Source: Natranaeroarchaeum aerophilus
GTDB taxonomy: Archaea; Halobacteriota; Halobacteria; Halobacteriales; Natronoarchaeaceae
NCBI RefSeq assembly: GCF_023638055.1
Contig: NZ_JAKRVY010000003.1
Span: forward strand, 124,001 to 188,000
Direction: 5' to 3'
Length of the DNA: 64,000 nt
Shown: positions 1 to 64,000 of the stretch, in pieces
Position numbering within the stretch: position 1 is the first letter of the stretch
How the letters are laid out: every line of letters begins with the position of its first letter
Program-made: the position numbers and the translations under genes
The notes under the pieces: generated by a model
What the model saw: only the letters and a program-made list of their open reading frames with translations
Told to the model about the DNA's origin: nothing
The model's database searches: none

Positions 1-540
1 ACTCGGATACCCCATGCTGGCCTTCACGGCGAACCGATCGATCTGTGCCTCGGGCAGAGCGAAGGTACCCTCCTGTTCGACGGGGTTCTGTGTCGCGATG
101 ACGAAAAACGGGTCCGGCAGTTCACGGGTTTCCCCATCGGCCGTGACCTGTCGCTCTTCCATCGCTTCCAGTAGTGCACTCTGGGTTTTCGGTGGCGCCC
201 GATTGATTTCATCAGCAAGCACGACGTTCCCGAAAATGGGCCCTTCGTTGAACTCGAAGGTACGATCGCGCTCGTTGAAAACGTGGGTGCCAGTCACGTC
301 TGCTGGGAGGAGATCAGGGGTAAACTGCACACGTGAAAACGACAGGCCCAGTGCCGTGGCCATACTTCGAGCAGTCAGTGTTTTTCCGGTTCCCGGGACG
401 TCTTCGAGGAGAACGTGGCCCCTGGCGAGCACACCAAGCAACACCGTTTCGAGAAACGACCGGTCAGCGATAACCGCGTTTTCGACTTCGGTCAGCACAG
501 CATCACACTGTGCACTTGCGTCGTCGATGCTCATGGTCAT
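1..540 (-). CDS. MoxR-family AAA ATPase (3' end cut by window edge)
   Basis: The first 180 residues of a MoxR-type AAA+ ATPase are present; the gene runs off the left edge. Visible are the Walker A motif (DVPGTGKT, about residue 48), a Walker B-like VVLADEINRAPP (about residue 107) and the sensor region FVIATQNPVEQEGTF. Family members are chaperone-like ATPases that usually act with von Willebrand factor A (DUF58) proteins. That partner is probably beyond the edge, since MoxR genes normally precede it. Start: two in-frame ATGs lie at 540 and 534; 540 is taken, 534 is equally possible. The family call is firm, the substrate unknown. Confidence 0.93.
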   Translation of the reverse strand, partial: MTMSIDDASAQCDAVLTEVENAVIADRSFLETVLLGVLARGHVLLEDVPGTGKTLTARSMATALGLSFSRVQFTPDLLPADVTGTHVFNERDRTFEFNEGPIFGNVVLADEINRAPPKTQSALLEAMEERQVTADGETRELPDPFFVIATQNPVEQEGTFALPEAQIDRFAVKASMGYPS

Positions 541-656
541 ATGTTGCCTATTGACTACCAGGGGACAAAGATTGGCCTCCTCGCGAGAACCGCAGTAGAT
601 GGTTCGTCGGCACGACACCCCGGACGGATGTCTCCCAGTCGCTGACAGAGTCCGTA

Positions 657-790
657 TCGAGCGGTGGTTCGCGTAGTTGAGTGACGCGATTCACGCCCGT
701 CCCCAGAGCGCGAGGCGTTCTGGTGTGCGAACGAGAGCTTTGCTCTCGTCAACGCCGTGAACGGCGGGATTCTCTCGCTGTAAGAAGATA
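657..790 (-). mobile_element. Possible degraded end of a TnpB-type (IS200/IS605) element
   Basis: There is no real gene in 541-923, but on the minus strand an open stretch ends at the stop at 691-693 with the residues VRTPERLALWGRA. It is preceded by two compact hairpins: an inverted repeat at 731-749 (arms acgagag/ctctcgt) and one at 753-766 (arms cgccg/cggcg). The GCCGTTCACGGC hairpin resembles, from memory, right-end hairpins of haloarchaeal tnpB elements. No transposase body, TnpA or target duplication is visible, so this is a relic at most. It could instead be a haloarchaeal intergenic repeat family of other origin. Confidence 0.4.
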
Positions 791-923
791 GAAGACAGTC
801 GTCAGACTCCCGAGCACCCCACGTTCCATCGGCTGGCAGAACCGCCCCGGCCATCGCTGGATCGATCCCGACTGAGCCCTCGAATCGCATCGTTTTTTCT
901 CCCGAGCCCGAGAACTACGAGGT

Positions 924-2015
924 ATGTCAACGACTATCTATTTCATCGGCGCCGGTGCGATCGCCCGCAGCCACGCCGAAGCCGTCGAATTGCTCCCGAA
1001 CGCCGACGAGATCGAACTCGCCGCAGCGGACCCGACCCCAGCTGCCCGCAAGCGGTTCGCGGAGGCCGTCGATGACGTCCGCCTCTACGAGGACAGCGAG
1101 TCGATGCTATCGGAGGCGGTCGATCCGGACGACTTCGTCGTTGTCGCAGCGCCGCCGTTTACCCACCACGACGAGACGATCGCGGCGCTCGAAAGCGGCC
1201 GACACGTATTATGCGAGAAACCGCTGGCGCCAGCCCTCGATGAAGCCGAAGCGATGCTCAAGGCCGCGAGGGAGAACGACCGTCTCCTCGGCTCGTGTAA
1301 CTGTCGTCACTACCGGACGCCCGGCACCGAGCGCGTCAAGCAACTGATCGATGAGGGAGCGATCGGCGATCCGTACCACGTCACGTGGATCACCCGCAGC
1401 CAGCGGGGTCGCCCCGGGATCGAGTATCAGCCGGAATCGAAGTGGTTCCTCGACCGCTCGAAAGGTGGCGGCGGGATCGTCATGGACTGGGGCCCTTACG
1501 AGTTCGCCACGCTCGAAGACCTCCTCGTACCTGATAGCGTCGACGTCAAACACGCCTGGACTGCCCAGCCCGAGACGGCTGTCGATCCCGAGGACATCCC
1601 GTTCGACGTCGAAACGCACGGGGGTGCGACGCTCGTTTACCGCACCGACGAGCGCGACGTGCAGGTAACCTATGAACGAGCGTCCGGAACACACGGCGAG
1701 GAACGAGACGTGACAGAAATCGAAGGGACCGAGGGTGCGATCCGGTGGGACTGGACCGAGGTCGGCACGTCGACAGTCACGCTGGCGACCGACAACGATG
1801 GTGACCTAGTCGAAGAATCGATAGCCGTCACCCCGGACGAAGATATAGAGGCGCACGATCGGCCCCTCGTGTATTTCGACCGTGTCGTGCGGGGCGGGGA
1901 CGCACCGATCCGAACCGGTGCGGAGGCGATCACGTCAGTTGCGATGATCAACGCGATGTATCGGTGTGCCGAGTCGGGAGAGCCCCAGCGAGTGGACCTA
2001 TCGAAGATTGCTTGA
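924..2015 (+). CDS. Gfo/Idh/MocA-family NAD(P)-dependent oxidoreductase
   Basis: A complete 363-residue protein of the Gfo/Idh/MocA superfamily. The N-terminal Rossmann fold begins with IYFIGAGAIA (residues 5-14). The family's CEKP motif with the presumed catalytic lysine sits at 97-100. The alpha/beta C-terminal domain follows, with a GGGGIVMDWGPYE segment typical of the substrate site. Members oxidise or reduce sugars, inositols or related hydroxyl compounds with NAD(P); the substrate cannot be read from sequence. No partner gene is obvious: the next gene, 60 bases downstream on the same strand, is a flavoprotein of lipid type. Length is normal for the family. Confidence 0.93.
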   Translation: MSTTIYFIGAGAIARSHAEAVELLPNADEIELAAADPTPAARKRFAEAVDDVRLYEDSESMLSEAVDPDDFVVVAAPPFTHHDETIAALESGRHVLCEKPLAPALDEAEAMLKAARENDRLLGSCNCRHYRTPGTERVKQLIDEGAIGDPYHVTWITRSQRGRPGIEYQPESKWFLDRSKGGGGIVMDWGPYEFATLEDLLVPDSVDVKHAWTAQPETAVDPEDIPFDVETHGGATLVYRTDERDVQVTYERASGTHGEERDVTEIEGTEGAIRWDWTEVGTSTVTLATDNDGDLVEESIAVTPDEDIEAHDRPLVYFDRVVRGGDAPIRTGAEAITSVAMINAMYRCAESGEPQRVDLSKIA

Positions 2016-2074
2016 TCGAGACACCCGTCAACGCACGGAGTATATATTCTCGGCCGCTGACAGACAACTAACGA

Positions 2075-3208
2075 ATGTACGACTTCGTCGTCGTCGGCTG
2101 TGGCCCCCCAGGTGCGCGGTTTGCTCGACGTGCGTCCGAAGAGGGCCACGACGTCCTCGTCTTCGAGAAAGGGGAGATCGGCGATCCACTGGCCTGTTCG
2201 GGCCACGTCAGCACCGACATCTGGGACTTTACTGGCCCTGACGCGCGCAATGAACTCCTCCAGAACGAAATTCGTGGCGCACGCTTTCACGTCGACGAAC
2301 CGCAACGCACCGCGAACTCCGCAGACGAACGCGCTCGCGAGGCCGGACGCCAGCTCGACCACGCGGGACTGTTCTACCGGGACGAGACGATCTCGAACGT
2401 CATCGACCGGGTCGGGCTGGATCGCCACCTCGCCGACCTCGCACGCGATGCCGGTGCGGACGTCCGCGATCACCACACAGTCACCGAAATCGAAGAGCAC
2501 GAAGATCGGGTCACAGTGACCGCCTCGACACCGGAAGACACGATCACTGTCGAAGGGAAGATGGTGGCTGGCTGTGATGGGCCGCGTTCCCGTGTCCGGG
2601 ACGCCCTCGGTCTCGATGACCCAGACGAACTCCTGCATGGCGTGTTGGGGTTCGATCCTACCCCCGATCACGCCGACTATGTCGATGTCCATCTCACTGC
2701 GCCGCGCTTTTTCGCGTGGCGAATCCCGCGGGGCGATGCTGGCGTCGAGTACGGACTGGCGGCTCCACCGGGCGATAATGTGAGAGAGCTGTTCGAGCGG
2801 CTCCAGACTGGGTACGGCGTCGACCTCGATCGAACCTGCTCGGGGGCGATCCCGATCGGCCCACCCGAGCGCATCACAACGCGACGGGGCTTTCTCATCG
2901 GCGACGCCGCCGCCCAGACCAAACCGTTTACTGGCGGTGGGATTCTCTACAGCATGACTGCTGCCGATCATGCCGCGCGAACGATCGATCCGGACTGGCC
3001 GCCAACCCTGCAGGCGTACGAACACGCCTGGCGCGAGGAGCTGTCCCGCGAGATTCAACTGGGGCATCTACTTCGGCGCGCGTACAGCCTCCCGGAACCG
3101 ATCCAGCGCACTGGCTTGCGCGCGCTCTCGGGCGAGATCGGCGTCCACATGGACCGCCCCACGTCGCTGTTCTCACGGGAGCAACTCGGCGCACTGCTCT
3201 CACGCTGA
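2075..3208 (+). CDS. Geranylgeranyl reductase-family FAD-dependent oxidoreductase
   Basis: A 377-residue flavoprotein. It has an FAD-binding dinucleotide fold at the N-terminus (VVVGCGPPGARFA, residues 5-17) and the second FAD motif IGDAAAQTKPFTGGG at about 275-289. The segment APRFFAWRIPRGD matches the place of the (Y/F)xWxxP substrate-cavity motif of geranylgeranyl reductases. Such enzymes saturate the isoprenoid chains of archaeal lipids, quinones or polyprenols. The convergent neighbour (overlap of nine bases at the 3' ends) is a cis-prenyltransferase, which fits polyprenol or lipid metabolism. Haloarchaea carry several paralogues, so the exact substrate (archaeol or dolichol) is not assigned. 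Confidence 0.88.
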   Translation: MYDFVVVGCGPPGARFARRASEEGHDVLVFEKGEIGDPLACSGHVSTDIWDFTGPDARNELLQNEIRGARFHVDEPQRTANSADERAREAGRQLDHAGLFYRDETISNVIDRVGLDRHLADLARDAGADVRDHHTVTEIEEHEDRVTVTASTPEDTITVEGKMVAGCDGPRSRVRDALGLDDPDELLHGVLGFDPTPDHADYVDVHLTAPRFFAWRIPRGDAGVEYGLAAPPGDNVRELFERLQTGYGVDLDRTCSGAIPIGPPERITTRRGFLIGDAAAQTKPFTGGGILYSMTAADHAARTIDPDWPPTLQAYEHAWREELSREIQLGHLLRRAYSLPEPIQRTGLRALSGEIGVHMDRPTSLFSREQLGALLSR

Positions 3209-4120
3209 GTCGGCGTCGTCCTCGACAGGAAGCGCGGGTCCGACTCCGTCCACGTCCGGAACGTCGTTCGACCCCTCGAGGATCCGTCGTGCCTCTTCGG
3301 TTCTGGTATCCCCAAGTCCTTTGACGAGTGTGAGCGCGCGGCTGAGTCGCGTACGTTGCCAAGCTTGCTCACGATGCTGGTACGTACGGATACTGCGGAG
3401 GAACTCCGGTTTCGAGAACTCCGGCCAGTACGGCGTGCAAAAGTAGACCGCAGCCTCGTTGCCGTTGGCATACCACGGCAGGAAGTTGCTCGTCCGCTCG
3501 TCGCCGCCCGTCCGGATGATGAGGTCGACGGCGCGAACCGGGCGATCATAGAGCTGGCTCTCGACTGTTTCGACGTCCAGATCGGCGGGGGAAAGCGTGC
3601 CCTCTTCGACCTGCTGAAGGATCCGCCGTGTCGCCGAGAGCAGTTCCGATCGACCGCCATATGCGAGTGCGATATTCAGAACGAACGAATCATACTCGCG
3701 TGTACGCTCTTCGGCGTAGTCGACAACCTCCTGTACACGGTCCGGCAGGCGTTCGATATCGCCCAGTGTGCGAATACAGACCCCGTTCTCGTGGACTCGA
3801 TCGGCGTCAGCGAACTCGCGAAGCTTCCCCTCGATCAGGTCGAACAGGGCCTCGCGCTCGTCGGCCGGACGCTCGAAGTTCTCCGTCGAGAACGCGTACA
3901 GCGTCAGTTCTTCGATACCCAGTTCCTCGCACCATTCAAGCACCTGTTCGGTCGTCTCTGCTCCTTCTCTGTGACCGTTCGTCACGGCGTCACCGCGTTC
4001 CCGGGCGTATCGCCGGTTCCCATCCTGAATCACGGCGACGTGTGTGGGCACCTCGTCGAGATCGGTCCGTAGTAACTGCTCGTACAGTGACTGCACGCGT
4101 CGTTCGAGCCACCCTTGCAT
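3200..4120 (-). CDS. uppS: cis-Prenyltransferase (polyprenyl diphosphate synthase, UppS/DHDDS family)
   Basis: A 306-residue cis-prenyltransferase that condenses isopentenyl diphosphate units into the long polyprenyl chain of the glycosyl-carrier lipid (dolichol phosphate in archaea). Conserved blocks are visible: VAVIQDGNRRYARERG with the catalytic Asp near residue 33, LTLYAFSTENFERP, and LIIRTGGDERTSNFLPWY near residue 215, the variant of the RTSGE...RxSNF block that binds the second diphosphate. It is somewhat longer than the bacterial enzyme (about 250), with a tail of about 40 acidic residues. It converges on the geranylgeranyl-reductase-like gene, whose product might saturate the alpha-isoprene. 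Confidence 0.95.
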   Translation of the reverse strand: MQGWLERRVQSLYEQLLRTDLDEVPTHVAVIQDGNRRYARERGDAVTNGHREGAETTEQVLEWCEELGIEELTLYAFSTENFERPADEREALFDLIEGKLREFADADRVHENGVCIRTLGDIERLPDRVQEVVDYAEERTREYDSFVLNIALAYGGRSELLSATRRILQQVEEGTLSPADLDVETVESQLYDRPVRAVDLIIRTGGDERTSNFLPWYANGNEAAVYFCTPYWPEFSKPEFLRSIRTYQHREQAWQRTRLSRALTLVKGLGDTRTEEARRILEGSNDVPDVDGVGPALPVEDDADSA

Positions 4121-4242
4121 TACTAGAGTACAGATCCCCCTCCATGATGTACGTTTGCCAACCGATTGTCATATGATGGCCGCGCAGGGAAACGGAGTTG
4201 GCTGTTGACCCCCATCTCGTCGGCCCGAGTCGCGTTCGAGCA

Positions 4243-4290
4243 ATTGACATCCCCCTCGGCCTGAAAGGCGGGGGTTTTTCCCTGTATTTC
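4243..4290 (-). repeat. Possible IS200/IS605 right-end remnant (hairpin followed by GATGTCAA)
   Basis: The 352 bases between uppS and glmS hold no gene. At 4251-4274 a GC hairpin occurs (five C paired with five G, inner gcct/aggc, GAA loop, a three-base bulge). Read on the minus strand it is followed by GGGGGATGTCAA, which resembles the right terminus of IS200/IS605 elements, where TnpA cleaves after a TCAA-like tetranucleotide. No tnpA or tnpB is nearby. On the plus strand the hairpin is followed by five T (4275-4279), so it could also act as a terminator-like structure. The remaining bases show nothing else recognisable. Confidence 0.4.
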
Positions 4291-4472
4291 CGTAAATTCT
4301 GGAGCATGGTCGGGAAAATGAACACGGCCTCCACAGCCCTGCCCGCAGGTTACACACACTCCGGAGGAAATGGCAGCATCGGACTCCGGACGACCGCTGT
4401 GCCGGACGTAACTGCAGTGACGAGTGCGACGCTACAGGGACCGATAGATGTCGGGCGAGCTGTTGTCAGATA

Positions 4473-6275
4473 ATGTGCGGGATCATCGGCTACGTTGACC
4501 GTTCGGGCAATCCGGCCGTACTCGACGTACTGGATACTGGTCTCTCCAGCCTCGCATACCGGGGCTACGATTCGGCTGGCGTCGCGCTCGCAGACGACGA
4601 TCTCACCGTCATCAAGCGTACGGGGGAGGTCGACGCGCTGACCGAGGCGCTCGCCACGGTGGCTCCGGACGACGTATCGGCCGGGATCGGGCACACACGC
4701 TGGAGCACGCACGGACCGCCCTCCGACGCGAACGCCCATCCACATACCGACTGCACTGGCGAGGTTGCAGTCGTACACAATGGCATCATCGAGAACTACG
4801 AGACGCTCAAAGCCGAACTCACGCAGCAAGGCCACGTCTTCGAGAGCGAAACCGACACGGAAGTGATCCCCCATCTCATCGAAGAGGCGCTGGATCGGGG
4901 CGGCGATCGGATGTCTGCGTTCAGGGATGCGATCGACCGACTAACAGGGAGCCACGCGGTCGTCGCAGCCTTCGCTGACGGCCACGGACTCTTCGCGACG
5001 CGACGGGACTCACCGCTGGTCGTCGGCCTCGGGGATGACGGCTACTATCTCGCCAGTGATGTCCCGGCTTTTGTCGAGTACACCGACCGTGTCTCCTATC
5101 TCGACGACGGTGAGTTCGTCCGTGTGACTTCGGACGGTGTAACTGTGACTGACAGTGAGGGGACCGAGATCGACAAATCGGTGTCGACGATCGACTGGGA
5201 TCCCGAAGATGCCGAAAAAGGTGGGTACGAACAGTACATGCTCAAAGAGATCACAGAACAGCCGCGGGCGCTCAGGAAATGCCTCCGCGGGCGCGTCGAT
5301 GAGGAGGCTGAGCAGGTTTCGCTGGATCTGGAGCTCGAGCGCGAGTCAGTTGACAGGATCCACCTCCTCGCGTGTGGATCCAGCTATCATGCCGCTCTGT
5401 ATGGTGCACAGCTATTCCGTGCGCGGGGGATTCCCGCCCAGACGTTCCTGGCGAGCGAGTACGGTGACCGTGCTCTTGCCGGTGACACTCCACTCGTTAT
5501 TGGCGTCACCCAGAGCGGTGAGACTGCCGACACACTTGGGGCGCTCCGCGCCGCACAGGCGGCAGGGGCGGAGACGCTTACCATCACCAACACCGTTGGG
5601 AGTTCCGCGGCACGCGAGTGTGATCACGCCCTGTTCGTCAGAGCCGGTCCCGAGATCGGCGTTGCCGCGACCAAAACGTTCGCGAATCAGCAGACCGCAC
5701 TCCACCTGCTCGCGCTGTGGCTCGGAGGTGGCGACGCCGACCCCAGTCACATTGCTGCACTTCGTGCGATCCCGGAGCAGGTCCAGTCGATCCTCGACGA
5801 CGATAGCGCCCGCGAGGTAGCGGCCGAGTTAGTCGACTCCGCGGCCTACTTTTTCATCGGCCGTGGCCCACAGCACCCGATCGCACTCGAAGGCGCACTC
5901 AAACTCAAAGAGATCTCCTACGAACACGCCGAGGGCTTTGCCGCTGGCGAACTCAAACACGGTCCGATCGCACTCGTTACGACCGAGACGCCCATCATTG
6001 CGATGGTCACCGGTGACGACGAGCGGGCCAGGAAGACGGTCGGGAACGTCAAAGAGGTACAGGCTCGCGGCGCGCCGGTCGTTGCCGTCACCGATGGGAA
6101 AGCAAACGTCGAACAGTACGCCCAGCACGTCCTCTCGGTACCCGAAACGGAGCCCGAGATCGCCGCCCTGCTCGCGAACGTTCAGCTCCAGTTGCTTGCC
6201 TACTGGATCGCACGAGATATGGGGCGGCCGATCGACAAACCCCGAAATCTCGCGAAAAGCGTCACGGTCGAATGA
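4473..6275 (+). CDS. glmS: Glutamine--fructose-6-phosphate aminotransferase (isomerizing)
   Basis: A 600-residue GlmS that makes glucosamine-6-phosphate from fructose-6-phosphate and glutamine, the entry step to UDP-N-acetylglucosamine for surface glycans. The N-terminal class-II glutaminase starts MCGIIGYV, so Cys2 becomes the N-terminal nucleophile; HTRWSTHG follows near 75. Two SIS domains bind the sugar phosphate: LLACGSSYHAA near 298 and FFIGRGPQHPIALEGALKLKE near 460. The C-terminal KPRNLAKSVTVE is the standard ending. The start is fixed because Cys must follow Met. It is full length, with no glmU or glmM beside it. Confidence 0.97.
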   Translation: MCGIIGYVDRSGNPAVLDVLDTGLSSLAYRGYDSAGVALADDDLTVIKRTGEVDALTEALATVAPDDVSAGIGHTRWSTHGPPSDANAHPHTDCTGEVAVVHNGIIENYETLKAELTQQGHVFESETDTEVIPHLIEEALDRGGDRMSAFRDAIDRLTGSHAVVAAFADGHGLFATRRDSPLVVGLGDDGYYLASDVPAFVEYTDRVSYLDDGEFVRVTSDGVTVTDSEGTEIDKSVSTIDWDPEDAEKGGYEQYMLKEITEQPRALRKCLRGRVDEEAEQVSLDLELERESVDRIHLLACGSSYHAALYGAQLFRARGIPAQTFLASEYGDRALAGDTPLVIGVTQSGETADTLGALRAAQAAGAETLTITNTVGSSAARECDHALFVRAGPEIGVAATKTFANQQTALHLLALWLGGGDADPSHIAALRAIPEQVQSILDDDSAREVAAELVDSAAYFFIGRGPQHPIALEGALKLKEISYEHAEGFAAGELKHGPIALVTTETPIIAMVTGDDERARKTVGNVKEVQARGAPVVAVTDGKANVEQYAQHVLSVPETEPEIAALLANVQLQLLAYWIARDMGRPIDKPRNLAKSVTVE

Positions 6276-6339
6276 GGAACGTGTTTAATCGGGTGACGGG
6301 AAAAGTTGATAGCGCTCACTGCGCTAATTTCGGCACCGC

Positions 6340-7101
6340 ATGTTCTCGAAGCCCCAACACGGCTCGCCGCTGTACGACCGGCGACTCCCGGCGAGTATTC
6401 TCGTCGTCATCGGCGTGCTACTCGGCGGATTGACACTCGAACACGTCGTGACCCATCCCGAGCCGCCCGCCTGGTGGGCTGCGGAGTTCCTCGTCGTCGT
6501 GGGGCTCACTGCGACAATTCTCTACAGCGCGTACTGGCTCGCAGCCAGCGAGTTCGAGCCGGCAGCTCTCTGGGACACTATCACGTGGATGCTCGTCGGC
6601 GTAATCGGCTTTACAGGCCTTGCAGGCGGGCTCATCGTCCACCAGGCTGGTGAGGGCGGTAGCGTTGCCGAGCCGACGTTCGTCCTGCTTGTCCTCTCGA
6701 TGATCGGTGCGTTGCTGGGGCTCGCACTCGGCGTGGCACTGCACTCCCGTACTGCTCTGATCTCAGTGGCGAGCGACGAACACGAGCCATCGTCCGACCA
6801 CTCGACCGGCGCTGTGGTGTCTGTCACTGACGATGGCGAACAGCTGCGACATCGCCAGCAGCGGATCGTACTGGAGATACTCGTCGACGCCGCACCCGAA
6901 CCGGTCACGCTGGGTGCAGTGCTGGAAGAACTGGAAGCGCGTGATCAAAGCGACGTGACGCCCGAACAGCTACGCACCGAACTGCGGCAGGACGTGCTCC
7001 CGAACCTGCTCTCGACCGAGCTCATTGAGTTCGATAGAACCCGTCGAACCCTCTCGTTCGCCGGACCGGACTGCGTCGCGGACGCCTTCCGGTCGGAATA
7101 A
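6340..7101 (+). CDS. Membrane protein with C-terminal winged-helix-like domain
   Basis: Not a named family I can assign with certainty. The 253-residue product has four predicted membrane segments in residues 15-135. An acidic linker follows, then a cytoplasmic domain from about 165 (RHRQQRIVLEILVDAAPEPVT...) whose helix pattern resembles the haloarchaeal DUF7344-type winged helix. This suggests a membrane-tethered regulator or sensor. It follows glmS by 64 bases on the same strand and could be cotranscribed. It ends just before the 81-bp palindrome that separates it from gfcR. Confidence 0.75.
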   Translation: MFSKPQHGSPLYDRRLPASILVVIGVLLGGLTLEHVVTHPEPPAWWAAEFLVVVGLTATILYSAYWLAASEFEPAALWDTITWMLVGVIGFTGLAGGLIVHQAGEGGSVAEPTFVLLVLSMIGALLGLALGVALHSRTALISVASDEHEPSSDHSTGAVVSVTDDGEQLRHRQQRIVLEILVDAAPEPVTLGAVLEELEARDQSDVTPEQLRTELRQDVLPNLLSTELIEFDRTRRTLSFAGPDCVADAFRSE

Positions 7102-7112
7102 ATCGAGCGCTC

Positions 7113-7193
7113 ATAGTGTTTCGTCTCGCCAATTACCGCCGACCGACGGTACCGGCCTGGCGATCGGCGGTAACCAGTGAGACGAAACACTAT
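7113..7193. repeat. 81-bp near-perfect palindrome between convergent genes
   Basis: Outer arms of 15 bases (atagtgtttcgtctc at 7113-7127 and its exact complement at 7179-7193) and inner arms of eight (ttaccgcc at 7133-7140, complement at 7166-7173) are separated by equal five-base gaps on both sides, so the structure is fully symmetric. Its last base is the first base of the gfcR stop codon. It lies between the 3' ends of two convergent genes. It may be a two-way transcription-stop or processing structure, or a palindromic miniature mobile element; no T-rich tail is present. Confidence 0.85.
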
Positions 7194-7903
7194 CAGAACT
7201 CGATGAGCGCGTTCACCGGTGCGTCCGTCCGCTCGCGGGCGCGCTCGATGCCGTCGTCGCCGACCGCGATCAGGGTGAAGACGCCGCCAATCTCCGCGCC
7301 GGCGCGCTGGGCGATATCGAGCAGTAGTTCCTGCGTCTCACCCGACCGAATGAGATCGTCGACGACAAGCACGGTGTCGCCCTCGTCGATCGCGGCGGCC
7401 GGCAGGTAGTAGGTCAACTCGATTCCCGACTGGAGGCGCTGGCGCGACTCGATGAACTCCTCGACGGCAGTCTCTTTGGACTTTTTCGCATAGGCTGCTC
7501 GCCCGCCGTAGTAGCTCGCGATAGCAGCGGCGAGGGTAATGCCGTCGGTCGCGGCGGTGAGGACGACATCGGGGCGGTCGAACTCGAAGGACTCGGCGGC
7601 GACAGGTGCAACGAGATCCAGAAACGACTGATCGAAGACGATCGTCGAGTTGTCGACGTAGCCCTCGTCGTCCGTTTGCACGCGGGCTTCGAGTTCCTCG
7701 GCGAGCGCGTCGCGGCCGACCCCGGTGACGACCTCGCGGGCCCGCTCGTCGCTCGGCAGGACGTGCCCGTTGACGTAGCGGTTGAGATCGCCCGCCGGAA
7801 GGCCGGTAAGCTCGGCCAACTCGTCGTATGTGCGCGTCTCCTTGAGCATCCGGAGGACGGAGACGGCGCGCAACTGGAGAGCCGCCTTCTCTGCTCTGTT
7901 CAT
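7193..7903 (-). CDS. gfcR: PRTase-like transcriptional regulator GfcR
   Basis: A 236-residue regulator with an N-terminal helix-turn-helix region (residues 1-60, AAVSVLRMLKETRTYDELAELTG) and a phosphoribosyltransferase-type domain. The latter contains the PRPP-binding signature VLVVDDLIRSGET near residue 178. In haloarchaea this family (GfcR) activates genes for glucose and fructose catabolism, binding DNA rather than acting as an enzyme. I start at 7903 (MNRAEKAAL): upstream in-frame codons encode no conserved residues and lie in promoter sequence. The gene stands alone, converging on the membrane winged-helix protein across the palindrome. Confidence 0.93.
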   Translation of the reverse strand: MNRAEKAALQLRAVSVLRMLKETRTYDELAELTGLPAGDLNRYVNGHVLPSDERAREVVTGVGRDALAEELEARVQTDDEGYVDNSTIVFDQSFLDLVAPVAAESFEFDRPDVVLTAATDGITLAAAIASYYGGRAAYAKKSKETAVEEFIESRQRLQSGIELTYYLPAAAIDEGDTVLVVDDLIRSGETQELLLDIAQRAGAEIGGVFTLIAVGDDGIERARERTDAPVNALIEF

Positions 7904-7999
7904 ACGACATATGCACGCTTCCACAAGCATGGTGGTTTCGATCCCTGAATAGTGGAGTCTAACCCACATACGTGGTCTATCAGACTGGCAAGGCCGACA

Positions 8000-8575
8000 T
8001 CATACGACCAGACCGCTCAGGATGACGTAGCCCCCCACGACGACGAGCACAGTGGGGACGAGCCAGCGGTCGAGTCGGTCGGAGATCCCCTCGGTTGCGA
8101 CGCGATAGACGAGGGCCAGCGCGACGAGAAACACGACCCCAGCACCGACCAGATACACGCCGATGACGATTGCCAACGTTTCCGGCGAGAGATCGGCGAA
8201 AAAGGGGATGTATACGGCGATGTTCTCGCCGCTGAGGCCGATCCCGGCGACGGCAACCACGCCAATACGCCCGATCGTGGTCGGCACGACCGACGATTCT
8301 TCGACGACGGTTTCGGGCGGGCGGCTGATGAGTCCCCACAGACCGATACTGAGCGGAACGACGCCCAGGAGAAACGTCCAGTCCGCCAGGATCTCACCGG
8401 CGATGAGAGCCCCGAGGACTGCACCGGCGAGACCGACAGAAAATCCCACGTAGTGCCCGACAAGTACCTCCCAGGTTCGATAATCGTTGTCCGCACAGAA
8501 TGCGCTGATGACGACAAGCGCATCCAGATGCGTTACGGCGAACAACCACACGCCAAGCAGCAAGACCGTCTCCAC
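8000..8575 (-). CDS. CadD-like cadmium-resistance family transporter
   Basis: A 191-residue membrane protein with six predicted helices. The N-terminal signature WLFAVTHLDALVVISAFCADN and the internal GLSGENIAVYIPFFADLS match the CadD branch of the LysE transporter superfamily. Family members export Cd(II) or other cations; some also act on quaternary amines, so the substrate is inferred only. The gene stands alone between gfcR and thrS. The minus strand has an AT-containing stretch upstream (about 8600) suitable for a promoter. Confidence 0.85.
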   Translation of the reverse strand: METVLLLGVWLFAVTHLDALVVISAFCADNDYRTWEVLVGHYVGFSVGLAGAVLGALIAGEILADWTFLLGVVPLSIGLWGLISRPPETVVEESSVVPTTIGRIGVVAVAGIGLSGENIAVYIPFFADLSPETLAIVIGVYLVGAGVVFLVALALVYRVATEGISDRLDRWLVPTVLVVVGGYVILSGLVV

Positions 8576-8681
8576 GAATATCCCAGTTCTCTTACCGGAA
8601 TCCCATAGTAGTTTTCGGTTGACTCTCCCGTGTCGCCAGCCCTGCTCGCTCTGAAACCATTCGCCTCACTCGATTCGCCCC

Positions 8682-10631
8682 TCACTCGGCGAGAAAGTCA
8701 GGTTCGGTCCGTTTCTCGTCGCGTTCGCTTCGGAGGTGATCGAGGAACTCGTCGATCTCGACGTCGTACTCCTGTTCCTCGAAGCGGTCCCGGACGGAGA
8801 TGTTACCGTCTTCCTCCTCGTTGTCGCCGACGATGATCATGTAGGGTACCCGATCGTCGTGGGCGGCGCGGATCTTGCGCTCGATGGTCGAGTCGCGATC
8901 GTCGACCTCGACGCGGAACTCGTCGAACTCGTTTTTGACGCGGTGAGCGTAGCCCAGATTCGCGTCGCTGATCGGGAGCACCCGGACCTGCTCGGGGGCG
9001 AGCCAGAGGGGGAAGTTGCCCGCGAAGTGCTCGATCAGGACCATGAAAAAGCGCTCGTAGCTACCATAGAGGGCGCGGTGGATCATCACCGGCTTGTGGT
9101 CCTCGTTGTCCTCACCGACGTAGGACAGGTCGAAGCGCTCGGGCATGTTGAAATCGAGCTGGACCGTCGGTCCGTCCCAGCGGCGACCGATGGCGTCCTC
9201 GAACGCGAAGTCGATCTTCGGGCCGTAGAACGCGCCGTCGCCCTCCTCGACCTCGTACTCCATCGAACGACTTTCGAGCACACTTTCGAGCTGGGACTCG
9301 GCGCGCTCCCAGATCTCGTCGCTCCCGACGCTTTTGTCGGGCCGGGTCGCGAGCGCGACCTCGTACTCCAAGTCGAAGGTCGTCAGCACGTCGTCGATCA
9401 TGTCCATGATCTGCTCGACCTCCTGGCGGATGTCCTCGGGCCGGACGAACAGGTGGCCGTCGTCGATGGTGAACGCCCAGACCCGCGAGAGCCCCGAGAG
9501 CTCGCCGCGCTGTTCCTTGCGATAGACCTTGCCGTTCTCGGCGTACTTGATCGGCATGTCCCGATAGGACCACGAGCTATCGTCGAAGATCGCGGCGTGG
9601 CCCGGACAGTTCATCGGCTTGAGACCGTACTCGTCCTCGTCGACATCGAAGACGAACATGTCGTCCTGATAGTTCTCGTAGTGGCCGCTTTTCTCCCAGA
9701 GGTCGGTCTTGAACAGGTGCGGCGTCTCGACGTACTCGTAGCCCGCATCGAGGTTCAGGTCGGCGACGAACGATTCGAGTTCGCGCAGGATCGTCTTGCC
9801 CGGCGGGTGATACAGCGGCAGCCCCGGCCCGGTGACGTCCTGAATCGAGAACAGGTCCATCTCCGCGCCGATCTTGCGGTGGTCGCGACGCTCGGCCTCG
9901 CGCTTTCGCTCGTGGAACGCTTCGAGATCGTCCTCACTCTCGAACGCGGTGCCGTAGACCCGGGTCTGCATCGGGTTCTCCTCGTCGCCGCGCCAGTAGG
10001 CTGCGGCAATCTCCAGCAGGTCAACGGCACCGATCTCGCCGGTCGACTCGACGTGTGGGCCGGCACAGAGATCCTCCCACTCGCCCTGGCTGTAGAAGGT
10101 GACCGTGTCGTTCTCGTCGGCGAACTCCTCCAGGAGTTCGAGTTTGTACGGCTGGTCGGCCAGCCGTTCGCGGGCCTCCTCGATCGACACTTCCTCACGC
10201 TCGATCTCGTAATCGGCCTCGATGATTTCTTCTATTTCGGCGTTGATCTCCTCGAAGTCGGCCTCGTCGAGGTCGATGTCGTCGAAGTCGTAGTAAAAGC
10301 CCTCGTCGGTCGGCGGGCCGATGGCTAGCTGGACGTCGTCGTACAGCCGCTCGACGGCCTGTGCGAGACAGTGCGAGGCCGAATGGCGCATCACGCGGAT
10401 CGCCTCGTCGGAGTCCTCGGTGACGATCTCGATGTTCGCGCCGCTTTCCGTGATCGGCTCGTCCTTCGAGACGAGTTCGCCGTCGATACGACCGGCGACC
10501 GTGTCGCGGCCGAGGCCGGGCCCGATCTCGTAGGCGACGTCCTCGACGGTCGCGCCGCGCTCGACGCTGAGCTCGGAGCCGTCGGGCAGTACTACCGATA
10601 TGTCGTCCGCTGAATCTACATCCTGAGACAT
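8682..10631 (-). CDS. thrS: Threonyl-tRNA synthetase
   Basis: A 649-residue class-II synthetase that charges tRNA-Thr. It is of the bacterial architecture: an N-terminal TGS domain (about 10-75), a tRNA-SAD editing domain with [10 protein letters not shown] and [14 protein letters not shown], a catalytic core ([29 protein letters not shown]) and a C-terminal anticodon-binding domain starting near [12 protein letters not shown]. Haloarchaea are known to use this bacterial-type enzyme rather than the archaeal one with a DTD-like editing domain. The start at 10631 is supported by a strong ribosome-binding site (GGAGGTG, five bases before ATG). Confidence 0.98.
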
Positions 10632-10721
10632 TGGTACACCTCCGGCTGGTCGGGGGTGACCAGCGAGAGAATCGGCAGGCGGGAGTTGTAGTTAGTTACG
10701 GGCGAGCGCCCGGCCTGTAAA
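10632..10721 (-). promoter_or_regulatory. Structured leader and Shine-Dalgarno site of thrS
   Basis: Upstream of thrS (minus strand) lies a TATA-like CTTTACAG (about 10715-10722), then a leader of roughly 60 bases. This carries a hairpin at 10646-10663 (six-base stem ctggtc/gaccag) that ends three bases before the GGAGGTG ribosome-binding site (10637-10643). A second hairpin, gggc-gagc-gccc, lies at 10700-10711 next to the TATA element. Leadered, SD-bearing genes are a minority in haloarchaea. Whether the hairpin controls translation is inference. Confidence 0.5.
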
Positions 10722-10819
10722 GCAGCCACCTGCCATCTGTACGCCACAGTACCGCTGGCGGTAGGAAAAGCGTTGCGGAACGACCGGGATTCCAGCGGAT
10801 AGACAACCGGAGGGAAATG

Positions 10820-10897
10820 CCATCTATTATTAGATAAGATCTACAAATATGCAAAATTTCCATAAGTTATATAGTAATAGAGAATAAAATAAAAAAT
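10820..10897 (+). promoter_or_regulatory. AT-rich promoter region of the BAAT-type hydrolase gene
   Basis: The last 78 bases before the ATG at 10898 are far more AT-rich than anything nearby, with several TATA-like hexamers (ttatatag around 10866, ataaaataaa around 10885). No obvious Shine-Dalgarno site is present. The exact promoter element cannot be singled out. Confidence 0.55.
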
Positions 10898-12259
10898 ATG
10901 GATAGAAACCCTGCCGCAGGAGGCCGTCGGACGCGTCGAACTGTACTCGGAACGATCGTCGGTGGCGGACTGGCCGCGCTAGCCGGCTGTGCAGGACTCC
11001 GCGGCGGTGGTGCCACCATCGAGTCGAAGTCGGAACCGCTGGTCGACGAGGCACTCGATCTCCGGGTGACCGGACTGGACGCCGAGCAAACGGTGACGGT
11101 GGTGGCCGCGATGGAACTCGCTCAGGGCGGAGTGTCCACCGTCTTCAGGTCGCGAGCGATGTTTCAGGCTGACGAGGACGGCGTCGTGGACCCCAGCGAC
11201 ACAGCCCCGATCGAAGGTACCTATGACGCTGCAGATCCGATGGGTATCGTCTGGTCGATGATTGGGGGACTCGATCTGCCGCTGGACCCGCCGTCGGTCG
11301 GCGAAAGCGAGGGTCGAACGCAGCCGGTGACCGTCGCCGTCTACGGCGGCGAGGAGCAACTCGCCAGCCGACAGATACCCCGAGTGCTGGCACCGACTGG
11401 CATCGAACAACGGGAGCCGGACGACGACGACCTCGTCATCAGAGCCGCGCTGCCGGAGGGGGCCGGTCCACATCCCGGCGTGCTGGTACTGCACGGCGGT
11501 GACGGTCAACCGCCAGGACAGTACGCCCTACAGCTAGCCGCTAACGGCATCGCCGCCTGCGTGGTCCAGTACTTCGGCGACCATCAGGCCATTCCCGACG
11601 AGCAGGTTCACGTCCCGATGGAGTACTTCGACCGGGCAGTCGACTGGTTCAGCGGGCTCGATAGCGTCACCTCGGAGGTAGGAGCCGTCGGCTTTTCGCT
11701 GGGCGGGACCGTCGCCCAGTTACTGGGTGTTCGGCGAGACGACATTGGCGTCGTCGTCCCGTACTCGACGATTCCCTACGTGTTCGGATTCTCTCAGTTC
11801 GATGGCAGCCCGTTTTCCGACAGCGACGAACCGCTTCCGTACGTCGAGCTACCGTGGACGGAAAGCGAGTTCAGTCAGGACCAGCGACGCACCCGACCGG
11901 CGATCGAAGCCGGATTCGGGCGGGCAAGCGAAGAACAGATCGAGGCAGCACGGATCCCCGTCGAGGAGATCGACGCACCGGTGCTCTACGTGACCGGCGA
12001 AGACGACACCACCGCTCCCGCAACGGAGTACACCGATCGTGCGATCGACTGGCTCGATAGCGCCGAGTATGCCCACGAGTACGAGCATCTCGCCTACGAA
12101 GACGCAGGTCACAGCATATTCGCACCGTACAGTCCCACCCCTGATCGGGTTGCTATTGATGGCCGACAGCACGGTGGGACACCTGCCGGGATCGCCGCCG
12201 CGGAAGCCGAGTCCTGGCCAGTAGTCCTCGACTATCTGCGATCGGGGCTTGAAAAGTAA
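10898..12259 (+). CDS. Tat lipoprotein, acyl-CoA thioesterase/BAAT-type alpha/beta hydrolase
   Basis: A 453-residue exported hydrolase. The N-terminus has a twin-arginine motif (RRTVLG) and a lipobox (LAGC, Cys at about 28), indicating Tat export and lipid anchoring outside the membrane. An N-terminal beta domain like the acyl-CoA thioester hydrolase/BAAT N-terminal domain (about 40-165) precedes an alpha/beta hydrolase domain. The latter has an LHGGDG oxyanion loop, nucleophile GFSLGG (Ser near 267), an acid in TGEDDT (about 370) and His in EDAGHS (about 407). Ser replaces the Cys of true BAAT enzymes, so it is an esterase or thioesterase of unknown substrate. Confidence 0.88.
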   Translation: MDRNPAAGGRRTRRTVLGTIVGGGLAALAGCAGLRGGGATIESKSEPLVDEALDLRVTGLDAEQTVTVVAAMELAQGGVSTVFRSRAMFQADEDGVVDPSDTAPIEGTYDAADPMGIVWSMIGGLDLPLDPPSVGESEGRTQPVTVAVYGGEEQLASRQIPRVLAPTGIEQREPDDDDLVIRAALPEGAGPHPGVLVLHGGDGQPPGQYALQLAANGIAACVVQYFGDHQAIPDEQVHVPMEYFDRAVDWFSGLDSVTSEVGAVGFSLGGTVAQLLGVRRDDIGVVVPYSTIPYVFGFSQFDGSPFSDSDEPLPYVELPWTESEFSQDQRRTRPAIEAGFGRASEEQIEAARIPVEEIDAPVLYVTGEDDTTAPATEYTDRAIDWLDSAEYAHEYEHLAYEDAGHSIFAPYSPTPDRVAIDGRQHGGTPAGIAAAEAESWPVVLDYLRSGLEK

Positions 12260-12269
12260 GCTCGACTGA

Positions 12270-12587
12270 TCACGTCGTATCGGGAAGTTCGACCTCGTCC
12301 GGGTGGGGCATCCAGAGCAGATCGATCGTGATGCCAAGCGTGAGCGGAATCCCGATCACGACGATCAGCGCCGTCGTGCGGTCGGCCGCGGCGGTACCGA
12401 TGCCGAACGGACCACTGAGCAGCATCGTCGAGGCGACCAGCAACATCGGAATCAGGATCGCCGCATATAACGCTGCACCCCAGTTGGTCGTCAACCGAAT
12501 CCGGAAAAAGCGCGTGACGATCGCCGCCATCGCCGTGTGGACGACCAGTAAGATCCCGTATCCGATCACCGTACTCACTGCAACCAT
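12270..12587 (-). CDS. Small conserved membrane protein (three to four helices)
   Basis: A 105-residue membrane protein with hydrophobic segments at about 5-25, 33-55 and 65-88. The C-terminal tail is acidic (HPDEVELPDTT). The start at 12587 (MVAVSTVIGYG) gives a first helix beginning directly after the N-terminus. Upstream in-frame sequence is non-hydrophobic and antisense to the next gene. No function is recognisable. It is divergent from the E1-alpha gene, with 96 bases between starts. Confidence 0.72.
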   Translation of the reverse strand: MVAVSTVIGYGILLVVHTAMAAIVTRFFRIRLTTNWGAALYAAILIPMLLVASTMLLSGPFGIGTAAADRTTALIVVIGIPLTLGITIDLLWMPHPDEVELPDTT

Positions 12588-12683
12588 ACACGGACTAGTC
12601 GCCGCTCGGTCTTTGTCCTGTCGGAAAGCGACGACCGCCTGAGGCGGGACAACCGTTTTGCCACGAGCGCGTGAGTGTGGAGT

Positions 12684-13709
12684 ATGCACCGGGCGATCGC
12701 CGAGCGTGACGTCGAGGAGACGGCGGTGACCGAGTCGGAAGCCATCGATCTCTACCGCGAGATGGTGCGCGCCCGGACGTTCGACGATCGGGCGATCGCC
12801 CTGCAGCGGCGCGGCTGGATGAGCGGCTACCCACCCTTTCGTGGCCAGGAGGCGACGCAGGTCGGCGTCGCCCACGCCATGGCGACGACCGACTGGCTGG
12901 TCCCGACCTACCGCTCGAACGCCGCCCAGATTGCTCGCGGCGTCCCCATGAGCGATCTCTTTGCCTTCCGGAAGGGGTACGCCGAGTTCCAGTCGGGTCA
13001 CGATATTCCGGTATTCCCGCAGGCCGTTCCGATCGCCACCCAGCTCTCCCACGCCGTGGGGCTCGGGATGGCAGCACGACATCGCGGCGACGAGACGGCG
13101 ATCCTGACGCTCTTTGGTGACGGCGCGACCAGCGAGGGTGATTTCCACGAGGCGATGAACTTCGCCGGAGTGTTCGACGCCCCGGTCGTCTTCTGCTGTG
13201 AGAACAACGGCTGGGCCATCTCGCTGCCGCGCGAGCGCCAGACTGCCAGTGAGACGATCGCACAAAAAGCGACCGCCTACGGCTTTGAGGGAAAACGGGT
13301 CGATGGGATGGACCCCATCGCAGTCGCCGAATGCGTCGCGGACGCGCTGTCGACCGCCCGCGAGTCCGGCCCCGTGCTGATCGAGAGCCTGACCTACCGG
13401 CTGGGCGCACACACGACCAGCGACGACCCCTCACGATACCGCGAGGAAGAATCGGATCTCCCGGAGTGGCGCACTGGCGACCCCATCGAGCGCTACGAGA
13501 CATATCTCCGCGAGCACGGACTACTCGACGACGAGACGATCGCGGACATTCGTGAGGACGCCGACGCTGCGGTCGACGACGCCGTCGAGCACGTCGAGGC
13601 GATGGCCGACCCGGAGCCCGACGACGTGTTCGATCACGTGTACGACCGACTCCCTGCGGAGCTACGGCGGCAGCGCTCGACAGTGGGCCCTGTCGGGGAA
13701 CAGAACTAG
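12684..13709 (+). CDS. Thiamine diphosphate-dependent dehydrogenase E1 component, alpha subunit (orphan)
   Basis: A 341-residue E1-alpha protein of pyruvate or branched-chain 2-oxoacid dehydrogenase type. The thiamine-diphosphate motif begins at FGDGATSEGDFHE and closes with ENNGW about 30 residues later. The phosphorylation-loop equivalent (YRLGAHTTSDDPSRYR) is also present. A functional enzyme needs a beta subunit plus E2 and E3, but none is encoded next to it. Its neighbours are a small membrane protein and a zinc-ribbon protein. Start 12684 (MHRAIAE) is preferred; a GTG nine bases upstream is possible. The partner subunit must come from elsewhere. Confidence 0.9.
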   Translation: MHRAIAERDVEETAVTESEAIDLYREMVRARTFDDRAIALQRRGWMSGYPPFRGQEATQVGVAHAMATTDWLVPTYRSNAAQIARGVPMSDLFAFRKGYAEFQSGHDIPVFPQAVPIATQLSHAVGLGMAARHRGDETAILTLFGDGATSEGDFHEAMNFAGVFDAPVVFCCENNGWAISLPRERQTASETIAQKATAYGFEGKRVDGMDPIAVAECVADALSTARESGPVLIESLTYRLGAHTTSDDPSRYREEESDLPEWRTGDPIERYETYLREHGLLDDETIADIREDADAAVDDAVEHVEAMADPEPDDVFDHVYDRLPAELRRQRSTVGPVGEQN

Positions 13710-14101
13710 CCGACGAACTGCTCGACCTGCGGGAGTCGTCGTTCGAGGTCGGCATCCGGCTCCAGCTCCGGATCGGCGGCGAGGCGATCGAGCACGAGAA
13801 AGACGTCGACACCACGAGTTTCGAGCCAGCCAACGAGGGACTCGATCGCGGCGCGGTTGTGCGCCAGCGACTCCAGCAGGTTCACGAGTACGACGACGCC
13901 GACCGTGGCCTCGCTGTCGGCAGGCATTGGGTCACTGAGCGCGGATACCGTGGCCGAGTCGGCAGGTGACTCGTCGGTGGGCGACATCGAGAGACAGCTA
14001 GAACAGATCGCGACCCGGTCGGCGTTCCCTGGGACGTACTCACGCAGTCGCTCCGGCACCGCGGCGACTGTCGCATCGTCGCCACAGGCCGGACAGGCCA
14101 T
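13706..14101 (-). CDS. Small zinc-ribbon protein (DUF6276-like)
   Basis: A 131-residue protein with an N-terminal CPAC and, about 30 residues later, CSSC, a four-cysteine zinc ribbon. A helical, acidic C-terminal part follows (VNLLESLAHNRAAIESLVGWLETRG). I recall this as a haloarchaeal family often found beside atpD, and here its start is one base from the atpD stop, so the two are very likely cotranscribed. The function is unknown. It overlaps the E1-alpha gene by four bases, tail to tail. Confidence 0.75.
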   Translation of the reverse strand: MACPACGDDATVAAVPERLREYVPGNADRVAICSSCLSMSPTDESPADSATVSALSDPMPADSEATVGVVVLVNLLESLAHNRAAIESLVGWLETRGVDVFLVLDRLAADPELEPDADLERRLPQVEQFVG

Positions 14102-14102
14102 C

Positions 14103-14798
14103 TCAGTCGCTCGCCTGCGCCTCTTCGAGGGCGGCGGCTTCCGCCTCGGCTTCGGCCTTCTCTTCGGCCTCGGCTTCTTCCTTTTTCTCCTTGATCTTCT
14201 TCATGCGGAAGATCTCCTCTCGCTCCTGCTCTTCGAGCTTCTGCTCGATGTACTCCTGATTGTCGTACAGATCGGGCAGCAGTTTGAACTCCAGAGCGTT
14301 GACGCGGCGTTTCGTCGTCTCGATCTCGTCAAGCATCTTCTTCATCGCGGTCTCGACCTCGGCGGCGAGGATGATCGACTCAAGCAGCTCCTCGTAGCTC
14401 TCGGCGACCTCGTCGATGCGCGAGGAGGTGCCGAGCACGCCGTAGCCGCGCTGGTCGAGCGTCTTTCGTACCCGGGTGGACTCGATCTGGGGGACGACGA
14501 CGCCCATGATGTTTTTCGACTCCGTGGTGATCTCGGGGTGTTCGTGGAGCGCGGCGGCAGCACCGCGGACGGCCACGTCACCCTCCATCGCGCGGGCCAT
14601 ATTGATCGTCCGCTGGGCGTCCTCGTAGTTGGCTTCCATATCCGCCCGGACGTCCTGTGCCTGATCGAGGATGTCCATGAACTCCATGATGAGGCCGTCA
14701 CGCTTCTTTTCGAGCGTGTCGTGGCCGCGTTCGGAGAGCTCGATGCGATCCTCGATCGCCATCAGGTTCTTCCGAGTGGGCTTTACGTCTTTGGCCAT
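14103..14798 (-). CDS. atpD: V/A-type ATP synthase subunit D
   Basis: A 231-residue central-stalk subunit D of the archaeal A-type ATP synthase. Evidence is the N-terminal [32 protein letters not shown] and the long helices expected of the rotor shaft. A conserved core, [16 protein letters not shown], lies near 175-190. The C-terminus is a highly charged Glu/Lys/Ala tail of about 45 residues. Start 14798 ([10 protein letters not shown]) is chosen because it matches the conserved N-terminus of the family. The other ATP synthase genes are not in the window, so this subunit is separated from the main operon. Confidence 0.96.
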
Positions 14799-14900
14799 TT
14801 GCTCTCTCCTAACGAACCCAGCCGGATAACTGTTACCAGATTCGGCCGCGAGCGCCCCCGAGCGAAACCGATTTGACGGCCGAGCGAGAGCGTCGAAGCG

Positions 14901-15545
14901 ATGGGACGGTTCGGAGCCGACGAGGCCGGGCGGGGACCGGCACTGGGATCGATGTTCGCCGGCGCAGTCGCGGTGGGGGACCCAGACTACCTCCCCGACG
15001 GCGTCGCCGACTCGAAGCAACTCACCCGGGCGCACCGGGCCGAGCTATACGAACAGTTGTGCGACGACGACCGGATTCGAACCGCGGTCGCGGAAATCCC
15101 GACTGGCCGGATCGACGATCCGGAGACTGACATGAACACGCTGACTGTCGAAGCACAGGCAGCGGCGATCGGGCAGGTCGTGTCGGCGGGCGACGAGGGC
15201 GTCGTCGACGCCTGTGATCCCTCCGAGTCACGGTTTGCCCGGCGGGTCGCCGATGCCGTCCCGGCCACCATCGAGATTACGGCCGAACACGGCGCGGACG
15301 ACGCGTATCCGATCGTCGCCGCCGCGAGCATCGTCGCCAAAGTCGCGCGGGATCGCCACGTCGACGCGCTGGCGGAGCGCTACGGCGCGGTCGGGAGCGG
15401 CTACCCGAGCGATCCGACCACCCGCGAGTTCCTCGAAGAGTACGTAGCGGAACACGGCGCACTACCGAGTTGTGCCCGTGAAAGCTGGGGAACGTGCGCG
15501 GACGTGCTGGCGGCAGCGGAACAGACCGGACTCGACGGGTTCTGA
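14901..15545 (+). CDS. rnhB: Ribonuclease HII
   Basis: A 214-residue RNase HII that cuts RNA in RNA-DNA hybrids and single ribonucleotides in DNA. The N-terminal [12 protein letters not shown] contains the first two catalytic acidic residues (Asp7, Glu8). DACDPSE holds the third, and KVARDRHV the fourth Asp. The GRG motif needed to recognise the RNA-DNA junction is intact. It diverges from atpD with 102 bases between starts. Its 3' end faces a broken CBS gene on the other strand. Confidence 0.96.
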
Positions 15546-15552
15546 TAGTATG

Positions 15553-15709
15553 TAAGACGCCTCCGCGTGATGACACCCTCGAACCCGTCGCTATTCGTCA
15601 CGACGACCCCACGACAGTCTGTATCCTCGAACTTCGCAACGACTTTCGATACTGGTGTATCGCCCGAGACTTCCGAAGACTCCGCCGAAATGAGTGAACT
15701 GACATCCAT
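15553..15709 (-). pseudogene. Truncated CBS-domain gene
   Basis: From an ATG at 15709 the minus strand encodes about 52 residues that look like the first two-thirds of a CBS domain: a MDVSSLIS start, SKVVAKFEDTDCRGVVVTN and GFEGVITRRRL. Reading then runs on antisense into the 3' end of rnhB without CBS-like sequence. A functional CBS protein needs a complete pair of motifs, so this is interpreted as a gene whose 3' part was lost. An alternative ATG lies at 15718. Confidence 0.6.
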
Positions 15710-15904
15710 GGTATTCAACTCCGGTCCGGTCTCCGATCCAGCCTTCTGGAGAGACCCTCAAATATCACGGCCCAAATGGACCGCTGATGACAGATAGACA
15801 GCAGACGCCCGCGTCACGAGGCGCGGCGAGAATACCACGTAGAGACTATCAGGCCTCATCGTGAGCCAGCACGCTTATAGCTATTTCACAAACATTGTAA
15901 AATA

Positions 15905-16711
15905 ATGATCGGACCGGAGCTCGTACTCGTGCTATCAGCAGGAGTGTTCACCGCTGTCGTCTGTGGGTTTGGTACGCTCCCATTCTTTTTCGTCGATGAA
16001 ATTGGGGACAGGCTCACGGTCGTTCTATGGGGGTTCGCAGGCGGAGTGATGTTGTTTGCCTCGGTCTTTGGGTTCGTGTTCGAGGGGCTCGGGGAGGGAA
16101 CACTGTGGCAGGTGGGAGTTGGCCTCGTAATCGGTGTTCTCCTCGTCGTGCTCGCGGACCGAGTGATCACGGGATACGAGTTTGCTCCGCGTGAAATGGC
16201 ACAGGCCGACTTCCAGAAACTCGTCCTTATCGTCGGCGTCCTCACGGTCCACAGTTTTCCGGAAGGAGTGGCTCTTGGCGTCGCATTCGCTGATCTCGGT
16301 ATCGAAGGTGATCTCATCGTCGGCGGGCTGGCCGTCCCGGCGCTGGCCATCTTCATAACGGTGGCCATCTCGGTGCAAAACATCCCCGAAGGTCTCGCAG
16401 TTGCGATCCCGCTGAAGACGTTTGGCGTGCCAAACTGGCAGATATTCGGCTGGGCGGTGTTTTCGAGTATCCCGCAACCGATTGGTGCTGGAATAGCTTA
16501 CGTCTTTGTCACGTGGGCACGTGAATTTCTGCCGTACGGATTTGGATTTGCCGCCGGTGCAATGATCTATCTCGTGTTACACGACATCTTCCCGGATGCG
16601 CTCGAACACGGTGAGAACGCCGGTCTTCCAGGCCGGGGCCGGAGAGAGCTCGCGATTGGGGTTGTTCTGGGGGTCGTACTGATGATCCCAGTTATACTTC
16701 TGACAGAATAG
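15905..16711 (+). CDS. ZIP-family metal transporter
   Basis: A 268-residue membrane protein with about eight helices. It carries the two signature transport helices of ZIP proteins: TVHSFPEGVALG (about residue 118) and SVQNIPEGLAVA (about 158), each with the His/Asn-x3-Glu metal ligands. The family imports Zn(II), Fe(II) or Mn(II) into the cytoplasm. The usual His-rich loop is absent. It follows 180 non-coding bases with an AT-rich promoter stretch (15885-15904). No regulator is adjacent. Confidence 0.93.
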   Translation: MIGPELVLVLSAGVFTAVVCGFGTLPFFFVDEIGDRLTVVLWGFAGGVMLFASVFGFVFEGLGEGTLWQVGVGLVIGVLLVVLADRVITGYEFAPREMAQADFQKLVLIVGVLTVHSFPEGVALGVAFADLGIEGDLIVGGLAVPALAIFITVAISVQNIPEGLAVAIPLKTFGVPNWQIFGWAVFSSIPQPIGAGIAYVFVTWAREFLPYGFGFAAGAMIYLVLHDIFPDALEHGENAGLPGRGRRELAIGVVLGVVLMIPVILLTE

Positions 16712-16844
16712 TATCGGTCTTTCAGGCGCATTCGAAGCCGGGCTCACAGCTCTACTGAGACCATGGAAAAGACTGGTGACGGCCAGTGAGGGTGGCATCC
16801 TCTGTCTCACCGGTCTCCCACGTCGTCCGACTGAGAGTCCCTGC

Positions 16845-17735
16845 TCACCGGTAGAACGGCTGCCTCGACCGATCGGCGTTTCGCTCACCGATGCCCGGCA
16901 TCGGCGGCAGGGTCCGTTTGTGTGCGGCGTCGAGATACATCGTCGCGACGTCTTCTGCAGTCTCGACCGGAACGTCGACGCGTTCGGCGGCCGCCTCGAT
17001 ATCGTACTCACGATCAACGAGGAGCCGGAGCAGTCGATCGAGCGTCCGGTACTCCGCACCGAGCTCCGTCTCGTCAGTCTGGCCCGACCAGAGCCCGCCG
17101 GTCGGCGGTTTGCTAACGATCCGGCGCGGCACACCGACACGGGGAGCCAGCGACCGGACCTCGGTCTTGTACAGGTCGCCGATCGGAAACAGATCCGCTG
17201 CCCCGTCACCGTACTTGGTGTTGTAGCCAAGCAGTAGCTCCGAGCGGTTCGACGTCCCGGCGACAAGCAACGAGCGGGTGTTTGCCGCGTAGTACGCACA
17301 GAGCATCCGGAGTCTGGCGAGCACGTTCCCGGTCGCAACACGATCGGCATCTTCACCGATCTCCGTCCCGACAGTTTCCTCGAACGCCTCCAGCAGCGGC
17401 CGAAGCTGTATCTCGTGAAACTCGATTCCGAGTCCGTCGGCGATCGTCCTGGCCTCTCTCGCGTGGACGCTGTCGGTCTTGCTGGCTGGTAGCCCCAGTC
17501 CCAGCACACGGTCACTACCCAGCGCTTCGACGGCGAGCGCAGCAGTCAGCGTCGAGTCGATCCCGCCACTCATTGCCACGACGACACCGTCTGCGTTCGC
17601 GTCCACGACGGTTCGGCGGATGAACTCCACGATCTCTGCCCGTACCGCATCGAGGCCCTCCCCCGTGGTGAGAAATGTTGGCCCTTCGCTCTCCCCCAGA
17701 TACCGCTCGAACGTTGTATCGTCTCCAGATAACAT
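16845..17735 (-). CDS. nadE: NAD+ synthetase
   Basis: A 296-residue ammonia-type NAD synthetase that amidates deamido-NAD in the last step of NAD biosynthesis. It carries the ATP-pyrophosphatase P-loop VAMSGGIDST near residue 48, plus GTSNRSELLLGYNTKYGDGAADLFPIGDLYKTEV and PPTGGLWSGQTDE, all standard. No glutaminase domain is attached. Start 17735 (MLSGDDTTFE) is used: upstream in-frame sequence contains the TATA-like tatttag near 17790 and is likely untranslated. Confidence 0.95.
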   Translation of the reverse strand: MLSGDDTTFERYLGESEGPTFLTTGEGLDAVRAEIVEFIRRTVVDANADGVVVAMSGGIDSTLTAALAVEALGSDRVLGLGLPASKTDSVHAREARTIADGLGIEFHEIQLRPLLEAFEETVGTEIGEDADRVATGNVLARLRMLCAYYAANTRSLLVAGTSNRSELLLGYNTKYGDGAADLFPIGDLYKTEVRSLAPRVGVPRRIVSKPPTGGLWSGQTDETELGAEYRTLDRLLRLLVDREYDIEAAAERVDVPVETAEDVATMYLDAAHKRTLPPMPGIGERNADRSRQPFYR

Positions 17736-17857
17736 TGGTGAATCCAGCTCTTTCTCCCAGTAGAATACCACACACTTTGCGTATTTAGTGCTTCTCCATG
17801 AATACCTAGTAGTGTTTTGGGGAGTTGGTGTGTGAACCGAAAACAAAGCGTCGACGG

Positions 17858-19483
17858 CTACTTGTCCGTCTTGATTTTCCGCAGGATGCTCCCGTAGGCC
17901 GGGCGGGTGATGAACACCCCGATCAGCACGCCGATGATCGTGATGATCGCGAAGCCACGCAGGTCCCCGAGCGAGAGGAACGCGAGCGGGCTCATCGCGA
18001 TGATCGTCGTCGCGGCGGCCGCGCCGATGATCCAGAACGCCTTGCGGAACCGACTGTCGAAGACCCGTTGTGAGGAGACGTCGCCCTCGGCCATCACCTC
18101 GTCGGCGATGATGATCAGGTCGTCTACACCGGTCCCGACGACGGCGATGAATCCGGCGATGTGTGAGAGATCCAGCGGTAACTTGATCGCGGCCGCAAAG
18201 CCAAGCAGGAGGAACACCTCCGAGAGGGCGGTCACCGACATCGGCGCGGCGACGCGTGGGTCACCGTACCGGAGGAACACCATCAGTACAACGGTAAGTA
18301 CGGCGAGCACGCCAGCGAGCAGCGAGTAGTTCTTGAAGTCGTCCGCTCGTGACGAGGAGATTGTTTGACTTGTCCCGTCGTCGAGGTTCAGCGTCGTCGG
18401 CAGGCTACCGGCTTCGAGGCTGATACGGATATCCTCTGCACTCTGCTGCTCAGTTGACGTGGCGACGAACGTGGGACGGTTTACCCACGTTCCGTCGTTG
18501 AAATCGTCGGCCAGGCTCTGTTGCATACTCAGCCCGCTGACCGTCTCACCGTCGAGTTGGATCAGTTGACAGTAGCCGTATCCGCCTTCGGGATGCTCAG
18601 CAGGCCAGCTACATTGGTTAACACCATCCGTCGTGATACCGCTGTCGACAAGCGCGTCCGCGTAGTCCGGTGCAGCATCATCACGGATTACCACCGGGAC
18701 CTGCCACCGATCGCCATCGTCACTCCGCTCGACCTGTGAGACAGAGGCGATATCCTCACGGGTGAGGACGACTTCCTCCTCGTAGCCAGCCTCTGTGTCG
18801 GCTGGGTAGTGGAGAACGATCTCGACGAGGTTCTGGTCGCGGATCAGTTCGCGGAGGTCGTCCGCCTCACTGCCGGGCGACTGGACAGTGATGAAGTGTT
18901 GCCCGCCGGAAGATTCTTGACGGACGGTACCACCTTCGAAGCCGGACTCGCCCATTCTGGTATCGAGGATATCGACCATCGACTCGCGGGTCTCTGCAGT
19001 AACACCGCTTCGAACGTCAGTGTCCGAACCAGTATAACCCGCGTTCTCTATGGCAACCTCCAGATCGTCAACAGTGACATCCCGGTGGAACACCTCGACC
19101 GTCCGGTCATTCACGGTTTCGCCACCGACATTAGCTCGAACTTCGTGGTCACGGAGTTCGAGGTCCTCGTCGTTAGCGACCAGCTCCTCGTAGACGGCGG
19201 TCTCGACCTCGCTGTTGACAGTAGTACGATCCTGGCCTTCAAGTTGGACATCAATCCCTTCAGCGGTCGTCCCAACGATCGGTGCGCGGATCCGCGCACC
19301 GCCGGAGAGTTCAACGCCGTACTGGAGGTTCGTCCAGTTGCCTACCGAATCGCCTTCCTCGCGTTCTCCAAGCGTGTCACCGAAACTCGCCCCCGGAACG
19401 AACAGGAAGAAACACGAGAGTGCGATCAGCGCGACGAGTAGGAGGATCCGCCAGTTACTGCGGGCAAACTCGCGCACGTTCAT
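17858..19483 (-). CDS. secD: Protein-export membrane protein SecD
   Basis: A 541-residue SecD, an accessory of the Sec translocon that uses proton or ion flow to help release secreted proteins. An N-terminal membrane helix (about 12-32) is followed by a long acidic extracytoplasmic region (to about 385). Five helices at the C-terminus include the family pattern SHIAGFIAVVGTGVDDLIIIADEV (Asp near 458). It overlaps secF by four bases (ATGA), so translation is coupled. It is the downstream gene of the pair; secF comes first, the arrangement usual in haloarchaea. Confidence 0.96.
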   Translation of the reverse strand: MNVREFARSNWRILLLVALIALSCFFLFVPGASFGDTLGEREEGDSVGNWTNLQYGVELSGGARIRAPIVGTTAEGIDVQLEGQDRTTVNSEVETAVYEELVANDEDLELRDHEVRANVGGETVNDRTVEVFHRDVTVDDLEVAIENAGYTGSDTDVRSGVTAETRESMVDILDTRMGESGFEGGTVRQESSGGQHFITVQSPGSEADDLRELIRDQNLVEIVLHYPADTEAGYEEEVVLTREDIASVSQVERSDDGDRWQVPVVIRDDAAPDYADALVDSGITTDGVNQCSWPAEHPEGGYGYCQLIQLDGETVSGLSMQQSLADDFNDGTWVNRPTFVATSTEQQSAEDIRISLEAGSLPTTLNLDDGTSQTISSSRADDFKNYSLLAGVLAVLTVVLMVFLRYGDPRVAAPMSVTALSEVFLLLGFAAAIKLPLDLSHIAGFIAVVGTGVDDLIIIADEVMAEGDVSSQRVFDSRFRKAFWIIGAAAATTIIAMSPLAFLSLGDLRGFAIITIIGVLIGVFITRPAYGSILRKIKTDK

Positions 19484-20361
19484 CGGTTGATCCCCTCGAA
19501 CTTGTACCAGCGAAGTAGGCTCAGGTTGAGCATGTACGTATTCATGAGGTCAGCCATCAATCCCACCACGAGGACGAAGCCGATCTGCCAGAGGAGACCG
19601 ATTCCGAACAGGTAGGCGACGACGGTAAGGACCGCCATTGCGGTCAATGACGTGACCGTCATCGTAACGCCAGTCTGCATCGCCCGATATGTGCTCTCGT
19701 AGAATTTCCCGCTTCGACGTAAGATGTGATTGTTGAGCAGGATGTCGGAGTCAACGCTATACCCGATCAACATCAGGAGTCCGGCAACGGTTCCCAGCGA
19801 GAGTGGGATACCGACCAGGTTCATTGCCGCCAGCGGGATCATGATATCCGAAAAGGCGGAGACGACGATCGCAATGCTCGGAACAAACGTCCGGAAGAGG
19901 GCGAAGGCGAGGACGGCCATGCCGAGGAACGCAGCGGTCACTCCGTACAGGGCCGTACGTTGGTTATCACTCCCGAAGCTCGCAGAGAACGTGCTCGCTT
20001 CCAGCACGACTCGATCTGTTCCTTCAGCTGGTGTCAGGTTCTCCTCGGCCTGTTGCTCCATCGCTTCTGCGTCGTCCGAGGGGGACTCGATGGACCACTG
20101 GTTATCTTGACCGGTGATCTCATTGATGTTCTCGATTTCTTCATCGAACGCATTTTCTATGGCGTCTCTGTCGTCACTCGTCTCGACGGTCAGTTGGGTA
20201 CCACCTGCGAAGTCTATCCCGAGCGTCGCCGGCGCACCGGTGAAAATAAACCACCCTATGATAACCGCAAGCGCGACCGCCAACACGGCCAGCGGGATAG
20301 CCGCGAGTTGGCGGTTCGTGTACCGGTCGTAATCCGGCTCCGGTACATCGAACTGTCTCAT
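19480..20361 (-). CDS. secF: Protein-export membrane protein SecF
   Basis: A 293-residue SecF, partner of SecD. Helix 1 lies at about 20-42 and is followed by the signature GIDFAGGTQLTVETSDD. A short extracytoplasmic domain and five further helices follow, with GYSVDSDILLNNHILR (about 203) and a C-terminal segment LMADLMNTYMLNLSLLRWY. The start codon lies about 30 bases after a palindromic TATA-like element, consistent with a leaderless transcript for secF-secD. Confidence 0.96.
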   Translation of the reverse strand: MRQFDVPEPDYDRYTNRQLAAIPLAVLAVALAVIIGWFIFTGAPATLGIDFAGGTQLTVETSDDRDAIENAFDEEIENINEITGQDNQWSIESPSDDAEAMEQQAEENLTPAEGTDRVVLEASTFSASFGSDNQRTALYGVTAAFLGMAVLAFALFRTFVPSIAIVVSAFSDIMIPLAAMNLVGIPLSLGTVAGLLMLIGYSVDSDILLNNHILRRSGKFYESTYRAMQTGVTMTVTSLTAMAVLTVVAYLFGIGLLWQIGFVLVVGLMADLMNTYMLNLSLLRWYKFEGINR

Positions 20362-20388
20362 ATATGCCCGTGTCTCTGCGTGGCCGCT

Positions 20389-20405
20389 GGATAAGTTTTC
20401 TTATC
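20389..20405 (-). promoter_or_regulatory. Palindromic promoter element of secFD
   Basis: The sequence GATAAGTTTTCTTATC at 20390-20405 is a perfect inverted repeat (six-base arms, four-base loop). On the minus strand its inner part reads CTTATCC, TATA-like, centred about 30 bases before the secF ATG at 20361. It therefore probably is the promoter; the symmetry may be coincidental or an operator. Confidence 0.45.
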
Positions 20406-20419
20406 TGGAGCCACCGCGC

Positions 20420-21835
20420 TCACGCCTGGACGTACACCGCCTCGGTGGTGGGTAGCGAGAGGAGCCACAGCGAAACCATCGTGTAGAGCACCATCACGGC
20501 GATAAAGGGAAACTGGCTCCGGATCGCCTGGAGCCGTCCGGGAAACAGCTCGAAGGAGGTCGCGTGGGCCACCCAGATTGCGAGGATGTGGCCGACGAGG
20601 ACGCACCCGACTTCGAGTAAGTCGGCCCAGGCCGGGAGAACGACCTGCGTGAACGCCGCGGGCGGCGGCGGCGACAGTGGACTCGCGACGGCGGTCCACA
20701 GCGATGGGCTGAGCGCGACAAAGAAGTTGAAGTAGTGCGCGAGATGGTAGCCCGCCGCGATGCCGAGCAGCGGTGGGGCAAACCGGAGTGCGAGATATCT
20801 GTCCGATAGATACGTCTCCGCGCGTTGACGTGCACGGCGGGAGGCGATCGAGTAGGCCGCCAGAAAGAGGGCGTAGCCCCCGACGAGCAAGAGCAGGTAG
20901 GAAACGACCGGTGGCACCCCAGCACCGACGAGCGTTTCGACCGTCGTGACCCCGGGGGCAGTGACGATAAATCCGCTGTAGGTGAGCTCCCAGACGAGCA
21001 GGATGACGAAGGCGACACCGGAGAGATCGGTAACGAGATCAGTCTCGCCGAGTCGCGCGCCGGGCGAGCGAAGTTCCCAGCCCGCGTCGCCACGCTGGAA
21101 CGGCCCGACTGCACCGTAAAACCGGAACCACAGCGAGATCGGATCGGCCTGCCGAAACCAGTCCTCGGGCGAAAAGAGGATCGCGCCGGTGAGGGTGTAG
21201 ATCGTATAGCCGACGACACCCCAGGCAAGCACCGCGGGCGCTTCCGTCACTGGGGCGACGATCTCGATCCAGATCAGCGCAAGGAGGGCGACGACTGCGG
21301 GCCATCGCCCCACACCGGGATACTCGGCGAAGCCGTTTGGCACCAGCTCGGCGACGCGCCGCCACGGGTTGATCGCGGGCCACGGGTTGCCAAAGAGATA
21401 CGCGACCATCGTCAGCCCCGAGCGGATGCCGACGAACACGAAGAGGACAGCGAAGCTCGCACTCCCGAGCTGGGGGCCGGTAAAACCGGTGTAGACGACG
21501 AGCACGAGCGCGAGTCCAGAGAGGAGCGCGCCCACTGTGCCGACGACGGCGAGCAGCGTGTCGCCACGAGGGATCGACGGGCGTCTCGACCAGTCGTGGT
21601 AGGCCCGGATGAACTTCCGATCGGTCATCAACATCGACAGCATCGCTGAAGCGGCGATTACCGCCCCGCCAGTTATCAGGAACAACCACGTCGGTACTGC
21701 GACCTCGCCGCGCTCGCCCTCTAGCCCGGCGACAACGTTCGAGGCCGCGACGACGTCACTCAGTGCCAGCAGACCAACGACTACCACGAGCGCGCTCAGA
21801 CGGCGACTGGAACCAATGAACGATCGACCGGCCAT
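20420..21835 (-). CDS. Polytopic membrane protein, unknown function
   Basis: A 471-residue integral membrane protein with about eleven hydrophobic segments spread over the whole length. Conserved-looking inter-helix motifs are FGNPWPAINPWR, SPEDWFRQADPISLWFRFYGAVGPF and a His-containing GYHLAHYFNFF. These resemble a haloarchaeal family of uncharacterised multi-pass proteins; no enzyme motif is recognisable. Start 21835 (MAGRSFIGSS) is preferred over 21862 because the TATA-like AATATT lies just upstream at about 21861-21870. It lies 58 bases beyond secF on the same strand but probably has its own promoter. Confidence 0.8.
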   Translation of the reverse strand: MAGRSFIGSSRRLSALVVVVGLLALSDVVAASNVVAGLEGERGEVAVPTWLFLITGGAVIAASAMLSMLMTDRKFIRAYHDWSRRPSIPRGDTLLAVVGTVGALLSGLALVLVVYTGFTGPQLGSASFAVLFVFVGIRSGLTMVAYLFGNPWPAINPWRRVAELVPNGFAEYPGVGRWPAVVALLALIWIEIVAPVTEAPAVLAWGVVGYTIYTLTGAILFSPEDWFRQADPISLWFRFYGAVGPFQRGDAGWELRSPGARLGETDLVTDLSGVAFVILLVWELTYSGFIVTAPGVTTVETLVGAGVPPVVSYLLLLVGGYALFLAAYSIASRRARQRAETYLSDRYLALRFAPPLLGIAAGYHLAHYFNFFVALSPSLWTAVASPLSPPPPAAFTQVVLPAWADLLEVGCVLVGHILAIWVAHATSFELFPGRLQAIRSQFPFIAVMVLYTMVSLWLLSLPTTEAVYVQA

Positions 21836-21940
21836 GTCATCGAAACAGTTCCAGTCGAGCAATATTTAGCTGTCGTCTTTGGGGGAGAGCTGGTGAACTG
21901 ATCACAAGGTTTTTTCGATAAATACACATTGAATAAATAG

Positions 21941-22465
21941 ATGATCAGCAGGCGTCACCTGCTCGGAGTGCTGCCAGCAAGTGTAGCGATAAGTGGCTGT
22001 ACATCCGGACAGGATTCGTTCGAGTCAGAACGCTGTCCGCAGCTTCCCGAGACAACCGAGCAGTATTGTACTACCGGGGAGGATATACCAGTAGAGCTTA
22101 CAGTTGAGCCAGAGACAGTAAGTCGAAATGAAAAAGTAGCGATCACAGTATCCGTCTCCGATGGATCTGTGGGGATCAATCCTGGGACATACGGCTACTA
22201 CCAGTGGGAAAATGGCTCTTGGAGGGCACGCGTACTTGAAGAATCAAACCATTGGATGGAACTCCATTCAGAGGACGAATTTACGTGGGAGTTGTTATTT
22301 GACAAACATACAACGACGAGCCACGAGAACCCGAAACGAATGCGGATCCCATTGGCACCGATGACAGTATCAGCAGAGAACGCGTTCAGTATTCTCACAC
22401 GGACCGAAGAACGATTGCTCTCATTGGGCGCAAGAATTCGGGAGGAAAGGCCGGGAGATGATTAG
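21941..22465 (+). CDS. Tat-exported putative lipoprotein
   Basis: A 174-residue protein with a twin-arginine signal (SRRHLLG) and lipobox (ISGC, Cys20). The mature part is a short beta-rich domain with a WENGSW segment, reminiscent of an Ig-like fold; no family is recognised. Base composition is noticeably more AT-rich than the neighbours, with codons such as AGA, GTA and TTA that they avoid, which suggests recent acquisition. The promoter is AT-rich (21905-21940). It overlaps pdaD tail to tail by four bases. Confidence 0.75.
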   Translation: MISRRHLLGVLPASVAISGCTSGQDSFESERCPQLPETTEQYCTTGEDIPVELTVEPETVSRNEKVAITVSVSDGSVGINPGTYGYYQWENGSWRARVLEESNHWMELHSEDEFTWELLFDKHTTTSHENPKRMRIPLAPMTVSAENAFSILTRTEERLLSLGARIREERPGDD

Positions 22466-22947
22466 TGTGCCTGAAACATCGACTCGCTGTGCCCATACGT
22501 CGCCAACACCAGCACCGTCGTGTACTCGTCACGCGCTGCCTCGGCCTCGACGATCCGGGTCTCGGGCTCGCCGAACGTCCAGTCTCGCAGTTGCTGTCCG
22601 GCTTCGAGCCCATCGAGGACGCGCTGACTCGTCGTCTCCGATGGAACCCGGCCCGCTGCCTCGTAGAACAGTCCGGGACCCGCTTCGCTTCGAACCCAGC
22701 CGAGTCCGGCGCTGATCGACGCTCCATCGGTCGCGGATGCCCGCCCCTGGACCACTGTTAGCTGGTTGCCGGCCGGCCCAAGATCAGGAGCCGTACCGGC
22801 GACCTCGATCTTGGCGTCGGCCGGGATCATCGAGGAGACGGTGACGAGATTATAATTGTGAACGCCAGCGTCGGCCAGCGCGGCGTCGTACGACGCCATC
22901 TCGGTGGGGCCGTCACCGACGCCCCAGACGATCCGAATCGTGTTCAT
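22462..22947 (-). CDS. pdaD: Pyruvoyl-dependent arginine decarboxylase
   Basis: A 161-residue proenzyme of the PvlArgDC family that converts arginine to agmatine, the first step of archaeal polyamine and agmatine (tRNA-Ile agmatidine) synthesis. The self-cleavage site is VTVSSMIPADA (about 39-49): cleavage between the two serines turns the second into the pyruvoyl cofactor. The conserved GPGLFYEAAG near 105 contains the catalytic Glu. Start 22947 (MNTIRIVWG) matches the family N-terminus. It is followed by no related gene. Confidence 0.95.
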   Translation of the reverse strand: MNTIRIVWGVGDGPTEMASYDAALADAGVHNYNLVTVSSMIPADAKIEVAGTAPDLGPAGNQLTVVQGRASATDGASISAGLGWVRSEAGPGLFYEAAGRVPSETTSQRVLDGLEAGQQLRDWTFGEPETRIVEAEAARDEYTTVLVLATYGHSESMFQAH

Positions 22948-22978
22948 ACCGGACGAAGGTGGTCGGACCGATAAGGCG

Positions 22979-23983
22979 TTACGATCCTGACTCACCGGTT
23001 CCCGACTCGTCCTCGTACTCGCCGTCTTCGTCCACGTCACCCTCAGTCGCGCTGTCCTCGGCGACGCCGACCGCGCGCGTGCCGTGTTTGCCGTCTTCGG
23101 TCACCGAGACCGACGTGGGGGCAGTCTCCTCGAACTCGACCCGCAGGACGTACGTGTCGACCGACTCGTCTGCCGTGCACTCGTACTCACCATCGAGGTC
23201 GACCTCGACATCGGCGACGGTCACGTCGAGCTCGTCCGCCTCTGCGTCGAATTCCAGTTCGGTTACTTCGGTCGTTTTGCAGCTACTGGAGCCAACGACG
23301 AGGCTGCCCTCGATCGTCACGTCGTATTCGCGGATGTCCACCGTCGGCGGCTCCTCCGCCTCCTCGAAGGTGCCACGGTCGAGGTCGAGCGTCACGTCGG
23401 CAATTCCCTCGGGCAACGGATCGATTCCGTGGTCCGCATCATCGGTCTCGTCGGAGGTTCGGTTCATAACACCGTCCCGGTCGAACGTCGCTTCGCGGCG
23501 CTCCTCGAGCGCGTCCTCGACGGCTCGAACCGTCTCGGGAATCCCATCGTCGAAGTCGGCGGTCAGTTCGTAGGCCGTGCTGGCGATATCGTCCGTACAG
23601 ATCCGTGGTTCGTCGTCGGGCGAGTCGTCTTCCGTCTCCACGTCCTCGCAGACGACATCGAGGCGTGCTGCATCCGCGTCGTATTCGACTGTGGTCGCCT
23701 CGACGGTCTTGCACGAACTGGAGCCGTACGTGATCCGTCCGGTGACCGAAACGGTGTCCTGGTCGAACGAGACCTGTGGTGACTCGTCGATATCCCCGGC
23801 GTCATCGTCGAGAGAGAGGCTCCAGTCGACAAGTTCGTTAGCGACCGGGGCGTCGCCAGCGTCAAAGCCGTTCCCCTCCCTGTTTCCACCAGTACCGCCA
23901 CTACCGGGATCCGGGTCTTCGACACATCCGGCCGTAATCGCGAGGCCACCAGCGACCCCAGCAAGGAGCGTTCGCCTGTTCAT
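22979..23983 (-). CDS. Tat lipoprotein with internal duplication
   Basis: A 334-residue exported lipoprotein (NRRTLLAG, lipobox TAGC with Cys20). The mature part consists of two homologous blocks, about 66-157 and 214-303. Each contains VTxxGxxxxGSSSCKT followed by a beta strand, FDAEADELDVTVADVE or its equivalent, and a Cys-containing segment before TAYEL/DTYVL. The paired cysteines in each block may form disulfides. A Glu/Asp-rich tail ends the protein. The function is unknown. Its start is likely at 23983, right at the Tat motif. Confidence 0.82.
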   Translation of the reverse strand: MNRRTLLAGVAGGLAITAGCVEDPDPGSGGTGGNREGNGFDAGDAPVANELVDWSLSLDDDAGDIDESPQVSFDQDTVSVTGRITYGSSSCKTVEATTVEYDADAARLDVVCEDVETEDDSPDDEPRICTDDIASTAYELTADFDDGIPETVRAVEDALEERREATFDRDGVMNRTSDETDDADHGIDPLPEGIADVTLDLDRGTFEEAEEPPTVDIREYDVTIEGSLVVGSSSCKTTEVTELEFDAEADELDVTVADVEVDLDGEYECTADESVDTYVLRVEFEETAPTSVSVTEDGKHGTRAVGVAEDSATEGDVDEDGEYEDESGTGESGS

Positions 23984-24047
23984 ACAGCAGGAAAGATCGT
24001 ATAGCCGTGTAAAACCGCGGTTGACTCAAACAGTCGTTTGAGCTATC

Positions 24048-24659
24048 TCACGGTGGGGGCGGACGCCGGATTAACCTCCGACGAGTGCCCGGCCCGTATT
24101 CGATCCGATCACATTCCTGACAGACACCGATACCCTGCACGTTGGTCAACAATTCGTCACACGCACAACATCGGTCCGGCAGCTGTCTCGGTGCCGTCGG
24201 TTCCAGTGAGAACATCTGCATGCTGTCGGTTCTCAGAGCCGCTATCGCGTCGGTAACGCTGTAGCGCTCCCCGCTACGGGAGTGTGGAAAGACGTTGGAC
24301 AGTTGCCCCCCGGCGTATACCGTGAGACAGATGACCGGCGTCCGAAGAATCGTTCGCCGTTCCCCGGTGAACGACGACGTCGTGGTACGTACGTCGAAGG
24401 GGGGTTGGATACTCACGTCGTGGTCGTCAGCCCACGCCTCCATCTCCCGAAAGGCATCGATGACTCCAGTGTACGGCGTCCGCTCGGAGAGCACGATTTT
24501 GTCGGGCCATGCGTGGACGGAGGCGCTTTCGATCGTTCCCTCGGATTCGAGCTGACGAACGGTTTCGATCTTCGAGTCGATCGGCTCGACTAGCTGTGCC
24601 GGTCGGACGTAGACCGAGATATCGAGTGGTTCTGATCGGGTGGACATTCGGTGTGACAT
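24048..24659 (-). CDS. Haloarchaeal conserved protein with C-terminal zinc ribbon
   Basis: A 203-residue protein. The N-terminal two-thirds form an alpha/beta domain (YVRPAQLVEPIDSKIETVRQLE, RTPYTGVIDAFREMEAWADD) with no catalytic motif I recognise. The C-terminus has CCACDELLTNVQ...CQEC, a C-x2-C/C-x2-C zinc ribbon near 165-182, followed by an Arg/Pro tail that could contact nucleic acid. I recall similar haloarchaeal proteins annotated only as HTH or hypothetical. In-frame starts at 24659 and 24647 are both possible. Confidence 0.72.
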   Translation of the reverse strand: MSHRMSTRSEPLDISVYVRPAQLVEPIDSKIETVRQLESEGTIESASVHAWPDKIVLSERTPYTGVIDAFREMEAWADDHDVSIQPPFDVRTTTSSFTGERRTILRTPVICLTVYAGGQLSNVFPHSRSGERYSVTDAIAALRTDSMQMFSLEPTAPRQLPDRCCACDELLTNVQGIGVCQECDRIEYGPGTRRRLIRRPPPP

Positions 24660-24787
24660 ACTCGCCCACAGTACCCTATAACCGTAGTTGTACGATAGTC
24701 ACGTTCGATTCACCCAGAAGAGGTATGGAGGAGACGTAGTGGCCAGATCCGTCCGAAACCGCTGTGATTGTTGGCGAGGACACCAGG

Positions 24788-26023
24788 TCAGTACGCGTAG
24801 TCGACGTAGCCCGGCGACGTGATCGGATCGCCTGCGCTGTCCTCTTCTAGCTTCTCGATTGCCGCCTCGAAGTCGCTCATCCGGACGTCCGTACGATCCT
24901 CACGGATCGCGAACATCCCCGCTTCGGTCGCAATGCTGGCCATCTCCGCGCCGCTGTGTCCTTCGGTCTCGCCCGCGAGTTCGGTGAAGTCGACGTCGTC
25001 GGCGAGGTTCATCCCGCGTGTGTGGATCCGGAGGATCTGTTCGCGACCGTCGAAGTCGGGCTCGGGAACCTCGATAAGTCGGTCGAACCGACCCGGGCGC
25101 AAGATTGCGCGGTCGAGCATATCAAAGCGGTTCGTCGCCGCGATGATCCGGACCTCGCCGCGGGCCTCGAAGCCGTCCATCTCCGAGAGGAGCTGCATCA
25201 TCGTGCGCTGAACTTCCGCGTCGCCCGACGTTTTCGACTCGGTCCGTTTGGCCGCGATCGCGTCGATCTCGTCGATAAAGATGATGGCTGGTTCGCGCTC
25301 GGTTGCCAGCTCGAAGAGATCCCTGACCAGCCGAGAGCCCTCGCCGATGAACTTCCGGACGAGCTCGGAGCCGGCCATCTTGATGAAGGTGGCATCGGTC
25401 TCGTTTGCGACGGCCTTGGCGAGCATCGTTTTGCCGGTCCCCGGTGGGCCGTACAGCAGGACGCCACTCGGCGGCTCGATGCCTGCTTCACGGAACTTCT
25501 CCGGATTGATCAGCGGCTCCTCGACTGCCTCCCGAACCTCCCGGATCTGCTCGTCGATGCCACCGATATCGCCGTAGGTGACATCTGGCGACTCGTCGAC
25601 CTCCATCGCCTGTGCGCGGGCGTCCGTCTCGCCGTCGAGGATCGTCTGAATCCCAAAGGAGTCGTTGACCGCGACGCGGTCACCCGCAGTGAGGTCTTCT
25701 TCCATACTCGGTGGAAGCTCCGTCAGGACCTCCTGATTGTTGCCGTGCTGTTTGACGATCGCTTCACCATCGGAAAGCTCTTCGACCGTCGCGATATACA
25801 GCGACGACGTTTTGAGCGCCTCGTTCTCGCGTTCGAGGCGGTCGGCTTCGGTCCGGAGCTCGTCGCGACGGCTACCGGCCGAGTCGAGCTGTTCGGTTAG
25901 CTCGTCGTGTACCTGCAGTATTTCAGCGAAATGCTCCCGCAACGCCTCGAGGCGCTCGGTATCGGACATATCGGGGTCTAGGTCGAGCCGGGGGCGATCC
26001 GGAAGAGAGGGACTGTGCGCCAT
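24788..26023 (-). CDS. pan: Proteasome-activating nucleotidase (PAN)
   Basis: A 411-residue AAA+ ATPase of the archaeal proteasome. It unfolds substrates and feeds them to the 20S core. An N-terminal coiled coil (about 20-75) precedes an OB domain and the AAA module: Walker A GPPGTGKT near 196, Walker B IIFIDEIDAI near 250, and the second region of homology ATNRFDMLDRAILRPGRFDR. The C-terminus reads VDYAY; the usual HbYX ending (penultimate Tyr) that docks into the 20S ring is not exactly matched. Haloarchaea often have two PANs, so whether this is PanA or PanB is not decided. Confidence 0.96.
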   Translation of the reverse strand: MAHSPSLPDRPRLDLDPDMSDTERLEALREHFAEILQVHDELTEQLDSAGSRRDELRTEADRLERENEALKTSSLYIATVEELSDGEAIVKQHGNNQEVLTELPPSMEEDLTAGDRVAVNDSFGIQTILDGETDARAQAMEVDESPDVTYGDIGGIDEQIREVREAVEEPLINPEKFREAGIEPPSGVLLYGPPGTGKTMLAKAVANETDATFIKMAGSELVRKFIGEGSRLVRDLFELATEREPAIIFIDEIDAIAAKRTESKTSGDAEVQRTMMQLLSEMDGFEARGEVRIIAATNRFDMLDRAILRPGRFDRLIEVPEPDFDGREQILRIHTRGMNLADDVDFTELAGETEGHSGAEMASIATEAGMFAIREDRTDVRMSDFEAAIEKLEEDSAGDPITSPGYVDYAY

Positions 26024-26141
26024 TAGTATGGACCTTTGTTGCCCACGTTAAAAGTGCCTTTTGGGTCCGGTAGCACTGTCCAGAACCGACAGTCGGGAAC
26101 GGCTTGCAAAACGGAACCGGATGGATGGACCGAGAACGGGG

Positions 26142-27167
26142 TTATCCTTCCATACCGCCGAAGGACAGCCCGCTTTCGACGTACCGCTGGCTGAAGAAGT
26201 AGATCAGCGCCACCGGTAACGCATAGACCAGTGCGTACGCCGAGAACTGCCCCCACGGCGTACTGAACTCGTCGATCAGCCGGTAGAGTCCCACCGAGAG
26301 CGGATGTTTGTCCGCGCTCAGTAGAACCTGTGCCAGGATGAACTCGTTCCAGCCCGCGAGGAAGACGAAGATCAGCACGACGGCGAGGCCTGGCTTCGAG
26401 AGCGGGAGGATGATCTCCCACATTACGCGCCATCGCGACGCGCCGTCCATGATCGCCGCTTCCTCGTAGGACTCGGGGATGTTGTCCATGAACGTCTTCA
26501 GCAGCCACGTGTTGAACGGGATCGCACCCGCTGCGTACAGGACCGCGACTGCGAGGAAGCTGTTCAGGATCCCAAGCTGGTTGAAGACCACGTAGATCGC
26601 GATCAGCGCCGCGATCGAGATCCCACCACCGACCTGCGTCAGCAGGACGTAGCCATACAGCGTTGGCTTACGGCCGTAGAACTCACGCCGTGAGAAGGCA
26701 TACGCGGCCGGAACGATCAGCACGAAGGCGAATACGACCGTCGGGATGACCAGTTGCAGGCTGTTCGCCAGGAACGACCCGGTGAACGCCTCCCACATCC
26801 CCACGGTCGGGGCCTCCTGATAGTTGGGCCGGAAGAAAAAGCCCGAGTCGTACCAGAGCCACTCGAACGCACCGAGGTTGTACTCCGACGGCGAGGCGAA
26901 AAAGCCCTCCTGATACAGGCTTGCCGCACCCGTCCCCGCTGCCAGGGCCACGTTGATCATGTAGTACAGTGGGAACAGGATGACCAGCAGGATCGCGATC
27001 GCACCGAGCGTTGCGCCGGCTGTCAGTCCCACATCTCGGTAGGACGCGCGGCCATCGCGGAGCGCTCTGACCGTTCCGACTACCTCACGACCCGCGCGGA
27101 TCGGTGCCTTTGCGCCGTGAACGACGTCATCCTTGATATCACCAAGGATGCTTTTGCTCATACTCAT
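26142..27167 (-). CDS. Maltodextrin-type ABC transporter permease (MalG-like)
   Basis: A 341-residue permease of the carbohydrate uptake transporter-1 class. It has six predicted helices preceded by a 45-residue cytoplasmic extension. The cytoplasmic EAA loop, SYEEAAIMDGASRWRVMWEIILPLSKPGL (about 225-253), contacts the ATPase. It ends with SGLSFGGMEG, resembling MalG. It overlaps the upstream permease gene by four bases, so the two are cotranslated. Together with the binding protein and ATPase it forms an importer for oligosaccharides; maltodextrin is inferred from the adjacent glucosidase and amylase. Confidence 0.93.
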   Translation of the reverse strand: MSMSKSILGDIKDDVVHGAKAPIRAGREVVGTVRALRDGRASYRDVGLTAGATLGAIAILLVILFPLYYMINVALAAGTGAASLYQEGFFASPSEYNLGAFEWLWYDSGFFFRPNYQEAPTVGMWEAFTGSFLANSLQLVIPTVVFAFVLIVPAAYAFSRREFYGRKPTLYGYVLLTQVGGGISIAALIAIYVVFNQLGILNSFLAVAVLYAAGAIPFNTWLLKTFMDNIPESYEEAAIMDGASRWRVMWEIILPLSKPGLAVVLIFVFLAGWNEFILAQVLLSADKHPLSVGLYRLIDEFSTPWGQFSAYALVYALPVALIYFFSQRYVESGLSFGGMEG

Positions 27168-28126
27168 TGTTCCGAGAGTCCCTCCGCGAGTCTACCTTTC
27201 CTGACGTTGATCCACATGAATATCCCGATGAAGATCAGGGCGATCACCATGATCGCAGCACCGATCCCCATCCGCGGCGGCGACTGGAACGCCTCGCGGT
27301 ATCCGTATAGCAGGATGAACTCGTTGTACCGGGATGGGCCACCGTTGTTGAAAATAAACGGCACCAGGAACTGCTGGAACGACGTCGCGCCAGTCAGGAT
27401 CGACGCGAACCAGACCGGTCGCTTGATCGCGGGCAGCGTCACGTGGACAAAGCGGTGCAGATAGCCCGCCCCGTCGACTTTCGCCGCGTCGTGCAGCTCG
27501 CTGGAAACGTCCTGTAGGGCGCTGACGATGATGATGAGCATGAACGCGTACGCCAGCCACAGTTCCGTGACGACATAGGAGGCGAAGGCCATCCAGCGGC
27601 TGAAGAACCAGCCGATCGGCTCGGGGTTCTGTCCGAGCGCATTCCCGATGTTGATCCAGACTTCGTTGGCAATCCCGAAGCGTGCCGGACTGAACATCTG
27701 TCGCCAGACGGTGATCGTAAAGACCGGCGGGAGCCCGAGCGGGATGATCGCCAGCGCGCGCATGTAGCGCTTGCCACGCACGCGGTCGTGCGTGAACACG
27801 AGCGCGAGCGCTATGCTGAAGATGATCTTGAGGACGACACTGATGAAGACGAACAGCCAGGTGACGCCCATCGAGGTCCAGAACTGGCTGTCCTGAACGA
27901 GTCGACCGTAGTTATCGAGCGCGATGAAATCGTACGTGCCCCGGATCAGATCCTCCGCCCCACCGGCGTTGGTAAAGGACAGAAAGATCAGATACATGAT
28001 CGGGTAGAGCATGAAGATCCCGTAGGTCAGCAACCCCGGTAGGACCAACAGCCCCGCCTGATCGTCTTTCGAGGGCAGACGCTGTGCTACCCAGGACCGG
28101 TCGGCGTTTTCACTGGAAAAACTCAT
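27164..28126 (-). CDS. Maltodextrin-type ABC transporter permease (MalF-like)
   Basis: A 320-residue permease with six helices and a C-terminal EAA loop (SSELHDAAKVDGAGYLHRFVHVTLPAIKRP, about 210-238). The N-terminal LPSKDDQAGLLVLPGLLTYGIFMLYP segment is typical of the MalF/UgpA family; the large periplasmic insertion of enteric MalF is absent, as in other archaea. It is the middle gene of a binding protein-MalF-MalG operon on the minus strand, 20 bases after the binding-protein stop. Confidence 0.93.
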   Translation of the reverse strand: MSFSSENADRSWVAQRLPSKDDQAGLLVLPGLLTYGIFMLYPIMYLIFLSFTNAGGAEDLIRGTYDFIALDNYGRLVQDSQFWTSMGVTWLFVFISVVLKIIFSIALALVFTHDRVRGKRYMRALAIIPLGLPPVFTITVWRQMFSPARFGIANEVWINIGNALGQNPEPIGWFFSRWMAFASYVVTELWLAYAFMLIIIVSALQDVSSELHDAAKVDGAGYLHRFVHVTLPAIKRPVWFASILTGATSFQQFLVPFIFNNGGPSRYNEFILLYGYREAFQSPPRMGIGAAIMVIALIFIGIFMWINVRKGRLAEGLSEQ

Positions 28127-28146
28127 GAAAGAATGTGGCTAGTGGA

Positions 28147-29367
28147 TTATTCGTCCCAGCTGTCGCGGATGGATTCCCCTGCGGCAGAGAACTCCTCGGC
28201 AATGTCTCCGTCGTCGGTGAGGACTGCCGTCATTGCATCTTCGAGTGGCTCCCAGACCTGGTTCATCCGGGCGTCGACCGGCATCGCGACACCCTGTGCG
28301 AACGCGGACTGGAAGGCGGCGACCTCGTCCGGGAGGCCATCCTCGTCGATATCCTGAAGGACGGGGATGTAGAACTGCTCGTCGGCCCACCGCTGAGCGA
28401 ACTCCTCGTTCGTGGTGTAGTACTCGCCGAACTCGATGGTCACGTCCTTCCGGTCCTCGTCCTCGTTGATCATGTCCGAGAAGTACCAGACGTCGATACC
28501 GGTGTACGGCGAGGCCTCACCGCCCTCGATCGCGGGCAGTTCGGCAACCTCGAAGTCGGCATCCTGGTCGTTGAAGTCGCTGACCGCCCACGGTCCGTTC
28601 ATGTGGATCGGGACGTCGCCTTCGGTGAACGGAGTGACCTGTGCGTCGTATGCGAGGTCACGCGGCATGAACTCGTACAGGTCGCGAGCGATCTCCATGC
28701 CTTCGTGCATCTCGTCGTCGTCGACTCCGAGGTGTGCGTCGCCGTTCTCGTCTACCTCGAAGATACGGGAACCGAAGGCCTGCAGTGCCCAGCTGAACGT
28801 GTACACGTTCACGTCCTGGGAGAACCCGTACTCGCCCTGCTGTGGGTTGTGGTACTCCTCGGCGATATCGAGCATCTCGTCGAGGCTCTCCGGCGGCTCG
28901 TCGATGAGCTCGGGGTTGTAGAACAACGAGATCGTCTCACCTGCGGCCGGGAGGCCAACGACAGCATCGGTGCCCGGCGGCTGGACTGCCTCGACGGCAG
29001 CGTCCGTGAACACTTCGTCGAGGTCGATCGTCAGGTCCTCGGAGGCGTCCGCAAGGAAGCCTCGGTCCCAGTGGTTGCCGACCCAGTCGTGTGCCCACGA
29101 CCACATTTCGGGCCCTTCGCCCGCTGCGACGGCCGTTTCGACGCGGTCTTCGAGGTCACCGACCTCGGAGACGGCGACGTCGTGGTCCGTTTCGTCCTCG
29201 AACTCCGCGACCATGTCGTCGAAGATGGCCAGCTCACCTTCGCCGAGCTCGTGCCAGATGGCCATGTCGCCTTCTGGCCCGTCGTCGCCGCCGAGACAGC
29301 CTGCGAGTGCGCTTGCTGCAACAATTCCGCCTGTGCTTTTAAGTACCGTCCGTCGGTCCATATCCAT
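28147..29367 (-). CDS. Extracellular sugar-binding lipoprotein of ABC transporter (MalE-like)
   Basis: A 406-residue solute-binding protein (family 1). The N-terminus has DRRTVLKS (twin-arginine) and the lipobox LAGC (Cys at about 24), so it is exported folded by Tat and anchored by lipid. The mature protein shows IWHELGEGELAIFDDMVAEFE and the hinge and ligand segments usual in maltose-binding proteins (GPWAVSDFND, VGLPAAGETISLFYNPEL). It is the first gene of the permease operon. Its TATA box (29399-29407) and a candidate operator lie just upstream. Confidence 0.94.
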   Translation of the reverse strand: MDMDRRTVLKSTGGIVAASALAGCLGGDDGPEGDMAIWHELGEGELAIFDDMVAEFEDETDHDVAVSEVGDLEDRVETAVAAGEGPEMWSWAHDWVGNHWDRGFLADASEDLTIDLDEVFTDAAVEAVQPPGTDAVVGLPAAGETISLFYNPELIDEPPESLDEMLDIAEEYHNPQQGEYGFSQDVNVYTFSWALQAFGSRIFEVDENGDAHLGVDDDEMHEGMEIARDLYEFMPRDLAYDAQVTPFTEGDVPIHMNGPWAVSDFNDQDADFEVAELPAIEGGEASPYTGIDVWYFSDMINEDEDRKDVTIEFGEYYTTNEEFAQRWADEQFYIPVLQDIDEDGLPDEVAAFQSAFAQGVAMPVDARMNQVWEPLEDAMTAVLTDDGDIAEEFSAAGESIRDSWDE

Positions 29368-29648
29368 GGGTGAATCATTGAAGAATTATAACTTCCATTA
29401 TTTAATAGTTGGGGTTTCGATCCCGGTGCTAGTAGCATACTACCCACAGAAACCAGTATACTCCTTCCACAGATCAGCATCCAACCGTCACAACCACCGG
29501 ATACAGCGGGCAATATGTTCGGGACCCCGCAGTACCACGACCGCGTGTGGGACCGCTGCAACGGCGGCCGCAAGAAAGAAGACCTATTTCGTCACATTTC
29601 ACAACGTTTGAGTAAGAGTTATACGTCCCGATACCGGGACAAATAATA
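29368..29648. promoter_or_regulatory. Divergent promoter region of the sugar transporter genes
   Basis: The 281-base gap between the binding-protein operon (minus) and the ATPase gene (plus) holds no gene. For the minus strand, TATTAAATA (complement of 29399-29407) lies about 32-40 bases before the ATG. For the plus strand, agttatac near 29612-29620 lies about 30 bases before 29649. At 29431-29462 four AGTA/TACT half-sites are clustered; one pair has the form TACT-N13-AGTA (29438-29458). TrmB family operators are built from TACT/AGTA half-sites, but usually with a shorter spacer, so this is a candidate only. Confidence 0.5.
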
Positions 29649-30788
29649 ATGGCAAGCATTACAGTGAGGAACCTTCGGAAGGAGTACGACCAGGGAACCG
29701 TCGTGGCCGTCGAAGGGCTCGATCTGAACATCGAGGACGGGGAGTTCGTTACCGTCGTCGGTCCCTCCGGTTGTGGAAAGACCACTACCCTGCGCATGCT
29801 TGCAGGCCTCGAACCCGCAACTGAGGGGACGATCCACATCGGCGATAAGGACGTCACCGACCTCCACGCGAAGAACCGCGACGTGGCGATGGTGTTCCAG
29901 AACTACGCGCTGTACCCACACAAGACCGTCTTCGAGAACATGGAGTTCGGGCTCCGGATGAGTACCGACCTCTCGCCGGAAGAGCGTCGTGACCGCGTGC
30001 GCGAGGCCGCAGAGATGATGGGCATCGAAGAGCTGCTGGGCGACAAACCGGATCAGCTCTCGGGCGGACAGAAACAGCGTGTCGCGCTCGGCCGCTGTAT
30101 CGTCCGCGAACCGGGCGTCTTCCTGTTCGACGAGCCGCTCAGTAATCTCGACGCCAAGCTTCGGACGACGATGCGTACCGAGATCCAGCGCCTGCAGGAG
30201 GAACTCGGCGTTACCTCCATCTACGTCACGCACGACCAGGAGGAGGCGATGACGATGGGTGACCGAATCGTCATCCTCAACGACGGACAACTGCAGCAGG
30301 TCGGTCGGCCGAAAGACGTCTACGAGAACCCGATCAACGAGTTCGTCGGTGGCTTTATCGGCTCCCCATCGATGAACTTCATCGATGTCGAGGCCACGTC
30401 GGTCGGCGACGGGATCCGCCTCTCGGAAGTGGACGGACCCTTCCAGTACACCCTCTCCTCGGAGTACGGGGGCGATCTGAACACGAGCCTCAGCGGCCAG
30501 CGGTTCACGCTCGGAATCCGACCGGAGAACGTCAAACCAACACGTAGCGCGGGCGATCAGACGGTCACCACGACCGTCGAGGTCGTCGAGCCGATCGGCT
30601 CGGATAACTACCTCCATCTGGATATCGGCGACGACTTCATCGCACGCGTCGAAGCCGACTTCGAGCCCGAAGTCGGCGATCAGATCGAGGTGACGTTCAA
30701 ACAGGAGCACGTCCATCTCTTCTCGCCCGAGACGGGACTCGACGTCCTTTCGACCGAAGAGCAACAGCGGAAAGCCACAGCGGCCTGA
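29649..30788 (+). CDS. ABC transporter ATP-binding protein, MalK/UgpC type
   Basis: A 379-residue ATPase that powers the sugar importer encoded on the opposite strand. It has Walker A GPSGCGKTT (about residue 37), a Q-loop, signature LSGGQKQRVALGR (about 137), Walker B VFLFDEPLSNLD and switch His in VTHDQEEAMTMGD. A C-terminal TOBE/regulatory domain (about 240-379) includes TLGIRPENVKP. Such ATPases often serve several importers. The divergent arrangement with the binding protein allows coordinated control from the shared intergenic region. Confidence 0.95.
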   Translation: MASITVRNLRKEYDQGTVVAVEGLDLNIEDGEFVTVVGPSGCGKTTTLRMLAGLEPATEGTIHIGDKDVTDLHAKNRDVAMVFQNYALYPHKTVFENMEFGLRMSTDLSPEERRDRVREAAEMMGIEELLGDKPDQLSGGQKQRVALGRCIVREPGVFLFDEPLSNLDAKLRTTMRTEIQRLQEELGVTSIYVTHDQEEAMTMGDRIVILNDGQLQQVGRPKDVYENPINEFVGGFIGSPSMNFIDVEATSVGDGIRLSEVDGPFQYTLSSEYGGDLNTSLSGQRFTLGIRPENVKPTRSAGDQTVTTTVEVVEPIGSDNYLHLDIGDDFIARVEADFEPEVGDQIEVTFKQEHVHLFSPETGLDVLSTEEQQRKATAA

Positions 30789-30912
30789 CGACAGCGCGAC
30801 TCGTCGGGAACCGAACCGCCTTCCGACCCACTGCTTTTGTCTTTTTTCACCGCCAGCAGTGGCGCTCTCGATCAGTCGCTAACTGAAAAGATTCCAGTGT
30901 TACAGCCCGAAC

Positions 30913-32988
30913 TCAGTCGTCAGCTGGCGTCGCTTGCTGGGTCTCGTTGCCGGCCATTTCGGCGAGTTCGGTCTCCGTTGCGAGCCGAAGCGCGTGCGGC
31001 CAGCCAAGCGGTGTCGCACAGTCGGGTGTCCCGTCGTCGAAAAACTGCTCGGCCAGATACGTCGAGTCGAGACAGAGCGGACCGTCGGGGCGGATCGTTT
31101 CCATGAGATCCGTCGCACACTCGAGTAGTTCGTCGGCTTCGGCTCGGTCGTGTTCGTCGAGAACGCGGGCCAGCTTGGTCGCTGAATTTGCCCCCCAGGC
31201 AGTCGAGACCGTCCAGATCTTTTCGTCGGACTGTTTGCGCATTCGCCACTCGTCTCCCTCGAACCGGAAGAGACCGCGAACGTCACTTTCCTCGGGGTCG
31301 CGATAGAGACCCTCGATCGTCGTCGAGAGGTGTGAAGCGAGCCGATCGAGTCGCTGCTCGTCGATCTCGCTGATCGCCGCGTAGTCGTGGTGGGCTCCGG
31401 CCAGTGCAAGAGCGCTGGAATCGAGCCGCTCGTCGAGTTCGCCATCCTGCAGGCGGATCGCATACGCGCCCCGCTCGGGCATCCAGAGCTCGTCGATCGC
31501 GTCGTAGACAGCGTCGGCCTGCTCGGCCGCGTGTGCGGCAAGCTCGTCGTCGACCGGTGCACGAGCAACGGCGGCGTACGCGTGCAGGAAGGTCGCAGCG
31601 GTGTGTGCGAACCGGCCGGTCATGTTCTCCCAGGCGTTCTGTGCCGTCTGTGGGAGCCCGTCGTCATCGAGCGTGTCGTCGAGGCCGTCGATCGCGTCGG
31701 TGATGATCTCCTCGACCTGTGCCGGATCCGCCGGCGAACCGATCCGGAGATACGTCGCGAGGAAGGAGACGACGCTGCCGGTCTGGTCGGCCTGGTAGTC
31801 CGATCCGTCCTGGGGTCCGTCGTCGGCGTCGACGCCCTCACGCTCCTTGCCTGCCTCGATGCGGCCGTGTGCCCAACCGGGCGCGAGCGAGCCATCACAG
31901 GGCCAGACCCGGTGGGGCCAGGTTCCGTCAGGTCGCTGTGTCTCGGCGTAAAACTGCGTACTCGCTTCGTGCCACGCGGAGAGATCGAGGTCGGTTCGCG
32001 TGTCGGCTTCGAGCAGGAACCGCGATATCTCGGCGTCGTCACGGAACCACGTGTAGCCGTAGCCGCCGGAGTAGGTGTAGGTCGGATCGAAGTCCGGCCC
32101 GGCGATTCGCCCCCCTGTGTGCGTCGAAAGTAAGGACAGCACCCGGAGATCGTCCGTCGGGATCCGCTCGTCGTCGAGCCCGGAGTGCCAGTCTGGCATC
32201 TGTGCGCGTCCCGCTTCGAGCACCGTCTCGCTGGAGTCATACCGCGTCGCGAGTGACGTCACTTCTTCGAGCGCGTCGTTCTGTGGGGTCTCGGCGATCT
32301 CGGTCAGCAGCGACACGACCGTCGCGGTACCGTCCTCGAAGGGGATGGCCGCGAAGGCGGTGCCGCCGAGCTTGTTCTGTTCGTAGCGCCCGTCGTCGAT
32401 CGCACGGGGGAACTCGACCGGCCCATCCTCGTCGAGCACCTCTTCGATCTCCTCGGGGACCTGGCCCAGAAGCGTCTCGAACTCGGTCGAAGCCGCGAGA
32501 TAGTCGTGTTCACGTCGGTGATGCACCTGGAGGGCATCGGGGTGGGTGAGCTGGCCGACGCGAGTCGACGTCGCTTCGGGCGCGAACGTGACCGACACAC
32601 AGAGATCGGCGTCTTCGACCCCGTCGATCTCGACGTTCGTGACGTGTGCGCGGTCGAGTGTTAAGTCACGCTGTCGGATCGTCACCGAGCCGTCAGTGAA
32701 CTCGGTTTCGACGACTGCGGTCCCCTCGGCGTAGCTCTGGGCCTCGGTGTCGAGTTCGTCGAACCAGATGATCTCCCCGTCCGTCCGCAGACCGAACGCC
32801 AGAGATTCGATGCCCGCAAGACCGGTCAGTGGATACGAGAAGTCACGCAGCGAGCCGTCACGCTCGACATGGACGAGCCGGCTGTCGATGCCCGAAAAGA
32901 TGCCGGTGGTCGACCGGCGCTCGCCGGGGAACTTCGTCTCGCTACCGAGGGTCTCCTTGTAGTCGCGAAGCGCGGTCCTGAGTTTCAT
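30913..32988 (-). CDS. Glycoside hydrolase family 15 glucoamylase-type enzyme
   Basis: A 691-residue GH15 protein that releases glucose from non-reducing ends of alpha-glucans. The N-terminal beta-sandwich super-domain covers about 1-280. The (alpha/alpha)6 barrel follows, with GGYGYTWFRDDAE near 335 (substrate subsite block), RPDGTWPHRVW and later QADQTGSVVSFL. No signal peptide exists, so it is cytoplasmic. It lies between the transporter ATPase and the amylase, and is divergent from the latter. Its minus-strand TATA (complement of 33011-33020) lies about 25 bases before the ATG, giving an almost leaderless transcript. Confidence 0.92.
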   Translation of the reverse strand: MKLRTALRDYKETLGSETKFPGERRSTTGIFSGIDSRLVHVERDGSLRDFSYPLTGLAGIESLAFGLRTDGEIIWFDELDTEAQSYAEGTAVVETEFTDGSVTIRQRDLTLDRAHVTNVEIDGVEDADLCVSVTFAPEATSTRVGQLTHPDALQVHHRREHDYLAASTEFETLLGQVPEEIEEVLDEDGPVEFPRAIDDGRYEQNKLGGTAFAAIPFEDGTATVVSLLTEIAETPQNDALEEVTSLATRYDSSETVLEAGRAQMPDWHSGLDDERIPTDDLRVLSLLSTHTGGRIAGPDFDPTYTYSGGYGYTWFRDDAEISRFLLEADTRTDLDLSAWHEASTQFYAETQRPDGTWPHRVWPCDGSLAPGWAHGRIEAGKEREGVDADDGPQDGSDYQADQTGSVVSFLATYLRIGSPADPAQVEEIITDAIDGLDDTLDDDGLPQTAQNAWENMTGRFAHTAATFLHAYAAVARAPVDDELAAHAAEQADAVYDAIDELWMPERGAYAIRLQDGELDERLDSSALALAGAHHDYAAISEIDEQRLDRLASHLSTTIEGLYRDPEESDVRGLFRFEGDEWRMRKQSDEKIWTVSTAWGANSATKLARVLDEHDRAEADELLECATDLMETIRPDGPLCLDSTYLAEQFFDDGTPDCATPLGWPHALRLATETELAEMAGNETQQATPADD

Positions 32989-33154
32989 TACCTGTTAAAA
33001 ATTCACCCAGCGATATAAATATTGTTGAAAAAGTAATTCACAGATAGAGGTGCTGAACGGGCGGCAGACGTCATTTCAGCTCCGTTCCGACGATCGATCG
33101 ACATGCTGCAGCTGATGCGATCCGTTTACTTTGGTGGGGCAGAAGTAGCCATAT
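32989..33154. promoter_or_regulatory. Divergent promoter of GH15 and GH13 genes with candidate TrmB site
   Basis: TATA elements are visible for both directions: ATTTATATCG on the minus strand (33011-33020) and tttactt on the plus strand (about 33125-33131). The latter is part of an inverted half-site pair TACT-N13-AGTA at 33127-33147. The same half-sites and spacing occur upstream of the sugar-binding-protein gene. A site over the promoter would fit repression; no binding is proven. Confidence 0.45.
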
Positions 33155-35215
33155 ATGACCGATCCCGGACCCCCACGAACGACCACGGTCGGCGAGCCGA
33201 TCCAGCTAGCTCCGTGGGACCCCGACCCTGACGAACACTATCACTGGCGTGTCGAGTCGGAACCCGAGGGGAGCGAGGTAGTGCTCGGCGACGCCCCAGT
33301 AGTCGAGCTGTGTCCCGACAGTTCGGGGACCTACCAGTGCGTCCTGTCCGCTCCGGACGGCGAGCACACCAAGCGAATCCGCGTATTCGAGGACGACAGC
33401 CGTCCCGCACAGTTCGAGCTACCGGTCGACGAGTCACCAGTCAGGCCCGACGACGACAGCGAACTGGTGATTCACGGCCCGTTCAACGAACATATCGTCG
33501 GTCCCGAGCGCCCGCACCTCGACGGTGACAAATACGTGTACGAGACCGAACTCCCGCCGGGTGAGCATATGCACTTTTTCGGCGACCCAGACGGCGACGT
33601 CCGGGCAGTACGTGACAAACTCACGGTGCCCGGACCGGGACGGCCACGAATTCAGCTCGACGCCGAGCTCACCGGCGAGGAGGTCGTTCTCACCGCGACG
33701 CCGCGCGCGCCATCCGCGGATGAGTACGCCGACAGCGACGTCGACGTGGAGTTCTACCTCGACGACCGGGATGGGGTCGACCGCACCGCACTCTCGGTAA
33801 CGGGCCACGAAGCCCGACTCCCCCGCTCGGCGATTGATGGCGACGTTCGCGTCCACGCTGTCCCTGTCGCCGAGCGCCACGGCGTCGCCGACTACGTGCG
33901 GATCGACATCGATTCCGAGACCGTCGCGCGGCCGAACGAGCCGCCGGAATGGGCCGAGTCGGCGACGATCTACGAGGTGTTCGTCCGGGAGTTCGCGGGC
34001 GGCCGCCTCGACACGACGTTCGAGCGCATCGAGGAACGCCTCGACTATCTCGACTGGCTGGGCGTCGATTGTCTCTGGCTGACGCCGGTGCTGGAAAGCC
34101 CGACCCGTCACGGCTACCACATCACCGATTACTTCGACACCGCAAGCGATCTCGGCACTCGCGAGGAGTTCGAGGCGCTGGTCAATGCGTGTCACGACCG
34201 CGGAATCCGTGTGGTCTTCGACCTCGTGATCAATCACACCGGGGCTGACCATCCGTATTTCCAGTTGAGCGCGGCGGGCGTCGACGGCTACCGTGAGTGG
34301 TACGAGTGGGAAGATGGCGAACCACGACACTACTTCAACTGGTCGACGATCCCGAACCTCAACTTCGAATCGCTCGCTGTCCGCCGGTTCCTGCTCGACG
34401 TGGTCGAGGAGTGGGCCCCGGTCGTCGACGGCTTCCGGACCGACGTTGCGTGGGGCGTCCCCCACAGCTTCTGGAAAGAGCTCCGCGAGCGGATCAAACG
34501 GGACGATCCGGAGTTCCTGCTGCTCGACGAGAAGATCCCTCACGAACCGGAGTACCACGAGGCCGAGTTCGATCTGCACTACGATACGACGCTGTACCAG
34601 CAGCTACTCGACGTGGGCCGTGGCGACGCATCAGCCGAGTCGCTGCTCGACGTCCCGGACAGGATCGCCGACGCCGGGTTTCCCGATCACGCCCTCCAGA
34701 TGCGGTACGTCGAGAACCACGACGAGGACCGGTATATCGAACAGTGTGACGAGGCGGCGCTCCGGGCAGCGGCCGCCGCGACCCTGACGTTCCCGGGCGT
34801 CCCGATGCTGTACTACGGACAGGAGCGCGGGATGACGGGCTACCGCGATCGAATGGCCTGGGTCGACGGCGACGACGAACTGACCGCGTTCCATCGACGA
34901 CTGCTCCGAACCCGCGACGAGGAACCCGCGCTCCGTGGGGGCGATGTGACTCGCGTGGAGTGCCAGGTCGTCGACGGCGAATCGGATCGAGTGGTCGCGT
35001 TCGCCCGGGGGACCGACGCCGAAGACGGTGAGGATCCGCTCGTCGTCGCGCTCAACTTCGGCGCGGAGCCAGCGGTCATCGACCTCCCGGCGAGCGAGCC
35101 GACCGATCTTCTCACCGGCGAAGATGTCGGTGTATCGGCCAGCGAGCGAGACGTGGTCACCGACGGAGTCCGGGTACGTGTAGACGACGCTGTCGTCTGT
35201 CGGCGACCAAAGTGA
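33155..35215 (+). CDS. Glycoside hydrolase family 13 alpha-amylase/cyclomaltodextrinase-type enzyme
   Basis: A 686-residue GH13 enzyme. The (beta/alpha)8 barrel starts near residue 270 (ATIYEVFVREFAGG). It shows region I DLVINH, region II DGFRTDVAW with the nucleophile Asp, region III LLDEKIP with the acid Glu, and region IV YVENHDEDR with the third Asp. About 260 residues precede the barrel, arranged as probable beta-sandwich modules including an E-set-like part (LVIHGPFN...). There is no signal peptide, so it probably cleaves imported maltodextrins or cyclodextrins in the cytoplasm together with the GH15 enzyme. Confidence 0.92.
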   Translation: MTDPGPPRTTTVGEPIQLAPWDPDPDEHYHWRVESEPEGSEVVLGDAPVVELCPDSSGTYQCVLSAPDGEHTKRIRVFEDDSRPAQFELPVDESPVRPDDDSELVIHGPFNEHIVGPERPHLDGDKYVYETELPPGEHMHFFGDPDGDVRAVRDKLTVPGPGRPRIQLDAELTGEEVVLTATPRAPSADEYADSDVDVEFYLDDRDGVDRTALSVTGHEARLPRSAIDGDVRVHAVPVAERHGVADYVRIDIDSETVARPNEPPEWAESATIYEVFVREFAGGRLDTTFERIEERLDYLDWLGVDCLWLTPVLESPTRHGYHITDYFDTASDLGTREEFEALVNACHDRGIRVVFDLVINHTGADHPYFQLSAAGVDGYREWYEWEDGEPRHYFNWSTIPNLNFESLAVRRFLLDVVEEWAPVVDGFRTDVAWGVPHSFWKELRERIKRDDPEFLLLDEKIPHEPEYHEAEFDLHYDTTLYQQLLDVGRGDASAESLLDVPDRIADAGFPDHALQMRYVENHDEDRYIEQCDEAALRAAAAATLTFPGVPMLYYGQERGMTGYRDRMAWVDGDDELTAFHRRLLRTRDEEPALRGGDVTRVECQVVDGESDRVVAFARGTDAEDGEDPLVVALNFGAEPAVIDLPASEPTDLLTGEDVGVSASERDVVTDGVRVRVDDAVVCRRPK

Positions 35216-35303
35216 ACGGTTACTTCGTCTGGGAGCTCGGCTTCGACGCCCGCCTGACGTCCGAGGCCGTGGCATGGTAGCCGATCAGCCGGAAGCCGCC
35301 CAT

Positions 35304-35311
35304 CTTTAAGT
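35304..35311 (+). promoter_or_regulatory. TATA box of the trmB gene
   Basis: The sequence tctttaag lies 33-38 bases before the ATG at 35342. It would place the transcription start near 35334. This makes the upstream in-frame ATG at 35318 unlikely as the start and decides the annotation in favour of 35342. Confidence 0.5.
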
Positions 35312-35341
35312 TAGTTGATGAGCAAATACTTCACAGTTAAT

Positions 35342-36391
35342 ATGGATGGACGGGGACTCGGAGACCTGCTAGAACAGTTCGGGCTATCCGAAAAAGAGAT
35401 CGACACGTACCTCGCGATTCTCGAGCGCGGCGAGGCGAAGGCGAGCGAGATCGCCGACGAGGCGGATGTCTCGAAACGATACGTCTACAGTATCAGCGAA
35501 GAGCTCGACGAGCGGGGCTTCGTCGAGGTCAAAGACCACGAAGTACCGACGAAGATACGGGCCATCGCTCCGGAAGACGTCATCGAGCAGCTCTCGGGGA
35601 CGCTCGATACGATGGAGCCCGAACTCGAACGGCGCTTTACTAGCACCGAAGAGTCGATCAAACAGTTCGAGGTTATCAAGTCCCGGTCGACGGTTCTCAA
35701 GCGGATCGAGACGCTGCTGGAACGTGCCGAAGAGGAGGTAACGCTGATCCTGCCACCATCACTGCTATCCTCGCTTCGGGCGACACTCGTCGAGACGGTC
35801 GAGCGAGACGTGATGGTCCTGCTCCTCCTGAGCGGACCCGAAGCGGAGAACACGCCGGTCGAACAGCTCGATGGGATCGCCAGTGCCGTCCGATCCTGGC
35901 AGGCCCGTGCACCGATGATCATCACCGTGGATGCGGAGTTCGGTCTCATCGCACCCAACGAGATGCTCTCGGCGTCGAACGCCGACGCCAACGCCATCTC
36001 GCTCGTCCAGCGCCAGCTGGTTCCGGTGATCGTCGGGTCGTTCTTCGGCAACTACTGGCCCATCGCCACAGAGCTGTACGTCGACGAGCCGATCGAGCTC
36101 CCGATAACGTTCACCAGCTTCCGCCACGCCGTCTTGCAGGCCGCGCTTCGGTCGAATCAGGGAGAGACTCTCACGGCAGTCGCCACGGGGCGGACGGTCG
36201 GGTCGGAAAACGACACGGAGACGATCGAGGGTCCGGTCGTTTCGGTCCGACAGGGGATGGTCAAACCGGCGACGAACTCGTTCCCGGTCGAGAGCGCCTT
36301 CACGATCGACGACGACGGCGAGTCAGTCTCGGTCGGCGGGAGCGGCGCGTTCATCGAGGACTTCGAGGCCGAGACGGTTCGATTAGAGTAA
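35342..36391 (+). CDS. trmB: TrmB-family sugar-responsive transcriptional regulator
   Basis: A 349-residue TrmB. The N-terminal winged helix (about 5-75, LSEKEIDTYLAILERGEAKASEIADEADVSKRYVYS) is followed by a coiled linker and a C-terminal sugar-binding domain that begins as a phospholipase-D-like fold (VTLILPPSLLSSL). TrmB proteins bind maltose, glucose or similar sugars and control sugar-transport and glycolytic genes. The adjacent importer, GH15 and GH13 genes are the obvious targets. An in-frame ATG at 35318 adds eight residues. It converges on pepF with nine bases of overlap. Confidence 0.93.
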   Translation: MDGRGLGDLLEQFGLSEKEIDTYLAILERGEAKASEIADEADVSKRYVYSISEELDERGFVEVKDHEVPTKIRAIAPEDVIEQLSGTLDTMEPELERRFTSTEESIKQFEVIKSRSTVLKRIETLLERAEEEVTLILPPSLLSSLRATLVETVERDVMVLLLLSGPEAENTPVEQLDGIASAVRSWQARAPMIITVDAEFGLIAPNEMLSASNADANAISLVQRQLVPVIVGSFFGNYWPIATELYVDEPIELPITFTSFRHAVLQAALRSNQGETLTAVATGRTVGSENDTETIEGPVVSVRQGMVKPATNSFPVESAFTIDDDGESVSVGGSGAFIEDFEAETVRLE

Positions 36392-38173
36392 CTCCTCGAA
36401 CTCGTCCAGGTGCGTGTCGTACGTCGAGAGTGCGGACTCGATCGGGTCTGACGAGGACATATCGACGCCCGCATCGGCGAGCAGTTCGAGTGGGTACTGC
36501 CGCGAGCCCTGTTCGAGGAAGCCGAGATACCGATCGACCGCTGGCTGGCCCTCCCTGACGATACTGTTGGCAAGCGCGACCGCCGCGCTAATCCCGGTGC
36601 TGTACTGGTAGACGTAGTACGCCCGGTAGAAGTGTGGGATCCGCATCCACTCCCGGGCGATCCGGTCATCGATCGCCGCGGGCTCGTAGAACTCCGCCTT
36701 GAGGTCGCCGTACAGTTCATCGAGCCGGTCCGGCGTGAGCGCGCCGCCGTCCTCGACGATCTCGTGGGCCTGATGTTCGAAGTCCGCGAACATCGTCTGT
36801 CGGTACAGCGTCGAGCGGAACCGTTCGAGATACTCGTTGAGGATGTGCCGTCTGAACTGCGGGTCCTCGACGGTGTCGAGCAGGTGGCGGGTGAGCAGCG
36901 ACTCGTTGACCGTACTCGCCACCTCAGCGGTGAAGATTTCGTAGCTGCTGTAGACGTAGGGCTGGTGCTCGCTGGTGTACTGCGAATGCATCGAGTGGCC
37001 CAGTTCGTGGGCCAGCGTGAACATCGAGGAGACGTCGTCCTGATAGTTCATCAGAATGAATGGCTGGGTGTCGTACGTCCCGCCGGAGTACGCTCCGCTC
37101 TGTTTCCCGCGGTTCTCGTAGACGTCGACCCAGCGCGAATCGAGCCCCTCGGCGACGCGGGACTGGTACTCCTCGCCGAGCGCACCCAGCGCCTCGACGA
37201 CGTGCTCGCGGGCCTCGCCGTACTCCAGATCGGGGCTCTCGGTCTCGGTCATCGGCATGTACAGATCCCACATCCGGAGCTCGTCGACGTCCAGTGCGCG
37301 CCGTTTGAGTTCGGCGTGGCGGTGGAGTTTGTCGAGATTGTCACGAACCGTCTCTACGAGGGTATCGTAGACCTCGACGGGGACGTTCGGGCCGTCCATC
37401 GCGGCCTCGCGAGCCGTCTCGTAGTTACGCGCGCGAGCGAGTTTCACGTCCGCTTTCACACTATTGCGATAGGACGTCGCCACAGTGTTCCGAATCCCCT
37501 CCCACTCGTCGTAGAACTGTTCGTAGACCTCGCGGCGGAACTCGCGGTCCGGATCTTTCTGCAGGTTCGTGAAGTTCGCTAGCGAGATCTCGACGGCTTC
37601 GCCATCGGGGTCCTCGACGGTTGGGAACTCCACGTCGGCGTTCGTAAGGATGTTGTAGATCTCGCCGGACGCACCGGTGACCTCGGAGAGATCCGCGAGC
37701 AGCCCCTCGATCTCGGCCGATCGGGTGTGTTCGCGCATCCGGACCACGTCGTCGATGTAGTGCTCGTAGACGTCGAGTTCGGGCTCGGAGTCGAGCAGGG
37801 CGTCGAGTTCATCGTCGTCGAGGGACTGCAGTTCCGGCTCCAGAAAGCTCGCCGCGCTGGAGGCCTCGGCCGCGAGCGACTGCGAGCGCGTCGTCATCGC
37901 CTGATACTCCTGATCACGGGTATCCTCGTCCCGACGCATCCGCGCGTACGCGGAGATCTGCTGGACATCCCGCATCACGGATTCGTATAGCTCAAGAAAC
38001 TCCAGCAGGGTCGTACCGTCCTCGACAACCTGCCCCTCGTAGCTCGCCAGATCGTCGACCCGCGCTTCGACCGTCTCGTAGGCCGCCTCCCAGTCCTCGT
38101 CGGTTGCGTAGATGCTTTCGAGATCCCACTTGTACTCCTCGTCGATCTCCGATCGGTCCGGTACGGAACTCAT
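36383..38173 (-). CDS. pepF: Oligoendopeptidase F
   Basis: A 596-residue M3B metallopeptidase that cuts short peptides in the cytoplasm. The zinc site TLAHELGHSMHSQY (HExxH near residue 380) and the downstream glutamate motif (SYEIFTAEVASTVNE) are present. So is the C-terminal YYVYQYSTGISAAVALA segment that lines the substrate tunnel. Length is normal for the family. Start 38173 (MSSVPDRSEI) is preferred over an upstream ATG that adds ten non-conserved residues. Confidence 0.95.
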   Translation of the reverse strand: MSSVPDRSEIDEEYKWDLESIYATDEDWEAAYETVEARVDDLASYEGQVVEDGTTLLEFLELYESVMRDVQQISAYARMRRDEDTRDQEYQAMTTRSQSLAAEASSAASFLEPELQSLDDDELDALLDSEPELDVYEHYIDDVVRMREHTRSAEIEGLLADLSEVTGASGEIYNILTNADVEFPTVEDPDGEAVEISLANFTNLQKDPDREFRREVYEQFYDEWEGIRNTVATSYRNSVKADVKLARARNYETAREAAMDGPNVPVEVYDTLVETVRDNLDKLHRHAELKRRALDVDELRMWDLYMPMTETESPDLEYGEAREHVVEALGALGEEYQSRVAEGLDSRWVDVYENRGKQSGAYSGGTYDTQPFILMNYQDDVSSMFTLAHELGHSMHSQYTSEHQPYVYSSYEIFTAEVASTVNESLLTRHLLDTVEDPQFRRHILNEYLERFRSTLYRQTMFADFEHQAHEIVEDGGALTPDRLDELYGDLKAEFYEPAAIDDRIAREWMRIPHFYRAYYVYQYSTGISAAVALANSIVREGQPAVDRYLGFLEQGSRQYPLELLADAGVDMSSSDPIESALSTYDTHLDEFEELL

Positions 38174-38245
38174 TCTGCCGAGTAGTTTGGCGCGACAGGT
38201 CAAAATCCTGTTGCCAAGATAACGGATGTCACAGACCGTGACCGC

Positions 38246-38476
38246 TCACCGACCACCGGCGACTTCGATCGTTCGCGCCAGACCGAGCACGGCGAAATAA
38301 CACCCAACCGTCAGGAAGAGACCGAACAGCAGCCAGCCAAAGAGCGTCGTACCGAGGCCGGGATCCCGAAAGAGCGGCCCGACGAAGTGATAGCCCCCCA
38401 CCGCGAGGAGCGCGCCCGCCGTGATGAACAGCGATGCGCGCCAGTACGCACCGTACTCTTCGGGGGACCGGTTCAT
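38246..38476 (-). CDS. Small two-helix membrane protein
   Basis: A 76-residue protein with an amphipathic N-terminus (MNRSPEEYGAYWRASL) and two hydrophobic segments (about 15-33 and 45-65), the second containing VGCYFAVLGLARTIE. It looks like a conserved haloarchaeal small membrane protein rather than a chance ORF, because the hydrophobic pattern is clear. No function is recognisable. It lies 72 bases upstream of pepF on the same strand. Confidence 0.65.
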   Translation of the reverse strand: MNRSPEEYGAYWRASLFITAGALLAVGGYHFVGPLFRDPGLGTTLFGWLLFGLFLTVGCYFAVLGLARTIEVAGGR

Positions 38477-38663
38477 GTGCCCGCCGAGGGCGTGTGGTCA
38501 CAAAATCGTTGCCCTCCGGCGGTACCGCGGGGCCGTTCACCCGGACCGTTTCGTCGTTTATCGAGGCCCGTGATTCGGATCAGAGTACATATACCTGTCC
38601 TCGAAATGATGACTCAGACCGGTGCTTTTTCGTTATGCAGATCATACATCACTCCCTGTCAGT

Positions 38664-40370
38664 ATGATTGAGTCTCTTTCTTTGCTTCTGACCCAGTTAC
38701 CTCTGTTTGAGCTATATCTGGCTGCATTCACAGCAGCGGCGCTCACCTGTTTTGTCAGTATTCGTCGCGCTCGCCGGATTGCCGACCGGGACACCCGCCG
38801 CAGTCTTGTTGCCCTGCTGGCGACGAGCGGGCTGTGGGCGGCGTTCCACGTGGGGTATCTCGCCGGACCGACAGCCAGCATTCAGTATGGGTTCTACATG
38901 CTGGGACTGATCGTCGGGCTCGCAACAGTGGGCCCGTGGCTCTACTTCTGTTCGGCCTACACGGGGCGGGCACTCCACCACAACCGAACGTATCAGAAAA
39001 TCGCCGTTGCTATCTATCTCGCTATCGTCGCGGTGAAACTCACGAACCCGGTCCATGAACTGTATTTCGCCGCGACGGTGACAACCGACCCGTTTTCGCA
39101 TCTGATGATCCAGCACGGCGTGATCCACTGGCTGTCGATGGGGCTGGCCTATTCGCTTGCTGTCGTCGGGATCTTCATGCTGTTTGAGCTGTTTGCACAG
39201 GTGGATTACGACACCAGACCGTTTGTCGTCCTTGTCGGACTGACCGCACTGCCAGTTGCGTTCGATATTGCTGGCTTCGTGTATCCGCAGCTGGTGGATC
39301 TAACCTACTCGGCACTCGGTGTCGCGCTCTTTGCGGTCGGCGTACTGTACATTTACATGGACCGCTTCGAGACGATCCAGCTGGCCGGGCGGTACGACGA
39401 TCCGGTGGTTGTAATCGGTGATGACCTCGAAATCCGAGATTACAATCGGAGCGCCGAAACACTGTTCCCGGAGTTGGGGGCCGCTCTTGGTGAGAACCTG
39501 AAGCAAGAACTCCCGGATCTGGCAGCCAGCATCACGAGCGAGACGGTGATCGAACGACAACAGGATGGCGAGACCAGATACTATCAGCCAAAAACCAACC
39601 CATTCAGTGCGAGTCAGGCCAAGCTCGGCCAGTTGATAATCTTCAACGACATCACCGAACAGGAGCGGTATCGGAAGCAGCTCGAAGCACAGAACGATCG
39701 TCTCGAATCGTTCACGGGGATGGTCTCTCACGACCTCCGGAACCCGTTAAACGTCGCCCAGGGAAACAGCCAGATCATCAGTGAGCTGTTCGAGGCTGCA
39801 AACAACGAGGACGGCAGCTACGAGCCACTTGGCACCGAGACGCTGGCAACCGTCGATGACGCTTCCAGTGCCCTCACCGTGACGCTGGCGCGGATGGAGC
39901 GACTGATCGACGATCTGCTGGTACTGGCTCGCGAAGGACAATCGATCGAGGAGACCGAGCCGGTGCCGCTAAAGACTGTCGCTGACGACGGCTGGCAGAT
40001 GGTTGACCAGCGTGACGCGACGCTCGTGGTCGAGGAGAATCCGACGATTACTGCCGACCCTGACCGCCTGCAACAGCTCCTGGAGAACCTGTTTCGGAAC
40101 GCCATCGAACACGGCGGAACGGATGTAACGATCCGGGTCGGTGCGCTGGCGGACGACACCGGCGTGTATATCGAGGATGACGGCCCCGGAGTCCCCGAGG
40201 AGATCAGAGATGAGGTCTTCGAGTCAGGGGTGACTACCAATCGTGATGGAACCGGCTTTGGGCTCGCAATCGTCAGCAAAATCGCCACGGCTCACGGCTG
40301 GACGATCGACTGTACCGAAAGCGAATCCGGCGGAGCACGATTCGAGATCACCGTCGAGCCGACCGAGTGA
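38664..40370 (+). CDS. Membrane-bound sensor histidine kinase (7TM-PAS-HisKA-HATPase)
   Basis: A 568-residue kinase. Seven predicted helices (about 8-235) form a 7TM histidine-kinase N-terminal sensor. A PAS domain follows (about 245-340, DLEIRDYNRSAETLFPELGAAL). The HisKA dimerisation helix has MVSHDLRNPLN (phospho-acceptor His near 356). The ATPase domain has N-box LFRNAIEHGG, G1 IEDDGPGVP and G2 GTGFGLAIV. No response regulator is adjacent, usual in haloarchaea. The signal is unknown. Start 38664 begins right at the first helix; an upstream in-frame ATG at 38622 would add a non-hydrophobic leader. Confidence 0.93.
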   Translation: MIESLSLLLTQLPLFELYLAAFTAAALTCFVSIRRARRIADRDTRRSLVALLATSGLWAAFHVGYLAGPTASIQYGFYMLGLIVGLATVGPWLYFCSAYTGRALHHNRTYQKIAVAIYLAIVAVKLTNPVHELYFAATVTTDPFSHLMIQHGVIHWLSMGLAYSLAVVGIFMLFELFAQVDYDTRPFVVLVGLTALPVAFDIAGFVYPQLVDLTYSALGVALFAVGVLYIYMDRFETIQLAGRYDDPVVVIGDDLEIRDYNRSAETLFPELGAALGENLKQELPDLAASITSETVIERQQDGETRYYQPKTNPFSASQAKLGQLIIFNDITEQERYRKQLEAQNDRLESFTGMVSHDLRNPLNVAQGNSQIISELFEAANNEDGSYEPLGTETLATVDDASSALTVTLARMERLIDDLLVLAREGQSIEETEPVPLKTVADDGWQMVDQRDATLVVEENPTITADPDRLQQLLENLFRNAIEHGGTDVTIRVGALADDTGVYIEDDGPGVPEEIRDEVFESGVTTNRDGTGFGLAIVSKIATAHGWTIDCTESESGGARFEITVEPTE

Positions 40371-40452
40371 TCCCCTCTGAGTTGTGTAGGAGACTCCCGG
40401 CAGGTGGCGGGGAATCTGGACGGAGAACTGCTGGACAGGGCCACAACCCGTG

Positions 40453-41286
40453 TCAGTCGTCGATTGCGGCGTCGACACCTGCGAGGAGTTGTGCCGCTAC
40501 TCGGCCCGACGTGACCTGCTCGACGCGCGTCGCCTCGAAGACCTGCCGGGCGCTCTCGGCAGCCTCGGTGTCGACGTCAAAATCGATGCCAGCCGCCAGC
40601 GCATCGCTCGGCCCGTAGGTCACCGCCGCGAGTACGAGAGGCTGGGCTGGCGCGGGGGCAACGCCGCGGGGTCCATCCAGCGGCTCCTCGGCAAGCACGC
40701 GCTCGACGTCCGCAAGCGGGCGCTCGCCGCGCGCTACCGCGGCGACCAGTGAGACGAGCCGTCGGACGAGCTGGCGGGCGAACCCGCCCGCTGAAACCGT
40801 CAGGACAAAGAACGGGTCGTCACGGGTGAGCGCCGTATCGAGCCGCCGTACCGTTCCATCGTCGTCGGGTGTCAGGTTGTGGAAGTCGTGCCGTCCCGAG
40901 AGCCGTTCGAGGGCCTCACGCGCCAGCGCGGCGTCCGCCTCGGGCGCGTGCAGGTGGTACGTGTACCGGCGCTCGGTCGCGTGGTGGGTCGCGTGGAATC
41001 CGTCCGGAACGTCGGCGCTCGCCCACGCCCGGACGTCCGCGGGCAGTTCGCTGTTCAGCGCGGCGGGCGAAAGCCAGTCGGGAGCCTCGAAGGCGACGGT
41101 CTGGGCGAGCGCGGAGACGCCCGCGTCGGTGCGGCCCGCGGCCGCGTAGCCCGACGGTTTCTCGCCGGCGAAGACGTCGAGCGCACGCAGGGCGTCGAAG
41201 ATGGCGTCCTCGACGGTCGGGACGTCGGGCTGACGTTGAAAGCCGTAGTAGCCTCGCCCGTCGTAGGCGATCCGATATGCGCGCAT
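40453..41286 (-). CDS. truA: tRNA pseudouridine(38-40) synthase TruA
   Basis: A 277-residue pseudouridine synthase acting on the anticodon arm (positions 38-40). The N-terminal RAYRIAYDGRGYYGFQRQP and the catalytic block YAAAGRTDAGVSALAQ (Asp near residue 54) are diagnostic. RRYTYHLHAP and GGFARQLVRRLVSLV follow in the right order. It starts at 41286, with a GTG directly before it; the family N-terminus supports the ATG. It is divergent from the amidohydrolase gene. Confidence 0.95.
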   Translation of the reverse strand: MRAYRIAYDGRGYYGFQRQPDVPTVEDAIFDALRALDVFAGEKPSGYAAAGRTDAGVSALAQTVAFEAPDWLSPAALNSELPADVRAWASADVPDGFHATHHATERRYTYHLHAPEADAALAREALERLSGRHDFHNLTPDDDGTVRRLDTALTRDDPFFVLTVSAGGFARQLVRRLVSLVAAVARGERPLADVERVLAEEPLDGPRGVAPAPAQPLVLAAVTYGPSDALAAGIDFDVDTEAAESARQVFEATRVEQVTSGRVAAQLLAGVDAAIDD

Positions 41287-41354
41287 CACCGCACCGTTCC
41301 AGCGGCAACGGTTTGGCCGTTGCGGTGGCGGTTCGCCTGCCTGTGTCCGGAAGT

Positions 41355-41361
41355 GTATAAT
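41355..41361 (+). promoter_or_regulatory. TATA box and leaderless GTG start of the amidohydrolase gene
   Basis: The sequence tataata (41355-41361) is centred 27 bases before a GTG at 41385, in frame with the amidohydrolase. This predicts that transcription and translation begin at the same base. It favours the GTG at 41385 over codons further upstream. Confidence 0.55.
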
Positions 41362-41384
41362 AAGTGTATGAGAGAAACGTACGT

Positions 41385-42419
41385 GTGAAACAGATCGAGG
41401 GAACCATTCTGACGGGACGATCGTTCGAGCCCGTTCGCGGGCGTGTGCTCGTCGAGGACGGCCGGATCACGGCGGTCGAAGAGACGTCCGTCGATTCGAC
41501 GGATATCGTGGTGCCGTCGTTCGTCAACGCACACACCCACCTCGGGGATTCGATCGCGAAGGAGGCGGCGGTCGGGCTCTCCCTGACCGAGGCGGTCGCG
41601 CCGCCCGACAGCCTGAAACACCGGCGACTGGCGGCTGCCGATCGTGACGAACACGTCAGGGCGATCGGCCGGACCCTCCGCTTCATGGAGCGGACGGGGA
41701 CCGCATCGGTGCTCGATTTCCGGGAGTTCGGCATCGAGGGCGCGCGCGTGTTGCGCGAGGCCGCGGCGGACAGACGGATCGAGTCGTTCATCTTCGGGAG
41801 CGACGATCCGGCGGTGCTCGAGTACGCCGACGGCTACGGAGCCAGCGGCGCGAACGACGAGGACTTCGGGGACCGACGACGGGCAGTCGCCGAGACCGGC
41901 AAGCCCTTCGCCATTCACGCCGGCGAACCCGACGCGACGGACATCCATCCCGCGCTGGATCTCGAACCGGACCTGCTCGTCCACATGGTCCACGCCGAGG
42001 AGGAACACCTCGAACGGGTCGAAGAGCAGGAGGTCCCCATCGCCGTCTGCCCACGGGCCAACGCCGTCCTCGACGTCGGCCGCGCACCGCTGTCGGAACT
42101 GCTCGCTCACACGACGGTCGCGCTCGGGACCGACAACGTGATGCTCAACCAGCCGTCGATGTTCCGGGAGATGGCCTTTACCGCGAAGACGTTCGACGTG
42201 AGCGCCCGGGACGTGCTCCGGATGGCGACGGTCGCGGGAGCGGAGATCACGGGCCGAAACTGTGGATGCATCGAAGCCGGACGTGAGGCATCGATGGTCG
42301 TGCTCGACGGCGATTCTGACAACCTCTCCGGCACTGAGGATCCCGTCCGTGCGGTCGTGCGACGGGCGACCGAGCTGGACGTCACGGACACGATCATCCG
42401 CGGCGAGTCAGTCGACTGA
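41385..42419 (+). CDS. Amidohydrolase-family protein
   Basis: A 344-residue metal-dependent hydrolase of the amidohydrolase superfamily (adenosine or cytosine deaminase-like branch). Metal ligands visible are NAHTHLGD (HxH, about residue 47), IHAGE (about 178), [10 protein letters not shown] (about 204) and LGTDN (Asp near 244). A short N-terminal beta part ([28 protein letters not shown]) and C-terminal return strands complete the composite fold. Deamination of a nucleobase or related ring is likely but not provable. The GTG start is based on the TATA position. Confidence 0.9.
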
Positions 42420-42457
42420 TCGCTCTCCGAAGCGTCGTCCCCGATCCTCCCCAGAGA

Positions 42458-42487
42458 GTTATTAATATTATATCCTGTGTTAGTAAC
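42458..42487 (+). promoter_or_regulatory. Promoter with imperfect palindrome upstream of the S14 paralogue
   Basis: The region holds arms gttattaa (42458-42465) and ttagtaac (42480-42487), complementary at seven of eight positions. The TATA-like tattatat (42467-42474) lies between them. A symmetric operator over a TATA box would fit repression, as expected if the cysteine-poor S14 is used only under metal shortage. A GGGGAG ribosome-binding site sits at 42511-42516. Confidence 0.4.
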
Positions 42488-42520
42488 TTCTTTCAACCTG
42501 TGGAGCGTGTGGGGAGTTGT

Positions 42521-42685
42521 ATGACTGACACAGCCGAGGAAACGGCCGACGAGCGCACAGGCCAACAGAAGGAGTGTCGCGCGACAGGTCGCACGGACGG
42601 CCTGATCGGCAAGTACGACATCTGGCTCTGTCGGCAGTCATTCCGCGAAATGGCCCGTGATATGGGCTTTCGCAAGTACGACTAG
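42521..42685 (+). CDS. 30S ribosomal protein S14 paralogue lacking two zinc-ligand cysteines
   Basis: A 54-residue archaeal S14-type protein: [26 protein letters not shown] is the standard core of this family, split here only by substitutions. In ordinary archaeal S14 the zinc site is C-x2-C...C-x2-C. Here it reads C19-R-A-T22 ... C37-R-Q-S40, so two of four ligands are replaced. That makes it a cysteine-minus form. Its solitary position, outside a ribosomal operon, fits a paralogue that replaces the normal protein when zinc is scarce, as known for bacterial cysteine-minus ribosomal proteins. Start 42521 follows a GGGGAG site. Confidence 0.85.
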
Positions 42686-43125
42686 CGCCGGGCCGATTCC
42701 ACGTATTCGACCGCCGCTTCGGGGGAGTCGACCATCTCGACGCCCTCGATGTCGTGGGTATCCAGCCCGCTGACCGGCAGGCCCGCATCGAGCGCGAGTG
42801 CGATCTCCGAGAGCGTCCCCATGTTGCCGTCGACAGCGATCGCGGCGTCCCCGTTGAGCGCGACGAGAGCGTTCCGGGCGTTCCCGAGCCCGGTCGCGAT
42901 CGGCGTCGTGACGTACTCGTTTGCGGCACTGCGGCGTTCGCCGGGCAGGATGCCGATCGTCTCGCCGTCGGCCTCGCGAGCACCCCGACAGACTGCTTCC
43001 ATCACGCCGGTCAAACCGCCGCAGACGACGGTGTGGTCGCGCTCGGCCAGCAACGCGCCGAGCCGCCGGGCCGTCTCATACGTCTGGTTGTCGACCGCGC
43101 TCCCGCCGATAACGCTCACTCGCAT
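42682..43125 (-). CDS. TIGR00725/LOG-like Rossmann-fold protein
   Basis: A 147-residue protein of the LOG/TIGR00725 family (lysine-decarboxylase-like Rossmann fold). Visible are [10 protein letters not shown] at the N-terminus, [22 protein letters not shown] (about 33-54) and [23 protein letters not shown] (the nucleotide-binding PGG...E region, here DGNMGTLSE). Relatives remove ribose-5-phosphate from nucleotides (cytokinin-activating LOG) or bind molybdopterin. The precise role is unknown. It overlaps the S14 paralogue by four bases, tail to tail. Confidence 0.88.
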
Positions 43126-43157
43126 GGGTGGCCGTTTTGGCCACGAACACATACGTG

Positions 43158-44483
43158 CTACTCCCCGCGCTCGTAGGCCCCCTCTTTCTGTAACTCGCCG
43201 TGACGTCGCAGAATGTCGGGCGTCCGACAGACCCCGGGCGCGCCGGTCGCCTGCGGCACCGTACAGTTGTTACAGCTCTCACAGAGCACGCGCGAGTCCG
43301 GAGCCGCATCGAGCAGTCGCGCGGGAAGCCGCGGTTCGGCGTAGAACGGCCGGGCCATTCCGACCGCGTCACAGGCCGGTTCGGAACCGTCCGCGCCGAG
43401 CAGCCGATCGATCTGCTCGCGCTCGCGGATGCCGCCTTCGGCGAGAACCGGCGCATCGACGCGCTCGCGGACGCGCCGACAGAACGACTCGTTCCAGGCG
43501 GGCTCGAAGTCGAATCGCCGCGCTTGCAAACGGTTGAGCAGGGCCACGGCACGGGCGCGGTACCGGCTCCCGAACGCCTCGGCGTAGCCGTCCTGAAACC
43601 CCTCCTCGTCCCACGCGCGCTCGGGGTACTCCCCGCGGACGATGCTCATGTCCCAGAACGTCGACGTGACGACGGGGACGATGGCGTCGAAGCCGACCGC
43701 GTCGAGCCGCGCCGCGATGTCGACGCCGTCCTCCAGCGTGAGATGCCGCCGGACGGCACGTGGGGCGGCGGTCTCGGCGGGAACCTTGGTCAGGATCGGC
43801 ACGTCGCCCGCCCGCCGTCGGATCTCGTCGTGGACGACCTCGAGAAAGCGTGTGCGGTTCCGAAGCGTGCCGCCGAACTCGTCGTCCCGTCGGTTGTAAA
43901 ACGGCGAGAGGGACTGCTGGATGATCCCCATGTTTGCGCCTGCGAGGTGGATGGCGTCGTAGCCCGCATCGACGGCGTAGCTCGCCGAGCGGCCGAAGTC
44001 GGCGGCGAGTTCGTACACCTGCTCGGTCGTCATCACGTCCGGATCGTAAGAGACGACGCCGAGCCGGTCGAGCGCACGCAGTTGCCACGGCGGACGCGAG
44101 ACTGCCAGCTGTGAGAGCCCGGGGTGGTCGGCGCGGTAGCCAGTGTGCCACGTCTCCATGCTTCGCAGGCCACCGTATTCGAGTTGAATGGCGATCTTCG
44201 TGCCGTGATCGTGGACCCGGTCGGTGAGCGCGGAGAGTTCGGCCACGAAGTCGGGGTCGTGAACCCGGGTCATCCCCGGGGCAGCACAGCCGCCCTCCCC
44301 GCGGACGATCGTCGCACCCTGACAGAGCAGGCCCGCGCCCGCAGCAGCGCCCGGTTCGAGGTCGGCGATCAGCCGGTCGACGGCGTCTGGACCGTTTCCC
44401 GCGCATTCGAGCAGCGGCGCGCGATAGAGGCGGTTCGGCAGGGTCAGGTCGCCGATCGTCAGTGGATCCTCCAGTCGCGGCAT
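43158..44483 (-). CDS. Old-yellow-enzyme family NADH:flavin oxidoreductase
   Basis: A 441-residue FMN-binding TIM-barrel oxidoreductase. Landmarks are the N-terminal LTLPNRLYRAPLLE, GYDAIHLAGANMGIIQQSLSPFYNRR (loop at about 175-200) and the FMN-phosphate region GMARPFYAEP. The C-terminus has CESCNNC...VC, spaced like the 4Fe-4S cysteines of 2,4-dienoyl-CoA reductase and related enzymes. The second (FAD/NADH) domain of those enzymes is absent. In the usual active-site loop HGAHGYL is replaced by HLAGANMG, so the classical His-His pair is altered. The substrate is unknown. Confidence 0.9.
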   Translation of the reverse strand: MPRLEDPLTIGDLTLPNRLYRAPLLECAGNGPDAVDRLIADLEPGAAAGAGLLCQGATIVRGEGGCAAPGMTRVHDPDFVAELSALTDRVHDHGTKIAIQLEYGGLRSMETWHTGYRADHPGLSQLAVSRPPWQLRALDRLGVVSYDPDVMTTEQVYELAADFGRSASYAVDAGYDAIHLAGANMGIIQQSLSPFYNRRDDEFGGTLRNRTRFLEVVHDEIRRRAGDVPILTKVPAETAAPRAVRRHLTLEDGVDIAARLDAVGFDAIVPVVTSTFWDMSIVRGEYPERAWDEEGFQDGYAEAFGSRYRARAVALLNRLQARRFDFEPAWNESFCRRVRERVDAPVLAEGGIREREQIDRLLGADGSEPACDAVGMARPFYAEPRLPARLLDAAPDSRVLCESCNNCTVPQATGAPGVCRTPDILRRHGELQKEGAYERGE

Positions 44484-44600
44484 CTGGTACTACTTGCGCC
44501 GCGAACGGCTTCAACTCGGGGGGAGGACGGGGCCGGACACCCGAACAGAGCACAGCGCCAGGAAGCAAACCCCTTAACGACCCCGTCCTAACCCCCGTAC

Positions 44601-46460
44601 ATGGACCGACGCGAACCGCCACAGACCGACGAGGGCTGGTACGTGCTACACGACCTGCGAACGATCGACTGGGACGCCTGGACCGAGGCCGCACCGGCCG
44701 AGCGCGAGCGCGCGCTCGATGCTGGCGTCGAATACCTCGAAGCCGCCGAGGCTGTCGAAGACGCCGATGCGGGGGCATCAGCGGTGTTCACCGTCCTCGG
44801 CCACGAGGCCGATCTCATGCTGTTGCACCTGCGCCCGACGCTCGCGGATCTGGACACACTGGAACGCCAGTTCGAGACGACCGCCTTCGCGCGCTATACC
44901 GAGCACACCGGCTCGTACGTCTCCGTCACCGAGGCGTCGGGCTACACCGGCGCAGAGGCGTACTTCGACCCCGACGAGGAGGCCGATCCCGGCATCAAAA
45001 ACTACATCGAGTCACGGCTGTATCCGAGCCTGCCCGATGCCGACTTCGTCAGCTTCTACCCGATGGACAAACGCCGCGGGCCGGATCACAACTGGTACGA
45101 TCTGTCCTTCGAGGACCGTGCCGAGTTGATGTCAGGCCACGGCGACATCGGGCGAAGCTACGCGGGCAAGGTGAGCCAGATCATCTCCGGGAGCGTCGGC
45201 CTCGACGACTTCGAGTGGGGCGTCACGCTCTTTGCCGACAACCCGACCGACGTCAAGGATCTGCTCTACGAGATGCGCTTTGACCCCTCCTCCTCGCGAT
45301 ACGCGGAGTTCGGTCCCTTTTATTCGGGACGCCGCTTCAGCCCGGCCGAACTGGACGCCGTGCTGGCCGGGGAGCCGGTCGGCGTCGACGATGCGGAGGA
45401 AGCGGGAATCAGCGACGAGGGGGCGGCGACGCCGGCGGATGCGGAGTCAGAGCACGGGAACGCGGTCTCAGCGGATGCGGACGACGACAGCGCCCGCGAC
45501 GTGCCGAGCGAACTCGATCGGCTCGGCGTCTCGCTGCCCGACGAGGGCGTCGGACTGGTCGTCTACTCCGACGCCCCCACCGACGAGGTCGACGAGGAGG
45601 TCGAGGGGCTGCGCGGAAACTTCGAGCACTACGACTCCCATCTCGGCACCGAGGTCGTCGGCGACGGGGAGGGCACCGCCGTCGTCAGCGGCTGGGAGAC
45701 CGACCGCGCCGCGGGCATCGCCAGCGGCTTCCTCGAAGAGCTGCCGGGCGTCACCGGCTACCTGCAGGGCAGCCTCGACGGCGGGGGAAGCGAGTTCCAC
45801 GCGGTCGGCGACGGCGAGGACCACGAGGAGGCGGCCGACGAAGCGGAGGATACTCACGACCGGACCGACGAGGACGCCGAGAGCATCCGCGACGAACTCG
45901 ACGACCACGGCATCTACGCGGGCCAGCCCCACGGCGAGGACGTCTACGCGCTCGTGCTGTATTCGGCGGCAGACGTCGACGAGCTCCGCGAAGAGGTCGC
46001 GAGCCTGAGCGACGGCTTCGACCGCTACGACACCCACAGCAAGACGGCGGTGTACACGACCGAGGGCGCAGATCCTGCGGTCGTCAGCATCTGGGAGACC
46101 GAGGACGCCGCCAACACCGCGAGTGACTACCTCTCGGACCTGCCCGAGATCGTCCGACAGGCTGGCGACGAGGCCGAGACCTTCGGCACGATGGGGATGT
46201 TCTACACCGTCAAGCCCGAACACGAGGACGACTTCGTCGAAAAGTTCGACACCGTCGGCGGCCTCCTCGAAGAGATGGACGGTCACCGCCAGACCGACCT
46301 CTACGCGAACGTCGAGGACGACTGCGATATGTTCATCGCGAGCCGCTGGGACTCGAAAGAGGACTGCATGGCCTTTTTCCGGAGCGACGCCTTCAGCGAC
46401 ACGGTCGACTGGGGGCGGGACGTGCTCGCCGACCGGCCGCGGCACGTCTTTCTGGCCTGA
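44601..46460 (+). CDS. pitA: HemQ/chlorite dismutase-family heme protein fused to antibiotic-monooxygenase-like domains (PitA type)
   Basis: A 619-residue fusion. Residues 1-250 are a full chlorite-dismutase/HemQ (coproheme decarboxylase) domain: EHTGSYVSVTEASGYTG, SFYPMDKRRG, and MSGHGDIGRSYAGKV with the probable heme-ligand His180. Acidic linkers follow. Two related beta-alpha repeats occur at about 305-395 and 433-520 (each with LVVYS/LVLYS...FxxYDSH/YDTH...VSGWET/VSIWET). A C-terminal antibiotic-monooxygenase-like domain covers 526-619 (MFYTVKPEHEDDFVEKF). PitA of Haloferax is a Cld-monooxygenase fusion; the extra repeats make this one longer. A role in heme synthesis is likely. Confidence 0.9.
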   Translation: MDRREPPQTDEGWYVLHDLRTIDWDAWTEAAPAERERALDAGVEYLEAAEAVEDADAGASAVFTVLGHEADLMLLHLRPTLADLDTLERQFETTAFARYTEHTGSYVSVTEASGYTGAEAYFDPDEEADPGIKNYIESRLYPSLPDADFVSFYPMDKRRGPDHNWYDLSFEDRAELMSGHGDIGRSYAGKVSQIISGSVGLDDFEWGVTLFADNPTDVKDLLYEMRFDPSSSRYAEFGPFYSGRRFSPAELDAVLAGEPVGVDDAEEAGISDEGAATPADAESEHGNAVSADADDDSARDVPSELDRLGVSLPDEGVGLVVYSDAPTDEVDEEVEGLRGNFEHYDSHLGTEVVGDGEGTAVVSGWETDRAAGIASGFLEELPGVTGYLQGSLDGGGSEFHAVGDGEDHEEAADEAEDTHDRTDEDAESIRDELDDHGIYAGQPHGEDVYALVLYSAADVDELREEVASLSDGFDRYDTHSKTAVYTTEGADPAVVSIWETEDAANTASDYLSDLPEIVRQAGDEAETFGTMGMFYTVKPEHEDDFVEKFDTVGGLLEEMDGHRQTDLYANVEDDCDMFIASRWDSKEDCMAFFRSDAFSDTVDWGRDVLADRPRHVFLA

Positions 46461-46583
46461 TCGCGTTCGCTCTTCTCACGTACCCCGGTCGGCGGTGATG
46501 TCCGTCGATCGGTAGTCTCCCAGTGACAATACCCACTCTGAGAGGAACAAGGCTATCAGGGTCGACCGCGAATTGGAAGTTCA

Positions 46584-47921
46584 ATGAGCGAGGGGACAAC
46601 GTACTACGTCATCAGTGATCTCCACATTGGTGGTGACGAACAGCTGGAACACGTCGAATTTCTCGACGAACTCATCGAGTTTCTGGAACGGCTGGAAGCG
46701 AACGAGGAAGACGCCGAGCTGATCATCAACGGCGACGCGTTCGGCCTCTGGGAGTTTACGACGATCGGGGGGATCGAGAAGTTCGAGTCCCTCGAAGCGA
46801 GCTATCCCGAGCTGTTCGAGCAGTTCCGCGCCACCGGCGAGACGATGCCGATCACGCTGTTGCCGGGGAACCACGACCACGAGCTCGCCGCGTACGACGA
46901 GTACATCGACCGGTTCGCCGAGTACAACATCACGCTAGAACCGGAGCTGTCGATCACTCGTGAGGTCGGCGAGCGCGCGATCCACTTCGAGCACGGCCAC
47001 CAGCAGGACCCGAACAACCGCATCGAAGATTTTGGGAATGAGCACGCGACGCCGCTTGGCTACTTCTACAACACGCACGTGACCAGCCGCGCGGGACAGC
47101 TTTCGGACAGGGGGCGATTCAACTGGCTCAAAGACGTACAGGCGGTGACGCCGACCGAACGGATGCCCAACTGGCTCATCTCGAAGTACTTCTATCGCGA
47201 GATGAACCCGTTCCTGCGCTATGCCGCCGTTCCGTTCCTCCTACTGTTCAACATCAGCGTGATCCTCGCAGTGCTCGCGGGGCTGGATCTCGCCGGAATC
47301 TGGTCGATGCCTGTCGAGCGAACGCAGTCGGCCCTCAGCCAGTTCGGGCTGGCCGGGACCGCGGCGTATATGATACTCTGGCTCAACGCCATCGTGGCCG
47401 GACTGCTCTTGCTGGTCGGCATCCCGCTGTACGTCTTCCTGCGGGACGTCAGGCAGACGATCGACCGCTTTGGGGTCTTCGAGACTCCACTGACCGTCGA
47501 TCCGGAGGAACCCTACGTCGAGGCGGCCAGGGACGTCTTCGAGGAGCGCCCGGAGACGGCGATCTTCTGTTACGGACACACCCACCGACCGGGAATCAGA
47601 GAGGTCGACGACCGGCTGCTCGTCAACACGGGGACGTGGCTCAAACGCCTCCATCGCCGTGACGTCGCCGGACGCCTCATTCCCCCGGTGTTCGCCCCGA
47701 GCTACCAGATTCCGGTCGTTCGGATCGAGGCTAGCGAGGAGGGCGTGGCCGTCGAGTACGAGGAGATCGAGAAGGACAATCCACGGAAAGAAGAGCTTAC
47801 CCTCACAGAGCGGTTCCTGACGCGGAGCCGGGAGCCGAACCCGGAGCTCCCCGATCGGACGGTTGTCTCGGACGGCACTGTGTCGGACGATCCGACACGG
47901 GCAGAACAGCCAGCCAGCTAG
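46584..47921 (+). CDS. Metallophosphoesterase with membrane segments inside the catalytic domain
   Basis: A 445-residue calcineurin-like phosphoesterase. Metal motifs are in order: SDLHIG (D12, H14), INGDAFG (about 50), LPGNHDHE (about 93), HFEHGHQQDP (about 136) and CYGHTHRPG (about 331). Between the fourth and fifth motif two membrane helices are inserted (about 213-238 and 259-283), so the active site is assembled from parts on both sides of a hairpin in the membrane. Similarity to LpxH-like pyrophosphatases suggests a lipid-linked or nucleotide substrate, unproven. The C-terminal tail (about 400-445) is acidic and disordered. Confidence 0.88.
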   Translation: MSEGTTYYVISDLHIGGDEQLEHVEFLDELIEFLERLEANEEDAELIINGDAFGLWEFTTIGGIEKFESLEASYPELFEQFRATGETMPITLLPGNHDHELAAYDEYIDRFAEYNITLEPELSITREVGERAIHFEHGHQQDPNNRIEDFGNEHATPLGYFYNTHVTSRAGQLSDRGRFNWLKDVQAVTPTERMPNWLISKYFYREMNPFLRYAAVPFLLLFNISVILAVLAGLDLAGIWSMPVERTQSALSQFGLAGTAAYMILWLNAIVAGLLLLVGIPLYVFLRDVRQTIDRFGVFETPLTVDPEEPYVEAARDVFEERPETAIFCYGHTHRPGIREVDDRLLVNTGTWLKRLHRRDVAGRLIPPVFAPSYQIPVVRIEASEEGVAVEYEEIEKDNPRKEELTLTERFLTRSREPNPELPDRTVVSDGTVSDDPTRAEQPAS

Positions 47922-48409
47922 GGCGCGTCGGCCCGCTCGGGCTCCGGTCGCCGGACGTTGATCTCCCCGTTCGTCGTCACGCTCACGACGAGCGACGCCG
48001 TCACTTCTCTGCCGATCACCGCATCGCCTGCGGCGTCGCTGACCGCTTTCATCAGGTCCGGTGCGGACTGTGTGACCTTGACGTTTGCGTCGTCACAGGC
48101 GTCGTAGACACGGCCGGGCACGTCGTACAGGTCCGTCCCGGCATCGATCCGGACCCGAACCGGAGCCTGCAACGCTTCGGCAAACGCGATCGTCTCGCGG
48201 GACTTCCGGATGTTCTCGCGCGCACTCGACTCGATGCTGGAGACGTTCGCCCGCGAGGTGCCGAGTCGCTCTGCGATCGCCGACTGGGAGAGCCCGCGCT
48301 CGCGGAGGATCAGCACCTCGGCCTGTCGGCGCGTGAGGACGTTCTCGTCCCCGTCGAACCCGATACTGTCGAGTAGTTCGTCGACGTCGAGCGCCTCGTT
48401 CTCGCTCAT
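47918..48409 (-). CDS. Tfx-family DNA-binding protein
   Basis: A 163-residue regulator with an N-terminal helix-turn-helix (LTRRQAEVLILRERGLSQSAIAERLGTSRANVSSIESSARENIRK, about 25-70), the hallmark of Tfx. A C-terminal domain binds an unknown ligand (VRIDAGTDLYDVPGRVYDACDDANVKV). Tfx was described as a regulator of molybdenum formylmethanofuran dehydrogenase genes in methanogens; in haloarchaea its targets are unclear. A MoaB gene lies 2.3 kb away. A GAGGTGG ribosome-binding site precedes the ATG. It overlaps the phosphoesterase gene by four bases, tail to tail. Confidence 0.9.
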   Translation of the reverse strand: MSENEALDVDELLDSIGFDGDENVLTRRQAEVLILRERGLSQSAIAERLGTSRANVSSIESSARENIRKSRETIAFAEALQAPVRVRIDAGTDLYDVPGRVYDACDDANVKVTQSAPDLMKAVSDAAGDAVIGREVTASLVVSVTTNGEINVRRPEPERADAP

Positions 48410-48607
48410 CGTCCACCTCTACTGTGACGATCGGTGGGATGACCAGTCTCGGACGGCCACGCGATATCGAACGGCATTGGCGGTGTTTCGCCCCCCACTC
48501 GCAAAAAAGCACCTGGACGTCGCGTCGCGGCACGCGAGACGGTGACCACGATACTGACCTTTGCCGCCTGAGCCACGTTTAGGATATCCGGGCCCCTAAT
48601 CGGATGT

Positions 48608-49303
48608 ATGGACGACAGTACCGCGGTCGTGACGGGTGCAACGAGTGGGATCGGCCGGGCGGTCGCCGCCGCCTGCGCGGACGAGGGCGCACACGTCGTC
48701 GCCTGTGCGCGCGATGCCGACGATATCGCCGACGTGGTAGCCAAAATCGAGTCCAGCGGGGGGACGGCAACCGGCGTTCGCGCCGACGTTCGTGACGAGT
48801 TCGACGCCGAACGTCTCGCCGAAACCGCCGCCCGGGTTGGCAATGATGGCATCGAGTACGTCTTCGCGAACGCCGGTGTGTTCCACGGGAGCCCCGGCGA
48901 CGAACCGATCGATGCGGAGAGCTACACCACCTACGACGACCATCTGCGAACGAACGGTAGAGGGGTCTTCGCGACGATCAAAGAGGCGAAGCCGCATCTG
49001 ACCGACACCGCCCGGGTGATCGTCCCGACCGGTTCGGTCGCCCGTGACGCGAAAGCGGGGATCGGCTCGTATGCGGTCTCGAAGGCGACCGCCGAGGCGA
49101 TCGCCCGCGCGTTCGCGGTGGATATCGAGCAGACCGTCGGCTGCGTCGATCCCGGACAGGTCGCCACGGATCTGTCGGGACCGGGCGGGCGTGATCCCGA
49201 AGATGTCGCGCCGATGTTCGTCTGGGCGGCGACAGAGGCCGATCCGGAGGAGCTAAACGGTGCGGTTCTCGGACTGCGTGAGTGGAAGATGGCGACGCGG
49301 TGA
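48608..49303 (+). CDS. Short-chain dehydrogenase/reductase
   Basis: A 231-residue SDR. The NAD(P) motif TGATSGIGRA (residues 9-18), the NAG motif (ANAGVF, about 94-99), the catalytic Ser in TGSVARDA and Tyr/Lys in YAVSK (about 157-161) are all in place. The acidic residues around the cofactor loop (ARDADD, with Arg after the second strand) suggest NADP. The substrate is unknown. The gene is a single unit divergent from tfx. Confidence 0.93.
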   Translation: MDDSTAVVTGATSGIGRAVAAACADEGAHVVACARDADDIADVVAKIESSGGTATGVRADVRDEFDAERLAETAARVGNDGIEYVFANAGVFHGSPGDEPIDAESYTTYDDHLRTNGRGVFATIKEAKPHLTDTARVIVPTGSVARDAKAGIGSYAVSKATAEAIARAFAVDIEQTVGCVDPGQVATDLSGPGGRDPEDVAPMFVWAATEADPEELNGAVLGLREWKMATR

Positions 49304-49316
49304 CTCACGCGCCGAC

Positions 49317-49940
49317 TCACAGCTCCCGGTCGCTGTCCGGGTTGTCCAGTTCCCAGAGGATTTCGGGGAGAAAGGCATCGAGTTCGTCGATGACGCGGCG
49401 CTCGCTGACATTCAGGCCCTCGCAGTGTTCGTGGGCCGAGTCGCGGATGTCGACGTGAAGCTCGCCGTCTTCGAGCGTCACCGCGAGCGGAAAGACCGAA
49501 CAGCGTGCGGGCTTCCAGTCGTGTTCGGCGTGGAGCGCACAGAGGCCGTCCTCGCGCAAGAAGTAACAGGCTGCACCGTCCTCGGCGACGTGCTCCTCGC
49601 GGTCTTTCTCCTCGCGCCGGACGAAATCGTGGCCGCGGAACTCCGTCGTCGACTCGTTGAGGTTTGCGCGCTCGGCGAGACCGAGAAAGTCACGGTCGTA
49701 CAGCAAGACGCCGTGCTGACAGCACCAGGTGCAGTCGTCGACACACTCGAACGTGAGGTCGGGATCGAACTCGACGATAACCTCGCGGTCGGGATACACC
49801 TCGACGCGCTGGCCCGTCTGATCGGTCGACACGAACACCCGTTCGGGCGGCGCAGCAAAAAGCGCGACGCATCCGGTACCGCGCCGCTCCGTGGCGACGA
49901 CCGTATCAGGACTCGAAGAGCGCGTGATCGTCGTCGACAT
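49317..49940 (-). CDS. YkgJ-type cysteine-cluster protein
   Basis: A 207-residue protein of the YkgJ/Fe-S or zinc-cysteine cluster family: DDCTWCCQHGV (C-x2-CC), CYFLREDGLCALH and ARCSVFPL give the conserved cysteines that bind a metal centre. Members are of unknown function; some are predicted metal chaperones. The start at 49940 overlaps cbiL by 35 bases, so it is probably the last gene of the COG0523-MoaB-CbiL operon. No alternative ATG exists before the first conserved block. Confidence 0.85.
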   Translation of the reverse strand: MSTTITRSSSPDTVVATERRGTGCVALFAAPPERVFVSTDQTGQRVEVYPDREVIVEFDPDLTFECVDDCTWCCQHGVLLYDRDFLGLAERANLNESTTEFRGHDFVRREEKDREEHVAEDGAACYFLREDGLCALHAEHDWKPARCSVFPLAVTLEDGELHVDIRDSAHEHCEGLNVSERRVIDELDAFLPEILWELDNPDSDREL

Positions 49941-50586
49941 CGGCCCGTTCGGCGTACGCCAGCGTATAGTAGTCTCGATCGGCTAGCTCGGTGGGATCGT
50001 CGGTGATCACCGTCTCGCCCTGTTCCATGAACAGCCGCCGACCATACGTGACCTCGTAGCCCGCATCGACGAGTTTCTCGTGGGTCACCGGCACGTCGGT
50101 CACTTTGAACAGGATCAGCCTGTCCGGGCCAACCGGCGCGTCGCCGCCGGACGCTTCCCGGAGCGTGAGCTCGCTTCCGGCGGCGATTTCGACGTCCAGC
50201 GCGGCCGCAAAGGCCGTTACTGAGCTCACGCCCGGCACGACCTCGACGTCGACTCCGGGATGGAACCGTTCGATGGTTCGTCGCAGGTGACCGAACGTCG
50301 AGTACACGTTGGGATCTCCAAGCGTAACAAACGCGGCATCGCCGTCCTCGGCCGTAGGTGCTACATCGGAAGCGGCCGACTTCCATGCCTGACGGAGCTC
50401 CGCCTCGTCCCGTGTCATCGGAAACTCGAGGTCGCCGATCCGGGACTCGGGGACGTGTTCGAGCGCGACCGATCGCGAGAGTCGTCCCGGCGTGTAGACG
50501 ACATCGACTTCATCCAGTACCTGCGCACCGCGGACCGTCAACAGGCCCGCGTCCCCGGGCCCGAGACCGACTCCGTACAGCGTCAT
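49906..50586 (-). CDS. cbiL: Cobalt-factor II C20-methyltransferase (CbiL)
   Basis: A 226-residue tetrapyrrole methyltransferase. It starts LYGVGLGPGDAGLLTVRGAQVL, the CbiL/CobI signature, and has the SAM loop FVTLGDPNVYSTFGHL near 85 and the central VVPGVSSVTAFAAALD near 124. CbiL methylates C20 of cobalt-precorrin-2 (cobalt-factor II) with SAM in anaerobic cobalamin synthesis. The other cobalamin genes are not near, so it has left the usual cbi cluster and joined an operon with two COG0523 metallochaperones and MoaB. Confidence 0.9.
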   Translation of the reverse strand: MTLYGVGLGPGDAGLLTVRGAQVLDEVDVVYTPGRLSRSVALEHVPESRIGDLEFPMTRDEAELRQAWKSAASDVAPTAEDGDAAFVTLGDPNVYSTFGHLRRTIERFHPGVDVEVVPGVSSVTAFAAALDVEIAAGSELTLREASGGDAPVGPDRLILFKVTDVPVTHEKLVDAGYEVTYGRRLFMEQGETVITDDPTELADRDYYTLAYAERADVDDDHALFES

Positions 50587-50671
50587 GTCGCGATCACCGC
50601 TGCAGTGTTTGCGTCCATCGTGTCATCCCTTCGGAGAGCTTGCCTCATGGAACTTCCGTGCCGGGTCGGCA

Positions 50672-51286
50672 TCACGGGTCGTCCTCGACGATCGCCCGTC
50701 CAGCAGGATCCGACATCTGGTGGCGTGTCGCCAGCCCGGCCAGATGCGGCGTTTCGGGAACGATCAGCGTCTCGGTCGCCAGCTCTACCGCGCTTGCGCT
50801 TCCGGGGAGACAGAAGATCGGAACGCCGTCTGCGATCCCGGCGAGCGCACGACTCGCCATTGCCCGCGTACCGACTTCCTCGTAGGAAAGCATACGGAAC
50901 AGCTCGCCGAACCCGCGGAGACGACGGTCGATCGTCGCCTGGACTGCGTCGGGTGTCACGTCGTCCGCAGTGACGCCGGTGCCGCCCGTGGTGATGATGG
51001 TATCGACGTCCTGTCGCGTCAGCAGGGACTCCAGCAGGTCTTCGATACGGTCAGCGTCGTCCGGGACCAGCGCGCGGGCGGTCACGCGATGGCCCGCGGA
51101 CTCGAAGGTCACTACTGCGGTGTCGCCGCCGGGGTCGTCGACCGTGGAGAGGGCGTCAGCGGGGTTGTGCTCGTCGTACCGGGAGGTCGAGACGGTGACG
51201 ACGGCGACGTACAGGGGATCGATGACGTCGTGACTGTGGTTGTCAGTACTACGGCGCCGGGAGCGGTCGACGTGGTCGCCCGTCAT
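50672..51286 (-). CDS. moaB: Molybdenum cofactor biosynthesis protein MoaB/Mog-type
   Basis: A 204-residue MoaB/Mog family protein that adenylates molybdopterin before metal insertion. It has the core TIITTGGTGVTADDVTPDAV (about 97-116), LSYEEVGTRAMASRALAG and PGSASAVELATE (substrate-binding loop). An N-terminal extension of about 25 polar residues is unusual. The ATG overlaps the stop of the upstream COG0523 gene by four bases, so expression is coupled with a metal-handling GTPase. Confidence 0.92.
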   Translation of the reverse strand: MTGDHVDRSRRRSTDNHSHDVIDPLYVAVVTVSTSRYDEHNPADALSTVDDPGGDTAVVTFESAGHRVTARALVPDDADRIEDLLESLLTRQDVDTIITTGGTGVTADDVTPDAVQATIDRRLRGFGELFRMLSYEEVGTRAMASRALAGIADGVPIFCLPGSASAVELATETLIVPETPHLAGLATRHQMSDPAGRAIVEDDP

Positions 51287-52569
51287 CGCTGACCCCGTAG
51301 CGCCGCCGGTCTGGTCGTTCGGGTACCGGAGCCGTCGATCACGAGCTCCTGACCCGTGCGCCGGGGGAACCGGTCGTCGTCCAGCCCCTCACGTTCGCCC
51401 TCACGGACCAGCGTCTCGTCGAGCGCGGCGGTGACCGCGGCCTCGTCAAGTCCCTTGCCGATGACGACCAGGCGGGTCTCGCGATCGCCGACGTCGGGGT
51501 CCCAGTCGAGATCGTCGCCGCGTCGGTAGATCTCCTGTCTGGACTCCGGGAGGCTGGCGATCCAGCGCCCTTCCGGGACGACTCGTGTCGCCGATCCCGC
51601 GAAACTGGCGGTGAAGGCGTGGCGATCCCGGCCTGCGACCCAGAGGATTCCCTTCATGCGAACGACGCTCGCGGGCAACGACTGGAGGCAGTCGACGAAC
51701 CGCCCCGGGTGGACCGGCCGGCGTCGGTGGTACGTAAACGAGTCCAGTCCGAACGCCTCCGGGGGATGCCTGTGGTCGTGGCCGTCGTGCGAGTGGTCAT
51801 CGTGGGAGTGATCGTGGTCGTCATGCGAGTGTTCCGTCCCACTCTCGGCGTTGTCACCGCCGTCAGCGTCGCGCAGGATCTGCTTCCACCCTGCCGAAGA
51901 CTGTGACTCGTCCTCGTCGAACAGCCCGGTGTCGAGAACGTCCTCCGGCGAGACGTCACCGTGGGTCGTCTCGTGGATCGTCGCGCGCGGCTGGAGGGAC
52001 CGAAGCGTCTCGGTGAGGGCCGCACGCTCGTCCTCGTCGACCAGATCGCACTTGTTGACCAGCAGGACGTCGGCGAGTTCGACCTGTTCGACGAGCAGTT
52101 CCGACAGGGGACGGCTCTCGTCGGCTTCGTCAGCCGCTCCGAGCGGCTGGCCCTCGAGTACTGCATCGTGGAACGTGCGGGCGTCGACGACCGTCACGAG
52201 GGCGTCGAGATCGTACCGGGGGGCGACCTGCGGCGAGCGGACGAATCGCTCGACGATCGGCGCGGGATCGCTCACGCCCGAGGGTTCGACCAGCAGGTGA
52301 TCGAACGACGATTTGCCGTCGAGTTCCAGCAAGGCGGCATCGAGTTCGCCCTGCAGACCACAGCAGATACAGCCGTTCGAGAGCTCTGTGAGCTCGGAGC
52401 CACCCGAAAGCTCCGAACGCGACTCGATGAGGTCGGCGTCGACGTTGACCTCGCCCATGTCGTTAACGAGGACGGCCACGTCACGATCGGCGTCGGTCAG
52501 CACGCGATTCACGAGCGTCGTCTTCCCCGCGCCGAGGCCGCCGCTGAGCAGGGTGACGGGGGTGGGCAT
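51283..52569 (-). CDS. COG0523/CobW-family GTPase with long His/Asp-rich loop
   Basis: A 428-residue G3E GTPase of the COG0523 (CobW/ZNG1/YjiA) family. P-loop GGLGAGKTT (about 9-17), metal-binding motif CICC (about 76-79), Walker B-like LVEPSG, and NKCD for guanine specificity are visible. A loop near 245-265 consists almost entirely of His and Asp, a metal-sequestering segment. The C-terminal CobW domain follows, with VVRMKGILWVAGRD. These proteins load Zn, Co or other metals onto target proteins. It overlaps the second COG0523 gene by one base and moaB by four. Confidence 0.93.
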   Translation of the reverse strand: MPTPVTLLSGGLGAGKTTLVNRVLTDADRDVAVLVNDMGEVNVDADLIESRSELSGGSELTELSNGCICCGLQGELDAALLELDGKSSFDHLLVEPSGVSDPAPIVERFVRSPQVAPRYDLDALVTVVDARTFHDAVLEGQPLGAADEADESRPLSELLVEQVELADVLLVNKCDLVDEDERAALTETLRSLQPRATIHETTHGDVSPEDVLDTGLFDEDESQSSAGWKQILRDADGGDNAESGTEHSHDDHDHSHDDHSHDGHDHRHPPEAFGLDSFTYHRRRPVHPGRFVDCLQSLPASVVRMKGILWVAGRDRHAFTASFAGSATRVVPEGRWIASLPESRQEIYRRGDDLDWDPDVGDRETRLVVIGKGLDEAAVTAALDETLVREGEREGLDDDRFPRRTGQELVIDGSGTRTTRPAALRGQR

Positions 52570-53777
52570 CAGTCGTCGGCCAGCGCCAGTTCGCGCTGGT
52601 CGTCGGTCCCGAACGGATCCGGGAACCCGGTCCAGTCCTCGTCCATCTCGGCGTCGGTGAGCACGCACTCTTCCAGAGAGTCGATGAGCGGGTCGGCATC
52701 GAACTCCCGGCCGATGAAGACGAGTTCGGTGCCACGGTCGCCCCACTGTTCGTCCCAGTCCTCTTCGATACCGGGACGCGCCTGGAAATACCGTTCCTGC
52801 TGGGCGGGCGGCAAGGCGGCGATCCACTGTCCCGCCGGTCCTGCTCGAACCGACGTGCCGGCCTTGTCGATCCCCATCGCGACGTCCTCGCGGCCCGCAC
52901 TCCAGAAAAAGCCCTTCGCACGGATGATCTGGTCGGGGAGCTCGGCGAGCAGGTCGGCGATCCGCTCGGGATGGAACGGACGGTCCGCCTCGAAGGTAAA
53001 GGAGGTTACGCCGTGTTCTTCCTGTGGGTCGTGATGGTGATCGTGGTTGAGTTCGTGTTTCCAGCCGGCGGACTGGCTGGCGGCGTCGAAGTCGAACAGG
53101 CCGGTATCGAGGATCCGTCCTGGATCGATATTCCCGTGTTCGGTTCGGATGATCTCCGCGCGGGGCTGGAGCCGTTCGAGCACGGCCTCAATCTCGTCGA
53201 GCGCGTCCGCGGGCACGAGATCGCACTTGTTGAGCAAGAGGACGTCACAGAACTCGATCTGGTCGAGCAGTGCCTCCTCGGGAACACGACCGTCTTCCGG
53301 GCTGAGCTCGTCGGCTGTCAGCGCCGCTCCGGAATCGAAGGCCTCGTAGAAGCTGTGTGCGTTGACGACCGTGACCGTCGTGTCGAGTTCGTAGGTACCC
53401 GTGGGATCGAACTCGGTGTCCTCGAACCCGCGAGCGAACGTCTGTGCGACCGGGATCGGTTCGCTGATCCCCGAGGACTCGACCAGCAGGTAGTCGAAGT
53501 CACGGAGCTCGGCGAGGCGGCCGACTTCCTCGAGCATGTCGCCGCGCAGCCGACAGCAGATACAGCCGTTCGACATCTCGATGATCTCCTCGTCGCCCTC
53601 CGAGAGCTCCGATTGCTGTTCGACCAGTTCGGCGTCAACGTTGATCTCGCCCATATCGTTGACGACCACGGCGACGTCGAGGCCGTGCTCCTCGTTGAGA
53701 ACGGTGTTGAGCGTCGTTGTCTTGCCCGCACCGAGGCTACCGCTAAGTATCGTGACGGGAATCGGTGAGTCTGTCAT
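52569..53777 (-). CDS. COG0523/CobW-family GTPase
   Basis: A 402-residue COG0523 GTPase, first gene of the operon. It has P-loop GSLGAGKTTTLN (about 11-22), CICC (about 79), NKCDLVP and a C-terminal CobW domain with IIRAKGFFWSAGRED. A short His cluster (NHDHHHDPQEEH) sits at the position of the longer loop in its neighbour, so the two are paralogues that diverged in metal capacity. Start 53777 (MTDSPIPVT) is preferred; upstream lies a promoter with an inverted repeat shared with a NikR-like gene, suggesting metal-dependent control. Confidence 0.93.
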   Translation of the reverse strand: MTDSPIPVTILSGSLGAGKTTTLNTVLNEEHGLDVAVVVNDMGEINVDAELVEQQSELSEGDEEIIEMSNGCICCRLRGDMLEEVGRLAELRDFDYLLVESSGISEPIPVAQTFARGFEDTEFDPTGTYELDTTVTVVNAHSFYEAFDSGAALTADELSPEDGRVPEEALLDQIEFCDVLLLNKCDLVPADALDEIEAVLERLQPRAEIIRTEHGNIDPGRILDTGLFDFDAASQSAGWKHELNHDHHHDPQEEHGVTSFTFEADRPFHPERIADLLAELPDQIIRAKGFFWSAGREDVAMGIDKAGTSVRAGPAGQWIAALPPAQQERYFQARPGIEEDWDEQWGDRGTELVFIGREFDADPLIDSLEECVLTDAEMDEDWTGFPDPFGTDDQRELALADD

Positions 53778-53804
53778 TGGTCCGTGCAGGTTTAACAATT
53801 CGGA

Positions 53805-53834
53805 GGGACTTAATATTAGTTATTCGCTAATTGT
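53805..53834. promoter_or_regulatory. Shared promoter of COG0523 operon and NikR-like gene with inverted repeat
   Basis: The inverted repeat ATTAG-N7-CTAAT (53815-53831) lies in an 82-base gap between two divergent genes. The minus-strand TATA (TATTAAGT, about 53809-53816) for the COG0523 operon abuts it. For the plus gene the CTAATTG stretch is the best TATA candidate, so the repeat covers both promoters. Binding by the adjacent NikR-like protein is a reasonable guess. Confidence 0.45.
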
Positions 53835-53859
53835 GACCTTCATCATAACAACCACTATT

Positions 53860-54312
53860 ATGCCCCGTCACAAAGGCCCAGATATGCCGGTCGTAAGCAT
53901 CTCGCTCCCGGAGGAACTGCTGGAATCCGTCGACAGTTTCGCCGAGGAACAGGGCTACACGGGACGAAGCGAAGTGTTCAGACAGAGCGTCCGCGGCCTA
54001 CTCGGCGAGTTCGACGAGTCCGAACTCCGGGGTCGGGAGCTGATGGGGACCGTCACCGTGCTGTTCGAGTACGGGAGTTCGGGCGTCGAAAACGAGGTGA
54101 CCCACCTGCGTCACGAGTACGAATCGCTGATCGTCTCGAACGTCCACGGTCACGTCGGCGAGCGCTACTGTATGGAGCTGTTCGTCATCGAAGGGGGGCT
54201 GGAGGACGTCTCCGAAGTCGTCTCCAGCGTCCGGACGGTCGACGGCGTACTGACTGTCGATTACTCGCTTCAGCCGATCGACGATGTCGGCGGTATCGCC
54301 AGTCCGTCCTGA
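53860..54312 (+). CDS. NikR-like ribbon-helix-helix metalloregulator
   Basis: A 150-residue regulator (142 if started at the second ATG, 53884). The N-terminal ribbon-helix-helix (VSISLPEELLESVDSFAEEQGYTGRSEVFRQSVRGLL) is followed by a NikR-type ACT-fold domain. The metal site is conserved: a His in THLRHEY and the motif H-x-H-x5-C (VHGHVGERYC), matching nickel ligands His87, His89 and Cys95 of Escherichia coli NikR. It sits divergent to the COG0523 operon. Nickel is inferred by family, cobalt or zinc remain possible. Confidence 0.9.
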   Translation: MPRHKGPDMPVVSISLPEELLESVDSFAEEQGYTGRSEVFRQSVRGLLGEFDESELRGRELMGTVTVLFEYGSSGVENEVTHLRHEYESLIVSNVHGHVGERYCMELFVIEGGLEDVSEVVSSVRTVDGVLTVDYSLQPIDDVGGIASPS

Positions 54313-54315
54313 CGG

Positions 54316-54705
54316 TCAGAGATTGCGCAAGGAGAGCAGTTTGACACGCCCGACGCCGTCGAAATCCCGGAGATCGTAGACGAGTTCTCGGATCCGTGCC
54401 ACTTCGCCCCGACAGAATACCGTCTCCAGGCACCACTCTCCCTCGTGGACGTGACTGGTCGCACTGATGGCGTCCTGATACTGGTGTTGAATCCCGTGGA
54501 GTTCACGGATCACCTCCTCGTGCTCGTAATCGAAGACGATCACCGCCGCTACGGATCCCGACATCTCCTCCAGTTTCGAGTGGGCTTCGACGTACTCCTG
54601 GATCGCTTCCCGGACCGCCCGCGAGCGGGAATCGAATCCTTCGGCCTGCCAGACGGCGTCGAACTCGGCGAGCACGTCGTCGGGAATGTTCAGACTCGTT
54701 CGCAT
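54316..54705 (-). CDS. Second NikR-like ribbon-helix-helix regulator
   Basis: A 129-residue paralogue of NikR. Ribbon-helix-helix at 1-45 (MRTSLNIPDDVLAEFDAVWQ) and ACT-type domain with SHVHEGEWCLETVFCRG. The His-x-His pair and Cys are present but with four residues instead of five before Cys, so metal preference may differ from the neighbour. It converges on the first NikR-like gene with only three bases between the stops. Its own promoter is downstream of the TATA-poor region at 54715-54740. Confidence 0.87.
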   Translation of the reverse strand: MRTSLNIPDDVLAEFDAVWQAEGFDSRSRAVREAIQEYVEAHSKLEEMSGSVAAVIVFDYEHEEVIRELHGIQHQYQDAISATSHVHEGEWCLETVFCRGEVARIRELVYDLRDFDGVGRVKLLSLRNL

Positions 54706-54889
54706 ACACGTTGATGGGTCCGAACAGTGTTAGGGCCTGTCGTTTTTTCGGTGTCCTACCCGTCAGCGAGCCAGAGTGTACCATGTGTCAGTGTGCAAGC
54801 GGTAATAATACACGTACTAGGAAAATCGAGGCATTGTATACATATGAACCTAAGTTTATATTCGAGTTCCCCATTAGTAACAGATACGC

Positions 54890-55072
54890 ATGAGCCAGAG
54901 CGCCTCAACAACGTGGACGGACCCTTCGACCTGCCCGTTTTGCGACGCCGAACTCGCCGATCCCGGCGCGGGATTCGTCGATCATATTCACACGAGTACC
55001 GAGTGCAAGAGCGAGTTTGACACCTGGCGCTCGAATATTGCGGGCGATATGGGGGGTGAGTGGAGCGGATGA
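54890..55072 (+). CDS. Small zinc-finger protein (DUF7501-like)
   Basis: A 60-residue acidic protein with CPFCDAEL near residue 15 and HIHTSTEC near 32, giving a Cys-x2-Cys ... His-x-His/Cys zinc-finger pattern. It ends GGEWSG. I recall closely similar small proteins throughout haloarchaea without assigned function. The TATA-like gtttata at about 54853 lies 37 bases before the ATG. It overlaps the next gene by four bases (ATGA), so the pair is a small operon. Confidence 0.75.
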   Translation: MSQSASTTWTDPSTCPFCDAELADPGAGFVDHIHTSTECKSEFDTWRSNIAGDMGGEWSG

Positions 55073-55302
55073 GTCTCGGACGTACCACCGCGTCGACGCA
55101 CACGCCGACGCCGATTCCGAGCGAGATCGAAGCGCCGACGGCCAAGCTCGTCTACATGACACTCGACGCCGACGGCCCCCACACTATCGACGAGCTGAGC
55201 GACCGGCTGAACATGCAGAAACTGGTGCTGTTGGAGACGCTCCGAACGCTCGAATCGAAAGGGATCGTCGATGCCAACGGCGAGTGCTGTACCGCAAACT
55301 AG
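55069..55302 (+). CDS. Small winged-helix (MarR/TrmB-like) DNA-binding protein
   Basis: A 77-residue protein with a single winged-helix domain: APTAKLVYMTLDADGPHTIDELSDRLNMQKLVLLETLRTLESKGIV covers helices 1-3 and the beginning of the wing. The wing ends with GECCTAN, two adjacent cysteines at the C-terminus. Start 55069 (MSLGRTTAS) overlaps the stop of the preceding zinc-finger gene, indicating translational coupling; the two may act together. Target genes are unknown. Confidence 0.8.
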   Translation: MSLGRTTASTHTPTPIPSEIEAPTAKLVYMTLDADGPHTIDELSDRLNMQKLVLLETLRTLESKGIVDANGECCTAN

Positions 55303-55458
55303 CGACCGAACACTGGCGCTCTCCTTTTGATGGCAGCGTGGGAACTCCCGTGCCCGCCAGCGGATATTGCGGCTGACTGCCAGGCGACGAATCACATACA
55401 AGCCCCCGATCATCGAGTGGCGACAATTGTTAAGTTTGTTCGCCGGTTGGTTGCGGGT

Positions 55459-56634
55459 ATGGAACGACGACGATTTCTCGCCGCCGGTGGTGTCGGTGCA
55501 AGTGGCCTGTTGGCTGGCTGTACCGACGTGCTCGGTGACGACGATTCGGTCCCCGAGCGCGACCCCGCAAACGAAGTTGCCGACAGCATTGCGACCGCGG
55601 TCGGACTGACGAATACGGCTGCCCTGTCACTCGACAGCGTCGACACCGGTTTCGAGGAACCGGACACAATCGAGTTTGACGAGGACGAACCCCGCGACCG
55701 GCTTACCGAGGCCCGAACTGCGCTTGAGGACGCCGAAGCCGACGACGACGGAAGCCGTGAAACAGAGATCGCAGCCGTCCGTGCGTACATCGGAATCGTC
55801 GAGTCAATGATCGATATGTTCGTCGAGCTGCTCGACGGTGCGTCCGAACTCTCGGACTCCGACGAGTCGTTCGACCCCGACGATATTGATCGACTCCGCG
55901 GGAGTATCACCGCGGCGCGTGATCCGATCGAACGGGCGGTGAGTGCGCGGACGGCGGGCTCCGAGCACCGCGATTCGGCAGACGAGTCAGCGCTGACCGA
56001 CCTCGACGCCGAGTTCAAGACCGTTACCGACGGGTTCGACGAACTCGTCTCCTTTACCGACGGCTTCGACGTGCTAACCACGGGGTACGCTACGCTGCTC
56101 GATGGAGTCGAGTACGTCGAGACCGCACAGGATCAGTTCAGTGCCGAGGAGTACGACGATGCGCGCGTTGGGTTCGCCGATGCGACCGCGGCGTTCGACA
56201 CGGCAAATTCGACGTTTTCCGACGGTCAGTCCGACGCTCACGAGGAACTCGACGGAGAATTCGATCGGGCGACCGGCCGCAGCGATTCGCTCATTCGCCT
56301 GTCATCGAGCCACGAGTCGATGCTCGATGGGCGAGAGCTGCTGGAAGACGGCAAAGAGGAGTTCGAAAACGAAGAGTTCGGGGCCGCAAGCGCTGCGTTC
56401 TCCGGGGCACAGGAGGAGTTCACAGCAGCATCCGAAGAACTCGACGCAGAGCCACAGCCAGAAGGAGAGTTCGACGCGGAGTTCAATCAGGCCCAGTGTC
56501 GTGCCGACAATCTCGGTGAGGCCGCCGACGAGTTCGCGGCGGCGGCCGACGCTGCCGATCAGGGCAACTTCATCGAGGCGGACCAGCGGTTCGAGAACGG
56601 CGAAGACGCGCTCGAAGCAGCCGAAAACTGCTAG
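55459..56634 (+). CDS. Tat lipoprotein with helical repeats
   Basis: A 391-residue exported lipoprotein (RRRFLAAG and lipobox LAGC, Cys at about 20). The mature chain is acidic and predominantly helical. Segments of about 60-80 residues recur with F-x2-A-x3-F spacing, for example AQDQFSAEEYDDARVGFADATAAF and GKEEFENEEFGAASAAFSGAQEEF. These look like tetratricopeptide-type or spectrin-like helical repeats. No enzyme motif is present. Start 55459 is set by the Tat motif, although longer in-frame starts exist upstream. Confidence 0.78.
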   Translation: MERRRFLAAGGVGASGLLAGCTDVLGDDDSVPERDPANEVADSIATAVGLTNTAALSLDSVDTGFEEPDTIEFDEDEPRDRLTEARTALEDAEADDDGSRETEIAAVRAYIGIVESMIDMFVELLDGASELSDSDESFDPDDIDRLRGSITAARDPIERAVSARTAGSEHRDSADESALTDLDAEFKTVTDGFDELVSFTDGFDVLTTGYATLLDGVEYVETAQDQFSAEEYDDARVGFADATAAFDTANSTFSDGQSDAHEELDGEFDRATGRSDSLIRLSSSHESMLDGRELLEDGKEEFENEEFGAASAAFSGAQEEFTAASEELDAEPQPEGEFDAEFNQAQCRADNLGEAADEFAAAADAADQGNFIEADQRFENGEDALEAAENC

Positions 56635-57791
56635 AAGTTCCGCCAGACATCCTCGTCCCAGTTGTCGGACTGTTCGGCGTCATCATCCCCGCCGTCCTCT
56701 TCACGGGGCGTTTCGCCGGGGGGACTCGTCGCGCCGCCCGCGACGTTTACCGGCTCTTCGGCTTCGGGCAGGTTCAGCTCCGGCCACGCCCCTTCGTCCC
56801 AGTCGCCGACCTTGCTGTAGTAGTAGACGACGTTCCCGTTGATCACCGCAAAGAGGTCCCGCCGACGGTCGTGGACGACTCGCTCTTTCGTATCGATGGC
56901 GACATCGACGACGTCTTCGAGCGTATCGAGTTCGATGTAGTTGTTGCCGACCCACATCGGAATCGAACCTGTCGAGATCCAGTCCGCGTAGCGGCGGCGG
57001 TGGATCTCCTGTTTGATCGCGGCGATATCCATCTCCTCGGGATTCGTCGCACGGACTGTTCCGGCACCGGTCAAAAAGAGCAGTCCCATGAGACCGAACA
57101 GCGAGACGACCATCCAGTTCGGCGAACCGGTCTCTTCGATCGTCCGCGTCGTATCACGGGTCTGTGAGTCACGCAGGTCCGACTCGAACCAGTAAGCCCG
57201 GTCGGTCACCTCCATCACGCTCGTCGATGTCAACTCCCCTTCGTAGGTGCCCGTATCGTACTCGGTCCGCAGGTGGACGGTGGTCTCGACGCTCCCGACC
57301 CCGGAGAGTCGCTCCTGGAGTTCGGCGAGGCGCTGCTGGAGTACCTCGACGTCGATCGAGGTCGACGACGTGGCCTCGCCGTCCTCGACGGTTGCCGTTT
57401 CCTCGATGAGCACGTCCTCTTCGTACCAGAACACGTCCCCGTCACGGGTTCCCTCTATCTGTAGTGTCAGTTCGTGCGTTACCGTGGTCCCATCGGGCGC
57501 GGACGTTTGTGGTTCGATATCGACAACCGGCGAGGCTTCAATGATGTACGTCGAGCCATCCGAGGAGACGCCAGCCCATTCTTCCTCGTCGACGATCTCG
57601 GCACTGACCAGCCCCGTCGTCTCGATCGATTGCTGGTCGGTCTGTTCGGTGGCGGTCGTGGTCGGCGGCGTCAGCGCGATACCCGCCGCGACGACCAGCG
57701 CCAGCACTCCGGCGACCGCCAGCGCGATCATCAGGTTCCGTCCGTGGTTTGCGATCAGCAGCTTCGCGCGTGGGTCGTCGATCAGTGGCAT
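56631..57791 (-). CDS. DUF5305-like membrane protein
   Basis: A 386-residue protein with an N-terminal helix (about 21-41) and a second helix near 226-246; between them a beta-rich extracellular domain of about 180 residues (EWAGVSSDGSTYIIEASPVVDI...). After the second helix a cytoplasmic part follows with HRRRYADWISTG, GNNYIELDTLEDVVDVAIDTKERVVHD and an acidic tail. This order corresponds to the haloarchaeal DUF5305 family as I recall it. It is the last gene of the signal-peptidase cluster, and overlaps the lipoprotein gene by four bases, tail to tail. Confidence 0.8.
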   Translation of the reverse strand: MPLIDDPRAKLLIANHGRNLMIALAVAGVLALVVAAGIALTPPTTTATEQTDQQSIETTGLVSAEIVDEEEWAGVSSDGSTYIIEASPVVDIEPQTSAPDGTTVTHELTLQIEGTRDGDVFWYEEDVLIEETATVEDGEATSSTSIDVEVLQQRLAELQERLSGVGSVETTVHLRTEYDTGTYEGELTSTSVMEVTDRAYWFESDLRDSQTRDTTRTIEETGSPNWMVVSLFGLMGLLFLTGAGTVRATNPEEMDIAAIKQEIHRRRYADWISTGSIPMWVGNNYIELDTLEDVVDVAIDTKERVVHDRRRDLFAVINGNVVYYYSKVGDWDEGAWPELNLPEAEEPVNVAGGATSPPGETPREEDGGDDDAEQSDNWDEDVWRNF

Positions 57792-57883
57792 TGTGATTGG
57801 TGTGACAGTCGTCGACGTCCGAGGCTTCGGAGCGTGCCCTGCCGACCGTCTGTTTCGAGTCGTCTGTAATACCGAACTCCCAT

Positions 57884-57894
57884 GATATAATTTT
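57884..57894 (-). promoter_or_regulatory. Candidate promoter of the DUF5305-like gene
   Basis: Within the 136-base gap behind the signal peptidase stop, AAAATTATATC (minus strand) is a good TATA element about 95 bases before the ATG at 57791. It would give a leader of roughly 70 bases. It suggests that the DUF5305-like gene can be expressed apart from the signal peptidase. Confidence 0.4.
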
Positions 57895-57927
57895 GTTGGA
57901 AAATAACTGGGGCGAACAGATCAGGTA

Positions 57928-59085
57928 TCATAGCCACTTGCGGATCTTCCGGCGGAGCCGATATGCAAGGGGAACGTCCTTGCCCGATCGCAGCCGGATA
58001 TCGCCCGTCCCGAACAGGGCGACGATCGCGACCAGCCCTCCCATGGCGATCACGGCGTTGATGCTCAACAACGCGACGAGCGGATGGATCGAGTGGAGTC
58101 CGCCGATCAGGGTCGGGGGCAACACCACGAGATACCGGTGTTCGGTGACGTGGCGTGTGTATCGCCCCTCCTCTGCGGGGACAGAGAGCGTGACGCTGGT
58201 CTCGGCAGTGGACCCGCGGCTCACCCACGTCCGATCGGGCTCGGTTGTGACGTCCTCGCCGGGCTCGAAGAAAACGACGACCGGGACGAAGCCGTCGTTT
58301 CGCACGGTGTGTTCGACCGTCGAGCTGCCGCCCGCCTCGATCACCAGCGGGTCCTCCTCGGGTGTCTCCGAGCTCGCGACACCGTACTCCTGGATCCCCG
58401 CAGGGACAACCATCGCCGCCGTCGCGGCGACGACCAGCACGACGAGTACCGCGCCGCCGACCACCCAGATCTTCACGACATCGGGGCGTGACGACGAACG
58501 TGTGATATCGCGCGCGTTCCGCGAGCCGGTCAGGACGGCCAGCCCGATAAAGAACATCCCAAGAGCGACGAACGCGCCGCCGAGCTGGGTTCGTTCAAGC
58601 CCGCCCTCCCCGCCCATGGCAGAGACGACGGACTGCTGAACGCTATCTGCACCCGACTGAAAGCCCATCACGACCGTCCCGAGATGCGGAATGGTCACGA
58701 CTGTATCACCAACCTGGAGGGCGTGGGCGACAATTTGCCCATCCGAGACCGGCGGCTCGTCACCGTCCTGATCAGTGAACGGGTTGGCGTCGCCTCTCGT
58801 AATATAGCCCTCGTCGGTCTCCCCGACAACCCGGTGGGTCGTCAGCCCGCCGCCGTGGAGCTCCTCGGCCTCGAAGACCACCACGTCGTCCTCGCTCGTG
58901 TCGCCCGCGAGTAACGAGGGAACCGCCACGAAGCCGTCGCCCGCGTTCATCGCCGGCTCCATGCTGCCCGTCGAGACGAATCCCAGCAGGATGGGCTGGC
59001 CGAGCAACTGGCCGAGCAAGAGCGCAAGCACGATGATGACGAGGAAGAGTCCGAGCGCCCACTCGACGTAGGACCTGAGCGTCAT
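57928..59085 (-). CDS. Signal peptidase I (archaeal/ER type) fused to a beta-sandwich and extra membrane helices
   Basis: A 385-residue protein. Residues 1-160 are a signal peptidase I: a membrane helix at about 10-36, VSTGSMEPAM with nucleophile Ser41, TTHRV with His84 (the Ser-His type of archaeal, ER and SipW enzymes) and RGDANPFTDQD. Then come two helices (about 170-190 and 205-225), a domain of about 100 residues with Ig/CARDB-like strands (STVEHTVRNDGFVPVVVFFEPGED), another helix (about 332-360) and a basic tail. Archaeal signal peptidases are normally about 200-300 residues. The start is 59085; a GTG at 59097 is possible. Confidence 0.92.
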   Translation of the reverse strand: MTLRSYVEWALGLFLVIIVLALLLGQLLGQPILLGFVSTGSMEPAMNAGDGFVAVPSLLAGDTSEDDVVVFEAEELHGGGLTTHRVVGETDEGYITRGDANPFTDQDGDEPPVSDGQIVAHALQVGDTVVTIPHLGTVVMGFQSGADSVQQSVVSAMGGEGGLERTQLGGAFVALGMFFIGLAVLTGSRNARDITRSSSRPDVVKIWVVGGAVLVVLVVAATAAMVVPAGIQEYGVASSETPEEDPLVIEAGGSSTVEHTVRNDGFVPVVVFFEPGEDVTTEPDRTWVSRGSTAETSVTLSVPAEEGRYTRHVTEHRYLVVLPPTLIGGLHSIHPLVALLSINAVIAMGGLVAIVALFGTGDIRLRSGKDVPLAYRLRRKIRKWL

Positions 59086-59188
59086 GCTGGCCTCCACGAG
59101 TCACTTCCCGGGCTGGGCTGGCCCGTACGTATCCGGGAAGTATCGCGCATACGGTGTCTACGCTGGTGATCGGTGATATATTTGTTCC

Positions 59189-60328
59189 TCAGACGTACCG
59201 CCGGGCCAGGTCCCAGATGCTGCTGCGACCGATCGCAAGCAGACCGACCAGTGCGGCCAGCCCGACGCTTGCCGTCGCCGGATTACTCAGATATCGTTGT
59301 GTGGTCTCGACAACGGTCTCGCCCGGCGAACCGACGGTTACCTCGCCCGCCTCGCTGCCGCTGACGCTCACCGCGAACGTGCCCTCGTCGGCGAACGCGC
59401 GAGTGAACGTCACCGTCTCCTCCTCGCCTGCCGCTACGTCGATCTGCTGGCTCTGGAAGACGACCCCCGCAATCGCGAGTTCCGCTGTAAAGGTCCCGTC
59501 CTCGTCGCCGACGTTCGCGACGGTGGCCGTGACGTCGACGCTGTCGCCGAGGTCGATTTCGGTCGCCGACACAGCCGCGTCAGTCACCTCGAAGGAGGGT
59601 CCGCTGGGCGGGTCCGTGACAGTTACCGTCCCCGCCTCGGTCGTGTAGATCGTCACGCCGGGGCGGTTCGTCACCGCGATCTCGTACTCGCCGGACTGCT
59701 GGAACGTGCGCTCGAAGGTCACCGTCGTGGTCTGTCCCGGTCGAAGACTGATCAGTTGCTGGGAGACGATCGTCCCGTCGACCGACAGCCCAACCCGCGT
59801 CGAGCCCGGCCCGTCACCGCTGTTCTCGACGGTCGCGGTCACCGTCGAGGACTCACCGGTCTCTACCGCCCGCGGATCGACGTTTACCTCGTTGATTGAT
59901 ATCGACGACGATCTGTCATCCTCAGTCTCGATGCGGATCGTGAACACGTCGCCGTCGAGATCCTTCGAGCTATCGACTTCGAGGCCCACGCCCACCGACT
60001 CGCCGGGGTTCAGGGTTACTTCTTCGACTGGCTCGCCTGTATCGCTCCGGTGGAACTCGACGCCCTCGATGTCGCTGGTCACCCAGACGCGCTGCTCATC
60101 GTTTCCGGTCGAGCGGATCTGGAAGGCCTCATCGACGCTCGCCTTTGCGTGCGGCACGATACTTCCCCGGATTTTGATCTCGCCGTCCTCAATGGTCGCC
60201 ACGCTCTCGTCGGTCGCTTCGATTGTGATAAAGTCCGACGGCGAGTCCTCCTGTGCGGCCACAGTCGGCGCTACGAACAGCGCGAGTAGGCAGAGTGTGG
60301 CGACGAGTAGGACTCTTGTTGTGGGCAT
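59189..60328 (-). CDS. Secreted membrane-anchored CARDB-like protein
   Basis: A 379-residue protein with a Sec-type signal peptide (MPTTRVLLVATLCLLALFVAPTVAA-Q) and a C-terminal membrane helix (about 350-370) with a short basic tail. Between them is a beta-rich region: a unit at about 30-130 and two CARDB-like repeats (EVNVDPRAVETGESSTVTATVENSG and EVTDAAVSATEIDLGDSVDVTATVANVG). CARDB domains are cell-adhesion-related folds in archaeal surface proteins. It lies between a DUF1102-like secreted protein and the signal peptidase, all on the same strand. Confidence 0.85.
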   Translation of the reverse strand: MPTTRVLLVATLCLLALFVAPTVAAQEDSPSDFITIEATDESVATIEDGEIKIRGSIVPHAKASVDEAFQIRSTGNDEQRVWVTSDIEGVEFHRSDTGEPVEEVTLNPGESVGVGLEVDSSKDLDGDVFTIRIETEDDRSSSISINEVNVDPRAVETGESSTVTATVENSGDGPGSTRVGLSVDGTIVSQQLISLRPGQTTTVTFERTFQQSGEYEIAVTNRPGVTIYTTEAGTVTVTDPPSGPSFEVTDAAVSATEIDLGDSVDVTATVANVGDEDGTFTAELAIAGVVFQSQQIDVAAGEEETVTFTRAFADEGTFAVSVSGSEAGEVTVGSPGETVVETTQRYLSNPATASVGLAALVGLLAIGRSSIWDLARRYV

Positions 60329-60407
60329 TCGGAAGGTCTCCGGATCAGACAAGATTACATTTCTCTTAATCGCGGAGGTTGGCAGTTGAACTACCGAATG
60401 AGGTCAA

Positions 60408-61025
60408 TCAGGCCTCTTCGATCGTGATAGTAAGTAGCCCATCAGTGTCGTCGCTGTCTCCCGTGGTGAGTTCTGTCTGGGCCATCGTTTCATTACTGTC
60501 TTCATCCACCGTTAGTGCGTTATCTGGACTATCCGCAGTGTCCTCGAACGAAAGATCGTAGTTGGCCGTTCCTTCTTCGTCATCGAAGTCGAATGTAACT
60601 GTGAAATCATTCTCCCCGGCATCAGTACCATCATTTATTACTGTGAATAGATCGTCGTATGTGACTGTAGAGTTTGCTGGGATTGAATCAAGATTATCGA
60701 AATCACCACCACCATCCGTTGCTCCAAATACGATTGTTAGGTCGTCTGCTACCAGACTGGCTGCGTCATCACCCAGATTTGGAGTTTGATCGTAATCAGA
60801 GTCCGATACACCGGTAGCATTATCAAGCCCGATGCTATCGTAATCAGTCGGATCAATCACGACATCTACGAATTCATCGGCTATGTCTCCTGCGTTATTG
60901 ATAACGTTAACTTCAACCGAACGCTCTGCACTAACGCTGCTAAACGCACCCGATCCGAAGACCGCGCCGCCGCCCACTGTCAATGCGCCCAGTCCGACTA
61001 TCATGTTGCGTCTACTTGTTGGCAT
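60408..61025 (-). CDS. Tat-exported DUF1102/TasA-like protein, copy 1
   Basis: A 205-residue secreted protein. The signal has SRRNMIVG followed by a glycine-rich hydrophobic stretch (LGALTVGGGAVFGSGAF) and the probable cleavage FSSVSA-ERSVEV. The mature protein is a very acidic beta-rich domain (FDVVIDPTDYD, VTYDDLFTVIND, FTVTFDFDDEEG), the pattern of the haloarchaeal DUF1102 family, which I consider TasA/camelysin-like. The signal is nearly identical to copy 2, which diverges from it. Base composition is lower in GC than its downstream neighbours. Confidence 0.82.
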   Translation of the reverse strand: MPTSRRNMIVGLGALTVGGGAVFGSGAFSSVSAERSVEVNVINNAGDIADEFVDVVIDPTDYDSIGLDNATGVSDSDYDQTPNLGDDAASLVADDLTIVFGATDGGGDFDNLDSIPANSTVTYDDLFTVINDGTDAGENDFTVTFDFDDEEGTANYDLSFEDTADSPDNALTVDEDSNETMAQTELTTGDSDDTDGLLTITIEEA

Positions 61026-61099
61026 GGTTATATTCTCCGTTGAGTCTGCGCCGGAACCCGTAAGGTTGGATTACCAGCCGACCTTCTGATCAGTACTCT

Positions 61100-61440
61100 A
61101 CACCCTACCCACTTTGTATTGAGTAGCTTGAACTTACTATCGCTTCGCTTGCCAGCCAGCAAGCCGAGCTTGAACCCCAGTTTTTGGGAAGTCCGGTACG
61201 TCGTCGAGGAGTGAGACAGGGGCGATCGACGCCGACTGAGGTCCACAATTTCTAAAAATTCTACAAATTGCAGCTATTTCTGCGGTTCCAGCGGGTCTAG
61301 ATACCGATAGCAATGGCCGAATTCCCTAAAAATCAATTCACCGGAATCACCAGACACCACCGGTTTCAAGCCCGGCTTGAACGGAATATCGCTCGGCAAT
61401 CCGAGTTTCAAGCCCCCTAATACAATGTGGGTAGGGTTGT
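61100..61440. repeat. Inverted duplicate promoter segments of two divergent secreted-protein genes
   Basis: The 457-base gap between copies 1 and 2 has no gene. At its two ends lie inverted, degenerate copies of about 80 bases: the left at about 61102-61180, the right at about 61360-61438. Each gives, read toward its gene, an AATACAA-x-GTGGGTAGGGT block (left on the minus strand about 77 bases, right on the plus strand about 45 bases before the ATG) and, further upstream, the CAAGC-CTTGAA segments. The AATACAA motif is TATA-like. This looks like duplication of gene plus promoter, or terminal repeats of a small element. Confidence 0.72.
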
Positions 61441-61482
61441 TACGACTGAGTAAGCGCAAACTAAGCGCAACAAGATTCAACC

Positions 61483-61968
61483 ATGAAATCCAATCGACGA
61501 AGCGTTCTGATCGGACTCGGTGCACTGACAGTCGGCGGCGGCGCAGTATTCGGTACGGGCGCGTTCAGTAGTGTTGAAGCGAATCGTACTGTTGAGGTGG
61601 CCGTAGCAGACGACTCCAGCGCCCTTGTAGGTCTACAAGCCAATGATTCAGATTATGTAACTGAAGAAGATGGTCTTCTAGTGATTGACCTGAGCGATCA
61701 GAATCTGGGTGACGCCTCGGGCGTTAATCGAAACGCAACTATCTCGATTGATAATGCGTTTACAATAGTTAATAACTCAGATTCAGATATCGATATTACG
61801 TTTGATATTGATGATCCAAGTCCGATTAATATCGAATTCGAGCCAGTTTCTCCAGATGGTATAACTGACGAAGAAGACATCAGTATAGATATAATAACAG
61901 ATGGTGCTACTGACGGTGATAATTTCAGTGGAGAAGTTACCATCACGGCTACACCATCTCCTGAGTAG
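61483..61968 (+). CDS. Tat-exported DUF1102/TasA-like protein, copy 2
   Basis: A 161-residue secreted protein, paralogue of copy 1. It has NRRSVLIG as Tat motif, LGALTVGGGAVFGTGAF, cleavage at FSSVEA-NRTVEV, then VAVADDSSALVGL and a beta-rich acidic domain ending TITATPSPE. Codon use is AT-rich (many GAT, AAT, ATA), quite unlike the surrounding genes, a sign of acquisition. Start 61483 is set by the Tat motif. It is divergent from copy 1; the two promoters are inverted copies. Confidence 0.82.
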   Translation: MKSNRRSVLIGLGALTVGGGAVFGTGAFSSVEANRTVEVAVADDSSALVGLQANDSDYVTEEDGLLVIDLSDQNLGDASGVNRNATISIDNAFTIVNNSDSDIDITFDIDDPSPINIEFEPVSPDGITDEEDISIDIITDGATDGDNFSGEVTITATPSPE

Positions 61969-62010
61969 TACTTCTTACAATTTAATTTTCTAAATGCGGT
62001 ATGTTATAAG

Positions 62011-62433
62011 ATGAACCTCTTCTTCAGTGCCTCGATCCGCGGCGGCCGCTCCGACATTGACATCTACGCTGACCTGGTCGACCACCTCAACACCCACGGC
62101 GACGTCCTCACTGAGCACATAGCCGAAGAGAACGTCGAAGCCAACGAACAGGCGCAGGGACTCACGGACGCCGACATCTACGAGCAAGATGTCGAATGGC
62201 TCAATGAGGCTGACGCCGTTTTCGCAGAGGTTACTACCCCGAGTCTGGGCGTGGGCTACGAACTCGGGCGGGCCGTCGCCTGGGACAAACCGATACTCGC
62301 GCTGTACGGGCCCGACGCCGACCACGAGCTGTCGGCGATGGTCCGCGGGAATCCCGATGTCGACGTGATCGAGTACGAAACGCTCGACGACGCCAAGCCG
62401 GCGATCGACGCGTTCCTGACCGAGCACGTCTGA
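62011..62433 (+). CDS. Nucleoside 2-deoxyribosyltransferase-like protein
   Basis: A 140-residue protein of the nucleoside 2-deoxyribosyltransferase/DNPH1 fold. Evidence: the N-terminal FFSASIRGGRSDIDIYADLVDHL, then DIYEQDVEWLNEADAVFAEVTTPSLGVGYELGRAV (with Asp and Glu of the active site, E at about 83) and KPILALYGPD. Such enzymes cleave or transfer deoxyribose from nucleosides or nucleotides, for example in nucleotide salvage or clean-up. It follows copy 2 by 42 bases but has normal GC content, so it is probably independent. Confidence 0.88.
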   Translation: MNLFFSASIRGGRSDIDIYADLVDHLNTHGDVLTEHIAEENVEANEQAQGLTDADIYEQDVEWLNEADAVFAEVTTPSLGVGYELGRAVAWDKPILALYGPDADHELSAMVRGNPDVDVIEYETLDDAKPAIDAFLTEHV

Positions 62434-62504
62434 GCTGCCGAAGACTCGCCCGCAGATTTCTGCCGCCCGATCCTTCCACGTATAGCACTCGCCTACACAG
62501 GAAC

Positions 62505-62625
62505 ACGGGTGGGACTGAAAGGGGCTGGCCGGGTCCGGGACGACGGGCGACCCAAGCACCGAACGAAGTGAGGCGCGCAGCGAGCCCCTCGACCGGAGCC
62601 GGCCAGGGGCTTTCGGGCTGTTAGT
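62505..62625 (+). repeat. Structured repeat-like element, possible small RNA
   Basis: In the 281-base gap after the deoxyribosyltransferase gene, bases 62525-62538 and 62593-62606 are complementary at 13 of 14 positions (ctggccgg...ccggccag), closing a loop of 54 bases. The outer parts GAAAG (62516-62520) and CTTTC (62610-62614) extend the pairing. I recall similar blocks (gggactgaaagggg ... ggggctttcgggctg) between genes in many haloarchaea. It may be a repetitive RNA-type element or a MITE. The remainder of the gap shows nothing. Confidence 0.6.
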
Positions 62626-62714
62626 ACCGTTAGAACCAGAGCCAACCACGTAAACAAATCGTTCTGTGACCCGAAACAACTAACAACCATCCTTACATCT
62701 CCTGCAATAACCGT

Positions 62715-63245
62715 ATGTCTGCCGACGAGATGCCCGACCGGGGCGAGATCTTCGATCTCCTGAGCAACCATCGCCGCCGGTACACCATCCACTTCTGCAA
62801 ACAGCAAGGCGAGACGGTAACGGTCTCGGATCTCGCCGAGCAGGTCGCCGCCTGGGAGCTCGACAAGGAGATAAACGAACTGGACTCCAAGGAACGAAAG
62901 CGCGTCTACACGTCGCTCCAGCAGACGCACCTGCCGACGCTCGACGACGCCGGGATGGTCGTCTACGAGAACGGCGAGGTGACGCTGACCGAGCAGGCCG
63001 AACGGATGGAAGTCTACATGGACATCGTGCCGGGCGACTCGATCCCGTGGGGGGAGTACTATCTCGGGCTGTCGATCATCGGCGCGCTGGTGCTCGCTGG
63101 GGTCTGGTTCGAGGTATTGCCGACCGAGACGATGCCGGGACTTGGATGGGCGTTTGCGGTGCTGGTGCTGTTTGCGGGCTCGGCAGGATATCACATCTAT
63201 CAGGGACGGCAAAACCGGCTTGGAGAGATGGAACGGCCGCCGTAA
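62715..63245 (+). CDS. DUF7344-type winged-helix protein with two membrane helices
   Basis: A 176-residue protein. Residues 8-100 form a winged helix of the haloarchaeal DUF7344 kind: IFDLLSNHRRRYTIHFCKQQ, VTVSDLAEQVAAWE and YTSLQQTHLPTLDDAGMVVYENGEVTLTEQAERM. Two membrane helices follow (about 115-133 and 138-158) with a short basic end. It is probably a membrane-tethered regulator. The order of domains is the opposite of the protein at 6340-7101, where the membrane part comes first. Start 62715 is right behind an AT-rich stretch. Confidence 0.85.
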   Translation: MSADEMPDRGEIFDLLSNHRRRYTIHFCKQQGETVTVSDLAEQVAAWELDKEINELDSKERKRVYTSLQQTHLPTLDDAGMVVYENGEVTLTEQAERMEVYMDIVPGDSIPWGEYYLGLSIIGALVLAGVWFEVLPTETMPGLGWAFAVLVLFAGSAGYHIYQGRQNRLGEMERPP

Positions 63246-63542
63246 TCGTCAGACCAATCCGTTGATCCGTACTACTCACTGACCGAAGCGCAAATTGGAC
63301 CACTGAAGACGTCTTCGAGCGTAACTACGTTTGTTTTCTAGTTAGTAGTGTTCACAGAAGTTATTATGTTTGAGAATAAACCATTTATTAATGTACCGTC
63401 GTGGGGCATGCTGTCCTCCAGAGAATCCGACAGCGACTCATTTAGCCTCGCGTGGTGTTTCCTGCTCGTTCGAGAGACCGAGACGGCCAGTGCTGTTTGA
63501 CTGTCAAGCAAAATTGCCAGGTGGTAGTTCGGAGTTGCTCGT
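63246..63542. other. Intergenic region with no gene
   Basis: About 297 bases. An AT-rich stretch occurs at 63330-63395 (gttattatgtttgagaataaacc), with TATA-like elements on both strands, about 150 bases before the next gene, so it may hold a distant promoter. No RNA gene, repeat or conserved small ORF was recognised. Confidence 0.5.
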
Positions 63543-64000
63543 ATGAAATCGCGGGTCTTCATGTCTCTCGGTCTGGTGTTCCTTCTCGTCGCGGGTGTCG
63601 TACTGTTCGGACCGACGTTTGGGTTTTCATCGTTTGCCGCAGACCGTGGCGTCTCCGGGGACATCGCCGACGACCAGTCGGAGGCCCTTCTCGGGCTTGA
63701 GACGATCGACGAGTCGATAGACGGGCGGCAGGATGACGCAACAGTCGCTCGGATCACGAACAATTTCGGACAGGAGATCACCGACCTACAGACGACTATT
63801 AGTTTTGCTTCTGGGGACGGTGACGTACGGATCAGTGACGGATTCGACGATCAGCTACAGGCGGCGGAGTCGACTGAACTGGTAATGGAGTGTGACGGTG
63901 GAGGCGGTGAGGGAACGGCGGAACTCACTATCAGTGTCGATCAAGCGGTCAGTGCGGGTATCTCCGTACAGGATGCTTCGTTTACGACGCAGTTCTCGTA
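63543..64000 (+). CDS. Secreted TasA/DUF1102-like protein, third member (3' end cut by window edge)
   Basis: The reading frame is open from the ATG at 63543 to the window edge, 152 codons. It has a Sec-type hydrophobic signal (MKSRVFMSLGLVFLLVAGVV) with no twin arginine, then FSSFAA-DRGV and the segment DIADDQSEALLGL. Copy 2 has the matching FSSVEA-NRTV and VADDSSALVGL at the same position, so it is a related protein exported by another route. The mature part is acidic and beta-rich (TVARITNNFGQEITDLQTTI), with a single Cys in MECDGGGG. Together with copies 1 and 2 it suggests a secreted protein family around one signal peptidase. Confidence 0.75.
   Translation, partial: MKSRVFMSLGLVFLLVAGVVLFGPTFGFSSFAADRGVSGDIADDQSEALLGLETIDESIDGRQDDATVARITNNFGQEITDLQTTISFASGDGDVRISDGFDDQLQAAESTELVMECDGGGGEGTAELTISVDQAVSAGISVQDASFTTQFS

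Follow-up and report, generated by a model that had tools for sequence, protein, structure and literature searches.

A conserved haloarchaeal operon of COG0523 GTPases with a private NikR-type operator and an orphan CbiL

A tight cluster of metal-related genes in a haloarchaeal genome raises the question of which metal it handles, and of what a cobalamin-type methyltransferase, CbiL, is doing in it. In the window, by which we mean the whole 64,000-nucleotide stretch that was analyzed, profile searches (hmmscan) and coordinates place G3E1, G3E2, MoaB, CbiL and a CxxCxxCC protein in one minus-strand run with two NikR-like regulators at its head. The features are the following:

49317-49832 (with GTG start), minus strand: CxxCxxCC (YkgJ-type) protein; weak PF03692 match, 26.3 versus 23 bits
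49906-50586, minus strand: CbiL, cobalt-factor II C20-methyltransferase family; NF004063 419 bits, cut-off 235
50672-51286, minus strand: MoaB paralog (MoCF_biosynth); PF00994 105.7 bits
51283-52569, minus strand: G3E2, second COG0523 GTPase; PF02492 163.6 bits plus CobW_C
52569-53777, minus strand: G3E1, first operon gene, ZigA-like COG0523 GTPase; PF02492 171.7 bits, CobW_C 81 bits
53809-53859, no strand: putative inverted-repeat operator between G3E1 and NikR1
53884-54312, plus strand: NikR1, RHH_1 plus NikR_C (68.7 bits); divergent from the operon
54316-54705, minus strand: NikR2, RHH_1 plus NikR_C (76.7 bits); tail-to-tail with NikR1, on the operon strand

These searches confirm the gene block and families that a first-pass annotation had named from the sequence alone (two COG0523/G3E proteins, MoaB, CbiL, a YkgJ-type protein and two NikR-like regulators), and the coordinates reproduce most of the spacing it described, with a 1-base overlap at 52569, a 4-base overlap at 51283-51286 and an 85-base gap at 50587-50671. 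Its 35-base overlap between CbiL and the YkgJ-type gene, which depends on an ATG at 49940, is a start-codon artefact, since the gene call in the sister species does not support that start; the gene there begins with GTG and encodes 171 amino acids, and the matching start here, 49832, leaves a 73-base gap.

The block is a widely conserved haloarchaeal metal-chaperone operon. Orthologs of G3E1 with 65 to 79% identity are present in ∼76 of 392 genomes of the order besides its own genus, and we compared 55 distinct related loci, for which the denominators vary with the available flanks. NikR1 is divergent in 48 of 55 loci, G3E2 lies next to G3E1 in 49 of 51, and MoaB is downstream of G3E1 in 44 of 51; NikR2 (near G3E1 in 20/46) and a NifU-like scaffold (15/51) are less constant companions. 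Neighborhood conservation had been suggested as a check on the unit, and because the gene order recurs across dozens of genomes, spread over many families, the arrangement is more than chance. Two of the five genes are not part of the fixed set: the YkgJ-type gene is confined to this genus (2/51 loci), and CbiL is facultative, being recorded in 25/51 loci, a figure that is too high because part of the loci were retrieved through CbiL itself. In the sister species (G006) the block recurs with 86 to 96% protein identity but without CbiL between MoaB and the YkgJ-type gene.

Annotated plasmid records from Haloarcula, Halorubrum, Halocatena, Halovenus and Natrinema surround the operon with a metal island of varying completeness that includes CbiMNQO and further NikR-like genes, ZnuABC, Nik-type ABC transporters, a third G3E and an FAD/NAD(P)-binding protein. 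The metal transporters seen near the operon in these relatives are not found at this locus; the genome does have a third G3E (C2:418092), with an FAD/NAD(P)-binding gene diverging from it. In the Natrialbaceae the operon core is chromosomal, next to the gene for the CCA-adding enzyme and other conserved housekeeping genes, and the additional genes that separate G3E2 from MoaB or follow MoaB match DUF6498 or have no Pfam match. One Haloarcula plasmid record (G347:C3) carries the operon twice with identical G3E1 scores (L139 and L140), which may reflect either a true duplication or the assembly. The transporters and third G3E alongside the operon in relatives suggest a role in the allocation of zinc, cobalt or nickel. 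This much of the earlier metal-allocation reading stands, while a B12 role for CbiL within it is doubtful. Our literature search recovered no paper that combines COG0523 with haloarchaea, and the titles, abstracts and passages on NikR and CbiL that it returned contain no description of this operon.

The finding that stands out is an orphan, constrained CbiL within an operon that bears a private NikR-type operator. The operon copy is the only CbiL in its genome, its frame is intact, and it scores above the NF004063 family cut-off. A search for CbiC and TP-methylase markers in the haloarchaeal source genome (G000; 3.29 Mb, 32 contigs, 98% complete) found neither CbiC nor other corrin-ring methylases, so that by these markers the rest of the corrin pathway expected around a cobalamin CbiL is absent; the three TP-methylases present are a uroporphyrinogen-III methyltransferase, diphthine synthase and the operon CbiL, compared with eight in the sister species. 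At least eight further genomes carry an intact operon CbiL without CbiC. These are G173, G230 (Halorubrum sp. 48-1-W) and G099, together with Hrr. kocurii, Hrr. alkaliphilum, Halostagnicola sp. A56, Natronosalvus hydrolyticus and a Natrialbaceae MAG, with the absences in the named species resting on draft genomes; in G173 and G230 there is one TP-methylase more, yet still no CbiC. Both the operon CbiL and CbiC are present in Hrr. tebenquichense, Hrr. californiense and three Halorientalis species, and CbiC was found in all seven of the main-cluster CbiL genomes searched.

The operon copies are under constraint, with pairwise dN/dS of 0.11 to 0.27, a range in which many pairs involve lineages that still make corrin; for Natronosalvus and the Natrialbaceae MAG, both without CbiC, the ratio is 0.11 at a dS of 1.11. 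Compared with the main-cluster haloarchaeal CbiL (HVO_B0061; PMC8305020), they belong to the same family, and the operon clade retains 93 of 106 main-type invariant residues, but they sit with G3Es, often in the absence of CbiC, and mostly lack the C-terminal tail. Since intact copies persist without CbiC here and in at least eight other genomes, and dN/dS among operon copies is low, CbiL in this genome probably has a function other than B12 synthesis. Of the two genes that the first-pass annotation had assigned to metal cofactor synthesis, MoaB likely keeps that role, whereas CbiL probably stands outside cobalamin synthesis in a genome where the corrin markers searched for are absent.

A somewhat unlikely alternative is that CbiL is a passenger or relic, acquired by horizontal transfer or left behind after loss of the corrin pathway, and that the operon works through the G3Es and MoaB alone. 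It would fit the absence of CbiL from the sister species and many loci and its truncation or breakage in G312, G092, G063, G251, G338 and G377 (also L244), from which we conclude that CbiL is dispensable and its loss recurrent; in G312 and G092 the broken gene coincides with absence of CbiC. In the CbiL tree the copy studied here groups among main-pathway copies (80/91), as expected of a relic, but the other nine operon copies form one separate clade (95/96), and a single clade of all ten is not rejected (AU p 0.417). Intact frames and the low dN/dS values, including pairs in which both members lack CbiC, also argue against a passenger. Independent capture of a main-pathway cbiL, which the 80/91 placement suggests, was set aside in view of the same AU result, and a search of the 85-base leader found no cbiT remnant, which counts against such a capture as well.

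The two GTPases bear on the choice of metal. Both G3E proteins have the CobW nucleotide-binding domain and CobW_C expected of COG0523, with a Walker A motif (GSLGAGKTT/GGLGAGKTT) and NGCICC at the CxCC position. The His-rich loops ascribed to both are long in G3E2 and merely short in G3E1 (HDHHHD). Against the zinc chaperone ZigA model (NF038288) they score 422 and 303 bits, below the cut-off of 600, and against the CobW model (TIGR02475) 131 and 127 bits, below the cut-off of 332, so that for each protein the ZigA score is far above the CobW score. The G3E fold, GCICC motif and His-rich loop are shared with the bacterial ZigA/YciC-type COG0523 proteins covered in passages of Haas et al. (2009; PMC2770081), as are a position near ZnuABC in relatives and a paralog near S14/HisI paralogs. 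The haloarchaeal system differs in falling below the ZigA equivalog cut-off, in having a NikR-like regulator and no Zur, and in its tandem G3Es with MoaB and CbiL. The same passages report archaea without a recognizable Zur and, in Methanosarcina, a predicted DtxR-like ZntR instead of a NikR-like regulator, and they hold no description of this operon. In bacteria, S14 and HisI paralogs are a classic mark of zinc starvation (PMC2770081). On a Haloferax gibbonsii plasmid (L169:8057-13278), a G3E3-type gene sits beside a ribosomal protein S14 paralog with HisI nearby and a metal ABC transporter ∼9 kb away, which looks like an archaeal zinc-starvation set.

The low CobW scores also weigh on the quite unlikely possibility of a plain cobalt/B12 operon, in which the G3Es would be CobW-type cobalt chaperones, CbiL would serve cobalamin and NikR would sense cobalt or nickel. 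The strong family assignment of CbiL, CbiMNQO near the operon in relatives and the corrin pathway in some carriers speak for it, and CobW, the cobalt chaperone of late-insertion B12 synthesis, is likewise a GTPase of this family with B12-pathway genes as neighbors. However, CbiC and most TP-methylases are missing here, as is CbiC in the other intact-CbiL carriers listed above; haloarchaea insert cobalt early (PMC8305020), and the early route uses no CobW chaperone (PMC10206600).

NikR1 and NikR2 had been described as NikR-type regulators, and both indeed combine an RHH domain with NikR_C and have the full set of His-His-His-Cys ligands. In NikR1, aligned to the solved NikR structures 2bj1 and 1q5v, the ligands follow the pattern H-x10-H-x-H-x5-C, and they are retained in most operon orthologs; NikR2 has one residue fewer in the loop that precedes the Cys, an arrangement found in 18 of 22 of its homologs, and so does the NikR1 of the Natrialbaceae. 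We call them NikR-like because they score below the NCBIfam NikR cut-off of 111 (at most 86.7 for NikR1 and 104.3 for NikR2). They could sense nickel or cobalt instead of zinc. That this is instead a nickel operon, with NikR1 and NikR2 as nickel repressors and G3Es that supply nickel for urease as UreG and HypB do, is very unlikely, for although the full ligand sets and a genome with urease and four NikR_C genes would suit it, urease is encoded elsewhere together with a UreG of its own and a genuine NikR that passes the cut-off which NikR1 and NikR2 miss (126 versus 111), and the G3Es score best with ZigA.

Next to the urease operon of this genome (G000:C2:449000-459000; L232) lies a ZnuA-like ABC transporter that has a His-rich loop; annotation would call it a zinc transporter, but it possibly carries nickel. 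Other NikR-like genes lie by CbiMNQO or an NMT1-type ABC transporter in relatives (L164:14551-14958 and equivalents in L165, L168, L169, L139 and L144); their third ligand is Cys in place of His (H-H-C) and the loop that leads to the next Cys is longer, a pattern that suggests a metal preference different from that of NikR1.

Between NikR1 and G3E1 lies an inverted repeat with the consensus AWTAGTATYTGTTAT-N21-ATAAYTARYATTWA (core GTTAT-N21-ATAAY), derived from 32 homologous intergenic regions and placed at a fixed distance from G3E1. The E. coli NikR operator reads GTATGA-N16-TCATAC. In relation to the NikR proteins of E. coli (1q5v) and P. horikoshii (2bj1), the domains, ligands and two-half-site inverted-repeat operator are alike, but here the scores fall below the NikR cut-offs, the predicted operator has a different sequence and spacing, and its target is a chaperone operon. 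The predicted site scores 45.6 at 53809-53859 and is the sole match in the window. A whole-genome pattern search gave one exact match, at NikR1/G3E1, with all others carrying two mismatches and no commoner than in a reversed control; this argues for a local, autoregulated operon. A motif scan of the islands in relatives found no operator before znu, cbiM or nik genes. A Zur-type regulator would share its operator among znuABC and other zinc genes, whereas these sites occur at NikR1/G3E1 alone and are not common to the znuABC or cbiM promoters of relatives, which argues against a global zinc regulon. A regulon-wide operator was thus rejected from the scans of relatives' islands and of this genome, and NikR1 most likely regulates just itself and this operon. 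No known RNA element, including the cobalamin riboswitch, was found at gathering thresholds in 49000-55500.

The MoaB paralog scores below the MoaB equivalog cut-off (TIGR02667, 145.5 versus 222 bits) and above that of the domain model (TIGR00177, 114 versus 85 bits), and motifs such as TTGGTG line up with those of solved MoaB. The genome has a second MoaB, 56% identical to this one, at G000:C1:444766, and in G173 and G099 there is no MoaB match other than the operon copy. With motifs intact and this sole occurrence in two genomes, the operon copy is likely a real MoaB.

Our model as a whole, to which we give an even chance of being right, is a haloarchaeal metal-allocation operon repressed by NikR1, in which the G3Es deliver a scarce metal and CbiL has a non-B12 role. 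Metal-bound NikR1 would occupy the inverted repeat and repress its own gene and G3E1, and shortage of the metal, most likely zinc and possibly cobalt or nickel, would free the operator of NikR1. Client proteins would then receive the scarce metal from G3E1 and G3E2, which would depend on GTP for the delivery, and the co-transcribed MoaB would serve molybdenum cofactor as a functional second copy. CbiL would C20-methylate sirohydrochlorin or a metal complex of it, not for B12 in this genome, and would either yield a side product or clear the heme/siroheme route of mis-metallated sirohydrochlorin. In haloarchaea, siroheme is an intermediate on the way to heme, and B12 synthesis takes up its cobalt early (PMC8305020), so that sirohydrochlorin should be at hand even where the corrin pathway is missing; in a cell that lacks the later corrin enzymes, the CbiL product cannot become B12. 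This product may be a metal-binding end product or a route out of the heme path for wrongly metallated sirohydrochlorin. A bolder version, which we think unlikely, is that in archaea unable to make B12 a C20-methylated (metallo)sirohydrochlorin is the end product of the operon, and that this compound, under the control of a NikR-type switch, serves to hold, carry or dispose of zinc, cobalt or nickel.

For zinc sensing and sharing in haloarchaea, the locus offers a candidate in a NikR-like regulator with a well-defined predicted operator before zinc-type GTPases. If the orphan CbiL is active, it would be a B12 enzyme used outside B12, and in haloarchaea the presence of cbiL by itself would say little about B12 synthesis. 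Beside NikR2, the plus strand of the window encodes a 59-amino-acid open reading frame (54890-55069) with a zinc-finger-like CPFC...H...C pattern that is kept in the sister species, followed by a TrmB-like gene (55060-55302, plus strand).
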